A stretch of 64,000 nt of DNA from Bifidobacterium crudilactis. Its GTDB lineage: Bacteria; Actinomycetota; Actinomycetes; Actinomycetales; Bifidobacteriaceae. The notes beneath the pieces were generated by a model that saw only the letters and a program-made list of their open reading frames with translations, did no database searches and was not told where the DNA came from. The stretch lies in the NCBI RefSeq assembly GCF_000738005.1, contig NZ_JHAL01000002.1, positions 1,486,634 to 1,550,633 of the forward strand, given 5' to 3'. Of the stretch, positions 1 through 64,000 are shown piece by piece. The first letter of the stretch is position 1, and the number at the start of each line of letters is the position of its first letter. The position numbers were made by a program, and so were the translations under genes.

Positions 1-1020
1 TTTGTAGTCGAAGACGGAAAGTGCCGACGATCCGGATACTGCAGGGAAGGCGATAAGCTCACCGAGCGCATTACGCGCCGCAATCCTTCCCTGACGACGC
101 GAGTTCGTCGCTAGGGCGATGTGGGCATACCCGCCGGTGGGTGCGAATTTCACCAGCGTGGCATCACCGACCGCGTAGATGTCCGGAGCGCTTGTCGCCT
201 GATAGTCATCGACTTCGATAAGCCCGTGCTCACCAAGCTTCACCACATCCTTCAACCATTCGGTATTGGCGCGCACGCCCGCTGATTCGATGACCAGATC
301 GGCGTCAAAAGTGCCTTTATCGGTGACCACTTTGCTGATTGTGCCGTCTTGACCTTCGAAACGTTGCACCGAATGCCCTGTTGCCACGGTAAGACCGTGC
401 TGTTCCAGGCTTGCGGTGAGGGGCTCGGTGAACTCGCTGTCAATGTACAGGGGCAATATGCGGTCCGCGAGGTCGATGACGGTCACATGCTTGCCTGCTT
501 TGGCGAATACCTCAGCGGCCTCTATGCCGATATATCCCGCACCGATAACGACCACGTCGTTGATGTCCGGGTTGACGGTCGCAGCCTTCAGCTTGATGGC
601 CCAATCACGCCCACGCATGGCGTAGATGTTCTTGAGGTCTCTGCCTTCGACGGGAATCTGAGCAGGAACCGCACCAGGGCTGAGGATCAGCTTGTCATAG
701 GACTCATCGCGCTCCTCGCCCGTCTCATGGTTCACGACATGGACGCTATGGGCCTCGGCATCAATGGCCGTAATCTCCTGCTGCACAAAAACATGCACGC
801 CTTTGGCGCTTTCTCCTTCAGGAGTGGCATAACGCACCGCATTGACGTCCTTGACGACACCCTCCAGATACAGCTGCATGCCGCAGGATAGGAAGGAGAG
901 GAAACTTCCCTTCTCATACCATTGGATTTCGGTTTCTGGAGCATCCAGCAGAATCTGCTGAACCGCCTCATACCCTCCGTGTGACGAGCCTACGACGATG
1001 ACCTTGTGCACTTCACTCAT
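1..1020 (-). CDS. npr: NADH peroxidase, FAD/NADH-dependent (3' end outside window)
   Basis: Reduces H2O2 to water with NADH in the cytoplasm. About 340 N-terminal codons are visible; the gene continues beyond base 1. The N-terminus has the GSSHGGYE segment (active-site-type His14) and the [13 protein letters not shown] segment with the single redox cysteine at residue 46, which forms a Cys-sulfenic acid in this family. An NADH-binding GAGYIG motif lies at 159-164 and a second FAD motif (IYAVGDA) near 280-288. From memory the N-terminal third is much closer to enterococcal NADH peroxidase than to the water-forming NADH oxidases, which have a THAG-type segment here. The start is supported by AGGA eight bases upstream. 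It lies 159 bp downstream of a Fur-family gene on the same strand, suggesting peroxide control. NADH oxidase is the alternative and would need the missing C-terminus or an assay to exclude. Confidence 0.85.
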
Positions 1021-1179
1021 ATTGTTGTCCTATTCGTTGTGTGGATATTATCTGTTTCGATGTTGCCCATAACAGTTCATTGTGTGGATGCTGACTGTGG
1101 ATGGTGACTGTGCAGGCTGCCGATGAATCACGACAGTCGATGCGGCACCTGCACCTTGCTCCGGAACTCCCACGAGACC

Positions 1180-1638
1180 TCAGGGGTGTGCGGATTCCCG
1201 CGCCACCTGTTCGGCACATGAGGAACACAGCCCGCGGAATACTATCTGCGCCTCCAGTATCCGCATGCCGTGAGTGTCCGACGGGGTCAGACACGGAGCC
1301 TCGCCTATCACGCAATCGACATCCTCGATGCGACCGCACACCACGCACTGCACATGGTGGTGGTTGTCTCCGACCCTCGTCTCCCAACGGATGCTGCTTG
1401 AATCCGGAAGGCTGACGCGTCGCACCACACCGGAGGCCTCAAGCTGCTGCAGCATCGCGTATGCGCCCTGCACTGTGAGAGCTGCGGAATCCTGATGCGC
1501 CACGTACTCCGCTATTTCCGCCGCGGTGCTGTGAGGATGCGCATCGAGCGTAGTCAGGACGGCGAGGCGCTGCGATGTCACGCGAATATGCGAGGAGCGC
1601 AGGCGTTCCTCCCAGCCAGGTACGGTATCAATACTCAT
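1180..1638 (-). CDS. furA: Fur-family regulator of the FurA/PerR type
   Basis: Metal-dependent DNA-binding repressor of 152 residues, about the family's usual length. A winged-helix DNA-binding half (to about residue 85) is followed by the GDNHHHVQCVVCG dimerisation segment with a CxxC, the DVDCVIGEAPCLTPSD segment and a C-terminal CSSC. This combination resembles actinobacterial FurA (the katG-linked, peroxide-sensing branch) more than iron-sensing Fur. In mycobacteria the downstream gene is katG; here it is an NADH peroxidase, which may play the equivalent role. A perfect palindrome lies 11 bp upstream of the start codon and is a likely autoregulatory operator. Sensing of peroxide rather than iron is inferred from family and context. 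Confidence 0.88.
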   Translation of the reverse strand: MSIDTVPGWEERLRSSHIRVTSQRLAVLTTLDAHPHSTAAEIAEYVAHQDSAALTVQGAYAMLQQLEASGVVRRVSLPDSSSIRWETRVGDNHHHVQCVVCGRIEDVDCVIGEAPCLTPSDTHGMRILEAQIVFRGLCSSCAEQVARESAHP

Positions 1639-1649
1639 ACTTATAAGAC

Positions 1650-1669
1650 TAATTCAAACATTTGAATTA
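1650..1669. promoter_or_regulatory. Perfect palindrome upstream of furA, candidate Fur/PerR operator
   Basis: TAATTCAAA, a 2-bp spacer and TTTGAATTA form a perfect 9-2-9 palindrome in an AT-rich stretch immediately upstream of the furA start. Fur-family proteins bind AT-rich palindromes and commonly repress their own genes. The close spacing to the ATG (11 bp) and a TATAAG sequence between them suggest a very short or leaderless transcript. Confidence 0.65.
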
Positions 1670-1857
1670 ATCAAATCTATAGATAGACAAGTTTTTCACT
1701 ACCGTGCGATGCACGCTCTCGGAACGCCATCAGGTCACGCTCGGACTTGCTCTCGTCGATACAACACGAGCGAATGTGGTGCTATACCAAAACACCAAGT
1801 ACTATGGGCACACTGTGGATGCCCTGCCGCAATCGGCGAGCGTGCACGGCAAGCATC

Positions 1858-1939
1858 GCGCGAGTGGCGTAATTGGTAGCCGCGCAGGATTTAGGTTCCT
1901 GTTCCTTCGGGAGTGTGGGTTCAAGTCCCATCTCGCGCA
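1858..1939 (+). tRNA. tRNA-Leu (anticodon UAG)
   Basis: The cloverleaf can be drawn by eye: 7-bp acceptor stem GCGCGAG/CTCGCGC, anticodon stem CAGGA/TCCTG with loop TTTAGGT (anticodon TAG), a class II variable arm with TTCC/GGGA, and a T arm GTGGG-TTCAAGT-CCCAT. The long variable arm and the anticodon identify leucine. CCA is not encoded. The 3' half probably served as an attachment site, because an integrase remnant lies just downstream. Confidence 0.95.
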
Positions 1940-2000
1940 CACAACTCAGCCTTGATATTACAGCGGTTCTAAGTGTTCGAATGATTCGAACAGGCACAAA

Positions 2001-2190
2001 TCAGGCACACTTCAAATCAGGAATGCGGTCGCTGATACCCTGAGCAACGCCGTCCAGGTCACTATCGAACAGGTCCGCATACGTATCCGAGGTCATGGCC
2101 GCGCTCTTGTGCCCAAGCATCCTCTGCAATGCCTTGACATTCGCACCGGCACTGACGGCAATGCGCCGGCTGCCGCTTGCCGTCGGTCAT
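2001..2190 (-). pseudogene. Remnant of a tyrosine-type phage integrase (C-terminus)
   Basis: The minus strand encodes about 53 C-terminal residues of a tyrosine recombinase. It contains the SAGANVKALQRMLGHKSAAM block (the GHKS histidine region), the TSDTYADLF block with the nucleophilic tyrosine, and the tail ending in DLKCA before a TGA. Upstream of the block the frame hits a stop and the RHT box is lost, so no active enzyme is possible. It ends 62 bp beyond the 3' end of tRNA-Leu, the classic place for an integrase that used the tRNA as its attachment site. The rest of the element has gone. Confidence 0.8.
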
Positions 2191-2554
2191 ATGGGACATC
2201 AAGCCACAGGCCGGATTCTGCATGTATGCGAGGCTCGCACCAGGCTTATTGATTCAGCCGGAATGGGGCACCAAACTTGGAGTGGTCCAACAGAAGAGGG
2301 CAAAAGCCAGGTTCCGGAACGGGAGCATGCAGAATCGTGTGTCTTGAGTCGGTGTCCTTCGCTTCTGTGGTTGCCCCGCCATGTCAGGGAAGGATCTTCT
2401 ACAATCCACAACACCATCATCGATACGGATCATTCACGATGACGTACGACCAGCTAAAGCGACCACCGCACCGCAATGAACGACCTATTCGATGCCCAAT
2501 GTCTTCCAACAGGGGCGCCGACAGTGATGTCCACGGCGGTGCAGTGCTCTGAAA
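2191..2554. other. Gene-poor gap downstream of the integrase remnant
   Basis: No open frame here looks like a real protein and I see no strong hairpin. It is probably decayed DNA left from the integrated element, or the far side of the scar. A TTCTACAATCCACAAC stretch near 2397-2412 is the only AT-rich patch. Confidence 0.4.
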
Positions 2555-4417
2555 TCACCTGCTGCGGTGTTTCTTCTTTAGCCCAAGCAGCAGGGCGGCT
2601 CCCGAGAGGAGCACACAGCACATGAGCACCAACGGCACGGAGCTCTGCCCCGTTTCGGGCAGCGTGTCGCGCACCCATTGAGCATAGAGCACCATGTCTT
2701 TATCGGGCAGCACATCGGTGGCGAAATTCCAATATTTCCGCGCTCCTTCCTGATGCCGTTCTTCGCTCCATCCAACAAACCGATAGCCGGTGCGCACAGG
2801 CTGCCGAGATGGTTCTTGTACACTGCCACCCGCCGGAACCCGTTGCGTAACCGGAGCTTCGCCGCTCCCGCCATTCAAGTCGAATGCGACACTATGGATG
2901 TTGACCGCTCTCCATTGCGCGAAGAGGGTGAAATCCTTATTGCGAGGAGAGTTTGCGGAGAAATCCCACTGGGTTCCTGATCCGTCCGGCGCCGTGTTCC
3001 ATCCGACGAAACTGTATCCGCTGCGTGAAGGCTTGGTTGGCTCCTCGAGCGTATCCGTCGAAACAAGGTGCTTTGCCGCAGGTGGAGCCCCACCACCCCC
3101 GTTGAGATCAAAGGAGACGGTGGTATAAAAATTGTTGTTGTTCTGGAAGAAGGCGGTTCCCAGGTCCTTGTCTTGGGTGGCGAGACCGAAAAGCATAGTC
3201 GAATAATCAATTGCCTGTACGGAATCGGGCTGCCATTCAGGTTGGGACAAGCTGTACCGCCAAAGAATCTTTGTTGATTGATCTGACTGCAAGCTGTAGA
3301 CACCCTTATTTCGTGAGTATAGATCCAATAGATCTTGCTTGCCGCTGGGATTGATTGGAAGGAAGCCCGAAATGATCTGAGGGGAGATTATTCTAAACTC
3401 GTTGTTATTGATCGAGTCGGCATGATATCCGACAGGTGCTGGTGCCGCACCGGCACCGTTCCCCCATTCATAGGTGTCGGCGCCCTCCTCCTCGCTCCAG
3501 AGCTTGTCGGCTTTATAGGCATTGGCCATATAGCTACGGTAACCATCTGATTTGGAGAACATGTTCACCATATAATATGGGAACAGGACCGTGAACGAGG
3601 ACAGGTAATGGTCGGAGTTGTCGGTCAGCAGGTCGATGTCCTTGTATTTCGCGGTGAGTAGATTATCCGTGTCAGCAAACTTGTTGTTCCACAGTTGGAC
3701 CGCCTTGCTCTGTGGGTTGTCAATGTTCTGATTGTATGCGAGCCAAGCCACGACGATATACTCGTTGTATGGCAGCGTTATAGCTTTGGCGTCGCCGGTA
3801 CCGTCGGCGTTCATGACCATGTAGATTCCACCAGTGTCGGGGTCAGCTATAGCTGCACCAAAATCTATAGAGTGGTAAAGCTTCGAAACCATGGCGTTGA
3901 GTTCGGGGTCATTGAAGTATTTCGCCGCGAATAGTGAGCCGGTCACGAAAATCGCCGTATCGACGGTGCTGAACTCCGAATTCCACTCTCGTGCTCCGGT
4001 GTCCATATTGATGAAATGACGGTAATACCCGTTTGCGGTTCTCTCGGCGTTGAATCCTGACGTATTGCCAGTCATGGTGGATATTGTTTTTTTCACATTG
4101 GCAAGGGCATCTGGTTCCCAGCCCTTTTTTGCGGCGATGGCTTCCGAGAACAGACCTATACCCGATGCCGCTACGGAGGAAGGGTGATAAGGCGTCGCAT
4201 TGGTGAGTAGAACACTGTCTCGATAAATGCCTTTGTCGTTTCTCAAATCCTTAAAAACCTGATAACTGTTGTTAAACAGCATGTCTAACGTTGTTGAGTC
4301 CGTGCTGTTCGCACTCGGGGCAACTTCATCTGCCTGAGCCGTATACGCGATGAGAAACGGAGGAAGTATGAACAGGAGAGACACAAGCACAACAAGCTTT
4401 CTGCATATTGTTTTCAT
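2555..4417 (-). CDS. Sortase-anchored glucoamylase-like (GH144-type) glycosidase
   Basis: Predicted secreted cell-wall enzyme of 620 residues. A signal peptide (KLVVLVSLLFILPPFLIAYTAQA) precedes an alpha/alpha-barrel domain at about 40-430. Landmarks there are HPSSVAASGIGLFSEA, YYRHFINMDTGAREWNSEFS and TVDTAIFVTGSLFAAKYF, the pattern of the Pfam glycoamylase-like family (PF10091, CAZy GH144). Two Listeria-Bacteroides repeats follow (FDLNGG...GWN...LFAQW and FDLNGG...GWS...LYAQW), then LPETG, a membrane helix and KKKHRSR. Characterised GH144 enzymes cut beta-1,2-glucan, but the substrate here is unknown. The ATG at 4417 is chosen because GAAGG sits eight bases upstream; a longer frame reaches 4444 without a site. 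The 3540-3900 stretch is more AT-rich than the neighbours, consistent with lateral origin. Confidence 0.8.
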   Translation of the reverse strand: MKTICRKLVVLVSLLFILPPFLIAYTAQADEVAPSANSTDSTTLDMLFNNSYQVFKDLRNDKGIYRDSVLLTNATPYHPSSVAASGIGLFSEAIAAKKGWEPDALANVKKTISTMTGNTSGFNAERTANGYYRHFINMDTGAREWNSEFSTVDTAIFVTGSLFAAKYFNDPELNAMVSKLYHSIDFGAAIADPDTGGIYMVMNADGTGDAKAITLPYNEYIVVAWLAYNQNIDNPQSKAVQLWNNKFADTDNLLTAKYKDIDLLTDNSDHYLSSFTVLFPYYMVNMFSKSDGYRSYMANAYKADKLWSEEEGADTYEWGNGAGAAPAPVGYHADSINNNEFRIISPQIISGFLPINPSGKQDLLDLYSRNKGVYSLQSDQSTKILWRYSLSQPEWQPDSVQAIDYSTMLFGLATQDKDLGTAFFQNNNNFYTTVSFDLNGGGGAPPAAKHLVSTDTLEEPTKPSRSGYSFVGWNTAPDGSGTQWDFSANSPRNKDFTLFAQWRAVNIHSVAFDLNGGSGEAPVTQRVPAGGSVQEPSRQPVRTGYRFVGWSEERHQEGARKYWNFATDVLPDKDMVLYAQWVRDTLPETGQSSVPLVLMCCVLLSGAALLLGLKKKHRSR

Positions 4418-5133
4418 TGAACAAACCTTCGTTGGTTGGATCATGCAAGTATGAACGTTATTTAGGCCAATAATGGTTCATTTCGCCGAGTGCCGCAATG
4501 TAAAACAATGTAAGAAAATACAAGCACGATATGTAATACAAAAGTTCTTTCATTGCGACGCATTTCCGGGGCCTTGACGATAACAGATGCGACCTCCCTA
4601 CACACGAAAGCAGAGCATCGCATGACCCGCAAACACGGCGGAATGCCGGCATCCTCACCATGCCCGTCACCTCCGACCGTGGACTCGACCCTAAGACTCA
4701 AATCCACCCAGCGCAGACAGCGGAGAGCTGCTCTCGTCAGAAGCCTCGGTCAGCAATCCATGTTCTGGCCATTTGTCGCCCTGAGATCCAGGCGGCAGGA
4801 TTCGAGCACCCGACAAGCCCGCATTTCGCTGTCTAGATAACGGAACACCCCTCCATCGCAACATCCGGCAGCATCCGATTTCAAGCCCAGCCCCATCACA
4901 GATCCTGCATTTTCCGATTGTTTACCCCACGTACACGTTGCATACCCCGACCGGCTACTGCTCGTCGGTAAAAACGACTGTGTTCCATGGAACATCTCCG
5001 TCTGACGAGTACAGGCACGCATCAGCCATCCGCCGAATCCACGTTGCCGCCGGTATGCGCGGAATACTCGCGCTTGCGGCTGAACACAGCATGCCATCTT
5101 GCAGCGGAAGCCGAAACAAGGGGAGAAACACAC
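4418..5133. other. Divergent intergenic region between glycosidase and phytase genes
   Basis: It separates two diverging genes and must hold both promoters. The 4450-4560 part is AT-rich, with TTGTAT-like and TATTTT/TACATT-like boxes on the minus strand, suitable for the glycosidase. From 4560 to 5100 GC rises and short frames exist on both strands, but none resembles a protein I know. It may contain decayed coding sequence. Confidence 0.4.
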
Positions 5134-7038
5134 ATGCACAGCAAACGTCTGTTGACGGGAACATGCGCCATCGCTCTGATAGCCGCAGGCACGGCTGCGA
5201 GCTTCGTCGGCACGGCCCAGGCCGCAGAAACTGGACATTATTACAGCAGCAAACAGCCATATGTCACACCCGACAGCACCGTCTACTCAGCGGCGCCCGC
5301 CGGCTATCATCCCATCTACACCGAATCCGTCGCACGCCACGGCTCGCGCGGTCTGTCCAGCTACAAGTACGACGCGTTGCTGCTGAATATGGCGAGAACG
5401 GCATCCGAGGAAGGTGGCTTCGTCAGCGAAAGCGTCCGGGACACCTTCATAAGCAACGTCAACGCCTTGGTTGCAGCGAATGTCGATAATGGCTACGGCA
5501 TGCTCACAGGGCAGGGAGCCGATCAGCATTACGGCATCGGCGAGCGCGCCTATCGGCGCAACTCCAGCCTGTTCTCACAAGCCGCAAGCGATGGAGGAAC
5601 CATATCCTATCAGTCGTCAGGAGAGGCGCGGGCCACGGAGTCAGGAGAGAACTTCGCCAAGGGATTCAACGCGGCTTCAGCCAACGGCCTGGCGAACAGC
5701 ACCGTCACTCCACTCGCGCCTGCCGGATCAGGTGCCGCTTCCATCTTCGACAAAACGCCGAACACCCTGTACTTCCACAAGGTCGACAATCCCGACGGCA
5801 GCCAAAAGACCGGTGTCGCCGCCCAGATAGCCCAGGAATACGGCGACTTCGTCGACAACGACGCAACCATCGCCAATGCGGAGGATTACATCAAAGGCCT
5901 TCCGCAATCCACCACCTCCGCACAGAATCTGCTTTCCGGCATCTTCACACAGGACTTCATCGACAGCATCGGCACCGATAGCTCCCATAAGTGGTACAAC
6001 ACCACCGACGGCAAGAAGCACGACGCGACACAGACCGAATATCTCAACTGCGCAGCCAATGCAGACCCCACAGTCGATGCGGATGCTTGCGGAGAGATGA
6101 GCAAATCCATCAAGTCACCGGTTGACGCCGCTATGGATCTGTACAATCTGTATATCATCGCCGTTGATATGAGCAATGAGAACAACAGTGCCCACTCATT
6201 CGATTTCAATACCTACTTCAAAGGTCATGAGAATGATGCCTCCTGGTTCGCCTATATCCTCGACTCCGAGGACTTCTACGAAAAAGGTCCAAGCTACTCG
6301 GGTCAGAGCTCCACGTATTCCATAGCACAGCCTTTACTCGACGACTTCTTCTCCACCATCGACAATCGGCTTTCGGGCGGCAGCACGGTTGCCACATTCC
6401 GCTTCGCACATGCGGAAACTATCATGCCCTTCGCCGCATTGCTCAAATTACCCGGATCAACGACCCAGGCGCCCGCTGTGGAGAATCCACAGAATGAAAG
6501 CGATGTATTCAACTACGCCAGCAACGATTGGCGCGGGGAGAGCGTGACGCCTATGGCGGCCAACGTGCAGTGGGACGTCTACACCAAAAGCGGAATCGAC
6601 CCCGTAACAGCCAAGGCATACACGCCCATCGTTCGCATGCTCTACAACGAGCAGGAAATCCAGTTCAATTCCTCCTGCACACCCGTCTCGGCCAAATCGA
6701 CATGGTACAAGGAAAGCGAGCTGAAGCGCTGCCTGTCCGGAATCTCGACGGAGGAGTCCCCTCTTATCACAGCCGACACCGGCAATGATTCGAGCACTGG
6801 CAGGACCGACACTGACACTTCGGGCGCAACGGGCAGCAACACCGGCAACGGCGCGAGCGCGAACCAGTCCTCCAAAGCCTCGGACAAGGTCGGTGGTGCC
6901 TCAAATACGGTCAGTGGCACCAAAACCCTGGCTTCCACAGGCACCGACACCGGCTCGGCGCTACTCATCGCTTCGGTATCCGCAGCGTTCGGCGGCTGTG
7001 TGCTGCTCATCGCACGACGCTCGCTCCAGCGTCCCTGA
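5134..7038 (+). CDS. Cell-wall-anchored histidine acid phosphatase / phytase (MINPP type)
   Basis: Extracellular phosphatase of 634 residues, expected to release phosphate from phytate. A signal peptide ending near AQAAE is followed by the histidine-acid-phosphatase signature ARHGSRGL (Arg68, His69 as nucleophile) and the distal proton-donor motif HAE at 426-428. The C-terminus has a Ser/Thr/Gly-rich wall-spanning stretch, the sortase signal LASTG near residue 598, a membrane helix and a basic tail. Surface phytases of this family have been described in bifidobacteria. The ATG at 5134 is preferred because AGGGGAG lies eight bases upstream and a signal peptide starts there; an in-frame ATG at 4987 would put non-signal sequence in front. 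The motif is RHGSRGL rather than the common RHGxRxP. Confidence 0.9.
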   Translation: MHSKRLLTGTCAIALIAAGTAASFVGTAQAAETGHYYSSKQPYVTPDSTVYSAAPAGYHPIYTESVARHGSRGLSSYKYDALLLNMARTASEEGGFVSESVRDTFISNVNALVAANVDNGYGMLTGQGADQHYGIGERAYRRNSSLFSQAASDGGTISYQSSGEARATESGENFAKGFNAASANGLANSTVTPLAPAGSGAASIFDKTPNTLYFHKVDNPDGSQKTGVAAQIAQEYGDFVDNDATIANAEDYIKGLPQSTTSAQNLLSGIFTQDFIDSIGTDSSHKWYNTTDGKKHDATQTEYLNCAANADPTVDADACGEMSKSIKSPVDAAMDLYNLYIIAVDMSNENNSAHSFDFNTYFKGHENDASWFAYILDSEDFYEKGPSYSGQSSTYSIAQPLLDDFFSTIDNRLSGGSTVATFRFAHAETIMPFAALLKLPGSTTQAPAVENPQNESDVFNYASNDWRGESVTPMAANVQWDVYTKSGIDPVTAKAYTPIVRMLYNEQEIQFNSSCTPVSAKSTWYKESELKRCLSGISTEESPLITADTGNDSSTGRTDTDTSGATGSNTGNGASANQSSKASDKVGGASNTVSGTKTLASTGTDTGSALLIASVSAAFGGCVLLIARRSLQRP

Positions 7039-7104
7039 GCGGGAACACGCCTGTATCGCTGCAGTATCGAGGCGGCAGCGATACAGACAATGAGCACCGC
7101 ATGC

Positions 7105-7147
7105 TTTGGGGGGTGCCTTGCCGACAAGGACAAGGCACCCCCCCAAA
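7105..7147. terminator. GC-rich hairpin between convergent phytase and adhesin genes
   Basis: TTTGGGGGGTGCCTTG pairs with CAAGGCACCCCCCCAAA across a 10-base loop, with one bulged C. The position between two converging genes suggests a bidirectional terminator. However, neither strand carries the downstream T-run of a textbook intrinsic terminator: the T-tracts precede the stem on each strand. Confidence 0.6.
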
Positions 7148-7161
7148 AAAACATCCGTCTT

Positions 7162-9852
7162 CTATCTACGCTCGGACTTCATGTTCTCGCGCCGACGAAG
7201 GAGCAGAGTCGCGCAGCCGACAAGCATCAACAGCACCACACCACCTGCTATCGGGGCAACCGATGCTCCGGTGGTAGCAAGATGCGTCGAGGGGACGCTG
7301 GGCTGTCCTGGCGTTCCCGGTTTGCCCGGTGCCGCCGGGGTCGTCGGAGTCGCTGGTGTCGGAGGGACCACCACCTTGGTCTGCGTGGTGCAGTCCGGGT
7401 TGGTGGTCTGGTTTTCCGTCGTGCAATTCGGGGTTGGCGGATCAACGCCCTCCGGTGGTACACCCGTCCCCGAAACGACATTCACCAGGGTGGTGCCATC
7501 CGTGGCATGCTCCGAAACCACAACCTTGTATACCAGGTCAACCGATTGTCCTGCTCCCAGAGTTCCCTCCCACTTGAGCGAGGACCCTTCGATTTGAGCA
7601 GTACCGGCAGCCTTGCCATCGATTGTCGATCGCAGGGAACCCTGGACGTACGTGGAGTTGCTCAGCACCTTGGAAAGGTCGTCGACAACCGTCACGGGTT
7701 TCAATTCCACATTGCCTGTATTGCTTGCCGTAACCGTGTAGGTGACGGTGGCACCCGGGGCGACCGTGGCTCCTGACTGAGGGTCTGAGGTCTTTTTGAT
7801 GACCAGGCCTGCACTCCCCTTGTCGTTTTCGATTTGGCCCAGCTCCGCCACCAGATGATCCGATGAAACCTCGAAGGTGATGGGTTTGGACTTTATCAGA
7901 TAGCCACTGGGAGCCTTGGTTTCCTCAAGAGAATACTTGCCCCATGCCAGTCCCGTGACCTTCAGCTTTCCTTCGGCGGGATCGGCATCATGGTCACCGT
8001 TATCGACGACGGTCTGCTTGCTCCCATCAGGAAGCGTCAGCTGCCATTGCGAACCGGCGATCAGAGCTTTCGTACCCGAGTCGTTCTTTGACCATTCGAC
8101 GGAACCAGGCTTCTGATTCGCGGTATTCGTCAGGGTTATCGCCGTGGTGACACCCTGGCAGCCGACTGTCAGCTTGTTCGACGAGAAGGTTGCCGCACCC
8201 CAAGAGACCGCATCCGTGTCGGCAGGTGTCTGTTCCGACAACGTCACCACGGCACCGGTGGGAATCTGGCCACTGGACACTGCGGAGCCGTCGCCTTTGA
8301 CCTGAAGCGTCCCCTCGGCTGCGGGGAAGCTCTCGGTGGTATCGGTCGGATTCGGACTTCCGTCAGCTGCACAGTACTGGTATTTTCCTGACTCGTATGA
8401 ATATTTCACGGTGTACGTCTGAGAATCGTTGACCGCCTGCGACGCCCCTCCGGTGACCTGCTTCTTCACGGAGAAATCGGCTGTGGTGTACAGCGGTATT
8501 GTCGCCGTTGATTCATTCGACTTCACGGTCGTGCCACCGTCATTGAAACCTTGCGCAATGGCAGTATTGTCGAAATGCCCGTTCTGGGCTTCCTCGGCGC
8601 TCAACGGCCCATACGTTCCGGTGCATGTCATGGAATCAGCAGGTTGAAGTCCACCCTCAGGTTCGGTACACGTGACGTTGTTATTACTGGGTTGACCGTT
8701 GATTTTCGCATCCGAAACCGAAATGTTCTTGAGCGTTTCCTGACCGGTGTTGGTCACCAGGAAGGAATATGGCACCGTATCTCCGGCGGCAAAGACGGTC
8801 TTGTCGGTTCCACCAAGGCTGCTGTTGTGGTTGACTGTCTTGACCAAACTCAACGCGTTCAGAGGGTTGACCGATTTAACGGCCACGGTGCGAATGAGAT
8901 GAGCCTCATGTCCGTATCCTGTGGAGGACGCGAAACCGAATTTCACGGTTGACGGGAGCTGAGTAGTCAGTTTGTACGTCGAAACGACAGCTCCGTTAAT
9001 CGACACGCTGACGGAAGGATACGGATCTGCATCAGTGGTAGGTGAAATCACCACGCGTACCAGCGAGCCGTTGTTGGCACCGGCCACTCCGGCTTCGGGG
9101 GCCGAGGTCTGTAAAGCATTGCTTGTTGACGTGTATGCACCGGCGTCGTTTTGCACCATGCAGTACCCTTCGGTGCCGTCTCCTGCACCTCGGAGCACCA
9201 CGCTGTTCGGAGTCCTGCTATGCTGAACACTCTTGCAAGAGGTACCCACATAAGGCTGCGCAGAATAATTGCCGTAGACATCAAGACCAAGGCCGAGTAC
9301 ACCATGAGCGATGCCGGGCTGCTGCTCGATGCTCGCATATCCTAGCGCACCTCCATACCCAGCGCCTGTCGGGCCCGCCTTTTGCAGCGTATACGAACCG
9401 TCGGTGAGGAAGAAGCCGATGCCATCCGCCGCTCCGATACCTGAATCTGATGTATGGAACTGGTATTGGTAAAAACTGATGTCCAACCCGGAACGAGAAG
9501 GAATCGCGCGATCAAAGAGCACGTCGCTGGCGGCTCCCTGTGAGTTATCGGTCATTTGCAGGAAGCCGTTGCTCTTCCCGCTCAGATAATCGGTATCAGT
9601 GGTCTTCGTGCATTTACCAAGATTGGATTTGCTGCCGTCCGTTGCAGGATCAGTGGCGGACGTCAGGCACGCGCCTCCCAAGGCAATCCATCTGGAGTCA
9701 TTGACGCTTGAACCGGTGAAGTCCTCGGTCACCAAGGTCGAGCCCAGTTGATCGTCGGCCTTCGCCGAGGTCACCCAGGTTACGCATGTGGCAAACAATA
9801 CCGCAACAGAAATAAGCAGAGTTATGTATCGAAATAATCGTTGTTTTGTCAT
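7162..9852 (-). CDS. Sortase-anchored lectin-like/pilin-type adhesin
   Basis: Large surface protein of 896 residues. After a signal peptide (cleavage near SAKA-DD), residues about 35-320 form a bacterial L-type-lectin-like jelly-roll domain (EDFTGSSVNDSRW, GIGAADGIGFFLTDG, LGLGLDVYGNYS). Then come a DUF11-like repeat (about 335-455), a DUF5979-like domain (about 455-575), a SpaA/Cna-B-like pilin domain (GSVEWSKNDSGTKALIAGSQW...YSLEETKAPSGY, about 580-685) and a second DUF11-like repeat (about 690-800). A Pro-rich wall spacer, the sortase signal LATTG, a membrane helix and an RRRENMKSERR tail follow. The SpaA-like domain has the Lys and Glu typical of isopeptide-stabilised folds. It probably binds host or plant glycans or a matrix; the ligand is unknown. 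The gene stands alone, without a pilus sortase. Confidence 0.85.
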   Translation of the reverse strand: MTKQRLFRYITLLISVAVLFATCVTWVTSAKADDQLGSTLVTEDFTGSSVNDSRWIALGGACLTSATDPATDGSKSNLGKCTKTTDTDYLSGKSNGFLQMTDNSQGAASDVLFDRAIPSRSGLDISFYQYQFHTSDSGIGAADGIGFFLTDGSYTLQKAGPTGAGYGGALGYASIEQQPGIAHGVLGLGLDVYGNYSAQPYVGTSCKSVQHSRTPNSVVLRGAGDGTEGYCMVQNDAGAYTSTSNALQTSAPEAGVAGANNGSLVRVVISPTTDADPYPSVSVSINGAVVSTYKLTTQLPSTVKFGFASSTGYGHEAHLIRTVAVKSVNPLNALSLVKTVNHNSSLGGTDKTVFAAGDTVPYSFLVTNTGQETLKNISVSDAKINGQPSNNNVTCTEPEGGLQPADSMTCTGTYGPLSAEEAQNGHFDNTAIAQGFNDGGTTVKSNESTATIPLYTTADFSVKKQVTGGASQAVNDSQTYTVKYSYESGKYQYCAADGSPNPTDTTESFPAAEGTLQVKGDGSAVSSGQIPTGAVVTLSEQTPADTDAVSWGAATFSSNKLTVGCQGVTTAITLTNTANQKPGSVEWSKNDSGTKALIAGSQWQLTLPDGSKQTVVDNGDHDADPAEGKLKVTGLAWGKYSLEETKAPSGYLIKSKPITFEVSSDHLVAELGQIENDKGSAGLVIKKTSDPQSGATVAPGATVTYTVTASNTGNVELKPVTVVDDLSKVLSNSTYVQGSLRSTIDGKAAGTAQIEGSSLKWEGTLGAGQSVDLVYKVVVSEHATDGTTLVNVVSGTGVPPEGVDPPTPNCTTENQTTNPDCTTQTKVVVPPTPATPTTPAAPGKPGTPGQPSVPSTHLATTGASVAPIAGGVVLLMLVGCATLLLRRRENMKSERR

Positions 9853-10261
9853 ATAGTTTTTCCCCCCTGCGAAAGACTAGCAAAGTTCGGCATTCAGCAC
9901 AATTTTTCGATACCGTCTTTCCGGACCACAATCTCGCATACTTTCAGGGGTCGCGACGCAATATTTGTCACTCATCGACATGAGCAATTTGCCGTCGCAC
10001 GCGGCGGATGCGCCGACCCCGTCACAGGTCGTTTCACCTGCAAGGCCCAAACCCAGGCGTTGAAGCCGGAACACTCCGTGCTGCACGAAGGCACCCGGGC
10101 GCCACGCTTTGCATCCATACGGAACGCCGTATCCCCTCAGCGTGTTTGTTAGAGCATTTGTTTGATATTGGTTATCATTACTGATTGTTGACGGATGATA
10201 TGGGGTCACCGCCAGCACGAACCATCCGATATCCACACTCATTGAAGAAGAGGGAGATTCC
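9853..10261. other. Divergent intergenic region between adhesin and S53 protease genes
   Basis: Both flanking genes diverge from here. The 9855-9960 part is moderately AT-rich and probably carries the adhesin promoter. The 10138-10190 part, with TTTGATATTGGTTATCATTA, probably carries the protease promoter. No gene or strong hairpin seen. Confidence 0.4.
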
Positions 10262-12130
10262 ATGCGCCTTTCGCGCTCCATCGCCGCCGGTTTGCTGTGC
10301 ATCGCAGCAACAGGCGCCCTGATAACCATGCAGGCGAATACTGCGGCACCGATAGCTCACAGCGGGCAAACAACAGAGCCTGCACACCTCGCACAGTCGA
10401 CCGCCCAATACACCGAATACGCCAAGCCCGTGAAACTGGCCGACGGCAGACTTCGTTTGAAAGGAACCGCGCCCGACTGGACATCCGCAGACAACACGGC
10501 AACGTCATCCACACGGGTGGCATCGGGCACAATCTCTGCGACGATACTGTTGAAACCCAACGCGGGACATGCACAACGACAAGCGCTGGAACAATGGCTT
10601 GGGGACTCTCAGCTGCAGATTACGCAACGGCATGATTTCATATCTGCCCTGAGCGTTTCAGGAACGCGAGCGGTATTCGGCAAGGCCTTCAGCACCACCT
10701 TCATCTCCACCGAAATCGACGGCCGCAGAGCTGTCGCTCCACGGACGGATCTCTCCATACCCGGAAATCTTTCGGCAGTCGAGACCGTCACAGGCCTGGT
10801 CGAAACGGATGCCGCAACACCGACGACCCTCTCCTCGCCCACGGAATCCACATCCTCCACCGTCAGCGACGACTGCGCAACGTATTGGGGCGAAAAGCTG
10901 ACCAAGGATTGGCCAGCCAATGTCATGGTGAAATACCGTTCGAACGCCCTGTGCGGGTACAGTCCTCAACAATTACGGTCGATTCATCAGCTTCCGGCAG
11001 CGGCTACGGGCAGCGGCACGACCATCGGCATCGTCGCCGCATACGACGACCCGACCGTGGAGGCGAATACCAATACCTACTTCGCCAAAGCAGGAGCCCA
11101 GGTGTTCAGGCCAGGCCAGTACGTCCACCATGCGCCCTCCTCACCCGATGAATCGCGCTGCGGCGGCTCGGCCGCCTGGACCACCGAACAGCATCTCGAC
11201 GTGCAGGCTGCACACGCCATCGCGCCCGATGCGAACATCGAATACTGGGGAGCAAATGACTGCTCGACCAACAGCCTCTACATGCGCATACTCGATGCCG
11301 TTGAGGCCACGAATACCCCTGACGTGATTTCCCTATCTTTCGGAGCACAGGAAGAACTGGATACCGCAGGCGACCGCTCACTGCTGAACCGCATCCTCGT
11401 CGAAGCGGCGTCCAGGGACATTTCGGTTTTCGCATCAACAGGGAATGACGGAGATTACAGTAATTCAGGAGACCACCAGGATGGAGCCGACGTCGCTTCC
11501 CCCGCTTCCAGCCCATATGTCACGGCGGTCGGAGGAACAAGCACCGGCCTGGATGCCAACGGCAACATCGAGGTCGAGGCAGGATGGGAGACCCAGACAC
11601 GTTTCGCCCACAACGGGGCCATCATTCCCCCGGGCTTTATCTACGGTGCGGGCGGCGGACAGTCCAAATACTATGCACGTCCGAGCTGGCAACAGGGACT
11701 TTCCACTTCGGGAAACGGACGTCTGCTGCCTGACGTGTCGTCACTGGCCGACCCGAACACAGGATTCACCGTCTATTCGCCATCGGACGGAACACCTACC
11801 TATGAATCGCACGGCGGGACCAGTCTGGCCACGCCGATGGTCGCAGCCACCGTCGATCTAGCAAAGGCTCAGAGCGGCACGAAAATCGGTTTGGCCGCGC
11901 CCTTCCTGTACAAACTCGCAGGTACCGCAGCCTTGCGTGATGTGAAACCCGCATCCGCAGCCACCTGGTATCGGCGAAGCGCCGTGACCGGCCAGCTATG
12001 GCTTGAGACCCTCTACATGTGGGACACCAAGCCCCAGAGCCTGCAATCCTCGGCCGGATGGGACCCCGTGACCGGCGTCGGAGTACCGAACGGCAGCGAA
12101 TTCCTCAAGAACTTCGGAGAACAACAATGA
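10262..12130 (+). CDS. Secreted S53 family serine-carboxyl protease (sedolisin/kumamolisin type)
   Basis: Extracellular endopeptidase of 622 residues. A signal peptide is followed by a pro-domain (about 50-180) and an S53 catalytic domain. The catalytic Glu and Asp are visible at 309 and 313 in TTEQHLDVQ, and the nucleophile is Ser521 in GGTSLATPM. FASTGNDGD probably supplies the oxyanion Asp. The domain ends in the WDPVTGVGVPN segment, which resembles the family's C-terminal calcium site. Enzymes of this family usually act at acid pH, which fits an acid-producing fermenter. AAGAGGGAG precedes the ATG. The stop overlaps the next gene's start as ATGA, so the protease and a wall-anchored protein are translated together. 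No membrane or wall anchor is present. Confidence 0.92.
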   Translation: MRLSRSIAAGLLCIAATGALITMQANTAAPIAHSGQTTEPAHLAQSTAQYTEYAKPVKLADGRLRLKGTAPDWTSADNTATSSTRVASGTISATILLKPNAGHAQRQALEQWLGDSQLQITQRHDFISALSVSGTRAVFGKAFSTTFISTEIDGRRAVAPRTDLSIPGNLSAVETVTGLVETDAATPTTLSSPTESTSSTVSDDCATYWGEKLTKDWPANVMVKYRSNALCGYSPQQLRSIHQLPAAATGSGTTIGIVAAYDDPTVEANTNTYFAKAGAQVFRPGQYVHHAPSSPDESRCGGSAAWTTEQHLDVQAAHAIAPDANIEYWGANDCSTNSLYMRILDAVEATNTPDVISLSFGAQEELDTAGDRSLLNRILVEAASRDISVFASTGNDGDYSNSGDHQDGADVASPASSPYVTAVGGTSTGLDANGNIEVEAGWETQTRFAHNGAIIPPGFIYGAGGGQSKYYARPSWQQGLSTSGNGRLLPDVSSLADPNTGFTVYSPSDGTPTYESHGGTSLATPMVAATVDLAKAQSGTKIGLAAPFLYKLAGTAALRDVKPASAATWYRRSAVTGQLWLETLYMWDTKPQSLQSSAGWDPVTGVGVPNGSEFLKNFGEQQ

Positions 12131-14139
12131 CACGTCATATACCGACTTCCATAATCACCAGACGCCTGGGGGCAGGCCTGTCCGCACTGGCCGTCCTGTG
12201 CGCCCTCGCCCTTCATATCGCACCGGAAAGAAGCGCCCAAGCGGCCGAAACGGCTGCGACCAGCGCCTACGGCGTCCGCATCCTCGACGCCGATGGAGAG
12301 GTCAGACAGAACGCCGCACCACTGAGCGAATGGTCCAGCGGCGCCACAGTGACCAACAGCCTCGATTCGACCGACGACTTCTTCAAACTGAACACTACGC
12401 AATCCCACCATCTGAGTTCACGGGCAGCTTCGGACGGCGCATCCGCATCCATCGAAAGCGGTAGTTATCAGCTACGAGACCGGCCGGATGTGGCATTCAC
12501 CGACCTGAAAGCCACATGCACCCGAGACGGCGGAACCGAGGTGTCCTTCGGCTCTCTCAGCGTAGACGGTAAGAACATCCTGAATCAGGACAAGCTCACC
12601 AACGGATACACCTACAACCTGCCGGATTCCGATAGATACGGCAGTACCACGCTGCATATCGCCGAGCGTGCGTCGGATGCCAACGGGCGGACCACGGCAA
12701 CGGCTCTGCGCATCGAGGGAGAGGCTGGCGCATCCGAAATTTGGCGCGTGCAGCTCGGCGTCGTGAGCTGCGCAGCCGCACCTGTGGTGCAGACACCTGC
12801 GGCGGCATCGGGAATAACCGTGACTGCACAGGACGGCACGCCCATCATCGACCAGCAGCCCCGCATCGACACCACCGGTTCAGTATCCTCGGATACGGTC
12901 GAGTCCAAAGAACATCACATCACCGCGAGCAACATCAGCGTTAAGCGGTCCGACGACGGCAGCGCACATGTGTCTCTGGACTCCTTCGAGCAGGTACCCG
13001 ACACCTCGGATATCGGCATGTACATGTGGAGCGCCCTGAGAGTATACGGGCTGTCCTTGGATGTAAAGTCCGACGGGTCATCCAGCGTATCCTTCGCCGG
13101 AGGCACCTCAGGTGTTTTCGTCAACGGAGTATGGATCAACAGCGGAACCGACCTGTATACGGGAATGGATGCGAACGGCAACGCCCGAGTGCATGTGTAT
13201 TTCAACGAACGCATCACCAATGCAGACGGCAGCATCACCATCAACGCCCTTCGATACCAGGATCTCACCGGAGCATATCCTTCCGTGATACTCGGGCAAA
13301 CACGGTGGTCACCCGCCAAAACACCCGTCGACCCGGAGCCCAATCCGACACCGGACCCTTCGGACGACAACTCGAACAAAACAGGCACACTTCCGGCGTT
13401 GTACGCCTATGGCGCATACGCGCAGGGTCCCTCGTCCCTCGGACCGGTAGCGGCCTCAGGGCCCAAGGGCAATGATGCAAAGCTTCCTGCAGCGGCAAAC
13501 GCCGATGACGCATCGGACGGTTACGCGGGGCAGATATCGGCAAGCGCGCTGACTTCATCGGTAACAACCGAACGGTATACGGCCACAGTGGGAAGTCTGA
13601 CCCTCTACCCCGGTTCATCGCTTGAGACGACGCTGAAAGACATAGCCGTTTCGGTGGGTAGCGACGGCGCCGTCACGATGACGACGGCAGGAGGCACTGT
13701 TGCGGGAACGAGCATTCCGGCAGGAGAGGTGGCGGCGAATACGCGTATCTCGATTCCGGGACGGAGCACGACCATCACCCTGAACGCGCAGGACGTCGAC
13801 AACGGCAAGCTCAAGACCGTCAGCGGAGTGTACGTCAACGACGCCAAGGGCCTTGCATCCGAGGTGAGGGCTGCCGTCATATCCGCGAGCGCGCCGGCCG
13901 AATCCCCTGCATCTCCGAAGGAGCAACCTGAATCGTCGCCGGAGTCACACGCAGGGCACGCACTCGGTTCAGGCGCCATCTCCGCGACATCACAGAACGC
14001 TTCCGATTCCGCGTCCGCTCAACCGCGTCATCTGGCTTCAACCGGATCGCAGATCCTGTGGCTTTCCGTATCTGCCGCGATGTTGCTGGTCTCGGCCATC
14101 TGTGTCTCGCTGGTGCATTCACGCATGCGTCAGCGGTGA
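12127..14139 (+). CDS. Sortase-anchored choice-of-anchor-P-like surface protein
   Basis: Surface protein of 670 residues with no enzymatic motif I recognise. After a signal peptide (to about AQAAE), three related modules follow: SAYGVRILDADG... (about 45-215), ASGITVTAQDG... (about 220-395) and ALYAYGAYAQG... (about 420-580). Each runs through beta-rich sequence and the first and third begin like choice-of-anchor-P domains. The tail has a Ser/Pro/Glu stretch, LASTG, a membrane helix and RMRQR. The start at 12127 overlaps the protease stop, and a signal peptide begins there; the frame is also open upstream inside the protease. The coupling suggests that the two products are needed in fixed ratio, for example as substrate, receptor or inhibitor of the protease. 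That is inference. Confidence 0.78.
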   Translation: MTRHIPTSIITRRLGAGLSALAVLCALALHIAPERSAQAAETAATSAYGVRILDADGEVRQNAAPLSEWSSGATVTNSLDSTDDFFKLNTTQSHHLSSRAASDGASASIESGSYQLRDRPDVAFTDLKATCTRDGGTEVSFGSLSVDGKNILNQDKLTNGYTYNLPDSDRYGSTTLHIAERASDANGRTTATALRIEGEAGASEIWRVQLGVVSCAAAPVVQTPAAASGITVTAQDGTPIIDQQPRIDTTGSVSSDTVESKEHHITASNISVKRSDDGSAHVSLDSFEQVPDTSDIGMYMWSALRVYGLSLDVKSDGSSSVSFAGGTSGVFVNGVWINSGTDLYTGMDANGNARVHVYFNERITNADGSITINALRYQDLTGAYPSVILGQTRWSPAKTPVDPEPNPTPDPSDDNSNKTGTLPALYAYGAYAQGPSSLGPVAASGPKGNDAKLPAAANADDASDGYAGQISASALTSSVTTERYTATVGSLTLYPGSSLETTLKDIAVSVGSDGAVTMTTAGGTVAGTSIPAGEVAANTRISIPGRSTTITLNAQDVDNGKLKTVSGVYVNDAKGLASEVRAAVISASAPAESPASPKEQPESSPESHAGHALGSGAISATSQNASDSASAQPRHLASTGSQILWLSVSAAMLLVSAICVSLVHSRMRQR

Positions 14140-14249
14140 TTCACCACCGTATCGGGGCATCGTGTCAACACCGCGACGCCCCGATGCCGTTTCGAAATCA
14201 GCCGCAGGATACGCCCCGCCGCGCAGGAACGCAGTGTGCACCGAAGCCT

Positions 14250-16079
14250 CTAAGCGAAGTAGAAGTTATGGAAGTCGTATTGGTAGACCCTGTAGATGAT
14301 GTTCTTGCGCAGCGTCATCTTCCACTGACTGATGAGCGTTCCGTCACCGTCGTACACGCCGAAGACCCCCGGCACTCCGGAATCCATGAGGATGGTGCCG
14401 TTCGACAGCTCCTGGGCGCTGCTGACGATTGGAGAATAGGGCACGTTGAATGAGGACACCAGTTTGTAGCTCTTGGTGTTTTCGTCGACCAGATAACGTT
14501 GATACCGCGAATTACCGCTGCTGGCGTAGGTGGTGTTGACGCCATCGGTATTGGCCGCCCAATCGTAGTCGGGTCTGGTGTTGCTCACACCGTAGTTGTT
14601 GTCGAACATATACAGGTAGTACTGGCCGGAAGGCAGGCTCGAATCCGCCTCGTAGGTCACCGTGTGCTGTCCGCCGGCATTCGGGAAGCTTCCGTCCTGA
14701 GTGAGCAGATACTTGGCGAAGTCGGTGTCTTTCCAGAAATTCTTCTCACCGATCATGTAATCGATGGAGGGATTCGATTCGATGTCGTTCAACTTGATGA
14801 TCGTCGAGGTTTCACGAGAGCTGAGGATGGCGCTGCCATCGTCGAGAATCTGTATCGTGTTCAGGTGCAGCCAGTCCTTCTTGACGTCGGAGGTGTCGGG
14901 GTCGAAACTGCTGCTGGTACTGTCCGTGGTCTTCGACGACGAGCCCATTGACGCGACTTCTGTCGTCTGCTCGTACGAGGCATACAGCTTGCTCATGTCG
15001 ACCAGCGTGCTGACCTTCCCGGAATCGGCGTCGATGCCGATGATCGCATCCTGTATGGTGTCCTTTCTGACATCGGTCGCCAGCACGATCAGATTGCCAT
15101 CCGCATCCATGCCGTAGTCGTGGTGAAGGATGTAGTTGCTTCCCGTGTTGTACCACTTCACGATTCTGCCCAGGCTGTTCATCCCGACGATATCGCGGGT
15201 GGAGACGCTGAAATACATGATGCTGTCGCGGAATAGCAAACGGTGGCTTCTGTAGAACAGAATCGGTATCTCGCCACGTATCACGCCGTGTACGTCGTAG
15301 TAGTACATGAAGTCCTGATCGTCGCTGTCATTGCCGAGTATCGCATACAGTCCGTTGCCCAGATTCTGGGAGGTGTTGTTTTTGGTGCTGGTCAGCTGCA
15401 CCTCCACATCGCTCAGCAGCTTCGCGCCCTTGTGCTCTATGCTTCGTGTGGTTTGCTTGCCGTTTTTCGCGGTCATGGTGAAGGTGATGGTATTGGTCAC
15501 TCCAGGAATCAGACCGAGCGCCTGGAACTCATGAGTGGTCGTGTACTCGTCGCCCTTGTCGGGGGTGGCGGTGAAATCCGCGTAATCGGTCCCTTGCGCC
15601 GAAACCGTGTATGACAGTTTCACCGCATCGGTGGTGGTGAAATACACATACAGTCCGGTCGTGTTGGTGCCGTAGGGATTGTTCTTGACGAAGATGCTGT
15701 CCTCGTCATGCGAGCTGTTGTCTCGTTCCTTCTGCAGATTCTCCGCGGCCTGCGTCTGGTAGCTTTTGGTGTAGACCTGCTCTATCTGCGCAGTCAGTCT
15801 GTTCTGCCTTGCCGACTCTATCGCCGCCGCAAAACGGTCCTGGGATGCGATGACCACACCGGTGACGATGAGCAGCGTCAGCACCGCCAAGGACAATCTT
15901 CCGGCCCTTCCACGAAGAATTCTGAACCAAGGCGAGGCTTCGGCAGCCTCGTTTGTGGTCTGATTCGTCGTTGCCGGGTTGTCGACGGGCGGCGCGTCAT
16001 GCCCCGACGAATCCGCAGTAACATGTTCTGTCACGCCGTTCCGGTCTTCCGTGCTGTGTCGGTCTGTCTTCTTCGGCAT
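14250..16079 (-). CDS. Membrane-anchored aryl-sulfate sulfotransferase (AssT family)
   Basis: Predicted extracytoplasmic enzyme of 609 residues that moves sulfate between phenolic compounds without PAPS. An N-terminal cytoplasmic stretch and one membrane helix (GRLSLAVLTLLIVTGVVIAS) precede an Ig-like N-terminal domain and a beta-propeller. By eye, the catalytic residues of E. coli AssT have counterparts: His in ILHHDYGMDADGN, His in DWLHLNTIQ, Arg in SSRETSTIIKL, and the sulfate-accepting His in GGQHTVTYE. The ATG at 16079 has AGGA five bases upstream; an open frame continues upstream to 16385 but overlaps the acetyltransferase gene and looks non-coding. Such an enzyme could modify plant or host phenolics at the cell surface. 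The physiological donor and acceptor are unknown. Confidence 0.82.
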   Translation of the reverse strand: MPKKTDRHSTEDRNGVTEHVTADSSGHDAPPVDNPATTNQTTNEAAEASPWFRILRGRAGRLSLAVLTLLIVTGVVIASQDRFAAAIESARQNRLTAQIEQVYTKSYQTQAAENLQKERDNSSHDEDSIFVKNNPYGTNTTGLYVYFTTTDAVKLSYTVSAQGTDYADFTATPDKGDEYTTTHEFQALGLIPGVTNTITFTMTAKNGKQTTRSIEHKGAKLLSDVEVQLTSTKNNTSQNLGNGLYAILGNDSDDQDFMYYYDVHGVIRGEIPILFYRSHRLLFRDSIMYFSVSTRDIVGMNSLGRIVKWYNTGSNYILHHDYGMDADGNLIVLATDVRKDTIQDAIIGIDADSGKVSTLVDMSKLYASYEQTTEVASMGSSSKTTDSTSSSFDPDTSDVKKDWLHLNTIQILDDGSAILSSRETSTIIKLNDIESNPSIDYMIGEKNFWKDTDFAKYLLTQDGSFPNAGGQHTVTYEADSSLPSGQYYLYMFDNNYGVSNTRPDYDWAANTDGVNTTYASSGNSRYQRYLVDENTKSYKLVSSFNVPYSPIVSSAQELSNGTILMDSGVPGVFGVYDGDGTLISQWKMTLRKNIIYRVYQYDFHNFYFA

Positions 16080-16287
16080 ATCCTGAGGTCTCCCGTGTCC
16101 ACGTGCCGCGAATCGAAACGGTATTGCCGACAGGCATCTTCGATAGGCGTTATCAAGTGTTATGGGAGTCAGCCTAGGTGTATTGGCGAAAAGGCTTCGG
16201 GGAAAAGTCTGAAAAACCGGTGCAAAGCAGCTTGGAGGTCGACGAGAGCGCTGCGGGCGGACAAGTTCAGCCGAGCACGCAACGACA

Positions 16288-16797
16288 TCAGTCCATGACG
16301 AGGCTTTTGACGAAGAACCGATCCATGGTGGTGTGCTGGGCATTGCCGAGCGGTCCGTCGATCTCCTGGAAGCCTTCGCGTTCATAGACGTGCATGGCGG
16401 CTTTCAGCAGATGATGCGTTTCGAGGTACAGCGTGGTGAACCCATCGTTTTTCGCAGCCGCGGCAACATGCCGAATCAGCTCATAGGATGCGCCGGAGCC
16501 TCTGGACTCCTCGCTGACATAGAGCTTCTGCAACTCGGCGACGCCGACCGCACTGCCCTCGCCATTGTCGGCATTGGTGTCAACCGGGGCGTATCCGGCG
16601 CCGCCGACGACGCGGCCGCTGTCATCAATGACCACGAAATATTCCGATCCGGGCGATGCGTAGAAGGCCGAAAGACTGTTGAGCTGAGGATCGAAATAGG
16701 CTGTTCCGGGCACATCCAATCCGAACGCCGCCAAGCTTTCACGGATAATCCTCCGCATCACGGCATCGTCCTGGGCTCTGATTGTTCTGATTCGCAT
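16288..16797 (-). CDS. GNAT-family N-acetyltransferase
   Basis: Acetyl-CoA-dependent transferase of 169 residues. The acetyl-CoA-binding motif A is LQKLYVSEESRGSGASYELI, in which RGSGAS stands for the Q/RxxGxG/A loop. The C-terminal YLETHHLLKAAMHVYEREGF segment is typical of the fold. GGGGGAA precedes a GTG-ATG pair; the ATG at 16797 is spaced better. The substrate, a small molecule or a protein N-terminus, cannot be told from sequence. The sulfotransferase follows 208 bp downstream on the same strand. Confidence 0.88.
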   Translation of the reverse strand: MRIRTIRAQDDAVMRRIIRESLAAFGLDVPGTAYFDPQLNSLSAFYASPGSEYFVVIDDSGRVVGGAGYAPVDTNADNGEGSAVGVAELQKLYVSEESRGSGASYELIRHVAAAAKNDGFTTLYLETHHLLKAAMHVYEREGFQEIDGPLGNAQHTTMDRFFVKSLVMD

Positions 16798-17007
16798 CAC
16801 TTCCCCCTCACCAGGCCGTAGCGTTCCCCTGCTGCTCCGATACCTATGCTTACCAAGCCTTCAGTTCCCAAGCTATCAGTTACCAAGCGTCAGCGCACGG
16901 TGCTTTATCAATCATTGGAATCGTTCCGGCGCGATGATTCGGCAGAACGAGGAACCATGCGCCCCGTGGTATCTTGAAATCACATACGCCTATTGCCAGG
17001 AGGCACC

Positions 17008-17562
17008 ATGACGGATTCCAACAACTACTCTGGGCAGCAGCCAGACTATCAACAGAACACTTCGCAAGGTCAGAACCAGCCGAACTACGCGCAGCCGAAC
17101 CAGCCGAACTACCAGAATCAGCAGAACCAGTACGGTCAGCCCGCACCCCAATACACGCAGAACCCTTACGGGCAGCAGCCCCAGGCGCAGGGCCAGTACA
17201 ACGCCCCCTACAACGGGCAGAACTACGGCCAGAACTACGCGCAGCCGAACCAGCAGCAGTACACTCCGGCAGGCGGATACGGCCCGCAACCCGGATACGC
17301 CTACGCTCCGCAGGTGGTCTCGTCGAAATCCAAAATCGCAGCGGGGCTGCTGGGCATCTTCCTCGGCGCCTTCGGCGTACACAACTTCTACCTCGGCCAG
17401 ACGGGAAAGGCCATCGCTCAGCTGCTGATCACACTGCTGAGCTTCGGTTTCCTCTCCTGGGTCTCCGCCATCTGGGGTCTCATCGAGGGCATCATGATTC
17501 TGGTATCCCATCCGGGCAATCCGTGGCATCAGGACGCTCAGGGGTTTGAACTTCAGGAATAG
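17008..17562 (+). CDS. TM2-domain membrane protein with Gln/Asn/Tyr-rich N-terminus
   Basis: Small membrane protein of 184 residues. Residues 1-105 are a low-complexity tract of Gln, Asn, Tyr, Pro and Gly (repeats like QPNQPNYQNQ and YGQNYAQPN), expected to be disordered. Residues about 110-175 form a TM2 domain: SKSKIAAGLLGIFLGAFGVHNFYLG, a short charged turn, then a second helix ending in GLIEGIMILV. Such proteins are common in actinobacteria and their function is unknown. AGGAGG seven bases before ATG 17008 fixes the start; a TTG at 16993 lies before that site and is rejected. Confidence 0.9.
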   Translation: MTDSNNYSGQQPDYQQNTSQGQNQPNYAQPNQPNYQNQQNQYGQPAPQYTQNPYGQQPQAQGQYNAPYNGQNYGQNYAQPNQQQYTPAGGYGPQPGYAYAPQVVSSKSKIAAGLLGIFLGAFGVHNFYLGQTGKAIAQLLITLLSFGFLSWVSAIWGLIEGIMILVSHPGNPWHQDAQGFELQE

Positions 17563-17637
17563 CGAATCCCGCGAAACCCTGTACTCCACCGCACTTCACA
17601 GACTTTGGAACACTCCACGGTTGCGGGCGTATGACCG

Positions 17638-18636
17638 CTATTGCCGCAGGAATGCCAGAGTCTGTTTCCATACCTCGTAGGATTCAGGATGTGAAAAATC
17701 GAATTGGAATTCGTGGGGCAGTTCAGGCTTGTCCGGATACAACGATGACGTTACGGATACGCCCTGCCCTTCGAGGCCACTGATGAGTGCACGGGCATGC
17801 TTCGGGAACGAGAAGTAATTGCCATCGACGATGTAGGAACGAGGGAATGCGTCCGACAGGTGATCGACCACGGAAGCCATACGAGCCGCCTTGGTCTGCT
17901 CCCAATCTCTGCTCCCCAGGTACGACCAGCCCACACTCTGCACGAACTGCTTGGCAAACCAGGAATTGCCGATGTTCCCCAATTGGGAAACATCATACGG
18001 GCCACAGAACAGGACGGCAGCCTCAAGAGGCTTTCTGAGGGGTATTTTGCTGATTCCCGCCTGCTGAGCATAGCCAGGAGTGCTTTCCAGAGCGGCGAAC
18101 TGCGCGGCAATCTGCGCACCGGCCGAGTCCCCTCCGATGATGATGCGGTCCGCGTCCAGACCGTAACGCTCCGCGATCGCATAGACATGCGTAATCATCT
18201 CCCCGACCTGGACTACGGGAGTAGGGTATTGCGCGTCGGGCGCATAGTCGTAATTCATCGCGACGACCGCGTATCCCTCGGACGCAAGCATCGTCCCATA
18301 CGTGGAGACACCTGATTTATCGCCTGCGATGAATCCCCCGCCATGCACCCACACCACCACGGGAACTCCGGCGCTTGCGGATTTGGGCATATACAAATCG
18401 AATTCATGACGTGCGTGAGTCGAGGGGTAGCTCAAATCGGCATGCTTGCTCACCTTCCGTTTCATGGCGTCCAAACCATGAGGCTCAGTCACCTCGGAAT
18501 CGGCGAAAGCCCGTCGAAACACCAGTGCACTCGGCCAGGGGCTCACGTTCCATGCGATGACGCCAAGCAGCAACACCGACAGCAATGCGGCGACTATTCG
18601 AATCAGCAGCCTGCGTATGGTTTTCCACTTGATCAC
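17638..18636 (-). CDS. Membrane-anchored alpha/beta-hydrolase (esterase/lipase, HSL-like)
   Basis: Carboxylesterase-like hydrolase of 332 residues. An N-terminal helix (LLIRIVAALLSVLLLGVIAW) probably anchors it to the membrane with the enzyme outside. Features of the hormone-sensitive-lipase/BD-FAE group are the oxyanion motif HGGGF and the nucleophile elbow GGDSAGAQ, with the catalytic His in LPHEFQFD and the likely Asp in SYIVDGNYF. The start is taken as GTG 18636 because AGGAGGG lies seven bases upstream; the frame is open to 18678. The natural substrate is unknown. Confidence 0.85.
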   Translation of the reverse strand: MIKWKTIRRLLIRIVAALLSVLLLGVIAWNVSPWPSALVFRRAFADSEVTEPHGLDAMKRKVSKHADLSYPSTHARHEFDLYMPKSASAGVPVVVWVHGGGFIAGDKSGVSTYGTMLASEGYAVVAMNYDYAPDAQYPTPVVQVGEMITHVYAIAERYGLDADRIIIGGDSAGAQIAAQFAALESTPGYAQQAGISKIPLRKPLEAAVLFCGPYDVSQLGNIGNSWFAKQFVQSVGWSYLGSRDWEQTKAARMASVVDHLSDAFPRSYIVDGNYFSFPKHARALISGLEGQGVSVTSSLYPDKPELPHEFQFDFSHPESYEVWKQTLAFLRQ

Positions 18637-18870
18637 TCCGTTGCCCTCCTCCAAATTGCATATCCCCCGAAACGACAAGGCAGATTATGAACGCTTCAGC
18701 CCACATCGTCCATTCGCCACCAAACAAGCCCGACCCTAGCAGCCCACGGTCTCTGATGACGCATAACCCGCAGACAGTGCAAGGTGTTTACCTACAAGAT
18801 GAAGACGCCCCCAAGCCATAATCGGGAACTAATATATCGCCTGTTCGATACGAGATACAGGAGGATTGTG

Positions 18871-19269
18871 ATGGTAGCGCTTAACGATGAAATGAAGGAT
18901 ATGATCGACAACTCGGTTTCGTACATTGCGACCGTCGACCATGAAGGAAACCCTGACATCGGCCCGAAGATGTCCATGCACGTCATAGACGACACCCATA
19001 TCGGCTATTACGAGAGGACTGCGGGGCAGCACTACCGGAACCTCCAGGACAATGGACGACTGATCGTCATGGTCGTCAATCCGAAGGAGAAGAAGGGCTA
19101 TCGATTCCACGGCGAGGTAACCCTTCACCAGAACGACGACGTCCACGAGGCGGCCATCGCCTATGCGGACGAGCATGACATCAAGCATCCGGTCGCGGTT
19201 CCCGTGATGGAGATTACGGGTATCGACAACCTCGCTCCCGGTGCAGGCGCAGGCAAGCCCATCGCCTGA
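18871..19269 (+). CDS. Pyridoxamine 5'-phosphate oxidase-like flavin-binding fold protein
   Basis: Small protein of 132 residues with the split-barrel fold of FMN-binding PNPOx-like proteins: DNSVSYIATVDHEGNPDIGPK at the N-terminus, then IGYYERTAGQHYRNLQDNGRLIVMVVNP and GYRFHGEVTLH. The family binds FMN, F420 or heme; bifidobacteria are not known for F420, so FMN is likelier. It is too short and too divergent for true PNP oxidase (pdxH), so the role is undefined. AGGAGG lies six bases before ATG 18871. The frame is open upstream to 18784 but that part looks non-coding. Confidence 0.82.
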   Translation: MVALNDEMKDMIDNSVSYIATVDHEGNPDIGPKMSMHVIDDTHIGYYERTAGQHYRNLQDNGRLIVMVVNPKEKKGYRFHGEVTLHQNDDVHEAAIAYADEHDIKHPVAVPVMEITGIDNLAPGAGAGKPIA

Positions 19270-19372
19270 ACACTCTCGGCAGTCCCCAGGTCTGCTCTGG
19301 TTCCCCGCTCTGATTTTCGGTGAGGAAACGAACTTGTGACCACAAACCGAGCTGCTCATGGGCACCTCGGCA

Positions 19373-19435
19373 CGAACCGCCCGTGCACGCGAAACTTCGG
19401 TCTATTCGACCGGGTACGAGTGCACGGGCGGTTCG
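19373..19435 (+). repeat. Long perfect inverted repeat with a nested hairpin upstream of AEC gene
   Basis: CGAACCGCCCGTGCAC (19373-19388) is perfectly complementary to 19420-19435, 16 bp. The 31-base loop contains a second hairpin CGGTC-TATTC-GACCG (19398-19412). It lies 104 bp before the AEC transporter start and about 100 bp after the preceding gene. It could be a terminator for the upstream gene, a 5'-leader RNA structure or an operator. No T-run follows. Confidence 0.6.
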
Positions 19436-19539
19436 TTGTTCGGGGTTCTTCCCCCTATTTCTGGCACGATGCATGTACCCGGCTCCATGGTCTGGTGCAC
19501 AATGATGACAGGCATGCATTCACTCATGAGGGGGTCGTC

Positions 19540-20541
19540 GTGCAGGGAGTCATCCAGCCGTTGACCTTGCTGGCGGTCATCATCGCCGGTTACGGCCTCA
19601 AACGCCTCGGAATCTTCAAGCAGCGCGATTATCGCGTGATGCAGGGCGTGGTATTCAATTTCACGCTGCCCGCAGCGATTATCCACTCTTTCGCCACGAA
19701 CGATCACGAACTCAATATGTTGTGGCTCTCGCTCTTCGGCATGTGCACCAGTCTGATTCCGCTGCTCACGATCTTCTGCGCCACCCGCCGCACACCGGTT
19801 CGCGACAGGGTCTTCACCATGCTCAACGGCTGCGGAATGAATGTGGGCAACTTCTGTCTGCCTGTCGTCACCGCACTGATGGGCGCATCAGCCAGCATGC
19901 CGGTGATCATGTTTGACATCGGCAATTCGATTATGGCCTGCGCGGGTATGTATGTGCTGACCACGGCACTCCTGCACATCCCTCAGGGCAAACCACTGGA
20001 TGCCCGCATGGCGGGCGAGGCCACGGTGCTGCCTTCCGTTCGTCTGTTCGACAGGCACGCACGGTGGCTGAACAGACGTGCTCAGCTGCGGAGCATACTG
20101 CGCAGCTTCGTGGTCTCAGTGCCGTTCGACACCTATATCGTGATGGTGCTGATGATGCTGGTCGGCGCACACCTGCCCCTGTGGGTGAGCCAGTTCATGG
20201 AACCCATATCGAATGCGAACGGCTTTTGTTCGATGCTGATGGTCGGCATGCTGATGGATCTGCCCGCATCCGGCAAGGATGTGAAGGCGGTGCTCGGCGT
20301 CATCGGGTGGAAGCTCGGATTCGCGCTGCTCTTCGGCCTTGCCGCCTGGTATCTGCTGCCCTTCAGCCCAGCCGTAAGCAAAGCCATCATTCTGGTCTGT
20401 CTGGCCCCCACCGCGGTATTCAGCACGCTGTTCACCGACAAGGTGCTCGGCAACGCCAAACTCGCCGGGTTCACCTTGGCGAGCACCGGCCTGCTGTCAT
20501 TGATTCTGATGACCGCAGCCAACCTGCTTATCTCCGTTTAA
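19540..20541 (+). CDS. AEC-family transporter (auxin efflux carrier / malate permease type)
   Basis: Membrane transporter of 333 residues with about ten helices in two bundles, for example IQPLTLLAVIIAGYGLKRLGIF at the start and AGFTLASTGLLSLILMTAANLLISV at the end. The half-domain break is the hydrophilic stretch PQGKPLDARMAGE...NRRAQLRSILRS. Bacterial relatives move malate, malonate or other organic acids; the substrate here cannot be assigned. The start is GTG 19540 with GAGGGGG five bases upstream; no in-frame ATG exists near it, although the frame is open back to 19336. Confidence 0.85.
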   Translation: MQGVIQPLTLLAVIIAGYGLKRLGIFKQRDYRVMQGVVFNFTLPAAIIHSFATNDHELNMLWLSLFGMCTSLIPLLTIFCATRRTPVRDRVFTMLNGCGMNVGNFCLPVVTALMGASASMPVIMFDIGNSIMACAGMYVLTTALLHIPQGKPLDARMAGEATVLPSVRLFDRHARWLNRRAQLRSILRSFVVSVPFDTYIVMVLMMLVGAHLPLWVSQFMEPISNANGFCSMLMVGMLMDLPASGKDVKAVLGVIGWKLGFALLFGLAAWYLLPFSPAVSKAIILVCLAPTAVFSTLFTDKVLGNAKLAGFTLASTGLLSLILMTAANLLISV

Positions 20542-20575
20542 TCCGGTTTAATCCGGTCTAATCCGCAAACACTGA

Positions 20576-20645
20576 GATAACTGCACTACAAGGACAGCTT
20601 TTGCGAGAAAAAGTACCGAATTGCTGTCCTTGTAGTGCAGTTATC
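20576..20645. repeat. Inverted-repeat element, family 1, copy 1
   Basis: Two 23-bp arms (20576-20598 and 20623-20645) are perfect reverse complements, beginning GATAACTGCACTACAA, around a 24-base loop. The same arms recur at 33927-33997 with a different loop. It fills the gap between the convergent AEC and rdgB genes, three bases from the rdgB stop codon. It may be a mobile MITE/REP-like sequence reused as a bidirectional terminator. Confidence 0.9.
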
Positions 20646-20647
20646 TT

Positions 20648-21361
20648 CTAGAGACCGATTATGTGGGCGGAAATGACCTCGGTCATCGCCTTGAGCGCCT
20701 TGCCACGATGGGATATGGCGTTCTTTTCGCCGGCATCCATCTGAGCCGAGGTCAGCGGCAGTCCGTCCTCATCGGTGCGGTCCGGCTGCTCGTCGGGGAC
20801 GAAAATGGGGTCGTAACCGAATCCGTGTTCGCCTCTGGGTTTGCGGATAATCGATCCCTTCATCTCTCCGAAGCGTACGAACTCCGCGACCTTCTCTGCT
20901 GTGTCGTCACTGTGCCCGGCGCTGTAGTCATCAGGCAGCACCAGCGCAGCCGCGCACACGAAACGAGCGATGCGCCTGTCATCCGGGATGTCTTCGATCT
21001 GGGCCAGGAGGAGGGCGTTATTGGCCTTATCATGCCCATGTGCCCCGGCCCACCGTGCGGAGAGAATGCCCGGAGCGGCACCGAGCACATCCACGATAAG
21101 CCCGGAATCATCCGCCAAGGCGGGCAGATTCGTTCGTCGGGCGACGTCACGAGCCTTGAGCAGGGCGTTCTCTTCGAAGGTCACACCGGTCTCCACTGGG
21201 TCAGGAAGCCCCAATGAACCCGCCGTCACCAGAGTGATGGCTTCGGCATTCGAGCCAAGGTCATCCGCGAGAATACGCTGAATCTCGGCCAGTTTGCCTT
21301 CATTATGCGTGGCTACGACAAGCGTCAGCCCTTCGGGTCGGACTTCCTGTGCATCGTTCAT
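20648..21361 (-). CDS. rdgB: XTP/dITP diphosphatase (non-canonical purine NTP pyrophosphatase)
   Basis: House-cleaning enzyme of 237 residues that hydrolyses ITP, dITP and XTP to the monophosphates. The substrate-binding start [15 protein letters not shown], the [13 protein letters not shown] motif and the [11 protein letters not shown] motif of the HAM1/RdgB family are all present, with [10 protein letters not shown] at the end. The start overlaps the rph stop (ATGA), so it is translationally coupled to rph, a pairing common in Gram-positive bacteria. A non-conserved stretch ([16 protein letters not shown]) lengthens it relative to E. coli RdgB. Confidence 0.96.
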
Positions 21362-22083
21362 GACCGTTCCAACGCCTCCTGCTGGGCCTGCTGCAATTCC
21401 CTGTTGCCCTTGGTCGCCAGATCGAGCAGAATATTCAGCTCTTCGCGGTTGAAGGGCCTGTGCTCTGCGGTCCCCTGAATCTCGATGAATGCGCCTGAGC
21501 CCGTCATGGCGACGTTCATATCGGTCATGGCTTTGCTGTCCTCGACATATGGCAGGTCGAGCATGGGCGTCCCATCAATCACACCGACCGACACGGCCGA
21601 CACGGCCTCTTTGAGCACCTTGTGCTTGTCCTTGATGTGGTGATGCTGCTGCGCCCAGTCCAACGCATCCGCGAGTGCCACATACGCACCGGTGATGGAT
21701 GCGGTACGGGTGCCTCCATCCGCCTGCAGCACATCGCAATCGATTTGAATCTGATTCGCCCCCAGCGCCTTCATATCAACGACGCCGCGCAGGCAACGAC
21801 CGACCAGACGACTGATTTCATGCGTCCTGCCGCCGATTTTGCCCTTCACCGATTCCCTGTCCGTACGCTGCGATGTGGCACGTGGCAGCATGGCATATTC
21901 CGCGGTGACCCATCCAAGACCGGATTCCCGGCGCCACCTCGGCAAGGTGGGGGTGAACGAAGCCGTGCACATCACCCTGGTATTGCCGCATTCGATAAGC
22001 ACCGAACCCTCGGGGGCATCGGTCCAATGGCGGGTTATCCGTACCGGACGCAGCTCGTCCGTCGCACGACCGTCAGCACGCAT
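21358..22083 (-). CDS. rph: Ribonuclease PH
   Basis: Phosphorolytic 3'-5' exoribonuclease that trims tRNA 3' ends; 241 residues from the chosen start. It begins [20 protein letters not shown] as the family does and contains [19 protein letters not shown], the [17 protein letters not shown] arginine cluster, [18 protein letters not shown] and [22 protein letters not shown]. The frame is open to 22164, adding up to 27 residues with several ATGs, so an upstream start (for example 22122) is possible. I chose 22083 by homology and the GGAAAG just upstream. The last codons overlap rdgB. Confidence 0.95.
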
Positions 22084-22325
22084 CGTCTTTCCGCCTTCCA
22101 ACATGTCTTTGATCTGCACCATGCAATCACAGCCTTTCATCCGTATCCCCGACGCTAACCGCAAAAGAAGACAAGCGAGCGCATCGAACTCGCATGCCGC
22201 ACACCGAAGATACCGGCATGCAGACCTGCTTCCATCTTTTAGAACTCAGAGCCCCACAGCTGCCTCGCAAGCTCTGCCTCGCAGCACGAGTTGCAACAAC
22301 CGACGTCTGTGCATGCGCTGTGGTC

Positions 22326-22964
22326 TCACATGGCCGTCAGCGGAGTGCGTTTCGGCAGGATGCGGTCGATGAGGAAAAGCACCAGCGCAAGCACGAAGAA
22401 CGCGCCGAGATATTCCACGCAATTCAGAGCGGTCCTCTGCCATCCCAGGGCCTGAAGGTCTATGAATCCGTATGGATAGGGGTTGCCTGACGCACCAGGT
22501 CCCGAATGCGGCCATATCTGCGCACGAATCAGTACGAAAGCCAGATAGAAGGGGAAATATATCAGCCAGCTCAAGGTGTAGTGCCACGGAAAACGACGAT
22601 GCGGGTCAAAGACCAGGAAATCGACGGAGGCCATAATCGGCACGATGATATGCGCCATGGTGGTCGTCATCACTCCGAAGGCGAAGGCTGTAGTGGCCGG
22701 ATCGGAGGGCGGGAGCACGAACCATGCGACCAGACCAGTAACGATGATGTTCAACGTCAGGGCACCCTTGATCCACGCGGGGGGCTGAATTCCCTTCAGC
22801 AGTGTGGCCGCCCCTGCCCAGAGCATCACGACGCCCAAGAGCACATTGGTCTGCACGGTGAAAAACACCCAACGGTTGCCGATGCCCGACAACCATGCTT
22901 CATATGTTCCTGCGAAACAGAAGAATGCAATGACGAAACGATACAGCGCTGCAATAAATCTCAT
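22326..22964 (-). CDS. Pr6Pr-family integral membrane protein
   Basis: Membrane protein of 212 residues with six predicted helices. Recognisable features of the Pr6Pr group are FFTVQTNVLLGVVMLW near the start, MAHIIVPIMASVDFLVFDPH in the middle and the PYGFIDL segment before the last helix. The family is widespread in actinobacteria and has no established function. The ATG at 22964 begins MRFIAALYRFV, which matches the first helix; upstream frame to 23246 is not membrane-like. The region 22165-22325 after it holds no gene. Confidence 0.82.
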   Translation of the reverse strand: MRFIAALYRFVIAFFCFAGTYEAWLSGIGNRWVFFTVQTNVLLGVVMLWAGAATLLKGIQPPAWIKGALTLNIIVTGLVAWFVLPPSDPATTAFAFGVMTTTMAHIIVPIMASVDFLVFDPHRRFPWHYTLSWLIYFPFYLAFVLIRAQIWPHSGPGASGNPYPYGFIDLQALGWQRTALNCVEYLGAFFVLALVLFLIDRILPKRTPLTAM

Positions 22965-23182
22965 ACGCACAGCATAATGCCCGCCTCTCACCTGGCGTTC
23001 AACGACATCGCGTTTCGGCACAGCGTACGTGTTGATGCTCAAACCGCGAAGTGGCCGATACCCCATAAGGGCAGCCGCCACTTCTGGCCATTGAGTACAC
23101 CCGTTGAGTACTCTTGTACGCAGCAAGTGACGGACCGGCAGGATGAAGTTCCGAGCTTCGGACTTCGTGAAAAGAGGAAACC

Positions 23183-24547
23183 ATGAGTGACGGCACAGCA
23201 CGAGGATCGGCTTACCCCTCCGAGGACTACTCATACCCCACCGCATTGATGACCGACATGTACGAGTACACCATGCTCGATGCCGCGCTTCAGGACGGCA
23301 CGGCGTCGAGACGGTGCGTCTTCGAGGTGTTCACACGCCATCTTCCGGCTGGCAGGCGCTACGGCGTGGCCGCCGGACAGGGCCGCATACTTGATGCGCT
23401 GGAATCATTCCACCTCGGCGAGGAAGACCTGCGCTTCCTGTCCGACCAGGGCATCGTCAGCCCCGGCACCATCTCATGGCTTGAACGTTTCAGCTTCTCG
23501 GGAAGCATCCGTGGGTATCGCGAGGGCGAGATGTTCTTCCCGAATTCCCCGATTCTGCAGGTTGAAGGCAGCTTCGCCGAATGCACGCTGCTGGAGACCC
23601 TGATACTGTCCATTCTCAACTATGATTCGGCAGTGGCCTCCGCGGCGTCACGTATGGCTTCCGCCGCGAATGGTCGCCCTTGCATGGATATGGGAGGACG
23701 CCGGACGAACGAATGGTCGGCCGTCGCCGCATCACGCGCCGCTGTCGTAGGGGGGTTCCAAGGCACCGCCAATCTGCTTGCGGCAAAGCTCTACGGTCTT
23801 AAGCCCATCGGGACGGCAGCGCATTGTTTCACCTTGCTGCACGATTCCGAGCGCGATGCCTTCACTTCCCAGATCCAAGCCCTGGGCGTCGACACGACCC
23901 TGCTCACCGACACCTACGACATCGAGCAGGCTGTACGAACCGCGGTCGAGGTGGCCGGCCCTGAACTCGGAGGGGTGCGCATCGACTCCGGTGATCTGGC
24001 GTCACTCGCCCAGCGCGTGCGCAACCAGCTGGATGCCCTGGGCGCCACGACGACGAAAATCACCGTCACCAACGATCTGGATGAATACGCCCTGGCAAGT
24101 CTGCAGACGGCTCCGGTGGATTCCTACGGCGTGGGCACGATGCTGGTCACCGGTTCCGGCGCCGCCACCTGTGCGATGGTGTACAAACTGTCCGAACGCG
24201 AGGGCTCCGATGGCGTGATGGTCCCCGTGGCCAAGAAATCCCCCGACAAGGCGACCGTACCAGGCAGAAAACTGGCCTACCGCTCCTACGAGTACGGTCT
24301 TGCGGACTGCGAGCATGTGATCTCCGGCTCCGAGGACCAACTTGCGGCATTCGCACCTGACGAGGGTTGGAAGAATCTGCTGGTCCAATACATGGATGGC
24401 GGAGAGTCCGATGCTCGATACCAAGGCCATGAAGCCATCACCGCAGCGCACGCGTACCGCGCGAAGGCATTGTCCGAGCTTCCGATCACCGCCCAAAGCC
24501 TGATGAAAGGCGATCCGGTCATCCCGACGGAAGTGCTCAGCCTGTAA
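23183..24547 (+). CDS. pncB: Nicotinate phosphoribosyltransferase
   Basis: NAD salvage enzyme of 454 residues joining nicotinate and PRPP with ATP use. The N-terminus TALMTDMYEYTML is typical, followed by the MDMGGRRTNEWSAVAASRAA segment with the phosphorylated-His-region arginine pattern, GTAAHCFTLLHD with the phosphorylatable His, GGVRIDSGDL and the phosphate-binding DSYGVGTMLVTG. AAAGAGG precedes the ATG. Bifidobacteria generally lack full de novo NAD synthesis, so this gene is probably important. It stands alone between a Pr6Pr gene and a MerR regulator. Confidence 0.96.
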   Translation: MSDGTARGSAYPSEDYSYPTALMTDMYEYTMLDAALQDGTASRRCVFEVFTRHLPAGRRYGVAAGQGRILDALESFHLGEEDLRFLSDQGIVSPGTISWLERFSFSGSIRGYREGEMFFPNSPILQVEGSFAECTLLETLILSILNYDSAVASAASRMASAANGRPCMDMGGRRTNEWSAVAASRAAVVGGFQGTANLLAAKLYGLKPIGTAAHCFTLLHDSERDAFTSQIQALGVDTTLLTDTYDIEQAVRTAVEVAGPELGGVRIDSGDLASLAQRVRNQLDALGATTTKITVTNDLDEYALASLQTAPVDSYGVGTMLVTGSGAATCAMVYKLSEREGSDGVMVPVAKKSPDKATVPGRKLAYRSYEYGLADCEHVISGSEDQLAAFAPDEGWKNLLVQYMDGGESDARYQGHEAITAAHAYRAKALSELPITAQSLMKGDPVIPTEVLSL

Positions 24548-24553
24548 CAGCGC

Positions 24554-24964
24554 TCAATCCGCGAAATCCGACCAGTCCGGATGCCGTTGCCCGCCTTCGA
24601 TGCTGCGTTGCACCGCCGAGTAGTATCCGACCTTCCTGCACACATGGAGATACGCCTGTTCCAAGGCATCGCGCTGCGCTTCGATGGCCTGTTTTCTGTC
24701 GGTGAGCAGTTTGAGCATATCCGCAATATGCTCGCGTTCATCAGCTTCGTACGTGAAAAAACTGCGTATCTCGCTGATGGTCATCCCGGCGTCCTTGAAG
24801 CAGAGTATGGATTCCAGCCGCTCCACATCTGCCTGGTGATACACTCGTTGCCCGCTCGCGTTGCGCTCGATATCACCGAGCAGACCAAGCTCCTCGTAAT
24901 ATCTCAGGGCTGAGGTGCGCATCTGATAACGACGCGACAGGTCTTGAATGCTGTACACGGTCAT
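24554..24964 (-). CDS. MerR-family transcriptional regulator
   Basis: Activator of 136 residues. The N-terminal winged helix-turn-helix (YSIQDLSRRYQMRTSALRYYEELGLLGDI) is followed by a coiled dimerisation helix (EHIADMLKLLTDRKQAIEAQRDALEQAYLHV) and a short C-terminus with no clear metal-binding Cys pair. It is transcribed divergently from an aldo-keto reductase, and an operator-like palindrome sits in that gene's promoter, so it probably controls the reductase and itself. The pattern resembles MerR regulators that respond to aldehydes or drugs; the inducer is unknown. Confidence 0.92.
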   Translation of the reverse strand: MTVYSIQDLSRRYQMRTSALRYYEELGLLGDIERNASGQRVYHQADVERLESILCFKDAGMTISEIRSFFTYEADEREHIADMLKLLTDRKQAIEAQRDALEQAYLHVCRKVGYYSAVQRSIEGGQRHPDWSDFAD

Positions 24965-25007
24965 ACTTCTCCCCCCTCGATGCTGCGCACCGCGCCTGAA
25001 AGCGATT

Positions 25008-25040
25008 TGCGTTCAAGCATACTTGAAGTGCCACTATATA
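25008..25040 (+). promoter_or_regulatory. MerR-type promoter/operator for the aldo-keto reductase
   Basis: TTGCGT at 25008-25013 and ACTATA at 25033-25038 are separated by 19 bp, the over-long spacing of MerR-controlled promoters. The palindrome TTCAAG-CATA-CTTGAA (25012-25027) lies between them. This is what a MerR protein that untwists DNA would use. Confidence 0.7.
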
Positions 25041-25092
25041 GCCCATACCGGTTGGGCGCGAAGGCCCACCATCAACGACAAGGGAGTCACGC

Positions 25093-26109
25093 ATGACCGA
25101 TGCCGCCAACTACACACCATCCGAGAGAAGATACGCCGAAATGACCTACCGGCGCTCAGGCAGAAGCGGCCTCAAACTCCCCGCAGTCAGCCTGGGATTC
25201 TGGCATAACTTCGGCGATCACGGCACATACGACAACATGAAGGCACTATGCTTCACCGCCTTCGACAACGGCATCACACACTTCGACCTGGCAAACAACT
25301 ACGGCCCCGCCGCAGGAGCCGCCGAACGCAATGCCGGACGTATCCTCCGCGAGGAACTGTCGGGATATCGCGATGAACTCATCGTCAGCACCAAAGCCGG
25401 ATACGACATGTGGCCGGGACCATACGGCGACTGGGGCAGTCGCAAATACCTGCTCTCAAGCCTCGACCAGAGCCTGGAGCGACTCGGCCTCGAATATGTG
25501 GACGTGTTCTACCATCACCGTCCCGACCCCGAAACACCGCTGGAAGAAACCATGGGAGCACTGTCTCAGGCAGTGACCAGCGGCAAAGCGCTGTATGCAG
25601 GTCTGTCGAACTACGACGGCCCTACGATGGAACGCGCCGCAACGATACTCGAATCACTGCACTGCCCCTTCGTCATCAACCAGAACCGCTACTCGATATA
25701 CGACAGAAGCATCGAAAACAACGGTCTGCTTGAGAGCGCCGAGAAACTCGGCAAGGGCATCATCACTTTCAGTCCGCTCGCCCAAGGCCTGCTCACCGGA
25801 CGCTACCTCAACGGCATACCGGCAGACAGCCGCATCAGAACCGACGGCCGCTTCCTGTCGGAGAACCAGATCAGCGAGGAGCGACTGGACAGCATGAGAG
25901 GACTCAACGACCTCGCCGGACAACGAGGACAGACTCTTGCCGAAATGTCCCTCGCCTGGATTCTTCGTGATTCCTCCGTAACCAGCGTTCTGATCGGAGC
26001 CTCAAAACCACAGCAGATTCTCGACAATATTGGAGCCTTGACCAACACCACATTCTCGGATGAAGAACTCCGAAGAATCGACGAACTCAGCCTCGACCAA
26101 CAGCTTTAG
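25093..26109 (+). CDS. Aldo/keto reductase (YghZ / Kv-beta-like)
   Basis: NADPH-dependent carbonyl reductase of 338 residues. The TIM-barrel catalytic tetrad is visible: Asp and Tyr in HFDLANNYGP, Lys in IVSTKAGYDMWPGPYG, and His in YVDVFYHHRPD. The MWPGPYGDWGSRKYLLSSLDQSL and NNGLLESAEKLGKGIITFSPLAQGLLTGRY segments are those of the YghZ/glyceraldehyde-3-phosphate reductase branch, which detoxifies methylglyoxal and other aldehydes. GGGAG lies seven bases before the ATG. Divergent MerR control suggests induction by an electrophile. Confidence 0.93.
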   Translation: MTDAANYTPSERRYAEMTYRRSGRSGLKLPAVSLGFWHNFGDHGTYDNMKALCFTAFDNGITHFDLANNYGPAAGAAERNAGRILREELSGYRDELIVSTKAGYDMWPGPYGDWGSRKYLLSSLDQSLERLGLEYVDVFYHHRPDPETPLEETMGALSQAVTSGKALYAGLSNYDGPTMERAATILESLHCPFVINQNRYSIYDRSIENNGLLESAEKLGKGIITFSPLAQGLLTGRYLNGIPADSRIRTDGRFLSENQISEERLDSMRGLNDLAGQRGQTLAEMSLAWILRDSSVTSVLIGASKPQQILDNIGALTNTTFSDEELRRIDELSLDQQL

Positions 26110-26143
26110 GCCTTCGTGACGCATCATTCGACCAATGATAACT

Positions 26144-26264
26144 TTTGTGTAGGGATTCCAGAGCAGAGTCCGGAACGCGGGTCCCAACAACCTCGGAAAA
26201 CCGGGAATCCTTTCGCCACCAATCAAGGCAACAACGAAAGAACCACAAACAATCCCTACACAAA
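26144..26264. repeat. Inverted-repeat element, family 2, copy A
   Basis: Begins TTTGTGTAGGGATT and ends AATCCCTACACAAA, a perfect 14-bp terminal inverted repeat, 121 bp in all. It lies between the convergent aldo-keto reductase and DUF3039 genes. Its inner sequence is unlike those of the other three copies in this window. Confidence 0.88.
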
Positions 26265-26286
26265 CGGCAACGCCAAGAAACAATCA

Positions 26287-26583
26287 CTAATTTCCGCGTT
26301 GCATTTCCTCATAAATCCGTTTGCAATCGGGGCATACCGGATATTGAGAGGGGTCATGCTTAGGCACCCACACCTTCCCGCACAAGGCCACCACAGGCCG
26401 TCCCGTCAATCGAGACTGCGCAATGCGCTCTTTGGAAACATAGTGAGCAAAGCGATCGGCGTCCCCACCATCGCTGTGCTCCGTCTGCTCCTTGGTTTCC
26501 GGGCGTTCCAGAACCGCGGTGCCCGCACCCTCATCAGGACTTGAAAGCGGAGTCTCAGACTCATCGTTGTAGTTCATCATCAT
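26287..26583 (-). CDS. DUF3039 domain protein
   Basis: Small actinobacterial protein of 98 residues from the chosen start. The conserved part is DRFAHYVSKERIAQS, RPVVALCGKVWVPKHDPSQYPVCPDC and KRIYEEM. Its cysteines (C in ALCGK, then CPDC) could bind zinc. Function is unknown; in many actinobacteria the gene is near core metabolic genes. The ATG at 26583 has GAGGA five bases upstream; a frame reaches 26649 without a site. Confidence 0.9.
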   Translation of the reverse strand: MMMNYNDESETPLSSPDEGAGTAVLERPETKEQTEHSDGGDADRFAHYVSKERIAQSRLTGRPVVALCGKVWVPKHDPSQYPVCPDCKRIYEEMQRGN

Positions 26584-26888
26584 GGATTCCTCACTGCGCC
26601 CATTGGCACTCATATCTACCATCATAGGAATCAGTCTTCCCAAAAGCATCGCTTCCAGTTCTCCGTGAGCCTATTCCCGCACACTGGCGGTGCATGCCGA
26701 GCTACACGCCTTCATTCGCGAAACGATGGAAAACCACGATACCGCCACGCCAAGAGCGAGCAAGACGGTTTCAGCAAGCAGCCCGCTAAACCGACAACAG
26801 TGCGAACGATGATTGGCGCGGTCCAGCTCAGAGGCATCCAGACGGAGCAGGCGCTCGCTTCGCCTCGATGCAGGGACAGTTGATGAAC
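26584..26888. other. Non-coding stretch before the hairpin repeats
   Basis: No convincing gene. The last part (26850-26864, GCGCTCGCTTCGCC) looks like the tail of a further, decayed copy of the three-hairpin repeat described next, and is followed by the start of the 54-bp direct repeat at 26873. Confidence 0.4.
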
Positions 26889-27013
26889 GTATTACGACGT
26901 GTGGCAAGCGCTTCGCGCTTCTTCGCGCCCTTAGTGGGCGCTCACTTCGCCTCACTTCCGGGACAGTTGATGAACGTATTACGACGTGTGGCAAGCGCTT
27001 CGCGCTTCTTCGC
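26873..27013 (+). repeat. Two identical 54-bp direct repeats
   Basis: 26873-26926 and 26960-27013 are identical over 54 bp (GGGACAGTTGATGAACGT...CTTCTTCGC), 87 bp apart start to start. Each copy contains the first hairpin of the three-hairpin repeat and its leader. The duplication looks recent because no difference has accumulated. Confidence 0.93.
26889..26951 (+). repeat. Three-hairpin repeat, truncated copy A1
   Basis: Leader GTATTACG, hairpin 1 AAGCG-cttcg-CGCTT (26906-26920), CTTC, hairpin 2 GCGCCC-ttagt-GGGCGC (26925-26941), then TCACTTCGCC (26942-26951). Hairpin 3 is missing; the sequence runs into the second 54-bp repeat instead. Confidence 0.7.
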
Positions 27014-27078
27014 AGACGATATCGTCTGCTCACTTCGCCTATGCGGAGCGCACTGCGCTCCGCATAACGGCTCAGCAG
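26976..27078 (+). repeat. Three-hairpin repeat, complete copy A2
   Basis: Leader GTATTACG, hairpin 1 AAGCG-cttcg-CGCTT (26993-27007), CTTC, hairpin 2 GCAGACGATATCGTCTGC (27012-27029), TCACTTCGCC (27030-27039), hairpin 3 TATGCGGAGCGC-act-GCGCTCCGCATA (27040-27066), and ACGGCTCAGCAG (27067-27078). Copies A1 and B share the linkers but have different, still paired, stems. It ends about 40 bp before coaD. Confidence 0.8.
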
Positions 27079-27119
27079 GTTAGGGTTGAGACTCCAAGTG
27101 TGGGGTTACTCTTGGGTAC

Positions 27120-27617
27120 ATGACTATCGCAGTATGCCCAGGGTCCTATGACCCTGTCACATCGGGACATATCGACGTGATTGAGCGTTGCGCACGCTTT
27201 TTTAAAGAGGTTCATGTCCTCGTCGCGGTCAACTCCGCCAAAACACCGCTGTTTACGGAGGCGGAACGCGTCCGGATGATTCGCCGAGCCCTCGACGAAT
27301 CAGGGTACGAGCATGTCTATGTGGACTCCACCGACGGGCTGATTACCGATTACTGCAAAAGCATCGGTGCGACCGTTATCGTCAAAGGTCTCAGACAAAA
27401 CGGAGATTACGAGGCCGAACTGGGTATGGCTTTGGTCAACAGGCAGCTTGCGGACATTGAAACCGTTTTTCTCCCGGCTGACCCGGTGCGGGAACACATC
27501 TCCAGCTCTATAGTCAAAGATGTGGCCAGGCATGGAGGAGACGTGACGGGCATGGTTCCCAGCGGCGTCGTTCCCATGCTCAATACAGCACTCAACCACG
27601 AAAAGAGTCAGCGATGA
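27120..27617 (+). CDS. coaD: Phosphopantetheine adenylyltransferase
   Basis: Penultimate step of coenzyme A synthesis; 165 residues, normal for CoaD. The nucleotidyltransferase start [19 protein letters not shown] has the T/HxxH motif (TSGH), and [21 protein letters not shown] is the ISSTxxR-type loop. No Shine-Dalgarno site precedes the ATG. TTGAGA and TACTCT boxes about 40 and 15 bases upstream would place transcription at or near the ATG, so the mRNA is probably leaderless. The stop overlaps the next gene (ATGA). Confidence 0.96.
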
Positions 27618-28375
27618 TGGCGGATGATACGTACAAGGATGGCCTCTCCGGCGAGCCGCGCCAGGAGGATGCGGAGCCGAACGGCATGGCTTCGGATGAC
27701 ACCGGCAAAGTGACCATAGCAGCTCAGGACCCGCAAGAGGCCCTGACCCAGACGACACCTCCCCTGTTCGAAAGCGACGCGATGCCGGATTTGAGAGAGC
27801 ATTCCGCATCTTCGCAGGATGATTCGCAGGACGACGGCTCCTCACAGGAAGAGTTCACCACCGTCTATGACATCATCGATGCGATGGATACGACACTCGA
27901 TGAAGGCAAGTCCGTGCTCTTCACGCCCGGTGTCGTCAAAGTTGATCGCGAGGCACTTACCGAGCAGATGGCGGACCTCAAGAAAATGCTCCCGGTTCAG
28001 CTGGAACGCGCGTCGGCGTTGATGCGCGAGGCCGAGCGCAGACTCGATGCTGCAAGAACCCAGGCCAATGCCATCGTTTCCGCCGCTCAAAGCCGTGCGG
28101 CGGATATGGTCAAAGAGGCGAACGAACAGGCTCAGTTCCTGGCGGGACAAGAGAACGTCGTCGCCATCGCCCAAGGCAAGGCACACGATATTCTTGAGGA
28201 TGCGCAAAACAAGGCTGATCACCTCGCGCAAGGCGCCGATCGCTACTCCATGTCAATGATGGAGGGTCTGGACCAGCAGCTGGAGAAGCTTCAACATGAT
28301 GTACACGCCGGCATGAGCGTTCTCCAGGAACGCCAGAAGCAGGCGGTCGACCAACGTCATCACGACGACGTATAG
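27614..28375 (+). CDS. DivIVA-like coiled-coil protein
   Basis: Cytoplasmic protein of 253 residues. The first ~80 residues are acidic and probably disordered. Residues about 80-120 ([23 protein letters not shown]...[22 protein letters not shown]) are followed by a long Ala/Gln/Glu-rich coiled coil ([26 protein letters not shown]...). This pattern matches DivIVA-like cell-division/ATPase-annotated proteins found between coaD and DUF177 in bifidobacteria. It starts within the coaD stop. A polar-growth or septum role is inferred from the family. Confidence 0.78.
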
Positions 28376-28396
28376 AATCGACGACTCGGAGGGGAT

Positions 28397-29002
28397 ATGA
28401 CAAGAGCAGAAGATTCCAAATGGGCGGTCAACGTGCTGAGCATTTCAGGACGACCAGGGCAGAGCCTCGAACTCGATGCGGATTTTCCCGCACCGAGCGG
28501 CATCGGCGATCAGATCATCGGCGTCAGTGAAGGCGATGCCGTGCACGTTGCAGGAAACCTGGATTCCATCGTCGACGGCCTTATCCTCACAGGACGGATT
28601 ACGGCCCCCGTGCATGCCGAGTGCACTCGCTGCCTGAAACCCTTGAGCAAGGATTGGGATGTCGACACCACCGCTTTCTTTGCCTTCGACGCCAAAGACC
28701 AGAATCCCAGCGGCAGTGCCGACGCGGATGCCGACATCATCGCAGGTGAGGATGAATCCGAAGACGTGTACCCCGTCGAGGCGGGTGGCGCGATAATCGA
28801 TCTCGAGGCTCTGCTGAGGGACAATCTGGTCGAGTCCATGCCCTTGCAGCCGGTATGCAAGGAAGACTGCCTCGGCCTGTGCCCGCAATGCGGCATCAAT
28901 CTCAACGACAATCCCGAGCACACCCATGAGATCAGCGATATCAGGTGGGCGGCGCTGGAGGATTTCAAGGCGAAGCTCGACGCCAGCCAGAAGGAGCGCT
29001 AA
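28397..29002 (+). CDS. DUF177 (YceD) family protein
   Basis: Protein of 201 residues of the YceD family, which is nearly always next to rpmF and has been linked in other bacteria to 23S rRNA accumulation. The first Cys pair lies in VHAECTRCLKPL, and a C-terminal CKEDCLGLCPQCGINLN provides two more CxxC-type groups, so it may bind zinc. GGAGG lies eight bases before the ATG. Here rpmF is about 1 kb downstream instead of directly after it, because of an insertion. Confidence 0.92.
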   Translation: MTRAEDSKWAVNVLSISGRPGQSLELDADFPAPSGIGDQIIGVSEGDAVHVAGNLDSIVDGLILTGRITAPVHAECTRCLKPLSKDWDVDTTAFFAFDAKDQNPSGSADADADIIAGEDESEDVYPVEAGGAIIDLEALLRDNLVESMPLQPVCKEDCLGLCPQCGINLNDNPEHTHEISDIRWAALEDFKAKLDASQKER

Positions 29003-29063
29003 GTCCTGCACCTGCCGCGGCCGTACGGCGCAGAGCACTGCTCTTCTCTTACATCTTGCCCTC

Positions 29064-29372
29064 TCAGGCAGATTGCAGCGCCTCCCTGCCGATGATCCGC
29101 CGCAGGTACTCGGAACGGCTCAACCGCTCCCCCACGGCCTTGCGGTCAATCTCCTCCTGCCAGGAACGCGGTACGCGCACCTGGATTTTCACCGTCTCCT
29201 CGCGTTCCTCGGCGACACGGGGCCGGCCCAGCAGCACCGACACCGCATCATCGGGATCATCGGTGCCGGCGGCCTTCATCAGCAGCGCATCCATTCTGGC
29301 CTGCGCCTCGGCCCCGCTGGTTCGCACCGCTTTGGAATCGTCCCATCTCCACACGTTATCGTCATTCGCCAT
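29064..29372 (-). CDS. Ribbon-helix-helix antitoxin-like protein
   Basis: Protein of 102 residues whose C-terminal part, TVKIQVRVPRSWQEEIDRKA followed by LSRSEYLRRIIGREAL, has the strand-helix-helix layout of CopG/RHH DNA-binding antitoxins. The N-terminal part is acidic and would wrap a toxin. GGAAGGGAAG precedes the ATG. It lies 14 bp downstream of a toxin-like frame on the same strand, so the pair looks like a type II toxin-antitoxin operon in which the toxin gene comes first and is damaged. Confidence 0.75.
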   Translation of the reverse strand: MANDDNVWRWDDSKAVRTSGAEAQARMDALLMKAAGTDDPDDAVSVLLGRPRVAEEREETVKIQVRVPRSWQEEIDRKAVGERLSRSEYLRRIIGREALQSA

Positions 29373-29386
29373 GACTGCTTCCCTTC

Positions 29387-29674
29387 CTAACGTCTGTCCA
29401 GAAACCCGGACTGCTCGGCATTGACATGAAACACCACAACTTTGCCGGTTCTGGTGAGCTTCATAATGACCTCGATGCTCGGCGTCAACGGATTCCCATG
29501 ATGCAGCCCGGTGAACCGGACATAGGCGTCACCGTCCTGCTCGTAGTCAATCTGTCCGGTGATGTGGCGCGCAGCGTAGGCAACGTCATCGAGCGTGTAC
29601 CCGTGCTTGTCCGCCGACTCGGCCCACTCGATGCCCGTTCTCTCACCATGAAGAAATTGTACTCCAGATATGTA
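29387..29674 (-). pseudogene. Truncated toxin-like gene upstream of the antitoxin
   Basis: The minus strand carries an open frame from just after a TAG (29675-29677) to the stop at 29387-29389. It encodes about 85 coherent residues (RTGIEWAESADKHGYTLDDV, AYAARHITGQIDYEQDGDAY, VRFTGLHHGNPLTPSIEVIM, then a tail KLTRTGKVVVFHV). There is no ATG, GTG or TTG at its 5' end, so the N-terminus is missing. I recognise it as the kind of protein encoded with RHH antitoxins in bifidobacteria, but cannot name the toxin family. Confidence 0.6.
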
Positions 29675-29900
29675 CTACAAACAAGATTACGTGTGCAAAT
29701 TTTCGTTATACGAGGACGGTCAAGTCACATTGATTATTTCAAAACATTTCCTGGAAGAAGGATTGTTGACAGTACTGGACGTAAACGTTCCATCCTCATC
29801 TATACAGTCTCGTTTTGCTACACAATTTGCCACGAGTTTTTCTGAGCTATCGTCTTCTCCTGCTTTGTTGGAGCACATACTGGCTCTTATCTCAACATAA
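29670..29900 (+). CDS. Small AT-rich hypothetical gene in the insertion
   Basis: A frame of 76 residues (MYYKQDYVCKFSLYEDGQVT...LLEHILALIST) with amphipathic, protein-like composition but codon use much more AT-rich than its neighbours. No good ribosome site precedes it. After the TAA the frame stays open for a basic tail (RSRAATKAARRRAQRFL) up to a TAG near 29972, as if the stop had arisen by mutation. A minus-strand frame over the same bases is less protein-like. Possibly a remnant of a laterally acquired gene. Confidence 0.3.
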   Translation: MYYKQDYVCKFSLYEDGQVTLIISKHFLEEGLLTVLDVNVPSSSIQSRFATQFATSFSELSSSPALLEHILALIST

Positions 29901-29927
29901 CGGGCAGTCCACCAGAATGTCCGTAGC

Positions 29928-29950
29928 CGTGCGGCCACCAAGGCCGCACG
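29928..29950 (+). terminator. Hairpin at the right edge of the insertion
   Basis: CGTGCGGCC pairs perfectly with GGCCGCACG across ACCAA. There is no T-run on the plus strand. It may stop transcription from the AT-rich insert before the rpmF promoter, or belong to the repeat at the insertion edge. Confidence 0.5.
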
Positions 29951-29981
29951 TCGCAGAGCACAGCGCTTCTTGTAGCTCAAA

Positions 29982-30010
29982 GTGACAATGTACGGTTGGT
30001 GCGCTAAGAT
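29982..30010 (+). promoter_or_regulatory. Promoter of rpmF-rnc
   Basis: GTGACA (29982-29987), a 17-bp spacer and TAAGAT (30005-30010) form a good sigma-70-type promoter 44 bp before the rpmF start. With the insertion separating rpmF from DUF177, its own promoter is needed. Confidence 0.6.
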
Positions 30011-30053
30011 ACTGAACGCTTAAGCTCAATCATTCGATCGAACAGAGGATAAC

Positions 30054-30248
30054 ATGGCACTGCCAAAGTACAAGACCTCGCGCGCCAATACGCATTCGCG
30101 CCGCGCGAACTGGAAAACATCCGCCACGAAGACCGTGACGTGCCCCAATTGCGGAGCACCCTCGCTGCCCCACGTGGCATGCCCCAGCTGCGGTTCATTC
30201 CGTGGCCGCGTCTACAAGGACGCCATCAAGTCCGTATTCACCAAGTGA
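30054..30248 (+). CDS. rpmF: 50S ribosomal protein L32
   Basis: Ribosomal protein of 64 residues: [20 protein letters not shown] at the N-terminus, then a zinc-ribbon with CPNCG and CPSCG. GAGGATAAC places AGAGG nine bases before the ATG. The four-cysteine (zinc-binding) form is present. The rnc gene follows after a terminator-like hairpin. Confidence 0.97.
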
Positions 30249-30272
30249 ATCGACTTGCCGGAACGGTAACGG

Positions 30273-30305
30273 AAACCCTGCCATCGACGGGTGGCGGGGT
30301 TTTTC
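30273..30305 (+). terminator. Intrinsic terminator after rpmF
   Basis: AAACCCTGCCA pairs with TGGCGGGGTTT (one G-U pair) around TCGACGGG, followed by TTT. It sits 25 bp after the rpmF stop on the plus strand. Confidence 0.8.
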
Positions 30306-30385
30306 AATATGTCGGCCGATGCGCGTGACCTTGGCTCACGGCATACAGGCAGGTAATGCACCACAGTGGTGCGGGGAGGTACGCA

Positions 30386-31171
30386 ATGTCCAGTAATGAT
30401 GCGGGCACACCAGCGGCGCTGCACAATATCGCAGCCGATGAATTGCTGTCCAGACTCGGTTCTTCCATCAGCCCCGAACTGCTGGTCCATGCGCTGACCC
30501 ACCGGTCTTTCGCACATGAACACCCCGGGATGCCCAATAACGAGCGTCTCGAATTCCTCGGCGACGCGGTTCTGGAACTGGTCTCCACCGAGACGCTGTT
30601 CTCCGTTCACCCTGACCTGTCCGAGGGGGAATTGGCGAAGATGCGGGCGAAGGCCGTTTCCGAAGAGGCGCTTTCGGCAATCGCCAGGGAGATTCTTCAA
30701 CTCGGTCCGTACATCCTTCTGGGCCACGGAGAAAAGGACAGCGGAGGCGACGACAAGGATTCGATTCTGTGCGATACCGTCGAATCCCTGATTGGCGCGG
30801 TGTTCCTCGAGCACGGTATCGAGGGTGCACGCATCACCGTCCATCGTCTTATCGACGACACGCTTGCGGAAGTCGCCACCGAAGGCCCGGCTCTCGACTG
30901 GAAGACCTCGCTGACCGTCAAAGCTCATGGGCTCGGCAGAGATGAACCGCGTTACCGCATGCAGGTCTCCGGTCCCGAATATCAGCAAATTTTCACCGCA
31001 ACGGTGTTTCTCGGCGATGAGGAACAGCCCCTCGCTTCGGGCAAAGGCTCAAGCAAGCGCAAAGCCCAGCTGGCTGCCGCGGAAAAGGCATGGCATTCTC
31101 TGAGCGAACAAGCCCCACGGACCGATAATCCCGTCGATAGCAACGAAAACACCGCCAAAGACGGCAAATAG
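30386..31171 (+). CDS. rnc: Ribonuclease III
   Basis: Double-strand-specific endoribonuclease of 261 residues for rRNA and mRNA processing. The catalytic signature NERLEFLGDAVLEL is complete, and the second acidic cluster is in DTVESLIGAVFLEHG. The double-stranded-RNA-binding domain occupies the C-terminal third (DWKTSLTVKAHGLGRDEPRY...ASGKGSSKRKAQLAAAEKAW). GGGGAGG lies six bases before ATG 30386, which is preferred over ATG 30356. It belongs to the conserved yceD-rpmF-rnc cluster. Confidence 0.96.
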   Translation: MSSNDAGTPAALHNIAADELLSRLGSSISPELLVHALTHRSFAHEHPGMPNNERLEFLGDAVLELVSTETLFSVHPDLSEGELAKMRAKAVSEEALSAIAREILQLGPYILLGHGEKDSGGDDKDSILCDTVESLIGAVFLEHGIEGARITVHRLIDDTLAEVATEGPALDWKTSLTVKAHGLGRDEPRYRMQVSGPEYQQIFTATVFLGDEEQPLASGKGSSKRKAQLAAAEKAWHSLSEQAPRTDNPVDSNENTAKDGK

Positions 31172-31371
31172 TATCCCGTCATTTGAAACGCAACCCTCAT
31201 GCGGCATTCTTATGCCTAGACTATGTAGATACGCACAAGAGCATGCCTCCTGCCACAAGCGGACCGGCATCGCATCCCGAATGACCGCATGGTGACCTGC
31301 CGACCGTGGCCATACCGAGATCGCAAGTGCATGACACCGATACTCGCAGCAGTGCGAAGTGAGAGGAAATC

Positions 31372-33297
31372 ATGGTACTGCCCACACCATTGCAGGCATT
31401 CAGCGGAGTTCCAAGAACCCGCGAAACATCAGAAACAACCATAACCGACGGCGAAAAGATGACCGGTGCGCAGGCGCTGGTTCGCTCGCTGCAGGATCTG
31501 GGCGTCGAAGATGTCTTTGGTATTCCGGGCGGACAGATTCTTCCCACATACGATGCCATACAGGATGATGTGAAATTCCGTTTCATCCTGACCCGTCACG
31601 AACAGGCGGCAGGGCACGCTGCCGAGGGCTACGCCATATCCACGGGTCGAGTAGGCGTATGCATCGTCACTTCAGGACCGGGAGCCACCAATATGGTCAC
31701 TCCCATCGCGGACGCGATGATGGATTCCGTGCCCTTGGTGGTCATCACGGGCCAGGTAGGCGTAGGAGCGATCGGCACCGACGCCTTCCAGGAAGCCGAC
31801 ATCGTCGGCATCACCTACCCCGTCGCCAAGCATTCCTTCCTGGTCACCCGTGCCCAGGACGTGCCACGCGTACTCTCGGAGGCCTACTATATCGCGCAGT
31901 CAGGCCGTCCCGGCCCTGTCGTGGTGGATTTGACGAAGACCGCTCAGGTCGAAGACATGTTCTATTCATGGCCGCAGCGCATGATTCTCCCCGGGTACAA
32001 CCCCACGACGAAGGCGCATGGCCATGTGCTTTCCGATGCGGCGCACATGTTCGCCCAGTCCTACCGTCCCGTGCTGTACGTGGGTGGCGGTGCGATGCGT
32101 TCCCATGCCTCCAAGCAGGTGAAGCAGTTGGCGGATGTGACCGGAGCACCGATTGTGACCACCCTGCAATCGCGTGGAATCGTCCCTGATTCCGACCCGT
32201 CGACTCTCGGCATGCTGGGTATGCACGGCACCGTCGCGGCAACCGCCGCGGTGCAGCGGTCCGATCTCCTGGTGGCCATCGGCGCACGATTCGACGACAG
32301 GGTCACGGGCAAGCTGGATGACTTCGCGCCGTCGGCCCGCGTAATCCACATTGATATCGATCCCGCCGAAATCGGCAAGAATCGACAGGCGGATGTTCCG
32401 ATAGTCGGCGATGTCTCGGAAGTGCTCGATGACCTCATCCCCGAAATCGAACGGGTTCAGGCCATTCAAGGCAAACCGCGCCTCAAGGCGTGGTGGCAGG
32501 TCATCAATGATTGGCGGAAGGACTACCCGGTCGAATACGAGGAGCCTTCGGACGGCTCCTTGGCTCCTCAATGGGTGGTGCAGCGGCTTTCCGCGAAGGC
32601 CGACCCAAGCACCATCTGGGTGGCTGGCGTCGGGCAGCATCAGATGTGGGCCAGCCAGCTGGTCGATTTCGAAAATCCTCAGTCCTGGATTTCCTCGGGT
32701 GGTCTGGGAACCATGGGTTACGGTCTTCCTGCGGCCATCGGAGCCAGCATCGGCTCCGCCCGCGAATTCGATGGAGACAAGCCCGTCTGGCTGATTGACG
32801 GTGACGGCAGCTTCCAGATGACCTCGGAGGAGCTGGCGACCGCATTCCTCGACCACACACCTATCAAAATCGCGATACTCAACAATTCGGTCTACGGCAT
32901 GGTCCGCCAATGGCAGACCTTGTTCTACGGCAAGCACTATTCCGCTACGAATCTCAAGGACGGTGAACAGACGGCCACACCGGACAAGGACATCGTGGAC
33001 GTTCCTGATTTCGTGAAGCTCGCGGAAGCCTACGGTTGCCTCGGCATCCGTGCATTTACCAAAGAAGAGGCCGAAGCAGCCATCGACGTGGCGAACGCGA
33101 CCAATGACCGCCCCGTGCTGATTGATTTCCGCGTCTGGAAGGATGCGATGGTATGGCCGATGGTGCCCGCAGGCACATCGAATGATTCGGTGATCTACAA
33201 GCCGGGTGTCGAACCACTGCGTGATGCCACCACCGCACCTTCACGGGTGGATACCGCCGGGGCCGATGCCGCCGACGTAAACGACGAGAAGAACTAG
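31372..33297 (+). CDS. ilvB: Acetolactate synthase large (catalytic) subunit
   Basis: ThDP-dependent enzyme of 641 residues that makes 2-acetolactate or 2-aceto-2-hydroxybutyrate, the first common step of branched-chain amino acid synthesis. It has the N-terminal VFGIPGGQILPTYDAI motif with RHEQAAGHAAEGYA (catalytic Glu), a central FAD-binding domain with GARFDDRVTGKLDDFAP, and the ThDP motif GDGSFQMTSEELATA...NNSVYGMVRQWQ. AGAGGAAATC precedes the ATG. It is paired with ilvN 17 bp downstream. The 200-bp gap before it shows no clear attenuator peptide. Confidence 0.96.
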   Translation: MVLPTPLQAFSGVPRTRETSETTITDGEKMTGAQALVRSLQDLGVEDVFGIPGGQILPTYDAIQDDVKFRFILTRHEQAAGHAAEGYAISTGRVGVCIVTSGPGATNMVTPIADAMMDSVPLVVITGQVGVGAIGTDAFQEADIVGITYPVAKHSFLVTRAQDVPRVLSEAYYIAQSGRPGPVVVDLTKTAQVEDMFYSWPQRMILPGYNPTTKAHGHVLSDAAHMFAQSYRPVLYVGGGAMRSHASKQVKQLADVTGAPIVTTLQSRGIVPDSDPSTLGMLGMHGTVAATAAVQRSDLLVAIGARFDDRVTGKLDDFAPSARVIHIDIDPAEIGKNRQADVPIVGDVSEVLDDLIPEIERVQAIQGKPRLKAWWQVINDWRKDYPVEYEEPSDGSLAPQWVVQRLSAKADPSTIWVAGVGQHQMWASQLVDFENPQSWISSGGLGTMGYGLPAAIGASIGSAREFDGDKPVWLIDGDGSFQMTSEELATAFLDHTPIKIAILNNSVYGMVRQWQTLFYGKHYSATNLKDGEQTATPDKDIVDVPDFVKLAEAYGCLGIRAFTKEEAEAAIDVANATNDRPVLIDFRVWKDAMVWPMVPAGTSNDSVIYKPGVEPLRDATTAPSRVDTAGADAADVNDEKN

Positions 33298-33314
33298 GAG
33301 AGGTGCAGAGCATT

Positions 33315-33869
33315 ATGGTGAACTATCCAGCTTCACGTCCGGGGTCCGAACGCCACACACTTTCGGTATTGGTCGAGAACCGTCCGGGAGTACTGGCCCG
33401 CGTTTCGGGCCTGTTCGCTCGCCGCGCCTTCAACATCAACTCTCTTTCGGTGTCTCCTACCGAACGCCCTGATATCTCGCGCATCACCGTTACCGCCGAT
33501 GTCGAGACCGTTCCCTTGGAACAGATCATCAAGCAGCTGAACAAACTGCTGCATGTGCTCAAAATCGTTGAACTCGACCCTGACAGCACCGTCGAACGCG
33601 AACTCGTGCTGATTAAAGTCGCAGCAAATGAGCACAACCGCTCCGATGTTCTGGAAATCGTCCAACTCTTCCGCGTCCGCGTGGTTGATGTCCATCCGGA
33701 ATCGCTGACCATCGAGGCGACCGGCGCGGAAGGCAAGCTTGATGCCCTGCTCGGTCTTCTGGAACAGTACGGGGTCATCGAATTGGTGCGTTCCGGCTCG
33801 GTCGCCGTGACCCGGGGTCCGAAGGCTTTGAGCGAGAAGGTATTGGGCTCAACCGTCACCGGCCGTTAG
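33315..33869 (+). CDS. ilvN: Acetolactate synthase small (regulatory) subunit
   Basis: Regulatory partner of IlvB, 184 residues. An N-terminal ACT domain (RHTLSVLVENRPGVLARVSGLFARRAFNINSLSVSPTE) binds valine for feedback control, and a C-terminal ACT-like domain starts near VERELVLIKVAANEHNRSDVLEI. The ATG at 33315 gives the usual N-terminus, with AGGAG 14 bases before it; a GTG at 33303 lies inside that site. Together with ilvB it forms the heteromeric enzyme. Confidence 0.96.
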   Translation: MVNYPASRPGSERHTLSVLVENRPGVLARVSGLFARRAFNINSLSVSPTERPDISRITVTADVETVPLEQIIKQLNKLLHVLKIVELDPDSTVERELVLIKVAANEHNRSDVLEIVQLFRVRVVDVHPESLTIEATGAEGKLDALLGLLEQYGVIELVRSGSVAVTRGPKALSEKVLGSTVTGR

Positions 33870-33926
33870 CTCGCTGCCCCCAACACACGCTTCATGTGCA
33901 CATAAGCACATGACTACTTTGAGTTA

Positions 33927-33997
33927 GATAACTGCACTACAAGGACAGCAATAGGTCGGAATTTCTACCGCATTGCTGTCCTTGTAGTGCAGTTATC
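33927..33997. repeat. Inverted-repeat element, family 1, copy 2
   Basis: The 23-bp arms (33927-33949 and 33975-33997) are identical to those at 20576-20645; three more loop-side bases pair here. It again lies between convergent genes (ilvN and the ABC-F gene). The inner loop sequence differs from copy 1. Confidence 0.9.
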
Positions 33998-34064
33998 GTA
34001 TCGGGCCCGTGCACACCCAGCCACTTTGCGCGCAGCTCCGTTTATCAGCCCGATACGAATCGGC

Positions 34065-36098
34065 TCAGGACTCCGCGAGTTCCGAGAGTTCCAGCCACTC
34101 TTCCTCAAGCGCATCAGCTTCCTGCGACACAGCTTGCAGTTGTTCGTTCAGCGCATTGAGACCTTCGAAATCGGCCGGGTCATGCTGGGCCATCTGCTGT
34201 TCCAGGCTTTCCTTCGACTTCGTCAACTTCGCCAGCTTGCGTTCTATCGCATTAGCTCGTTTGCCCGCGTCACGCTTCGCGGTTCTTTGGGCTTTGGCAT
34301 CCTGCTCGGCATCGGCCCCGGCATCCGCGGACGACGTTCCAGAACCTTCATCGTCAGATGTCGCATACCCATTCTCGGAGTGCTCGACGCCGACCAACCC
34401 GAGATATTCGTCCACTCCCCCCGGCAGATGACGGACTTTGCCTTCCAGCAAGGCATACTGTTGGTCGGTGACGCGTTCAAGAAGGTAGCGATCGTGGGAC
34501 ACCACGATCAAGGTACCTGGCCAGGTGTCCAGCAGGTCCTCCATCACCGCGAGCATGTCGGTATCGAGGTCGTTCCCCGGCTCGTCCATGATGAGCACAT
34601 TGGGTTCGTCAAGCAGGATGAGCAGCAGTTGCATCCGGCGTTTCTGCCCTCCTGAGAGGTCCTGGATGCGCGTCATCAGCTGTGCCGACTCGAAGCCGAG
34701 CCGCTCCATCAGCTGCCCGGGAGTGACTTCCTTGCCTTCGACGATATAACTGCTTTTGTAGCGTGCAAGCACTTCCTGAATGCGGTATGGGCCGAGTTTT
34801 TCGAGTTCATCCAAACGCTGTGTCAGCACGGCGAATTTCACCGTTTTACCGATATTCACACGACCGACGGTGGGTTTCAGCGTCCCGTCTATGATGCTGA
34901 GCAGCGTGGATTTTCCTGCCCCATTGGCACCGACGATGCCGAAACGGTCACCCGGTCCGATAAGCCAGGTCACATCGTCCAGTACCTTGCGCCCGCTGAT
35001 GGTCACATGCTTCGCCGCCGATGTCTGGTCCTGCCCGTCATCGTTTCCACCGCCTTGGCCCTCGCTTCCATCGGAACCATGCTGTGCACTCAGTCCATTC
35101 GACGAATCATCATCCACCAGTATCTCCACCGAGCCCGTCAGCGGAGGCTGTGCATAGGGGGATTCGACCACATCGACGGCCTGAGCGGCTTCGATTTCAT
35201 TGTGCTGGTATATCTGGGTCACATCCACCAGATCCACCACCTGCTTGCCCAGACGCGAGGTCGCCATCTGCCGCAGCTCCAATGCGTTGCGCATCGGTGG
35301 GACGTCGGCAATCAGCTCATTCGCCGCCTTGACGTGGAATTTCTGCTTCGTGGCACGGGCGCGAGCGCCTCGGGTGAGCCACGCCAGCTCCTTGCGCGCC
35401 AGATTGCGACGCTTGTTTTCCATCACATCGGCCTGACGATCGCGTTCCACGCGCTGCAGCATATACGCGCTGTATCCACCTTCGAAGGGGTCGATAACGC
35501 CATCGTGGACCTCCCACATGCTCTGGCATACCTCATCAAGGAACCAGCGATCGTGGGTGACCAACAGCAGTGCGCCGCTGCCTTTCGACCATCGAGACTG
35601 CAAGTGCTCGGCGAGCCAATGAATCGTGACGATGTCCAAATGATTGGTGGGCTCGTCAAGTGCCAGAATATCCCAGTCATGCAGCAGCAATCTCGCGAGG
35701 TCGGCACGTCTGCGCTGCCCTCCGGAAAGCGACCCGACCTTCGCATCGAGACTGATTCCTCCGAGCAGGGCCTGGACGATGTCGCGGGAAGTCGCGTCTG
35801 CGGCCCACTCATAGTCCGCACGGTTCTCCAAAGCTGCCTCGCGGACGGTCATCGCGTCGTCCAGAGGATCGCGCTGATCGAGCATACCGAAGCTAAGACC
35901 GTTGCGTCTGGTCACTCGTCCGGAATCCGGCTGCTGCACTCCGGCCAGCAGTTGCAGCAAGGTGGATTTACCTCCACCGTTACGCCCGACGATGCCGATG
36001 CGGTCGCCTTCAAACACTCCCTGCGTCACATCGGTGAAAATCGTGGTTGTGGCGAAGGCGAGGTCCACATGTTCAAGGCCCAAATCATATATCGGCAT
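34065..36098 (-). CDS. ABC-F family ATPase
   Basis: Soluble twin-ATPase of 677 residues acting on the ribosome (translation factor or antibiotic-resistance type), with no membrane domain. The first ABC has GRNGGGKST, LSGGQRRRADLARLLL and LALDEPTNHLD; the second has GANGAGKST, LSGGQKRRMQLLLILL and LIMDEPGNDLD. The linker between them has a Gly/Asp/Gln-rich low-complexity insert (SAQHGSDGSEGQGGGNDDGQ). A C-terminal coiled coil (AIERKLAKLTKSKESLEQQM...) resembles the Uup type. ATG 36098 has GGAG seven bases upstream; the frame is open to 36167. The second Walker B reads DEPGNDLD instead of DEPTNHLD, as in Uup-type members. Confidence 0.92.
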   Translation of the reverse strand: MPIYDLGLEHVDLAFATTTIFTDVTQGVFEGDRIGIVGRNGGGKSTLLQLLAGVQQPDSGRVTRRNGLSFGMLDQRDPLDDAMTVREAALENRADYEWAADATSRDIVQALLGGISLDAKVGSLSGGQRRRADLARLLLHDWDILALDEPTNHLDIVTIHWLAEHLQSRWSKGSGALLLVTHDRWFLDEVCQSMWEVHDGVIDPFEGGYSAYMLQRVERDRQADVMENKRRNLARKELAWLTRGARARATKQKFHVKAANELIADVPPMRNALELRQMATSRLGKQVVDLVDVTQIYQHNEIEAAQAVDVVESPYAQPPLTGSVEILVDDDSSNGLSAQHGSDGSEGQGGGNDDGQDQTSAAKHVTISGRKVLDDVTWLIGPGDRFGIVGANGAGKSTLLSIIDGTLKPTVGRVNIGKTVKFAVLTQRLDELEKLGPYRIQEVLARYKSSYIVEGKEVTPGQLMERLGFESAQLMTRIQDLSGGQKRRMQLLLILLDEPNVLIMDEPGNDLDTDMLAVMEDLLDTWPGTLIVVSHDRYLLERVTDQQYALLEGKVRHLPGGVDEYLGLVGVEHSENGYATSDDEGSGTSSADAGADAEQDAKAQRTAKRDAGKRANAIERKLAKLTKSKESLEQQMAQHDPADFEGLNALNEQLQAVSQEADALEEEWLELSELAES

Positions 36099-36191
36099 GA
36101 TTCTCCAATATAGCCGTATGCTTGCACAGAAGCCTCGGCGGCACGACGACCGCCTGTGCAGCCGCAATCCGAAATCAGCGTGATGGCCGCT

Positions 36192-36923
36192 CTACCGGCG
36201 CTCATCCTCCAGAAACGCCGCATATGTGGAACAGCGTGCCGCGAAACCGGAGAACACGGAATCAGCCAGAGGTTGCAGCTGCGTGTTGAAAGCCGCGAAA
36301 TCATCACGAATCTGCGATATCTGAGATTTCTTCATGCCTTTTACCATCGCCGGTTCCTCAAGCCACTCCTCCAGCAAGGGCCCGCTCACTTCAAGATGGA
36401 ACTGCATGGCCAGCGCCGAACCGATGCGGAAGGCCTGCACCTTCGTCTGCTCGGAACGCGCCAGCGGTTCCGCACCCTCGGGCAGTCCGACCACATCATG
36501 ATGCCAGTGCAGTACATTCAGCTGCCTGCTCCACATCGAGAAGTAATCATGCTGGGCCAGACGTTTGATAGGCCCGAAACCGACCTCATCCACTGCTCCT
36601 GCAGTGAGTTTCGCCCCCAGCGCGGTGGCTATGATCTGCTGCCCCAGGCAGACGCCGATCACCGGTTTGCCGACGCTGATCGCCGCACGAGCGAGTTTCG
36701 CCTCTTTTTTCAACCCCGGATAGTGTTCGAAATCCGTTGCCCCCATAGGACCGCCCATAATCACCACGCCCGCGATTTCCTGAAATTCGGGAAGATCGGG
36801 CTTCGTCTGCTTGGTGATGTTCAACATCGTGGTCTGCAGACCGACGTCTTCCAAACACTCCAGTATCCTGCCGGGTTTTTCCCATTCGGCATGCTGAAGG
36901 ATGAGCACCTGAGGTTTTGCCAT
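36192..36923 (-). CDS. Class I glutamine amidotransferase (GMP-synthase-like)
   Basis: Protein of 243 residues with a GATase-1 fold: GVVIMGGPMGATDFEHYPGL, the nucleophile Cys in VIGVCLGQQIIATALGA, and the His/Glu pair in AMQFHLEVS. It lacks a synthetase domain, so it is a stand-alone member whose target is unknown; relatives hydrolyse gamma-glutamyl compounds. It begins four genes away from any purine gene and is not in an evident operon. The ATG is followed at once by the domain. Confidence 0.88.
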   Translation of the reverse strand: MAKPQVLILQHAEWEKPGRILECLEDVGLQTTMLNITKQTKPDLPEFQEIAGVVIMGGPMGATDFEHYPGLKKEAKLARAAISVGKPVIGVCLGQQIIATALGAKLTAGAVDEVGFGPIKRLAQHDYFSMWSRQLNVLHWHHDVVGLPEGAEPLARSEQTKVQAFRIGSALAMQFHLEVSGPLLEEWLEEPAMVKGMKKSQISQIRDDFAAFNTQLQPLADSVFSGFAARCSTYAAFLEDERR

Positions 36924-36989
36924 ACCTCCATTGTGGCATCACTTGTGTAAAACGTGCACAAGGACCACACGATTCGATACCCTCGCATA

Positions 36990-37018
36990 TTGCCGTTGTC
37001 GTTCATCGTGCATATTCT
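36990..37018 (+). promoter_or_regulatory. cysS: Promoter of cysS, suggesting a leaderless mRNA
   Basis: TTGCCG (36990-36995), a 17-bp spacer and TATTCT (37013-37018) lie so that transcription would begin at or next to the ATG (37026), only seven bases after the -10 box. There is no Shine-Dalgarno sequence. Confidence 0.65.
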
Positions 37019-37025
37019 CGTTGGT

Positions 37026-38624
37026 ATGACCACACGCCAGAAATCGCATGATTCCAGCACATCAGCGGCTTCGAACCTGCGCTTGTACGATACCGCAAGC
37101 CACAAGGTGGAGCCTTTCGCACCTCTGAAACCCGGCGAGGTCGGTATCTATGTGTGCGGGGCCACCGTGCAGAGCTCCCCGCATGTGGGGCATATCCGAG
37201 CGGCCGTGGCCTTCGATGTGGTTCGCCGCTGGCTGATGAGGCTTGGCTACAAGGTCACTTTCATCCGTAACGTCACCGATGTTGACGACAAGATCATCGC
37301 AAAGGCCGAGGCTGCCGGGCAGCAATGGTGGGAACGTGCGTACATATACGAACGAGAGTTCACCCATGCCTACGACGCTCTCGGCGTATTGCCCCCGACA
37401 TACGAACCACGGGCGACGGGCCATATTCTGGATATGGTCGACCTGATTCAGCGCATCATCGACAACGGGCACGCATACGTGTTGAAGGATGCCGAGGGCA
37501 AACCTTCAGGTGATGTCTATTTCGATGTGGCTTCCTGGCCGGAGTATGGCGCTTTGACGCATCAGGAGTCCGGAACCCTGGCCGCGGACGACAACGCAGC
37601 CGTGGCGGACCGCATGGGCCCCAGCATAGATGCGGAGGGCGAAGACAAATACAACCCCGGCGATGCCGCGGACATCTCGGAGCAGAAGCACGATCCCAGG
37701 GATTTCGCCCTGTGGAAGTCCCCCAAGGCGAGTGACCCGCAAACCGCACGCTGGCAGACACCCTTCGGAACAGGCAGACCGGGCTGGCATATCGAATGCT
37801 CTGCCATGAGCCACCGCTACCTGGGTGACAGTTTTGACATCCACGGCGGGGGTCTTGACCTGCGCTTCCCGCATCACGAGAACGAGATGGCTCAGTCCCA
37901 CGCCGCCGGCTGGGGTTTCGCCAAGCACTGGATGCATTCCGCCTGGGTGACCGAAAAGGGCGAGAAGATGAGCAAATCATTGGGAAACGGCCTTGCCGTC
38001 ACCACTGTGCTCGATGCCTATCCGGCCTGGGTGGTCCGCTATGCCTTGGCCTCCGTGCAGTATCGTTCGATGCTGGAATGGAGCGATCAGACACTGAACG
38101 AGGCTGCGAGCGCATTCGACCGTATCGCCAATTTCGTCGAAAGGGCAGGTGCCGCCTTGGGGTCCCAGCCCGGAAGAGACGAAGTCAGGGATGTGGATGC
38201 CGATGCCTTGCCACATGACTTCGTTGCGGCGATGAACGAGGACATCAACGTTGCGGGAGCGATGGCATGCGTGTTCGCCGCCATTCGCAGCGGAAATACG
38301 CTGCTTTCCCAGCTCGATGACAGACTCCGCGACGAGTCTCAGCTCGATGCTCTTCGAGAACTGCTGTTGCAGCTTCGCGCCATGCTTGACGTATTCGGAC
38401 TGGACCCATTGGATGCTCAGTGGGCTTCAGGCGCATCGAGCGAGGCTGAGGATGCACGGGGAACCGTGTTGGACACTTTGATTCGCGAACAGCTCGACGC
38501 TCGCGCTCAGGCTCGTGCCGACCGTGACTTCACCAAGGCCGACGCCATCCGAGATGCGCTGAACAATGCCGGGGTCCTTATCGAAGACGCCCCAGGCGGT
38601 TCTTCGTGGAGTCTCAAGCACTGA
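37026..38624 (+). CDS. cysS: Cysteinyl-tRNA synthetase
   Basis: Class I synthetase of 532 residues charging tRNA-Cys. The zinc and HIGH region is YVCGATVQSSPHVGHIRA, with further zinc ligands in GWHIECSAMSHRYLG and HHENEMAQS, and the KMSKS loop is KGEKMSKSLGN. The insertion ESGTLAADDNAAVADRMGPSIDAEGEDKYNPGDAADISEQKHD is longer than in E. coli. The start ATG 37026 is the first fitting the domain; the frame is open to 36954. The -10 box next to the ATG suggests leaderless translation. Confidence 0.95.
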   Translation: MTTRQKSHDSSTSAASNLRLYDTASHKVEPFAPLKPGEVGIYVCGATVQSSPHVGHIRAAVAFDVVRRWLMRLGYKVTFIRNVTDVDDKIIAKAEAAGQQWWERAYIYEREFTHAYDALGVLPPTYEPRATGHILDMVDLIQRIIDNGHAYVLKDAEGKPSGDVYFDVASWPEYGALTHQESGTLAADDNAAVADRMGPSIDAEGEDKYNPGDAADISEQKHDPRDFALWKSPKASDPQTARWQTPFGTGRPGWHIECSAMSHRYLGDSFDIHGGGLDLRFPHHENEMAQSHAAGWGFAKHWMHSAWVTEKGEKMSKSLGNGLAVTTVLDAYPAWVVRYALASVQYRSMLEWSDQTLNEAASAFDRIANFVERAGAALGSQPGRDEVRDVDADALPHDFVAAMNEDINVAGAMACVFAAIRSGNTLLSQLDDRLRDESQLDALRELLLQLRAMLDVFGLDPLDAQWASGASSEAEDARGTVLDTLIREQLDARAQARADRDFTKADAIRDALNNAGVLIEDAPGGSSWSLKH

Positions 38625-38736
38625 GTTCCAGGTCTCTGACCGCATATGCTGGCATATGCAGTGAGTCGGCATATGGTGAACCGGCATGCACCGCTTGGGA
38701 AGGTACCTTGCCGGATGCACCATGTGGGGTATGTGT

Positions 38737-38846
38737 TTTGTGTAGGGATTATCGGTCAAGTCTCACCGTGAGAATCGGCATCACCATTGCAATGATGCCG
38801 ATTCTCGCCAGCGATATGTCTCAGCGCCTTTCATATCCCTACACAA
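38737..38846. repeat. Inverted-repeat element, family 2, copy B
   Basis: Starts TTTGTGTAGGGATT and ends ATATCCCTACACAA. It lies between the convergent cysS and pyruvate oxidase genes. Inside is a separate strong hairpin, GAGAATCGGCATCA-ccattgcaa-TGATGCCGATTCTC (38770-38806), which copies A, C and D lack. Confidence 0.88.
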
Positions 38847-38869
38847 CCGGCAATCCGGTGGATTTCAGC

Positions 38870-40717
38870 TCAGAACCCGCCCTGTTCGATGCGTGAAACC
38901 GTGGAATCGAGACCTTCCTGGGCCAGGTAATAGCTCAGAGGCTGCAGGTCCTCGGCCTCGTAACGCCTGCGGAATTCGGCAATCTGCTCGGGTGTGCTGA
39001 TGCGTGGGTCGAGTTCGAGCATTTCTGCCGGCAACGGCCTGTCACCACTGATTTTGGCATCGATGAGCACGGTCCGACCTGCGGCGATATCCTGCATCGC
39101 CTTCTCGAACACATCCTGAACCTCGGCGATGGTGGTGATCGTGTATCCCACGGCACCCATCGACTCGGCCAATTTCGCGTAATCGATATCCATGAACTGC
39201 ACGCCCAGGAAGCCCAGATTGGTGTCTTCCTGCTCGTCCTTGATAAACCCGTACTGCTTGTTGGCGAACACGACGTTGATAATCGGCAGATGATACTGCA
39301 CTTCCGTCGCCAGATCCTGCATGACCATGTTGAAACCGCCGTCACCGGCCAGATTCCATACCTGCCGGTCAGGGAAATCCACCTTTGCCGTCAGGGCGCC
39401 CGGAATGCCTATGCCCATCGTGGCGAACAGCGACGAGGTGCGCCACATCTGCTTCGGATTCATATGCAGGTGGCGAATCGAGGTCTGGGTCACATCGCCG
39501 ACGTCGACCGAGAAGATGGCATCCTCGTCGGCATGCTCGTTGATGGCGTCATAGACCTGGTAGAGCTGGAGCTCGCCGTCGCGCTTCTTCTCCAACTTAT
39601 GCACGTAGGCGTTCCAGTTGGCGATGTTGGCAAGATTCGCCCTCCACCAGCCGGATTCCTCCTTCTCGTCCACATCCTCGGTGATTGCACGCAGGGCGTC
39701 GCCCGCATCGCCCAGAATGGCGACGTCGGCATTGTGTCGTTTGCCGAGTTTCGCGGGGTCGATATCTATCTGGATGAACTTGCGCACATTCTTGAAGAGG
39801 TTGGATACCTCGGCGAAGGGGTAGTTGCTGCCAACGAAGAGCACCGTATCCGCTTCCGGGAACACTTCGACGGACGGTTTCGTCGACACTCGGTTCGGAC
39901 TGCCCAGCAGCGCTTCGAAGTCCGAAGGGAAGTTGTCGAAGCTGATGCCGGTATTGGCCAAAGGAGCCTTGATCTTGCGGCAGAGGTCCATCACGATTTG
40001 ATGCTCGCCACGAGTACCGACTCCTGCGAAGACCAGCGGACGTTCAGCGGCGTTGAGCAGTTCGACCGCGGCCGCGATGTCGACGGTGTCGAGCAGGGGC
40101 TTCGGATACCTTCTGAAGGAATGCGCCGCGGAATACCAGCCATCGGCGGGAATATCCTCCCATCCCAGGTTCACGGGAATCTGCACGACGGCCACGCCGT
40201 TCTTGGAGTACGCCTGACGCATGGCCTCGTCGATGACGTGAGGCATCTGAGCGGCTGTGGAGACCTGTCGGTTGTATACGGCGACATCGGCATAGATGGG
40301 ATTCTGGTTCATCTCCTGGAAGGTGTCCATATTGAGTCCCGCGGTGCCGAACTGACCGATCAGAGCCAGTACCGGCACATGCTCCTCGCGTGCGTCATAC
40401 AGGCCGTTGAGCGTATGCGTGCCTCCGGGGCCGGCGGACCCGAAGCATACACCGATATGGCCGGTGTACTTGGCGTGCATGGAGGCGGCCATCGCGCCGA
40501 CCTCCTCGTGTCGGACCTGGATGTAGTCGATGTTCTCGCGTTCCACGAAGAGGGCGTCCATCAGCGAGTTGATCGATCCGCCCGGAATGCCATACAGATG
40601 CTTGACCCCCCAGGATTCCAGAACCTTGACGGTCGCCACCGCCGCCTTGATGGTTCCTTCCTTGTGCTGGTTCGCCGTCCTGCTGTCGAATCCAAACTGA
40701 ATGACGTTCTTGGCCAT
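38870..40717 (-). CDS. spxB: Pyruvate oxidase (SpxB type, H2O2- and acetyl-phosphate-forming)
   Basis: ThDP- and FAD-dependent enzyme of 615 residues. The N-terminus VLESWGVKHLYGIPGGSINSLMDAL and RHEEVGAMAASMHAKYTGHIGVCFGSAGPGGTH match SpxB/Pox of lactic acid bacteria, and DGWYSAAHSFRRYPKP and GIGIPGALTAKVDFPDRQVWNLAGDGGFNMVMQDL follow. It turns pyruvate, O2 and phosphate into acetyl phosphate, CO2 and H2O2, which would feed the bifid shunt's acetate kinase. AAAGGAG lies seven bases before ATG 40717; the frame is open to 40888. A PoxB-type (quinone-dependent) enzyme is less likely, since the C-terminal membrane-binding helix of PoxB is not evident. Its H2O2 would be removed by the NADH peroxidase. 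Confidence 0.85.
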   Translation of the reverse strand: MAKNVIQFGFDSRTANQHKEGTIKAAVATVKVLESWGVKHLYGIPGGSINSLMDALFVERENIDYIQVRHEEVGAMAASMHAKYTGHIGVCFGSAGPGGTHTLNGLYDAREEHVPVLALIGQFGTAGLNMDTFQEMNQNPIYADVAVYNRQVSTAAQMPHVIDEAMRQAYSKNGVAVVQIPVNLGWEDIPADGWYSAAHSFRRYPKPLLDTVDIAAAVELLNAAERPLVFAGVGTRGEHQIVMDLCRKIKAPLANTGISFDNFPSDFEALLGSPNRVSTKPSVEVFPEADTVLFVGSNYPFAEVSNLFKNVRKFIQIDIDPAKLGKRHNADVAILGDAGDALRAITEDVDEKEESGWWRANLANIANWNAYVHKLEKKRDGELQLYQVYDAINEHADEDAIFSVDVGDVTQTSIRHLHMNPKQMWRTSSLFATMGIGIPGALTAKVDFPDRQVWNLAGDGGFNMVMQDLATEVQYHLPIINVVFANKQYGFIKDEQEDTNLGFLGVQFMDIDYAKLAESMGAVGYTITTIAEVQDVFEKAMQDIAAGRTVLIDAKISGDRPLPAEMLELDPRISTPEQIAEFRRRYEAEDLQPLSYYLAQEGLDSTVSRIEQGGF

Positions 40718-41169
40718 GATCGCTCCTTTGCGTCCTGTACATCCCTTACGTCCGCACATCAGTGCGAAGCTTCCTTGCCGTGCAGTTGAGCAGCTATGAG
40801 CTCTTTCCCGATGGTGTTCAATCGGCGTCACTACATTGTCTTTCTCAACACTGTGTCTTCCGCCACTGTGTCTTTCGCCGTATCCCAAGCGCTCCCCTGC
40901 ACCGTTATGGACACCCTAACATTCACTGATTGGAGATTGCCCCGCCATTCATATGAGCTTCATCACATCCATGACGGCGCAAGCCCGTGACATGTCTCAA
41001 TCTCCTCGGCATCGGCATGACCTTCGATGACGGTGATGCCTGTGCTGGCGGCAAGGACGCCGCATACGACATACTTTCCCCGACTTTCCCCGACTTGCTC
41101 CGGACAAACACGGTCCTTTCACGCCAGTGGCACGACATTCTCCCGCCTGACCGTTAGACTTGTAGCACT
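40718..41169. other. Divergent region between pyruvate oxidase and ffh
   Basis: Both genes diverge from here. The 40832-40879 part has three related ~16-bp direct repeats (ACATTGTCTTTCTCA, ACACTGTGTCTTCCGCC, ACTGTGTCTTTCGCC), a possible operator array upstream of the oxidase gene. No gene seen. The ffh ATG has no ribosome site, so its promoter is probably just upstream. Confidence 0.45.
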
Positions 41170-42786
41170 ATGGCTGCTTTCACTTCATTGACCGATAGAC
41201 TATCCGGGGCTTTCAAGCATCTGCGTTCCAAGGGCAAACTCACGCCCGCGGACATCGACGCCACCATTCGTGAGATACGTCGCGCCCTGCTCGACGCCGA
41301 TGTCGCACTTGACGTGGTGCGCTCCTTCACAGCACAGGTCCGCGAACGCGCACTCGGCGAGGAAGTCTCGAAGGCTCTGAATCCGGCGCAGCAGATTGTC
41401 AGCATCGTCAATGAGGAATTGACGAAGGTTCTTGGCTCAGGAGTGGATAGGCCACTCAACTTCGCCAAGAAACCACCGACCATCATTATGCTTGCCGGTC
41501 TGCAGGGTGCGGGTAAAACCACCTTGGCGGGCAAGCTCGGCTATTGGCTGAAAGACACCGGGCACACGCCGTTGCTCGTCGCCGCCGACCTGCAACGTCC
41601 GAACGCCGTCACACAGCTTCAGGTGGTGGGGGAACGTGCCGGCGTACCGGTGTACGCACCGGAACCGGGCGTGCAGTCAGGTTCCTCGGACGTGGTCTCC
41701 CCCGGTCAGTCGACCGGCGACCCGGTGAAGGTCGCCCGCGATTCCGTGCGTCTCGCCCAGGACAAGCTGTATGACACCGTCATCATCGATACCGCCGGAC
41801 GCCTTGGTGTCGATCAGGAGCTGATGGCTCAGGCACGCAATATCCGTGACGCCGTGCAACCCAACGAGATTCTGTTCGTCATCGACGCGATGATCGGCCA
41901 GGACGCGGTGCAGACCGCCAAGGCCTTTGACGAGGGTGTCGATTTCACCGGCGTGGTGCTCTCCAAACTCGATGGTGACGCCCGTGGCGGTGCCGCGCTT
42001 TCCGTCGCCAGCGTCACCGGCAAGCCGATTCTGTTCGCCTCGACAGGTGAAGGACTCAAGGACTTCGAGGTCTTCCACCCTGACCGCATGGCCTCGCGCA
42101 TCCTGGATATGGGCGACATTCTCACACTCATCGAGCAGGCTCAGAAGCAGTTCGACGAGGAGGAGGCCCGTGAAGCGGCCGCGAAACTTTCCGACGGCAG
42201 TTTCGGTCTCGATGATTTCATGTCCCAACTGCAGCAGGTACGCAAACTCGGCTCGATGAAAAGCCTGCTTGGCATGATTCCGGGCATGGCGCAGCACCGC
42301 AAGGAACTCGAGCAGTTCGATGAAAAAGAAATCGACCGTACCGAAGCCATCATCAATTCGATGACCCCACAGGAACGCCACGAGCCGAAAATCATCAATG
42401 GCTCACGCCGCGCCCGCATCGCCTACGGTGCAGGCACCACCGTCTCGGCGGTTAACGGTCTTCTGCAGCGTTTCGAACAAGCCGCCAAGATGATGCGCCG
42501 TATGAGCAACGGCTCACGAGGAATGCCGGGCATGCCAGGAATGCCAGGCATGGGAGGGGCTGCAGGCGCCGGCAAAAAGGGCGGCAAGAAATCGAAGAAA
42601 CGCAACTCCAAATCAGGCAACCCGATGAAGCGCGAAGCCGAGGAGAAGGCGCTGCGCGAGAGGCTGAGCGGCAACGGTCCGAAGTCCTCAGGATCGGCGT
42701 TCAGCAAGAAGCCTCAGACTCCCGCAGGCATGCCTGACATGCCCCCAAATCTCGGTGGCGGTCTTGGCGGCTTGCTCGGCAACTAA
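41170..42786 (+). CDS. ffh: Signal recognition particle protein Ffh
   Basis: SRP54 GTPase of 538 residues that targets membrane proteins with 4.5S RNA and FtsY. The N-domain runs to about 90, the G-domain has GLQGAGKTTLAGKLG, LVAADLQRPNA, DTAGRLGVDQ and LSKLDGDARGGAALS, and a Met-rich M-domain (MKSLLGMIPGM, MPGMPGMPGMGG) follows. The C-terminal tail is lysine- and glycine-rich. A Gln/Ser/Asp insert (VQSGSSDVVSPGQSTGDP) lengthens the G domain. No Shine-Dalgarno site precedes the ATG, so leaderless translation is possible. Confidence 0.96.
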   Translation: MAAFTSLTDRLSGAFKHLRSKGKLTPADIDATIREIRRALLDADVALDVVRSFTAQVRERALGEEVSKALNPAQQIVSIVNEELTKVLGSGVDRPLNFAKKPPTIIMLAGLQGAGKTTLAGKLGYWLKDTGHTPLLVAADLQRPNAVTQLQVVGERAGVPVYAPEPGVQSGSSDVVSPGQSTGDPVKVARDSVRLAQDKLYDTVIIDTAGRLGVDQELMAQARNIRDAVQPNEILFVIDAMIGQDAVQTAKAFDEGVDFTGVVLSKLDGDARGGAALSVASVTGKPILFASTGEGLKDFEVFHPDRMASRILDMGDILTLIEQAQKQFDEEEAREAAAKLSDGSFGLDDFMSQLQQVRKLGSMKSLLGMIPGMAQHRKELEQFDEKEIDRTEAIINSMTPQERHEPKIINGSRRARIAYGAGTTVSAVNGLLQRFEQAAKMMRRMSNGSRGMPGMPGMPGMGGAAGAGKKGGKKSKKRNSKSGNPMKREAEEKALRERLSGNGPKSSGSAFSKKPQTPAGMPDMPPNLGGGLGGLLGN

Positions 42787-42794
42787 GAGCCTCT

Positions 42795-43874
42795 ATGCTG
42801 CTGTGGCTTATCTGCGCGGTGATTGCCATTTGGATGGCATTGCGACATATCCCCTCCCGATGGGATGTGTATCGGCCCTTGCCCGAACTCATCGCGCTCA
42901 TCCCATTGCTGTGGATTCCCACTGCCTTGATCCTGTTGGCATGCGTTCTCGCCGGAGCGGTGCCCCAGGGCATCACCGCCGCTGCGTTGCTCTGCGTGCA
43001 AGGGCTGTGGCATGCGGCGATGATCCTGGATATGCCGGGACCTTTGCTGAGACTTACAGGACTGCCCGAACGCCGGAGCACTGCCGAACATGGCGCGCAC
43101 TCCGGGGATGCTCTTCATGTGATGACGCTCAATTGCCGCTTCGGACGGGCCGACCCGGTATCGGTCATCCGCACGGTTCGGGACAACCACATCGATGTTC
43201 TCGCACTTCAGGAAGTGACGCCGGAGTTGCTGCAATCCTTGGAAACAGCTGGATTAGACACTGAATTGCCGTATACCGTCACCGGAGCATCCCGTGACGA
43301 CGACAACGGCGGCAGCAATGCGCTACTGCTGAGAGTCGAAGCAAATTCCAGTGAGGAATCCTCAATCACCTTGCCTGCTGCAGCGATACCGACCGCGACC
43401 CTGACACTCGGCGAAACCGGCATCCGCTTCGCATCGGCGCATCCGAAATCACCGGGCAGAGGCGGGAGATTCTGGCATCAGGGCATTCAGTCTCTGGGTG
43501 AACTGGGAGGATCACCGTCTCATTGGGATTCGGAACCCACCCCTTCCGACGCATGGTCGGACCAGCAGATTCCGGCTTCCGCAAAGACTCGAAGAGCGAG
43601 CGCAGTGGAAACGGTGCTGCTCGGTGATCTCAATTCAAGCCTCTACCATCCGGTTTTCAGGTCTTTGCTCCGCACATCGAGTTTCGTCGACGCATCCTAT
43701 GAACTCGGCAAAGGCTATCACTACACATTCCCGTCATCCTGGCGGTGGATTCCGGCCTTGATAGAGATTGACCATGTTCTGCTCACACCGGGTCTGCGTC
43801 CGGTCGCCCTGAAGTCATTGCCGATACCCGGCTCGGACCATCGTGCACTGGTCGCATCGATACGCGTGGCCTGA
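42795..43874 (+). CDS. Membrane-anchored endonuclease/exonuclease/phosphatase family protein
   Basis: Protein of 359 residues with three N-terminal membrane segments and an extracytoplasmic EEP domain: VMTLNCRFGRADPVSVI, VLALQEVTPELLQSL, TVLLGDLNSSLYHPVFR and EIDHVLLTPGLRP...PIPGSDHRALVASI. All catalytic motifs of the family (NCRFG, QE, GDLN, SDH) are present. Bacterial relatives act on lipids, sugars or nucleic acids; the substrate is unknown. It starts eight bases after ffh with no clear ribosome site, so coupling to ffh is likely. An Ala-rich part between the QE and GDLN motifs is longer than usual. Confidence 0.85.
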   Translation: MLLWLICAVIAIWMALRHIPSRWDVYRPLPELIALIPLLWIPTALILLACVLAGAVPQGITAAALLCVQGLWHAAMILDMPGPLLRLTGLPERRSTAEHGAHSGDALHVMTLNCRFGRADPVSVIRTVRDNHIDVLALQEVTPELLQSLETAGLDTELPYTVTGASRDDDNGGSNALLLRVEANSSEESSITLPAAAIPTATLTLGETGIRFASAHPKSPGRGGRFWHQGIQSLGELGGSPSHWDSEPTPSDAWSDQQIPASAKTRRASAVETVLLGDLNSSLYHPVFRSLLRTSSFVDASYELGKGYHYTFPSSWRWIPALIEIDHVLLTPGLRPVALKSLPIPGSDHRALVASIRVA

Positions 43875-43910
43875 CCGCGTAAAGCCTTCTTTCTCCCTGT
43901 TAGCAGTACG

Positions 43911-43965
43911 AATACCGGAAACGTCCTCATCCCCCTCTGCGGTGGATGAGGACGTTTCCGGTATT
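43911..43965 (+). terminator. Perfect 22-bp hairpin after the EEP gene
   Basis: AATACCGGAAACGTCCTCATCC (43911-43932) pairs perfectly with 43944-43965 across an 11-base loop, followed by TTTC. It separates the EEP gene from the surface-protein gene. The stem is much longer than needed for a terminator. Confidence 0.75.
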
Positions 43966-44084
43966 TCAGAAAGACCAACAGCAGCCCCTCCTCAGTGATT
44001 CAACCTCAAGCATAACCTAATCAATACTCTATGTAAATATTATTACACCAATAGTAATTTTACCCACTTCATTAGAGAGTAAAT

Positions 44085-47000
44085 ATGGCCAAGAACACTG
44101 TACGAAAACACTTCCCGGGCCTTGCGGCGTTGAAATCCGCAAGTGCCAAGGCACTGGGCGCAGGACTCGCCTGCGTGCTGCTTGTCGGCACCGCGGTCAC
44201 ACCGGCATACGCCGATACGTCCGATGACCTGAAATCCTCCCTGACCAGCACATGCGTGGCGCAACTGGCGACGAGCGATTCCCAAAAGCCTCTTTACGAG
44301 AGCATCTGCGCGCAGATTGTCGACAAGACCTACGATGCCCTGACCAAGATCGACCGTGAAACCGCCCTGCTGGTCATGCGGCAGGTGGCATCTTCGGTTG
44401 CCGCCTACGCTCAGGAAATCAGCGAGAAGGTCCTTGCAGGGGACCTCGCCTTGGAGGATGTCGACGACGACATCAAGCAGACCATCGACAATCTCATCGA
44501 CGAAGCCGGCGAACAGGTCAAGACCGCGGTTTCGAGCATGGTGTACGAAGAGCTGTACACCTCGCACATCGTTGACGGCAAACCTGGAATCGATGGCAGC
44601 AATCATACGAGCGAGTATTGGCAAGCCTACGATGCCGCTTATGCAAGCAATCTTGCTCTTATGCAAAACGAAGAGGGAGTCGCCATAGCTCAGCAAGCCG
44701 TGGCGGCAGCACAAGCAGAGTTGGATAAGAATGTATCCACCCTCAACACATATCAATCCCTTGTCAACGGCAGTCCCTCCATATTGGAACAAATTGCTAA
44801 TGGTTCTGCAACTTACAGCAACGGGAAAATTACTTCAGGCGGGAGCATTGTTTCCATTACAGATGGTGGTTTGAAAATTGCCTTGGGTCTTCTTCAGGGT
44901 GCGAAAGACGCACTGACAAACTTCGACACCGGCAAGCAAAAGGCAACCGACTGTGTTAACCAAAAGGAAGGTAGCACATACACGGTACTAGGGTTGGGAA
45001 CTTTCAGCTGCGTTGGAGGGGGCACGTTCTCGTCACAAAATGCGGCACGTAAAGCAGCCCAGACTGCACTCAGTACGACGTACACCGACCCAGCAAAGAA
45101 CGCGCTTAATGATGCTCTGACGAGCGGCGTTAGCGCCGCTTCCAGTACCGCTAACACGGTTATCGACCAGATACGCTCCACAATTGGCCAACCAGCCGAC
45201 CAAAGCACAGGTGCGGGAGCCACAGGTCTTTATCAAGCGCTCGCTGAAGTTGAAGCGGCTTTGAACAATAAAGAATTATCGGCCGAGGAGCGAGCTCGGC
45301 AGCTAACCCACACGACATCAGCATTGCCAGCAGAACAAGCCCAGCAGCTCGCCGCGAGCACCGCTGCCGAGGCCATCTCAACAGCCGTGGCATCGGCCGT
45401 TACCTCGGCATTGCATTCAGTCAAGCAGCAGCTCTTCGATGCCATCGAAGAAGCCGCCAAGCAGATTGCCGATGCCGTAAACGCCGCATTGGATGCCGCC
45501 GCGCAAGAGGCCAAAAAGCAACTTGAAGAGATTCGCAGCGAAATTGCGAAGATTCAGGCCGAGCTTCAGGACCTCGCCGACCAGGTCGAGCAGGGGGTCG
45601 AATCCGCAAAGCAGCGTTATGCCGAACTCTTGAGCCGTCTCGATGCCCTTGCCGACGAAGCTCGAAATATCGCCGGAAAGGTTATTGCCGGTGTCAACGA
45701 CTTCAAGGATATGAGTGTCGCCGAAGCCCAGGCCGCAGTCAATCAGCTGCTGTCGAACATTCAAGACGGCATCGCATACGTTCAATCCGACGGTTTCCGT
45801 GAGGACATCCGCGAACTTATCGAGAAGCTGCTCAAGCAGGGAGAGGCCGTCATCGCGAACAACTGCTCGATGTCGAGTGCCGTAATCCGAGTTCTCATCG
45901 ACAGAATCACCGCTCTGGACACGGAGGGCAAGCCCTCCCTGTCGGCGATTGCATCTCTTCTACTCGATGGCCTGAACAGTCTGAAGGAACGCGTTGACGC
46001 CCTCTGCCCCACAACCGTCAATCTCCAGGTCTGGACGGCGCAAAGCGCCGACCGCGAATACCTCGGCACCTCATTCAACACCGTCACCGGCACCTCGAAG
46101 GTCGAACGGGTCTATAACGGGCATGCCAAGCAGCTGAAGGCATCCGAGTATTCACTCGCCTACAAGGCGGCATCGGGAGCTAACGCCGACATCAGCGCCG
46201 CTGCAGGAGACTGGGTTGCTTCACAAGCCGAGCTGCAGCTCAGCCAGGCAGGAAGCTACACGATTTTCGTTCAGGCCACCTACAACGGCGATACGGCAAT
46301 CGGCAAGGTCAACTTCACCATCACACCGGCTTCCATCACCATCACCGCCCACGACGCTTCGAAGAAGTTCGCAGAGACCGACCCCACCTTTGGATATTCC
46401 ATCACTCAAGGCACGCTTCTCGGCTCCGACATCATCACCGGAACGCTCACTAGGGCAGCGGGCGAGAACGTCGGCACCTACGACATTCTTGAACCCGAAG
46501 GTGGCTTCAGCAATCCGAACTACGACATCACCTTCGTCAAGGGCACCTTCACCATCAAGAACAACCAGAGCATCGGTGACGTGTCGGATGCAATAGACAA
46601 TCTGCCCGACAAGGTCACCACACGCAAGCAAGCGGACCTCGTAGCTCAAGTGACCGTACTATTCGAGGCCCTCAGCCAAGAAGAGCGCGCACAGCTTCCG
46701 CAGTCCCTTCTGCAGAAGCTCGCCCGTCTGCAACAGGAATCCGGTGTGGTGAACTCCACGCATGGCACCATCGGCATTGCCGGTCTGCCCTGGTATGTTC
46801 GTCTGATAGTCGATGAGCAAGACCTTGATGACGATAAACGGGCCTTGTTCTCCGATGCCATCGGAGAGAGGGAACTGACGGCGCTTTTCGACATTCATCT
46901 GGTCAATACTCTGACCGGCGACGAATACCGCCTGCCCGACGGTCAAAGCGTAACCGTCAGCATCAATGATTCGGAACTCGCCAAACGCAGGAATATGGTC

Positions 47001-47303
47001 ATTGCACACCAGCTGGAAGACGGCAGCATCGAATTGCTCGACGCCAAGGCCAACGCGGACGGCAGTGCCGTGGAGTTCACCACGCACTCATTCAGTCTCT
47101 TCGGCCATGCGGCGGCCAAACTCAGCGCAGCAGAACAAACCGCGCTCCAGCAGGCCAAGGCTCAAGCCGCCGTCGCAACAAGCACGACGAAGCTTGCACG
47201 TACCGGCGCAGACATCGCCCTGGTGCTCTACCTGGTAGGAGCGATGGCCATCATCGGCGGCGCAATTACCAGAAGGTCCCGTTTGCAAGGCCTGAATCGG
47301 TAA
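44085..47303 (+). CDS. Large sortase-anchored surface protein with MBG domain
   Basis: Wall protein of 1072 residues. A signal peptide (LACVLLVGTAVTPAYA) precedes a helical N-terminal region. An Ala/Gln/Glu coiled coil (about 445-540, DAAAQEAKKQLEEIRSEIAK...), an MBG-type beta domain (about 725-830, TITPASITITAHDASKKFAE), a beta-rich C-terminal domain, LARTG, a membrane helix and RRSRLQGLNR follow. Two Cys (DCVNQKEGSTYTVLGLGTFSC) may form a disulfide loop. From about 186 to 415 the codons are more AT-rich than in the rest, suggesting a module of other origin. Function unknown: probably adhesion or bridging. An AT-rich promoter region precedes it. Confidence 0.82.
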   Translation: MAKNTVRKHFPGLAALKSASAKALGAGLACVLLVGTAVTPAYADTSDDLKSSLTSTCVAQLATSDSQKPLYESICAQIVDKTYDALTKIDRETALLVMRQVASSVAAYAQEISEKVLAGDLALEDVDDDIKQTIDNLIDEAGEQVKTAVSSMVYEELYTSHIVDGKPGIDGSNHTSEYWQAYDAAYASNLALMQNEEGVAIAQQAVAAAQAELDKNVSTLNTYQSLVNGSPSILEQIANGSATYSNGKITSGGSIVSITDGGLKIALGLLQGAKDALTNFDTGKQKATDCVNQKEGSTYTVLGLGTFSCVGGGTFSSQNAARKAAQTALSTTYTDPAKNALNDALTSGVSAASSTANTVIDQIRSTIGQPADQSTGAGATGLYQALAEVEAALNNKELSAEERARQLTHTTSALPAEQAQQLAASTAAEAISTAVASAVTSALHSVKQQLFDAIEEAAKQIADAVNAALDAAAQEAKKQLEEIRSEIAKIQAELQDLADQVEQGVESAKQRYAELLSRLDALADEARNIAGKVIAGVNDFKDMSVAEAQAAVNQLLSNIQDGIAYVQSDGFREDIRELIEKLLKQGEAVIANNCSMSSAVIRVLIDRITALDTEGKPSLSAIASLLLDGLNSLKERVDALCPTTVNLQVWTAQSADREYLGTSFNTVTGTSKVERVYNGHAKQLKASEYSLAYKAASGANADISAAAGDWVASQAELQLSQAGSYTIFVQATYNGDTAIGKVNFTITPASITITAHDASKKFAETDPTFGYSITQGTLLGSDIITGTLTRAAGENVGTYDILEPEGGFSNPNYDITFVKGTFTIKNNQSIGDVSDAIDNLPDKVTTRKQADLVAQVTVLFEALSQEERAQLPQSLLQKLARLQQESGVVNSTHGTIGIAGLPWYVRLIVDEQDLDDDKRALFSDAIGERELTALFDIHLVNTLTGDEYRLPDGQSVTVSINDSELAKRRNMVIAHQLEDGSIELLDAKANADGSAVEFTTHSFSLFGHAAAKLSAAEQTALQQAKAQAAVATSTTKLARTGADIALVLYLVGAMAIIGGAITRRSRLQGLNR

Positions 47304-47340
47304 CAGCGAAGGTCTGACAATCTGATTGTCTCGACGCATA

Positions 47341-47376
47341 GGTGGGTCTGCCCGGACAGGGCAAGCCCACCTTTCG
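47341..47376 (+). terminator. Terminator after the surface-protein gene
   Basis: GGTGGGTCTGCCC and GGGCAAGCCCACC pair around GGACA with a TCT/AAG inner mismatch, followed by TTTC. It lies 38 bp after the stop codon. Confidence 0.65.
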
Positions 47377-47681
47377 CGATGCAGCCGCCGTGCACACATC
47401 TGCCATCAACCCTCGTCCAATGCACCCGCACACTGTGAATGTGAATTCCGCTGTGGGAATCCCTCTGGAAGAGTGATTCGTGCATTCGGCCGCCAACGAG
47501 GAAGGTCGAAGCCCACCACCACACCGAGGTGGCGAAAAATCCGGTGCTATGCCTATAATTACCCATTGTTATTCATGCGGGCGGCGCCCTCTAAACCCGT
47601 ACGCATGAGGACACGCCGAACGGGTGTCTGTGCCCCACACATTCACTACGCGAAGCACCCAAGTTAACAAGGAGAGCCATT
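47377..47681 (+). promoter_or_regulatory. rpsP operon promoter and leader
   Basis: A consensus -10 box TATAAT at 47554-47559 lies 123 bp before the rpsP start. The leader contains short GC-rich self-complementary segments (GGGCGGCGCCC near 47579). AAGGAGAG precedes the start. No gene seen in this region. Confidence 0.55.
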
Positions 47682-48155
47682 TTGGCAACCAAGATTCGTC
47701 TGAAGCGTCTGGGCAAGAAGTTCTATGCCTACTACCGCATCGTGGTCATTGACTCACGCAAGAAGCGTGACGGCAAGGTCATCGAGGAGATCGGCACCTA
47801 CGATCCCAACAAGCAGCCTTCGCTGATCCAGATTGATTCCGAGCGAGCACAGTACTGGCTCGGTGTTGGAGCACAGCCGAGCGACGCAGTATTCAACATG
47901 CTGAAGATTACCGGTGACTGGCAGAAGTTCAAGGGCCTGCCCGGAGCTGAAGGCACGCTGAAGACGCCTGAAAGCGGTGCAGATGCCGAGACCCGCGTTG
48001 AGCAGGCCGACAAGGAAGCACAGAAGCTGAAGGCCGCGAAGTCAGAGGCCGACGCCAAGGTCAAGGCCGAGGCAGCTGCCGCAAAGGCCGCTGAGGAGGC
48101 TCCCGCAGAGGAAGCCACCACCGAGACCGCCCCTTCGGAAGATAAGGCTGAGTAA
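47682..48155 (+). CDS. rpsP: 30S ribosomal protein S16, TTG start
   Basis: S16 with a long tail, 157 residues. The core is [45 protein letters not shown], with [18 protein letters not shown]. From about residue 100 an Ala/Glu/Lys-rich acidic extension ([21 protein letters not shown]) follows, as in several actinobacteria. AGGAGAG lies five bases before a TTG start; no ATG or GTG fits the conserved N-terminus. It leads the rpsP-KH-rimM-trmD cluster. Confidence 0.97.
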
Positions 48156-48156
48156 C

Positions 48157-48390
48157 ATGCTTGCCCAGGCAGTCGAACATCTCATCAAGAACATCGTTGA
48201 TTTTCCTGATGACGTCTCCGTCAAATCCAATGAGAACAGCCGCGGCGAATTGCTTCGTGTGCGCGTCAACCCTGAGGATATCGGCCGTGTCATAGGCCGC
48301 AGCGGCCGCACGGCCAACGCGATTCGTACCGTGTCACAGGCTTTGGCCGACCACAAGGTACGGGTTGACATCATGGATGTACGTAGGTGA
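48157..48390 (+). CDS. khpA: KH-domain RNA-binding protein (KhpA)
   Basis: Small RNA-binding protein of 77 residues with one KH domain: the GxxG loop is in IGRVIGRSGRTANAIRTVSQ. It starts one base after the rpsP stop, so it is co-translated. In other Gram-positives KhpA binds many RNAs with KhpB and affects cell division. RimM follows. Confidence 0.95.
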   Translation: MLAQAVEHLIKNIVDFPDDVSVKSNENSRGELLRVRVNPEDIGRVIGRSGRTANAIRTVSQALADHKVRVDIMDVRR

Positions 48391-48399
48391 ACGGCTGAC

Positions 48400-48993
48400 G
48401 TGAACGAGCACAACAGCAATGACGACCCTCAGCAGCGCGAGCTCCTGAGGGTTTGTCGTATCGGCAGAGCACAGGGTCTCAAGGGCGAAGTGAATGTCAT
48501 GGCCTTCACCGATGAAGCTGAACGACGATTCGCACCCGGTTCCGTGCTTTCCACTGAGGACGGCCGCGAATTCACCGTGATTCGCTCGCGAAGCTTCAAA
48601 CTGCGTTGGATTGTCCTGTTCAAGGGTGTCGAGGACCGCAATGCTGCCGAAGCTCTTAACGGTCTCGAACTGTTCTGCGAAGCGGACGATGCCGAAACCA
48701 TGGCCGACGAGGATGCATGGTACCCGTCCGATCTGATTGGTCTGCAGGCTCGATTGGTCGACGGCAACGCACTTGGACTTCCTGAAGGCACCAGTGTCGG
48801 TACCGTCAGCGACGTTCTTGAGGGTGCAGCACAATCCATTCTTGAAATCACATCGCAGTCGGCGGATGGCGATGCCCTGACATCGCTGGTGCCCTTTGTC
48901 GATGAAATCGTTCCCGAAGTGTTTCTTGACGAAGGATATCTCACACTGGACCCTCCCGGTGGTCTCATTCCCGACCCGCAGGCGCTCGGGTGA
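48400..48993 (+). CDS. rimM: Ribosome maturation factor RimM, GTG start
   Basis: 16S rRNA processing factor of 197 residues binding S19. The N-terminal beta-barrel begins LLRVCRIGRAQGLKGEVNVMAFTDEAERRF, the linker is FEGLNGLELFCEADD-like and the PRC-barrel ends with LVPFVDEIVPEVFLDEGYLTLDPPGGL. A GTG at 48400 starts it, nine bases after the KH gene's stop, and no earlier ATG fits. The N-terminal EHNSNDDPQQ part is an extra tail. Confidence 0.94.
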   Translation: MNEHNSNDDPQQRELLRVCRIGRAQGLKGEVNVMAFTDEAERRFAPGSVLSTEDGREFTVIRSRSFKLRWIVLFKGVEDRNAAEALNGLELFCEADDAETMADEDAWYPSDLIGLQARLVDGNALGLPEGTSVGTVSDVLEGAAQSILEITSQSADGDALTSLVPFVDEIVPEVFLDEGYLTLDPPGGLIPDPQALG

Positions 48994-49175
48994 CTGCGGC
49001 TCACGCCATCTGAAAGCGGCAAGCCACGCTGTTGCGCCTCGCATTGCCGCAACCCTGTGCAACAGATTCGACACTGTGCGGTATCACACTCGACACGCCG
49101 AGAATGTGCAGCTTATCGTGCGTCATTGCACAGTTTCGGCAGAACAGCGACTCGGCAACCGATATGGTGAATACT

Positions 49176-50018
49176 ATGCGTATCGACATCGTCTCCGTAT
49201 TCCCCGAATACTTCCATAACCTCGATTTGAGTCTCCTCGGCAAGGCTCAGGAACATGGATTGCTACAGGTGCAGGCGCATGATTTACGCGATTGGACTCA
49301 CGATATTCATCACTCCGTGGACGACACACCCGTGGGTGGTGGGGCCGGCATGGTGATGAAGCCCGAGGTCTGGGCGGAATGCCTCGACGAGCTCCTGGGG
49401 ATGGATGACGCCGCAGAAGCGACCAAAGCCGAGCAGGCATCGTCCCCAGTGCTGATACTCCCGAATCCTTCAGCGCCGCTCTTCACGCAGCGCGACGCGA
49501 CAGAACTCTCCCACGCCGAACACCTGATTTTCGGCTGCGGCCGGTATGAGGGCTATGATGCCCGGCTGCCCGAGTATTACCGCGACCAGCACATCGATGT
49601 GCGTGAATACTCGATAGGCGATTATGTGCTTAATGGCGGCGAGGTGGCCGTATGCGTCATGCTTGAGGCAATCACCAGACTGCTGCCTGGTTTTATGGGA
49701 AACCCGAACTCCATCGTCGAGGAATCCTATACGGGTGCACAGTCTCTTTTGGAGCATCGCCAATACACCAAACCGGCTCTTTGGAGAGGGCACGAGGCTC
49801 CACCGGTGCTGCTCAGCGGTGACCACGCCAAGGTGGACCGCTTCCGGAGAGACGATGCACTGACGAGGACCAGCGAAATCAGACCGGACCTCATCGAAGC
49901 TCTGAACTGCGCCGAGCTGGACAAGGCCGACCGCAAAACGCTCATGTCGCTTGGATGGGAAGTCAGCGGGACACACCCCAAGCCACTCGCCGACGCACAC
50001 ATGAAACAGCGAGCGTAG
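49176..50018 (+). CDS. trmD: tRNA (guanine-37-N1)-methyltransferase
   Basis: SPOUT methyltransferase of 280 residues adding m1G37 to tRNAs. It begins MRIDIVSVFPEYF and has DDTPVGGGAGMVMKPEVWAE, LIFGCGRYEGYDARL and the knot segment EYSIGDYVLNGGEVAVCVMLEAITRL. It is 182 bp from rimM. The ATG at 49176 lacks a good ribosome site; TATGGT seven bases upstream resembles a -10 box, so leaderless translation is possible. An ATG at 49164 is the alternative. The insert ASSPVLILPNPSAPLFTQ is conserved in actinobacteria. Confidence 0.95.
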   Translation: MRIDIVSVFPEYFHNLDLSLLGKAQEHGLLQVQAHDLRDWTHDIHHSVDDTPVGGGAGMVMKPEVWAECLDELLGMDDAAEATKAEQASSPVLILPNPSAPLFTQRDATELSHAEHLIFGCGRYEGYDARLPEYYRDQHIDVREYSIGDYVLNGGEVAVCVMLEAITRLLPGFMGNPNSIVEESYTGAQSLLEHRQYTKPALWRGHEAPPVLLSGDHAKVDRFRRDDALTRTSEIRPDLIEALNCAELDKADRKTLMSLGWEVSGTHPKPLADAHMKQRA

Positions 50019-50036
50019 CGCCCACGAACAAAGCAA

Positions 50037-50192
50037 TTGCCCTGTGTAAATAACACAGGGCAAATAACACAGGGCAAATTACGCAGGGCACTTGAGACAA
50101 GGTAATATCACGAGGCAATTACACAGCGTCAATTACACAGGGCAATCACACGGGGGAATCACACAGGGGAATCACACAGGGCGCTGAGAACC
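50037..50192 (+). repeat. Hairpin and degenerate ~13-14-bp tandem repeat after trmD
   Basis: TTGCCCTGTGT-aaata-ACACAGGGCAA (50037-50063) is a perfect 11-bp hairpin that could end trmD transcription. Its right arm is then repeated about nine times as variants of ACACAGGGCAAT (for example ATAACACAGGGCAA, ATTACGCAGGGCAC, TTACACAGGGCAATC, ACACAGGGGAATC). The array has drifted and no coding sequence uses it. Confidence 0.85.
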
Positions 50193-50294
50193 GGCAACAT
50201 GCCACTCCTCTGTGCCCCAGTCATTGCCCAAGTCAGTGCTCAAGGACTCGGGTAGGTCTCGTCCTGGCTACACACGCCGTGTGGGTAGGACCAA

Positions 50295-50906
50295 TCAGAG
50301 GCCGATGACCTTGACCCGCTCGTCGATAGGCAGCTTGTCTTTGGCCTGGGCGCGAGTGGACACTCCACCGAAGGGCATCTGAGCGATCAATCTCCACGTT
50401 CCGGGGATATCGAACTCCTCAGCCACCGCAAGGTCAATCAGGGGATTGTAATGCTGCAGGCTGCCGCCAAGACCGGCCTCGCTCAGTGCCGTCCACACGG
50501 AAATCTGGAGCATCCCGTTCGCCTGCTGTGCCCATGTGGGGAAGTTTTCCGCATAGGCGGAGAATTTCTCTGCGAATGCGTTCGTCACTTCGGAGTTGTC
50601 GAAGAACAGCACGGTCCCCTGGCCCGATGCGAATCCAGCCATTTTCTGCTCGGTCGATTCAAAGGGCTGGTCTTCGGGAACGACACCGCGCAGGGCCTTG
50701 AGCGTGATGTCCCAAAGCTTCTTGCTGGCATCACCGAAGAGCACCACCACGCGCTGCGACTGTCCGTTGAAGGAGCTGGGAACCTGCTCGGTGACCTGCT
50801 TGATCAGGTCAGCGACATCTTCGTTGCCGAGCGGTGACGTTTCGGTCAGAGCATACTCGGAATGCCGGGTGCTCAGCGATTTGACGATGCTGCTTTCAAC
50901 TGCCAT
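50295..50906 (-). CDS. Nitroreductase-family protein
   Basis: FMN-dependent oxidoreductase of 203 residues of the short Frm2/Hbn1-like branch (RHSEYALTETSPLGNEDVADLIKQ, QSQRVVVLFGDASKKLW, ANGMLQISVWTALSEAGLGGSLQHYNPLID). It reduces nitro compounds or quinones and, in relatives, is tied to redox or lipid stress. AAGGAG precedes the ATG eight bases upstream. It stands alone; its promoter lies in the AT-rich 50907-51050 stretch. The native substrate is unknown. Confidence 0.88.
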   Translation of the reverse strand: MAVESSIVKSLSTRHSEYALTETSPLGNEDVADLIKQVTEQVPSSFNGQSQRVVVLFGDASKKLWDITLKALRGVVPEDQPFESTEQKMAGFASGQGTVLFFDNSEVTNAFAEKFSAYAENFPTWAQQANGMLQISVWTALSEAGLGGSLQHYNPLIDLAVAEEFDIPGTWRLIAQMPFGGVSTRAQAKDKLPIDERVKVIGL

Positions 50907-51123
50907 GTGAATCTCCTTGTGATTGACGGTCAGCGATATCTTGACGTAACTACATGTCTAAGATTAAGGATATTTCCGACCTTTCAGCCTTCAAAGAAGA
51001 GACGGTCAAGAATATCGTTTTCACTAACATTTTGTCAGTATGAGCGTTATCATGTACAAAACCATCCCCGCTTCATCGAGGCTGCGTCTACCGCATCCCA
51101 TCGGTGATTGGAGGTGCTGAACA

Positions 51124-51723
51124 TCAGCTTTCGAGCCGCTCGATGTAATACACGGCTGTTTCACCGTATTGCTTGCTTTGCCGCAAATCCCAACCTTCAG
51201 GAATCACAGGTTCGGGCGAACGGGTGGAACGCTCAACCACCATGACACCATTCCCCCGGATGACCTTCCTCGTAACAAGAGAAGCAAGCACATCGCGTAT
51301 CTCATCGTCACCCAAGGCACACGGGGGATCCATGAACACCACGTCAAACCCGGATGATGGCGCATCCTCCTGCGTCGGGGCAGATGAACGCACAAAACGC
51401 TCAACAGTTCCCCTCACCACTCTGGCCGTGTCCTGCTGGAGCCACGAGGGGTTGCGCTTCAATGCCTTCAAGGACCCGGCAATCAACGCCGCAGCCTGAG
51501 CGGAGGATTCGACCGCCACGAGCGCGTTCGCACCCCGGGACAAGGCTTCTATCCCCAGAGCACCGGTACCTGCGTAAAGATCGAGAACCCGCGCCCCCTC
51601 CAACTCACCATACGATTCGAGGTGCGAGAATATCCCTTCCTTGGCGCGATCGGTCGTCGGACGGGTACCCGCCTTGGGAGCGGTCAGCTGAAATCCTTTA
51701 AATCTTCCGGAAACAATGCGCAT
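51124..51723 (-). CDS. rsmD: 16S rRNA (guanine-966-N2)-methyltransferase
   Basis: SAM-dependent methyltransferase of 199 residues. It begins MRIVSGRFKGFQLTAPKAGTRPTTDRAKEGIFSHL, has the SAM motif VLDLYAGTGALGIEALSRGA and the catalytic motif FDVVFMDPPCALGDD. The last is DPPC in place of the usual DPPY/DPPF. It follows recG on the same strand 78 bp downstream, a common pairing. Confidence 0.94.
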   Translation of the reverse strand: MRIVSGRFKGFQLTAPKAGTRPTTDRAKEGIFSHLESYGELEGARVLDLYAGTGALGIEALSRGANALVAVESSAQAAALIAGSLKALKRNPSWLQQDTARVVRGTVERFVRSSAPTQEDAPSSGFDVVFMDPPCALGDDEIRDVLASLVTRKVIRGNGVMVVERSTRSPEPVIPEGWDLRQSKQYGETAVYYIERLES

Positions 51724-51801
51724 AATCCCATTATCCGACGCTTCGAGCGAAAGCGCTGCAGCAACGCCGTCACATCTTCACCAGCGACCTCTGTGCGACC
51801 C

Positions 51802-54174
51802 TCAGGTGGTGGCGAGGAATGCCTCATTGCCGCGTATGAAATCCAACACGGCTCCGGCGAGAATCGTCTCATGCGAAAGTTCCGGGTCTCTGACAAGAAG
51901 TTCGGCAGCCTGTTCGCGGGCATGCACGACCACATCGGCGTCTTTGACCACGCGCAGCAGTTTCAATGACGAACGACCACCTGACTGTGCATCCCCGAAC
52001 ACGTCACCGGCACCGCGCAGCTCCAGATCCGCCTGGGCGATTTCCGTACCGTCGCTCGAATGTTCGATGATCGCCAGACGCTGCGCCGCGATAGAGTCCT
52101 GCTCCGCGCGCGATATGAAGAAGGCCCAGCTCTTGGTTCCGCCACGGCCCACGCGCCCGCGCAGCTGATGCAACTGCGAAAGGCCGAAGCGGTCGGCATC
52201 GAAAACCACGATGCAGCTGGCCTGCGGCACGTCCACTCCGACCTCGATAACGGTGGTCGCCACCAGCACGGGACTCTCCCCCGCCGCGAAATCCTTCATC
52301 ACCTGCTGCTTCGTCTCATCATCATCGCGACCGGTCAGCGTGGCTATGCGGAGTCCCTTCAACTGCGGCAACGCCTGCAGACGACGTTCAATCTCCTCGA
52401 CCGAGTGCAGAGGAACGGCCTCATTCTCCTGCTCAGAATCCTCGGGCGGCATCGGAGCGCCACCCTCCGGGTCCTCCTCGGCTTCACTGCTCTCATCGAT
52501 ACGCGGGCATACGATATACGCCCGCTCCCCTGCCTCCACCCTCTGACGGATATGCAGGAACATACGACTCATCGTGCTTCCATCGGCTTCTTGCACGACG
52601 ATGGTGCGAATAGGCTTGCGTTCTCCAGGAAGCTCCCGGAGCTCCGAAATATCCAAATCACCGAACCATGTCAGCGCGGCGGTCCGCGGAATGGGAGTTG
52701 CGGTCATAATCAGCAGATGGGGCGCAATCTCGTTCTTCCGTCTCAGCGCCTCACGCTGCTCCACACCGAATCGGTGCTGTTCGTCGATGACCACCAACGC
52801 AAGATTCGGGGCTTGGAAGGTCGTGGAAAAGGCGGCATGCGTGGCTATGACTATGCACGGCTCTCCGCTCGCGGCCAAAGCCAGCACTTTGCGACGCTGC
52901 GCCAGTCGCATGCCACCCGTAAGCAGCACCACAGGCACGGTATTCTTCGCCTCGCTCCCAGCTCCGGCAGTCTGCCCGACGGATAACTTCTGCACCATAT
53001 CGGATATCGTCTGATAATGCTGTTCGGCAAGCACCTGCGTCGGTGCGACCAGTACCGCCTGATTGCCCGAATCGACCGCCTGCAGCATGGCCGCAACGCA
53101 CACGACGGTTTTTCCCGAACCCACTTCGCCCTGCAACAAGCGTTGCATGGGATAAGGCTTCGCCATATCCTCCTGAATAGCATCGATAACCTCATGCTGC
53201 CCTGCGGTCAGGTCGAAGGGCAGGGAGGCCACGAAATCCTTCGGAAGCCTATGCTCTTCATCCACCGGGCAAGCGTAACCGGGCGTGGCACGAACCCCTT
53301 CACGCGAGCGAAGCAGCGCGGTCTGGGAGATGAAGGCCTCCTCGTAGCGCAAGGTCGCGATGGCCTTCGCGAATTCCTTGGCATCCGTGGGCTCATGCAT
53401 CGCGACAATCGCCTCGGCACGATGCATGGCACCATTCGACAGACGGATATCTTCCGGGACGATATCCGGTATCGCTCTGCCAAGCTCCTCGGCGGAGACC
53501 TTGCGGTCATCGCCTCCCCTCTCGTCCGCATCGGCGAGAGCATCGGGATTCGGGGACGTCGAGGTTCCAACCGTTTCATCCGATTCGGCCAAAGCCTGCA
53601 ACATCGTCAGGATGGATTCATGGATATGCTCGGAGGATATTCGCGAGTTCGCGTGATACACCGGCCGCGGCCGGGAAACTCTGGCGAGGCCTTCATCGGC
53701 GGTGCTGACATCCTTGCCTATCACCAGAGTTTCGGGATGGGTGAACTGCAGACGGTCGTTGAAGAAGCTCGATTCCCCTTGCACGACGATGGAGCTTCCC
53801 TGACCGAGTCGTGAACTGAGCCAATCCACAAAGTGTTTTTTATAGCTGAAGAACACCAGATTTGCCGATGACGGTCTGACGGAGTGTTCCAGGGCGAATT
53901 CCGTATCATCCACCAGAGCTTCAAGTCTGTATCCTCGGCGCGCGGCCAGCGGCCTGACTCTGAGTTCCCGAACCACTCCGGCGAAGGCCGCGGCTGTGCC
54001 TACGGTGATGCTGCGTAACGGCAGCAGCGGAACCGGGTCCGTCACTCTGAAGGGGTAGTAGGTGATGGCGTCATGCACGGTCAGCACGCCCAGCGATTTG
54101 AGCGCTCCCACCCGACGTCGGTTCGTCATCAATGATGAAACCGTAGTGTCCAGGGAAATACTCATGGCATCCAT
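51802..54174 (-). CDS. recG: ATP-dependent DNA helicase RecG
   Basis: Branch-migrating helicase of 790 residues from the chosen start. A wedge/OB region is followed by LPFDLTAGQHEVIDAI, Walker A GEVGSGKT, Walker B VIDEQHRFGVEQREAL, MTATPIPRTAAL and the C-terminal GRVGRGGTKSWAFF. Compared with E. coli RecG there is an acidic insert (DESSEAEEDPEGGAPMPPED...) and another near DALADADERGGDDRK. Candidate starts are ATG 54174 and ATG 54165; neither has a clear ribosome site. It is followed by rsmD. Confidence 0.94.
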   Translation of the reverse strand: MDAMSISLDTTVSSLMTNRRRVGALKSLGVLTVHDAITYYPFRVTDPVPLLPLRSITVGTAAAFAGVVRELRVRPLAARRGYRLEALVDDTEFALEHSVRPSSANLVFFSYKKHFVDWLSSRLGQGSSIVVQGESSFFNDRLQFTHPETLVIGKDVSTADEGLARVSRPRPVYHANSRISSEHIHESILTMLQALAESDETVGTSTSPNPDALADADERGGDDRKVSAEELGRAIPDIVPEDIRLSNGAMHRAEAIVAMHEPTDAKEFAKAIATLRYEEAFISQTALLRSREGVRATPGYACPVDEEHRLPKDFVASLPFDLTAGQHEVIDAIQEDMAKPYPMQRLLQGEVGSGKTVVCVAAMLQAVDSGNQAVLVAPTQVLAEQHYQTISDMVQKLSVGQTAGAGSEAKNTVPVVLLTGGMRLAQRRKVLALAASGEPCIVIATHAAFSTTFQAPNLALVVIDEQHRFGVEQREALRRKNEIAPHLLIMTATPIPRTAALTWFGDLDISELRELPGERKPIRTIVVQEADGSTMSRMFLHIRQRVEAGERAYIVCPRIDESSEAEEDPEGGAPMPPEDSEQENEAVPLHSVEEIERRLQALPQLKGLRIATLTGRDDDETKQQVMKDFAAGESPVLVATTVIEVGVDVPQASCIVVFDADRFGLSQLHQLRGRVGRGGTKSWAFFISRAEQDSIAAQRLAIIEHSSDGTEIAQADLELRGAGDVFGDAQSGGRSSLKLLRVVKDADVVVHAREQAAELLVRDPELSHETILAGAVLDFIRGNEAFLATT

Positions 54175-54220
54175 TCTCGCCAACCAACTCGACACCACGC
54201 AACATCGCGCACCATCGTCG

Positions 54221-54319
54221 TTTGTGTAGGGATTTTCATCGATACTCCGAGTATTGATCCTGCAAAACAGCCTTTTTGCAAAGCCGATCCCTGCGGTCTG
54301 TTTGCAAATCCCTACAGAA
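54221..54319. repeat. Inverted-repeat element, family 2, copy C
   Basis: Starts TTTGTGTAGGGATT and ends AATCCCTACAGAA, one base off the consensus. It lies upstream of recG and downstream of rpmB on the same strand, the only copy not between convergent genes. The inner sequence is unlike the other copies. Confidence 0.85.
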
Positions 54320-54340
54320 CCGGCCGCATCCGGGAATATG

Positions 54341-54387
54341 GGTATACCAATGCCCCTGTGACATAATCACAGGGGCATTGGTATACC
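54341..54387. repeat. Perfect 21-bp palindromic hairpin downstream of rpmB
   Basis: GGTATACCAATGCCCCTGTG-A (54341-54361) pairs perfectly with 54367-54387 around CATAA. It lies between the three-hairpin repeat and family 2 copy C. It may act as terminator for rpmB, but there is no T-run. Confidence 0.85.
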
Positions 54388-54389
54388 AA

Positions 54390-54495
54390 GTAATACGCAC
54401 ATCTTCTTGATTGCTACGCAATCCTTCGCGCCGTTTGCAGGCGCTCACCTCGCCAGTGTGAAGCGCACCGCACTTCACACTGTACGGCTCAGCAG
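54390..54495 (+). repeat. Three-hairpin repeat, complete copy B
   Basis: Leader GTAATACG, hairpin 1 GATTGC-tac-GCAATC (54409-54423), CTTC, hairpin 2 GCGCC-gtttgca-GGCGC (54428-54444), TCACCTCGCC, hairpin 3 AGTGTGAAG-cgcaccgca-CTTCACACT (54455-54481), GT, ACGGCTCAGCAG (54484-54495). The linkers match copy A2 but all three stems differ and remain paired. It ends 11 bp from the rpmB stop. Confidence 0.8.
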
Positions 54496-54505
54496 AGGTG
54501 GTGAA

Positions 54506-54700
54506 TCAGGCTGCTACGCGCTGAATCTTGCCTGCCTTGAGGCATTTTGCGCATACGCGCACGCGCACGTTCTGACCTTCAACAGTGGTACGAACCGCCT
54601 GAAGATTCGGACGGAAGGTGCGCTTATTGCGGATATGCGAATGTGAAACGGAAAAACCGGTCTGCGGTCCCTTACCGCACACTGCGCAACGAGCTGCCAT
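54506..54700 (-). CDS. rpmB: 50S ribosomal protein L28
   Basis: Ribosomal protein of 64 residues: [36 protein letters not shown], with zinc-ribbon cysteine pairs CAVCGKG and [10 protein letters not shown]. The two CxxC pairs show the zinc-binding form. AGGGAG lies nine bases before the ATG. It is monocistronic, upstream of recG by about 330 bp of repeats. Confidence 0.96.
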
Positions 54701-54853
54701 GTTGACTCCCTAGAATCGTTAACGTTCAAGTCTTTGGTGTTCACCTTACCGGCACATGACCGGCAGAACACACAACTTCACTAGGATAGCGCCTCTTACA
54801 CAGATGCGCAACTCCTGCTCCATTCCAATAGCGATCGCGTCTATCCGTCGAGA

Positions 54854-55954
54854 CTACGACCTCTTCTTCTCGCCGTCGTCAAGCACCTCGAAAACAACAT
54901 TCGTGACACCGCACAAGAGCCCTCCGATAACCCAGGCCATCCAGAAGGGAAGACTCAAACCGAAGAAGCCCATGTTCGAGGGGTCTCCCCCGAATAGCAC
55001 CAACAGACCCACTATCGTGGCGACAATCATAATCACACTGCAGACGGCACCGCTTATCCGACCGTATTTGCCGTGTGAGGTGTGTGATGTCTGTTCCTGC
55101 TCCGATTCCTGGTTGTACTCATCGATATCCAGCATGCCATGACGAACACCGAAGAGGATGAAGCAGAAGGTACCGATGCTCACAGCAAGCAGCAACACGG
55201 TTGTCGCCGCATTCGACCACCCCACCGCAGTGTTTCCGGCTCCATCCACGGCATCCGAGAACACCACCACGGCGACACCTGCCAAAATGCAGGCAATGCC
55301 GATGACTATGCCTACCGCCAGCTGCCTGGCAGACTGCGCATGGTCCTCATCAGTATAGAAGTTTTCCACAAAGGGATGCTTCCGCCTGAACTCGGCATGG
55401 CTCATCCCCGCAGGGATAATCAAGGCCAGACCAATCACGATGGCGATGAACATAATCGCCACGGCAAAGAACATCCCCGTCCCTTCCTCCGAACCTCCCT
55501 CATCGAAGAGCGGCATGAACGCAGTCCCCGCGATGAGCGCCGCAACACCCGAAGCGATTCGCAATGCGAAGGATTTTCGATGCGCATCGTAACCGGTGAT
55601 GTCCGTGGCAGGGGCACGACCCGTGGCGGATGACGCCATCGAGGTCATCGAAGCCGCAAGCATGGTTGCCGTTCCGGTCGATGGCTCTCCATCAGGTCGC
55701 ATCCCCGCGTCTGCCTCATGCGTCTGTCCGCTGCCGCGAATGGCTTGTGGATTGTTCACGTCTCCGAGCACCAGGTCGTCGAGCGTGCATCCGAAGAGGT
55801 CACAAATCATCAACAGCTTATCCATCTCCGGATAAGCCTTCTCCGATTCCCATTTGGATATCGCCTGCCGAGAGACACCGAGCAGCATGGCAAGCCGTTC
55901 CTGTGTCATATTCCGTTGCGAACGCAGGCTCTGCAGATTGTTACTAAACCCCAT
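54854..55954 (-). CDS. Membrane-bound XRE-family regulator
   Basis: Protein of 366 residues. The N-terminus is a helix-turn-helix of the XRE/Cro type (NLQSLRSQRNMTQERLAMLLGVSRQAISKWESEKAYPEMDKLLMICDLF). A Gly/Ala/Ser/Met-rich linker follows, then about six membrane helices arranged in pairs (LRIASGVAALIAGTAFM, MFFAVAIMFIAIVIGLALIIPAGM, LAVGIVIGIACILAGVAVVVF, TTVLLLAVSIGTFCFILFGV, ISGAVCSVIMIVATIVGLLVLF, WMAWVIGGLLCGVTNVVF). It probably senses a membrane or envelope signal and controls its own or nearby genes. GAGAGGAACG precedes ATG 55954; the frame is open to 56134. Confidence 0.85.
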   Translation of the reverse strand: MGFSNNLQSLRSQRNMTQERLAMLLGVSRQAISKWESEKAYPEMDKLLMICDLFGCTLDDLVLGDVNNPQAIRGSGQTHEADAGMRPDGEPSTGTATMLAASMTSMASSATGRAPATDITGYDAHRKSFALRIASGVAALIAGTAFMPLFDEGGSEEGTGMFFAVAIMFIAIVIGLALIIPAGMSHAEFRRKHPFVENFYTDEDHAQSARQLAVGIVIGIACILAGVAVVVFSDAVDGAGNTAVGWSNAATTVLLLAVSIGTFCFILFGVRHGMLDIDEYNQESEQEQTSHTSHGKYGRISGAVCSVIMIVATIVGLLVLFGGDPSNMGFFGLSLPFWMAWVIGGLLCGVTNVVFEVLDDGEKKRS

Positions 55955-56331
55955 CGTCGTTCCTCTCCCTAAAAGCGTTGGGCTGGAGTGCTCGTTCGGA
56001 TTGTTTTCTTCAGAGCGCTGCACCCGATTCACTCCACCCAATGCTGTGTAATGATTCAATTCTCCCGGAATATGGACCATGCCGCCACCAGCTTCGGGTT
56101 GCATGGGCAAAATGCAACCGCACGTTGTCCGCAACCACAGGTTGCATCCGCATCATTGCAAGCATTGAAGGACTGCTTTCAGCCATCTCTCAAGGACTAT
56201 TCATTCTCCGTTCACGCCTTTTCAGCCTCTCGGACACCCGCGGTTGTTAGCGTGCCGAGCAGTGGTCGAACCGGTTTTCCGATGAGACGTCGAATGACGA
56301 ACACAGCACCACATGTATGCAAAGGACAGGT
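55955..56331. promoter_or_regulatory. Divergent region with repeated GGTTGCAT sites
   Basis: GGTTGCAT occurs at 56097-56104, as its inverse ATGCAACC at 56112-56119, and again at 56140-56147. Two sites face each other 7 bp apart. They lie about 145 bp from the XRE gene and 185 bp from the MFS gene, and could be operator sites of the XRE regulator. No gene seen. Confidence 0.45.
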
Positions 56332-57729
56332 ATGGCGGGCACGAACCCAGTCGCACAAGAAGCATCCGGTCTGCCGACTGCGTTGCAGAACGACGCACAG
56401 TCACACGACATCAGTCCGAACGGCGACCCCACGCAGATGACAGAATCGCAGGCCGATTCCGCCAGGTCCACGATGACCCCCGAGGAGAAGCGCTGGATAC
56501 TCTACGATGTGGGCAACTCCGCCTTCGTGCTGCTGTCCACGGCCATCATCCCCATCTATGCGGATTCGCTGCTCAAACAGGCCGGAGAGAGCAACATCGT
56601 TTCGACGTGGGGTTACGCCCAGACAGCCGCCGCATTGGTCATCGCGCTGCTGATGCCACTGCTTGGCTCAATAGCGGACATCCAAGGAATGAAAATCAAG
56701 TTTTTCCTCGGGTTCTGCGGAACCGGCATGCTGGCCTGCTGTGCGCTGGCGCTCCCGTTGTCTTGGCTGCCTTTTCTTATCCTCTGCATCATATCCTCGA
56801 TAGGATTGAACGGTTCTCTCACCTTCTATGATTCGATGCTCGTCGATGTCACCAGCGACGAACGCATGGACCGCGTCTCCTCGCATGGCTTCGCATGGGG
56901 GTACGTGGGTTCGACCGTGCCCTTCATCCTCTGCATAGCCCTGATTTTCGTCGGTCCTCAGATGTTCGGCATATCCACGGCCGAATGCACGCGCATTGCC
57001 TTCATCGTCACCGCGTTGTGGTGGGCCGCGTTTACGGTCCCGTTGGTGAGAAGCTACCGCCAACGACATTTCCGTGCCACGGCCTCACAGATGGGCAACA
57101 GCATCCGTCAGAGCTTCGGTGAACTACGCACCACACTGATGCGTATCGCGCACAACAAATCACTGCTGCTGTTCATGCTGGCGTTCTTCCTCTATATCGA
57201 TGCGGTCAACACGATTATCGCCATGTCGACGTCCTACGGCACACAGCTCGGCATCGATTCCACCCAGATGGTCATGGCTCTCCTGGCGACGCAGTTCGTC
57301 GCGTTCCCCAGCGCCATCATCTACGGCAGATGTTCGGGAAGATTCGGCGCCAAACGCATGATCGTCATAGCGGTCATCGCATATATGGCCATCGTGTTCT
57401 TCGCGGCCTTCCTGCTGCGCACCGCCACCGCCTTCTGGATTCTGGCCATAGCCGTGGGATTGTTCCAGGGCGGCATACAGGCATTGAGCCGCTCCTATTA
57501 CGGCAGATTGATTCCCAAGAACCGTGCGAACGAGTATTTCGGCTTCTTCGACATCTTCGGGAAATTCGCCAGCGTACTGGGCACCTTCCTTGTCGCCCTC
57601 ATCACCAGCATCACCGGCAACCCCAGTCTGGGTGTGCTCTCCATCGGCATACTGCTGGTCGGAGCCCTGATTCTTCTCGGCTTCCAGAACGACCCGACGG
57701 CCTCGAATACAACACCCGCAACAGTGTGA
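56332..57729 (+). CDS. MFS transporter, UMF1 (Atg22-like) family
   Basis: Membrane transporter of 465 residues with 12 helices. The N-terminal KRWILYDVGNSAFVLLSTAIIPIYAD and the C-terminal QALSRSYYGRLIPKNRANEYFGFFDIFGKFASVLGTFLVALI segments are hallmarks of the UMF1 family. Yeast Atg22 exports amino acids from the vacuole; bacterial substrates are not established. A ~50-residue hydrophilic start (MAGTNPVAQEASG...) precedes the first helix. AAAGGACAGG lies just before ATG 56332. It is divergent from the membrane-bound XRE regulator. Confidence 0.88.
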   Translation: MAGTNPVAQEASGLPTALQNDAQSHDISPNGDPTQMTESQADSARSTMTPEEKRWILYDVGNSAFVLLSTAIIPIYADSLLKQAGESNIVSTWGYAQTAAALVIALLMPLLGSIADIQGMKIKFFLGFCGTGMLACCALALPLSWLPFLILCIISSIGLNGSLTFYDSMLVDVTSDERMDRVSSHGFAWGYVGSTVPFILCIALIFVGPQMFGISTAECTRIAFIVTALWWAAFTVPLVRSYRQRHFRATASQMGNSIRQSFGELRTTLMRIAHNKSLLLFMLAFFLYIDAVNTIIAMSTSYGTQLGIDSTQMVMALLATQFVAFPSAIIYGRCSGRFGAKRMIVIAVIAYMAIVFFAAFLLRTATAFWILAIAVGLFQGGIQALSRSYYGRLIPKNRANEYFGFFDIFGKFASVLGTFLVALITSITGNPSLGVLSIGILLVGALILLGFQNDPTASNTTPATV

Positions 57730-57810
57730 GCTCTTTACGAATCGGCCAAAACGGTGAACTACACTTATGACCCATCACATGACCGATGAAGAACAACAAA
57801 ACGGGGTTTC

Positions 57811-58842
57811 ATGGTTTCACCTATTATCTCCGACGCCATCAGAACGATGCCGAAGGCCGAACTGCATCTGCACATCGAGGGGACGCTCGAACCCGAACTG
57901 GCTTATGAACTCGCCGAGCGCAACAAGGTCGAGCTTCCTTTCGCCGGACTCGAGGACCTTCGCCAGCGCTACCATTTCACGAATCTGCAATCCTTTCTCG
58001 ACCTCTACTACGAACTGATGAACGTGCTGCGCACCGCCGACGATTTCAAAGATCTCGTCCTTGCGTACCTGTCCAAGGCGCACGAGCAAGGCGTGGTGCG
58101 CAGCGAGATATTCTTCGACCCTCAGGTCCATGTCGAAAACGGGATTGACATCGACACCGTGCTCGACGGCCTGCTGGCCGGCACCCTGCTCGGACGCGAA
58201 CGATACGGCATCAGCTGCGGTCTGATTCCATGCATCGTCAGGGACATGCCTGTTCAATCCGCAGAAGAAATCGTCGACGCTCTGGCCCCGCGAGCCTCGG
58301 AACTGCTCGGGCTGGGGCTGGACTCGGCGGAAGTGGGATATCCACCGGAACTGTTCGGTGATGTGTTCGCGCGGGCCAGGGAAATAGGCTTGCACCTGGT
58401 CGCCCACGCCGGTGAGGAAGGCCCTGCGGAGTATGTCTCGCAGGCGGTGCATGACTTGAAGGTGGAACGTGTGGATCACGGCATCCGTTCCGTTGAGGAC
58501 GCCGAACTGTTGAATACGATACAAGAGCGGGGCATCGCCTTGACCTGCTGTCCTCTGTCGAATCTCAAACTCAAGGTGGTCAACGATCTGGATGAGCTGC
58601 CATTGCAACGGCTGATTGACAGCGGAGTGTCGATTACCGTCAATTCGGACGACCCGGCATACTTCGGCGGATACATCGCCGACAATTACGACGCCCTGGC
58701 GGAATTAGGCTTCACGCTCCCCCAGTTGGCGCAATTGGCCGAAAACTCCCTGCACGCCGCCTTCGTGGACGACGATGAGCGCGACGGCATGCTGAAGGCC
58801 TTTTCGCTCTGGGCACAGACTCACAAAGACCTGCTCGTATAA
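57811..58842 (+). CDS. Adenosine/adenine deaminase family protein
   Basis: Purine salvage enzyme of 343 residues in the metal-dependent TIM-barrel deaminase family. PKAELHLHIEGTLEPEL has the zinc-binding HxH; HAGEEG and ERVDHGIRSVED supply the catalytic Glu and His; VNSDDPAYFGGY supplies the metal-binding Asp. The DDPAYFGGY signature and the overall pattern are closer to the Aah1-type adenine deaminases of this family than to E. coli-type adenosine deaminase, so adenine may be the true substrate. No clear ribosome site lies at ATG 57811. It is 81 bp downstream of the MFS transporter and may be cotranscribed. Confidence 0.85.
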   Translation: MVSPIISDAIRTMPKAELHLHIEGTLEPELAYELAERNKVELPFAGLEDLRQRYHFTNLQSFLDLYYELMNVLRTADDFKDLVLAYLSKAHEQGVVRSEIFFDPQVHVENGIDIDTVLDGLLAGTLLGRERYGISCGLIPCIVRDMPVQSAEEIVDALAPRASELLGLGLDSAEVGYPPELFGDVFARAREIGLHLVAHAGEEGPAEYVSQAVHDLKVERVDHGIRSVEDAELLNTIQERGIALTCCPLSNLKLKVVNDLDELPLQRLIDSGVSITVNSDDPAYFGGYIADNYDALAELGFTLPQLAQLAENSLHAAFVDDDERDGMLKAFSLWAQTHKDLLV

Positions 58843-58994
58843 ACCCTCCGGTGCCGTTTCACAGGGCTTTGCCGCACTGACTCCACGGCACAAGGGGTGT
58901 CACCCGTACTCGGGTTCCAGACTTCCTTCCCCCGCGACCAAGGCTTGCAGGATACTCCCAGCATATGGGCTATCGACGTTCAGATTGTGCTACC

Positions 58995-59013
58995 TATAAT
59001 AATGTTAGTAACA
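58995..59013 (+). promoter_or_regulatory. Promoter and palindrome before the flavin redox operon
   Basis: A perfect -10 box TATAAT (58995-59000) is followed by the palindrome TGTTA-G-TAACA (59003-59013), about 54 bp before the FMN-binding gene. A -35 box is weak, so an activator or repressor at the palindrome is plausible. Confidence 0.55.
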
Positions 59014-59066
59014 CTCATAGAACGCAGACGAGGCGGTAAGTCTGCCCGCGCACACCGGGGGATACG

Positions 59067-59621
59067 ATGCGACGCAGAGCGACCGGCATAGCCATAGGTC
59101 TTGTGGCGATATGCGCCATCATCGTGGATATGTTCATGCTGTTTTTCAAACCCAGTATGGACGCCACATCGGCGAGCGACCAGAGCGCCGAAGCACAGGC
59201 GAACGCCAGCAAAGGTTCCTCATCCGACGCCGCCTCAGCATCAGACTCAGCCTCCGATTCCGCCTCAGCATCCGGCGATAGCGCCGCCACGTCGAACGGA
59301 CTGGCCGACGGCACCTACACCGGCGAATTGGTCAGCACCAATCGCGGAGATGTGCAGGTCCAGATTACGGTGTCCGCCGGGACCATCAGCACAGTGACAG
59401 CCATCACCTATCCGAGTGAAACCCAACAATCGCGAAGCATCAGCGCAAGGGTGATACCCACCTATGAGCAGGAGGCCGTGACGGCGCAAAGCGCCGATAT
59501 CAAGCTGGTGAGCGGCGCCACGGAAACATACACCGGTTTCACGGGCTCGTTGCAGGATGCCATCAACCAGGCGGAAAGTGGAGATGTGGAAAGCGGAGCT
59601 GTGGAAAGCGGAGGGTCGTGA
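59067..59621 (+). CDS. Membrane-anchored FMN-binding domain protein
   Basis: Protein of 184 residues. One N-terminal helix (IAIGLVAICAIIVDMFMLFF) anchors a Ser/Ala/Asp-rich disordered stretch (about 30-78) and a C-terminal FMN-binding domain (GTYTGELVSTNRGDVQVQITV). The SGATETYTGF segment carries the S/T-G-A-T motif whose Thr receives FMN covalently from ApbE. The final residues encode a short imperfect repeat (ESGDVESGAVESGGS). The next gene is apbE and the third a ferric-reductase-like protein, so this is probably an extracytoplasmic electron carrier. Confidence 0.88.
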   Translation: MRRRATGIAIGLVAICAIIVDMFMLFFKPSMDATSASDQSAEAQANASKGSSSDAASASDSASDSASASGDSAATSNGLADGTYTGELVSTNRGDVQVQITVSAGTISTVTAITYPSETQQSRSISARVIPTYEQEAVTAQSADIKLVSGATETYTGFTGSLQDAINQAESGDVESGAVESGGS

Positions 59622-60634
59622 TGACCGGCAAAGGCTCTCCCGGCGAACGCCGACCCGCCGTGCAGCAGAATCCGGAGGTGCAGACGGATTCCACAGTGCT
59701 CGCGAGCTCAACCGTGCACACGAATTCAACCGTGCTCACGGATTCCACCATGCTCGTCCACGTTCTTGACGTGATGAACATCCCCTTCACCATCATGGTC
59801 AAGCCTTGGAAACAGTCAGAATACGAATTCCGCCGTAACCGACGTATCACAGCCGAGACGACCCGACTGGCGGTGGGCGAAATCGAAGGTTTCCTGCACG
59901 AGGTCGACAGACGCTTCTCGCCATTCAAGCCGGACTCGCTCGTTTCGCAAGCCCGACGAGGCGATTGGTCGGCGCTGCTCGATGACGGTGATTTTCAGGA
60001 GATCTACGCCAAATCGGCACTGGCGAAAACACTCACCCACGGCGCCTTCGACGCGTTTCACCAAGGTACTTACGACCCTACCGGCCTGGTCAAGGGATGG
60101 GCCATCGATAAGGCCACAACCCGATTCCTCTCCCCCCTCGTGACAACCTGCAACGATGAGGCACACGGAACGACCGGAGACGAATTCCAGAAATCACCAG
60201 TGGAAGCGGTGGCGCTCAACGGCGGCGGAGACATCCGCGTGGCCGTTTCCCAGCACAGCGACCACATCTGGAATATCGGCATCGAAAACCCCGAGGACAC
60301 GGGCCGGATAATTGCCAGAAGCAGCATGCACAACGGCGCCGTGGCGACATCGGGATTCAGCAAACGCGGGCGACACATCACGCATACGACCAATAGAGAA
60401 GTGCTCAGGCAGCTTACCGTCATCAGCGACAATCTGGAAGACGCCGACATGTGGGCCACCGCAGGAATCGCCTCCGGTCTTGATTCGTGGACCCATATGG
60501 CCCGTGACCATGGGCTCAACGCCATCGCCGTCAGGGAGAACGGCGAAATCCTGCAATTCACGGACGGCATGAAAATCAGTCGAAGGCACACAGCCAACCC
60601 CGACACGAGACCACATGAGGAGCCAACATGCTGA
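59621..60634 (+). CDS. apbE: FAD:protein FMN transferase
   Basis: Flavinyltransferase of 337 residues that attaches FMN to Thr/Ser of target proteins, here presumably the preceding FMN-binding protein. Family marks are FDAFHQGTYDPTGLVKGWAIDKA, ALNGGGDIRVAV and AVATSGFSKRGRHITHT, with DADMWATAGIASGLD for metal binding. Unusually, no lipobox or signal peptide is present. The N-terminal ~45 residues repeat a Ser-Thr-Val-Leu pattern (DSTVLASSTVHTNSTVLTDST). ATG 59621 has GGAGGG five bases upstream and overlaps the previous stop. Confidence 0.9.
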   Translation: MTGKGSPGERRPAVQQNPEVQTDSTVLASSTVHTNSTVLTDSTMLVHVLDVMNIPFTIMVKPWKQSEYEFRRNRRITAETTRLAVGEIEGFLHEVDRRFSPFKPDSLVSQARRGDWSALLDDGDFQEIYAKSALAKTLTHGAFDAFHQGTYDPTGLVKGWAIDKATTRFLSPLVTTCNDEAHGTTGDEFQKSPVEAVALNGGGDIRVAVSQHSDHIWNIGIENPEDTGRIIARSSMHNGAVATSGFSKRGRHITHTTNREVLRQLTVISDNLEDADMWATAGIASGLDSWTHMARDHGLNAIAVRENGEILQFTDGMKISRRHTANPDTRPHEEPTC

Positions 60635-61911
60635 GGAAACTGCGCATACCACTGACCCTGACATGGCTGACGGTGATGTTCGTCATCCCGATGCCTCTTC
60701 TGGTGTTGCTCACCAACGGGCTCTCCCCGCTGTATGCGGATTCCGCACTGGCGATTCAATCCGGAATGATTGCCTACTGCTGGATGCTGACCGCGGTGAT
60801 ACTCAGCACGCGTCCGCACTGGCTGGACAGACTCATCGGCCTGCCCAACATCTATATGATTCATGGGATACTCAGCCTCGGTGCGATTCTGTTGGCGGCG
60901 CTGCACCGCAACGCCCTGCCCTCGAGCGGCATCATTGCACTCACCGGCAACGCAGCCTTCTGGATATTCATTTCTATGGCCGTATGGTCGATGGTGTTCA
61001 TGGCCGGATGGCTGACCACAAGGGTGCCGCTGCTCGCTCGTGTCAAGAACGCCGTGGAACGGGTGTTCAAGCATGAATTCTCGGTGTGGTTGCATCGCCT
61101 GAATCTGGTGGCCGTGACGCTGATATTCATCCACGTCCAGCTGATTCCCATCGTCAACACCATCAGGCCCTTCATGATAGCCTTCGACGCCTTCTCCGCG
61201 CTGGCAGCCGTCCTCTATATCCGAGCAAAGCTCGTACAGAGATTCGGCGCGCATCGTGGCAAGGTCGAGGCCTTTCACACCATCGCCCCCGGGGTCCTGG
61301 AAATCGACATTCATCTGCCCGGGCTCAAAGCTGCATGGGAAGCCGGCGATTTCGCCTTCATTCGCTTCCCCGGAATACGAGGCCTTCGCGAATACCATCC
61401 ATTCTCCATCGTCAACGTGCCATCCAGGAACGCACGACTGCGTTTCGCCATACGCGGCGACGGAGATTTCACCCGCGCGCTGCCCGAGAAACTCACCGAG
61501 GGCGCAGCGGTCGAAGTGCTACCGCCCTTCGGTCGATACCAACGTTTTCTCGATGAGCGCGATGCGGCACGGCCGATGGTAATCCTCGCCGGTGGAATCG
61601 GCGTGACACCGCTGTTGCCTGTTGCTCTGGCATACGAACGCTCCGGACGTCCGATTCGTTTCCTGTATTCAGCCAGGAACACCGACCAGCTGCTGTATGC
61701 CGAGGAACTCGAGCGTTGGGCGACGGAGGATAGGTGTGAGCTCAACATGCAGGCGGGCCGTTTCACACCTGAAGAGCTGAGGGCCGCGATGATGCCGAAT
61801 GCGGTTTATCTCATCGGCGGCCCGGCCAGGATGCTGAGAAGCACACGTCGTCTGCTGGTGTCGCGAGGCGTACGCGCCGACGACATCTGTTATGAACCCT
61901 TCACCTGGTAA
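60628..61911 (+). CDS. Ferric-reductase-like membrane flavoprotein
   Basis: Protein of 427 residues. An N-terminal ferric-reductase-type six-helix domain (about 1-205) carries a His that could bind heme in MIHGILSLGAILLAALHRNAL and in EFSVWLHRLNLVAVTLIFIHVQ. A cytoplasmic FNR-like domain follows, with the FAD-binding RGLREYHPFSIVNVPS, and NAD(P)H-binding LAGGIGVTPLLPVA and IRFLYSARNTDQLLY. It would pass electrons from NAD(P)H through FAD and heme to the outer membrane face, where the FMN-binding protein can take them. It overlaps apbE by 7 bp and has AGGAG before ATG 60628. Confidence 0.88.
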   Translation: MLRKLRIPLTLTWLTVMFVIPMPLLVLLTNGLSPLYADSALAIQSGMIAYCWMLTAVILSTRPHWLDRLIGLPNIYMIHGILSLGAILLAALHRNALPSSGIIALTGNAAFWIFISMAVWSMVFMAGWLTTRVPLLARVKNAVERVFKHEFSVWLHRLNLVAVTLIFIHVQLIPIVNTIRPFMIAFDAFSALAAVLYIRAKLVQRFGAHRGKVEAFHTIAPGVLEIDIHLPGLKAAWEAGDFAFIRFPGIRGLREYHPFSIVNVPSRNARLRFAIRGDGDFTRALPEKLTEGAAVEVLPPFGRYQRFLDERDAARPMVILAGGIGVTPLLPVALAYERSGRPIRFLYSARNTDQLLYAEELERWATEDRCELNMQAGRFTPEELRAAMMPNAVYLIGGPARMLRSTRRLLVSRGVRADDICYEPFTW

Positions 61912-62052
61912 TCACGAAACACCAATAATGCCCGAGCAATCATGAAGGCTGTGTAAGTGCTTGAGACACTTCATGCGTAGCATGATTCACGGCACGTATG
62001 GTGGTTTGCGGAAAGTCATGACCCGACGCTCGTCATACGCTGAAGGAGCCCT

Positions 62053-62841
62053 ATGGAAGCATTATGGGAAGCGGTGTCGCGCTGGTTGGCGCAGTATTCC
62101 GACAGAATCATCATCTTCGCGGTGACGCTGCTCGTCACCGTTGTCATCACCAAAATCGTCGGCAAGGCGTTGCAGACATTGCTGGACCGTTCCCAGATAC
62201 CCAGTGCCACGATATTCGTGAACATCGTTCTGGCAGTCATCTGGATTATGGCGGCGATGACGGTCATGCAGCCGGTTTTCGGTGTGAATCCCACCACCTT
62301 CGCCACTGCACTGGGCGTCAGCGGCATTGCACTCTCCTTTGGTCTCAAGGACACCATCGCCAACATCGTCGGAGGATTCGGCCTGATGATGGGCAAAGTC
62401 ATTCAGCCGGGCGACGTCATCTCCATCGCCGGAACCAACGGCACAGTCAAGGACGTCACTTGGCGGCATACCATCGTGACCGAACTCTCCGGCAATGAGA
62501 TGTGGATTCCCAACTCCGTGCTGAACACGGCGTCTCTGGAAAAGCTCACGCTGAACGGAGACACGATGATTCGCATTCCGATGGTCATCAGAGGCGACAG
62601 CGACCCGGACAACACCGCCCGTGAAATATTGGCTCTTGCGTCGCAGGCCTCCAATGGCATGACGCTGTCCTCCATTCCCTCGGTGGTGCGATTCCAAGGA
62701 TTCACACCCTACGGCGTCAGCGCCGAACTATGGCTGTTCGCCAAGCCGGAAGTGCTGCCCGCGATGGTGCAGGATGCGGTCGTGCGGTCGCTCATAGGCC
62801 AGGATTTTCTGGTCCAGGACCCCTCGCAACAGACTGCTTAG
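62053..62841 (+). CDS. Small-conductance mechanosensitive channel (MscS family)
   Basis: Tension-gated channel of 262 residues: three N-terminal helices (IIIFAVTLLVTVVITKIVG, IFVNIVLAVIWIMAAMTVM, LGVSGIALSFGLKDTIANIVGGFGLMM) and the beta domain GDVISIAGTNGTVKDVTWRHTIV...EMWIPNSVL. It releases solutes during osmotic downshock. GAAGGAG lies six bases before the ATG. It stands alone downstream of the redox operon. The Gly/Ala-rich pore helix is present in the expected place. Confidence 0.92.
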   Translation: MEALWEAVSRWLAQYSDRIIIFAVTLLVTVVITKIVGKALQTLLDRSQIPSATIFVNIVLAVIWIMAAMTVMQPVFGVNPTTFATALGVSGIALSFGLKDTIANIVGGFGLMMGKVIQPGDVISIAGTNGTVKDVTWRHTIVTELSGNEMWIPNSVLNTASLEKLTLNGDTMIRIPMVIRGDSDPDNTAREILALASQASNGMTLSSIPSVVRFQGFTPYGVSAELWLFAKPEVLPAMVQDAVVRSLIGQDFLVQDPSQQTA

Positions 62842-62865
62842 GCACCCAATTCTCGCTCATTGACA

Positions 62866-62974
62866 TTTGTGTAGTGATTCCAAAGTACAGTGACGCGAAA
62901 ACGGCCTTGCCTCAGTGCAATTCCAAGGTTGCTTCAGAACCGAACAGCAAGTCTGCCAGGAAATCCCTACACAA
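62866..62974. repeat. Inverted-repeat element, family 2, copy D
   Basis: Starts TTTGTGTAGTGATT (one mismatch to the family) and ends AAATCCCTACACAA. It lies between the convergent MscS and response-regulator genes. Its inner sequence is unlike copies A to C. Confidence 0.87.
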
Positions 62975-62991
62975 CCGTGCCTACCCCGACG

Positions 62992-63639
62992 TCAGGCCTC
63001 ATCCCGATGCGCATGAATCCAGGAAATCGCCAATTGCGTGCGGTTGGACATCCCCAGTTTCGCCAGAATATCGCTGATGCGATTGCGGATGGTGCCTTCG
63101 CTCAGGAACAAGCGTGCCGCGATATCGTGGTTATCCAATCCCTGAGCGACCAGCGCCGCTATCTCCCGTTCCCGGCAGCTCAACGCCGACAACCGTCCGG
63201 ACTCCTCATGATGCCCGGATGCTGATGTGCGGACGCCTTCGATCGGCAACTGGGAAAGCGCCTGCGCACCAAGAACGACCTGTCCCGCCATGACAGCCTG
63301 CAGGGCGGGAAGCACGGAAGACACATCCTGCTTGATGAGATACCCCTTGCCTCCTATGCTCAATGCCTGCTCGATGTAGGATTTGTCAGCGAAGGTGGTC
63401 AGGAACAGTATCCGCGCCCCGTCATCCTCACCGATAATGCTGCGTGCGGCGTCCAACCCGTTGCCACCCGACATCTGCACATCCATGAGCAGCACATCCG
63501 GCGGCATGCGCCTGTAGCTGTCCACGGCATTCGCGCCGTCGTATGCCGTCCATATCACCTCCACGCCGCCGCCTTGCATCAGTATCGTCGACAGCGACGA
63601 GCAGACTATCGGATCGTCATCGACTATCGCGACCCTCAT
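62992..63639 (-). CDS. NarL/LuxR-family response regulator
   Basis: Protein of 215 residues. A receiver domain starts MRVAIVDDDPIV, with acidic Asp7-9 and the phosphorylatable Asp53 in PDVLLMDVQMSGGNG. A LuxR-type helix-turn-helix follows (LSCREREIAALVAQGLDNHDIAARLFLSEGTIRNRISDILAKLGMSNR). GGGAGG lies six bases before ATG 63639. It is 23 bp downstream of a histidine kinase on the same strand. The targets are unknown. Confidence 0.93.
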   Translation of the reverse strand: MRVAIVDDDPIVCSSLSTILMQGGGVEVIWTAYDGANAVDSYRRMPPDVLLMDVQMSGGNGLDAARSIIGEDDGARILFLTTFADKSYIEQALSIGGKGYLIKQDVSSVLPALQAVMAGQVVLGAQALSQLPIEGVRTSASGHHEESGRLSALSCREREIAALVAQGLDNHDIAARLFLSEGTIRNRISDILAKLGMSNRTQLAISWIHAHRDEA

Positions 63640-63662
63640 CGCACACCTCCCGGTCTCGGTCA

Positions 63663-64000
63663 TCAGCTTCTACTCGTACCAAAGCTTGGCGCCGCAATAC
63701 CATACGACGTCGCGTCTTTCGACGATACGCCATCTCGAACCCCGCCCTGCCAAGCCTGCTTGGGGATGGAAACGAACACCCGCCACCCTCCAGCGTAAGG
63801 CCCGCACAACGAGGAGCCGCCAAGCTCCCTTGCACGGCTATCGATATCGGCCAGCCCCATACCGCGATGATCGTTTCGCAATCCGTCCGCACCGACCGTC
63901 CGCAGCATCTCGCGCCCGCTTCGACCATGCATCGTATGCCCACCGCCATCATCCTGCACCACCAGCTGCCACAGGGCGGGCATGTCACGAAGCACCACGT
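63663..64000 (-). CDS. Sensor histidine kinase of a two-component system (5' end outside window)
   Basis: Only the last ~112 codons are visible. They contain the ATP-binding end of a HATPase_c domain (LVVQDDGGGHTMHGR, HRGMGLADIDSRARELGG, GGWRVFVSIPK), with the GMGL G-box. The gene runs from outside the window and is followed directly by the NarL-type regulator, so it is probably a NarX/DesK-type kinase. The signal cannot be told without the N-terminal domains. Confidence 0.88.
   Translation of the reverse strand, partial: VVLRDMPALWQLVVQDDGGGHTMHGRSGREMLRTVGADGLRNDHRGMGLADIDSRARELGGSSLCGPYAGGWRVFVSIPKQAWQGGVRDGVSSKDATSYGIAAPSFGTSRS

Follow-up and report, generated by a model that had tools for sequence, protein, structure and literature searches.

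Small dispersed hairpins are common in bacterial genomes, and how many of them spread is an open question. The GC clusters of yeast mitochondria are mobile GC-rich hairpins with constrained pairing, whose units merge and are shuffled and whose enzyme is not settled, and mitochondrial double-hairpin elements are grouped with them as mobile GC-rich hairpins of a similar kind. REP/BIME sequences, which go together with RAYT, are short extragenic hairpins, dispersed and clustered, in which variable stems are combined with conserved junction letters; in the available part of a REP/RAYT survey (PMC3733652), the words 'actinobacteri' and 'bifidobacter' are not found. The BOX repeats of streptococci (boxA-boxB-boxC) are, in the available text of PMC3049150, modular small repeats that occur in clusters and insert into each other, and by that account they end in inverted repeats and duplicate their target. 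In addition, two processes at the DNA level are relevant. Inverted triplications (ODIRA; tandem inversion duplication) carry copies in forward-inverted-forward order, and for ODIRA a replicating inverted-dimer intermediate is proposed (PMC4689423, in the part available). The arms of inverted repeats can be homogenised by polymerase template switching (PMC8604942, likewise in part), which would keep the arms Watson-Crick paired without selection on RNA, and which explains the upkeep of a hairpin but not its spread.

The repeat described here lies in a window of 64,000 nucleotides from Bifidobacterium crudilactis (the whole stretch of DNA that was analysed, G000:C2:1486634-1550633, part of a 2.36-Mb genome). 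Its place in Bifidobacterium is borne out by two genus genomes that agree letter for letter with named loci over at least 1.8 kb, G014 with B. aquikefiri and G011 with B. psychraerophilum. Its core is 64-79 nt long, in the order CTTC-HP2-TCACYTCRCC-HP3-ACGGYTCRG (HP, hairpin), and it resembles REP/BIME, BOX and the GC clusters in the respective features listed above. However, unlike REP, the core consists of two hairpins bounded by CTTC and CTCAG/CTCGG and has, as judged by eye, no GTAG/CGTC end tag; many cores, though not the window copies A2 and B, carry GTAG on the other strand, internally between the linker and HP3. A third hairpin is here derived from the target where its origin can be read, and no RAYT was found: the domain Y1_Tnp (PF01797) occurs in 0 of 27 genus genomes and in 5 of 14 control genomes, so that RAYT/REP mobilisation was rejected. 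The core differs from MITEs in that its ends, CTTC and CTCAG, are not complementary (by eye), so there are no terminal inverted repeats, and in that direct copies of 11-70 nt (scanned up to 70 nt) and an inverted copy take the place of a short target duplication of fixed length. The same lack of terminal inverted repeats (by eye) and the inverted target copy set it apart from BOX, as far as the available description of BOX goes. With the inverted triplications it has the order of the copies in common, but, judged against the part of the ODIRA account available, the copies here measure tens of bases, a specific element sits at the second junction and the offset is fixed at 3-5 nt. A likeness to integron attC sites (GTTRRRY at the foot of HP3) was considered and dropped by eye.

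We class the repeat as a new family among the small dispersed hairpins, a broad kind that is already known; its insertion scar we could not match to any mechanism described in the literature searched. No description of such an element in Bifidobacterium was found in that literature, which was covered mostly by title and abstract listings, and a word search of the available part of PMC2267715 gave no match; the original prediction, which knew of no described element of this type, holds in this respect. As a whole, the explanation preferred here, that the repeat is a mobile but non-autonomous DNA element in Bifidobacterium whose insertion reaction is unusual, is given a probability of roughly 0.6, and mobility of the repeat, taken by itself, is very probable.

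The original prediction placed three copies, A1, A2 and B, in the window, with three hairpins, constant linkers and a GTAWTACG leader (Table 1). All three are real, and A2 (26993-27078) and B (54409-54495) are complete, each with three hairpins and the stated linkers, whereas A1 (26906-26951) is incomplete: HP1, HP2 and TCACTTCGCC are present, HP3 and ACGGCTCAG are absent, and a second copy of the leader follows directly. The stems can be read in the sequence as they were predicted (HP1 as AAGCG/CGCTT versus GATTGC/GCAATC, with three different HP2 and two HP3 among the copies). In full, HP1 is AAGCGC/GCGCTT in A2, and identical in A1, versus GATTGC/GCAATC in B; HP2 is GCAGACG../..CGTCTGC in A2 versus GCGCC/GGCGC in B; HP3 is TATGCGGAGCGC/GCGCTCCGCATA in A2 versus AGTGTGAAG/CTTCACACT in B. 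The leader, on the other hand, does not seem to be part of the element as such, for that of A (CGTATTACGACGTGTGGCA) occurs in 23 of 343 loci, all of them from the own genome or from the genus genome G004. Because this leader is common to several own-genome copies, A seems to be a member of a sub-family that spread together with its HP1.

Table 1. Coordinates of the repeat copies and neighbouring genes in the window (A, the A1-A2 locus).
Feature	Position	Strand	Remark
Leader, first copy (GGGACAGTTGATGAACGTATTACGACGTGTGGC)	26873..26905	+	sub-family feature, outside the core
A1 hairpin 1, AAGCGC-TTC-GCGCTT	26906..26920	+	read in the sequence
A1 truncated core: CTTC, HP2 (26925-26941), TCACTTCGCC (26942-26951), no HP3	26921..26951	+	model match G000:C2:1513554-1513599, E 2.6e-10
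Leader, second copy, same sequence as the first	26960..26992	+	sequence reading
A2 hairpin 1, AAGCGC-TTC-GCGCTT	26993..27007	+	sequence reading, folding
A2 full core	27008..27075	+	model match G000:C2:1513641-1513708, E 1.3e-19
A2 core parts	CTTC; HP2 27012-27029; TCACTTCGCC 27030-27039; HP3 27040-27066; ACGGCTCAG 27067-27075		
B hairpin 1, GATTGC-TAC-GCAATC	54409..54423	+	sequence reading
B full core	54424..54492	+	model match G000:C2:1541057-1541125, E 2.6e-24
B core parts	CTTC; HP2 54428-54444; TCACCTCGCC 54445-54454; HP3 54455-54481; ACGGCTCAG 54484-54492		
DUF3039 gene	26287..26649	-	divergent neighbour of A
Cytidylyltransferase-like gene (presumably coaD)	27120..27617	+	downstream neighbour of A
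RecG helicase gene (recG)	51802..54198	-	other neighbour of B
Ribosomal protein L28 gene (which we take to be rpmB)	54506..54700	-	B just beyond its stop codon

At neither place was a core seen in the relatives. Upstream of coaD the reading covered 400 nt in 5 and 160 nt in 21 of the 26 other genus genomes; beyond rpmB it covered 240-260 nt in 5 and 130 nt in 20 of the 25 others in which the gene was matched. The coaD match of G007 (L314) contains one in-frame TAA. Between B and recG there is also a 21-bp palindrome (GGTATACCAATGCCCCTGTGA and its complement, loop CATAA) at 54341-54387, where G004 and G011 have a different hairpin.

Further copies in relatives, which had been predicted, were found. 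A linker pattern, TTCGC..TCACYTCGCC, gave 25 own-genome matches versus 0 and 0 for the reversed pattern, although L015 and L022 among them resemble chance hits in coding sequence and two copies entered the count twice. A covariance model was built from an alignment of 15 equal-length cores, 3 of 18 cores being left out for their different length, and it matched 9 of the 27 genus genomes (among the best 150 candidates per genome). Six of these have a best E below 1e-10, with 58, 22, 15, 6, 5 and 3 matches at E<=0.01 among the best 150 candidates each, the 58 being those of the own genome (among its best 150 first-look candidates); the remaining three have 3, 1 and 1 weak matches, again among the best 150. 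Moreover, the core pattern occurs in 118 stretches among 84,980 named species genomes, and 111 of them, under 38 names, are Bifidobacterium by record title. The other seven (L114, L151, L162, L171, L180, L197 and L205) were taken as chance; six have no model match and L151 has a weak one (23.8 bits). Carriage by phage was likewise considered, and two viral-contig pattern matches, neither confirmed by the model at E<=0.001, were taken as chance.

For the analysis of neighbouring sequence, 187 matches were collected (88 of the 93 at at least 53 bits, 50 of the 57 of a second set of matches, and 49 own-genome or genus loci), of which 183 remained after removal of identical contexts and 178 had enough flank. 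Of the five cores left out of the 93, two had too little flank and three were tested, one of which has both target copies described below, at an offset of 4; 28 of the 58 own-genome matches have no locus of their own and lie outside the tested set. Cores avoid coding sequence: no core of the 183 shares more than 25 nt with a predicted gene, genes being those of our own ORF scorer, and the 164 gene gaps that hold cores are convergent in 57, tandem in 95 and divergent in 12 cases. In 6 of the 183, the 3' half of another HP2 stands directly after the core, which is read as nesting in another core. In contig C2 of the own genome, cores are mostly on the minus strand at 99 kb-341 kb and mostly on the plus strand at 1118 kb-1680 kb, an orientation that may follow the replication strand or the gene direction. 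Of 158 locus-strand sets, 98 have a negative orientation-coded GC skew (P = 0.003); since the skew is confounded by gene direction and relatedness, it was left unused, and strand bias as evidence was set aside. Beside core arrays of the own genome, another inverted repeat was noticed that is also dispersed and about 70 nt long (ATAACTGCACTAAAAGGACAGC .. GCTGTCCTTTTAGTGCAGTTATC; L012 about 1396-1465, L016 about 1376-1444, L023 about 1669-1743), with a MITE-like look.

The central claim of the original prediction was that the stems change yet stay paired, as in a conserved structure, and for HP2 and HP3 this is so. In the 15-core alignment, 94.5% of the cells in 17 pairs are paired, with 55 cells changed on both sides and 0 on one side only, and pairing falls to 27-49% when the partner is slid by 1-3 columns. 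None of 500 shuffles reaches the pairing percentage, the count of double-sided cells or the covariation score, while two weaker measures lie within the shuffle range (pairs with a double change, 50/500; pair types, 206/500); covariation above chance, as predicted, is therefore present by the covariation score. The constant linkers also exist as described, but they are not simply linkers, for TCAC-Y-TC-R-CC and GG-Y-TC-R-G form a covarying helix of 5 pairs with each other (96% of cells paired, 2 changes on one side only), which makes HP3 one long hairpin with internal loops. In this way the shape and the junctions of the core are kept, while the letters of the stems vary widely and yet stay Watson-Crick paired.

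An RNA fold is expected to tolerate G-U pairs more than A-C mismatches. Among the 2446 HP2 and HP3 pairs of the 150 cores that were parsed (of 183), 2387 are Watson-Crick, 12 are G-T, 27 are A-C and 20 are other combinations; as G-T is no commoner than A-C, the pairing seems to be kept at the DNA level, through selection for a hairpin in DNA, through template switching from one arm to the other, or through both. The lack of one-sided changes such as G-C to G-U in the 17 pairs of HP2 and HP3 also speaks against an RNA, and the G-T and A-C counts are what a strand-symmetric upkeep of DNA would lead one to expect. It is inferred that homogenisation of the stem arms by conversion or template switching mimics compensatory change. 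The main idea of the original prediction, a structured RNA, here taken as a regulatory or 3'-end RNA whose fold is under selection, draws on the covariation in the 15-core alignment, on the stable folds at A2 and B (as single-stranded DNA, z = -4.85 for 26964-27078 and z = -4.02 for 54400-54495, with 0 of 200 shuffles as stable in each case) and on the excess of gene 3' ends over 5' ends beside cores. Besides the missing G-U excess, it has against it that a tRNA is the sole Rfam match in the window at gathering score, with none at A or B, that 0 intrinsic terminators were found at 26600-27200 and 54200-54780, that positions and gene contexts vary between species, and that it leaves the target copies described next unexplained. 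An RNA reading of the repeat is thus unlikely, and this particular form of it deserves very little credence.

In the cores where it can be traced, the variation of HP1 has another origin. In other species, the stretch that precedes CTTC often repeats the end of the neighbouring gene in inverted orientation, and this gene end often recurs in direct orientation after CTCAG, frequently together with its stop codon. At 15 target sites the order is pre-NNNN-T1-T'-N'N'N'N'-CTTC..core..CTCAG-T2-post, where T1 and T2 are a direct target duplication and T' is the inverted copy that touches CTTC and forms HP1. In a core-anchored test of the 178 cores, at thresholds chosen after a looser first test (in which, of 136, 57 showed the inverted copy, 67 the direct copy and 38 both), 72 have the inverted copy, 69 the direct copy and 49 both, versus 10, 4 and 0 among 1098 random positions in the same loci; the control count of both copies remains 0 at six threshold pairs. 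The 49 cores with the triple structure represent 15 target sites, and 31 species names or genome handles occur among them. In all 49 the inverted copy extends 3-5 nt past the direct copy (3 nt in 5, 4 nt in 28, 5 nt in 16), the inverted part measuring 9-27 nt and the direct part 11-70 nt within the 70 nt scanned. With one representative per site, the first offset base (N) is G in 13 of 15 targets and the first base of T is C in 13 of 15, so that target sites tend towards G-N(2-4)-C, with T beginning at C. An example is L112, at Era of B. olomucense, where the last codons of the gene lie within an inverted repeat of 26 nt (DNA fold z = -11.64). Since HP1 is an inverted copy of the target end in these 49 cores and differs with each target, its variation is not classical compensatory evolution.

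The full triple structure is absent from 129 of the 178 cores, which would be explained by decay, or equally by a simpler insertion with later rearrangement. A1, A2 and B also lack it, with inverted scores of 6 each and direct scores of 44, 4 and 4, the 44 of A1 being the A1-A2 tandem repeat. Hairpin 1 of B and the 3' end of rpmB have eight bases (TGCTACGC) in common, a weak likeness that may be a decayed target copy and is suggestive only. By analogy with the 49 cores, HP1 of A and B may be a target-derived inverted copy as well.

Orthologous places are occupied by a core in some species and empty in others, all such filled/empty comparisons being between species and none showing a jump between strains. 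At the start of RNase HI, five genus genomes are filled, the own genome has a remnant, and all 21 empty genomes have a single T. The remnant (L267) reads T1-T'-CTTC-HP2 start, with no HP3 and no second T, which means that cores can be lost by deletion. Where the site is filled, the old start is on the far side of T2, and a new ATG near T1/T' seems to serve as the start of the gene (as read in L262 and L263). At the 9 RNase HI loci compared, T1 and T2 of one species agree at 0.957, versus 0.766 for T1-T1 and 0.769 for T2-T2 between species. The features shared by the cores point to a single inherited insertion that underwent conversion afterwards, although insertion may also have recurred. The 3' ends of TypA and Era have no core in 27 of 27 genus genomes (200-230 nt past the match read) and are filled in several named species, TypA having been hit at two positions 6 nt apart.

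How the scar is made is a much less firm matter than mobility itself. It is tentatively proposed that the repeat represents a new kind of transposition, in which a folded single-stranded core caps a staggered break and fold-back repair leaves direct and inverted target copies with a fixed offset of 4-5 nt; the hairpin-cap step is a possible rather than a probable one, and to the same limited degree it may be supposed that each new target supplies the element with one of its hairpins. The target would be cut with a stagger of about 4-5 nt, leaving 3' overhangs; the folded core, recognised by some host or mobile-element enzyme, would become linked to the two strands at one and the same break end, giving the hairpin cap T'-N'-core-T2; and repair would copy T from the other end and fold back on it, which would produce T1-T'. 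A search of the 27 genus genomes for two enzyme families, Y1_Tnp and RVT_1, yielded no mobiliser that would account for the spread. The arithmetic of the cap fits, because a single broken end supplies both T'-N', as its 3'-ending strand, and T2, as its 5'-starting strand, and the core bridges the two. Tandem and nested arrays would arise from new insertions into a duplicated T or into another core, and conversion or template switching would later make T1, T' and T2, and likewise the arms of each stem, uniform. Uniform arms are also compatible with an old, immobile element upheld by template switching.

Two other routes to the scar fit less well than hairpin-cap insertion. The first assumes two steps, a plain insertion of the core followed by snap-back tandem inversion duplications, provoked later by the fork-stalling palindrome, which yield T1-T'-T2. 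This is the order of an inverted triplication (ODIRA, as far as given in the available part of PMC4689423), L110 has a GTGA/TCAC microhomology at the turn (by eye), the stem arms and T copies are homogenised, and the full structure is absent from the 129 cores mentioned. Random template switching, however, should scatter both the offset and the junctions, whereas the offset is 3-5 nt in 49/49 cores at 15 targets and the copies abut the ends of the core; the two-step route is therefore rather unlikely. The second is target-primed copying, in which an RNA made up of a guide-like, target-antisense 5' part (T'N') and then the core serves as the template at a staggered nick. The direct copy would be an ordinary target duplication of variable length, and the guide would be cut 3-5 nt from the scaffold end. 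The geometry suits it well (inverted 9-27 nt, direct 11-70 nt as scanned to 70, fixed offset of 3-5 nt), but the reverse transcriptase domain RVT_1 occurs in 1 of 27 genus genomes (G004) and is absent from the own genome with its 58 matches, the stem pairs lack RNA-type wobble, and there is no known source of new guides. Reverse transcription was disfavoured on the first of these grounds, and target-primed copying as a whole is improbable. A Cas9/IscB-like guide reading survives only within it. The RVT_1 gene of G004 (L344 2748-3572, G004:C1) lies 0.6-1 kb from two core matches, the first of which seems to be inside another reading frame.

Hairpin-cap insertion and its rivals give different, checkable predictions, because the scar is unusually informative (49 cores, 15 targets, one narrow geometry). 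The repeat is also a warning that 'compensatory changes' in bacterial hairpins can arise from target copying and from correction of the arms at the DNA level rather than from RNA, and the count of G-T versus A-C pairs is a simple test for pairing at the DNA level. For the bifidobacteria themselves, it means that such an element can rewrite the ends of genes, as at filled RNase HI sites, where a new ATG at the boundary of the element seems to have become the gene start.
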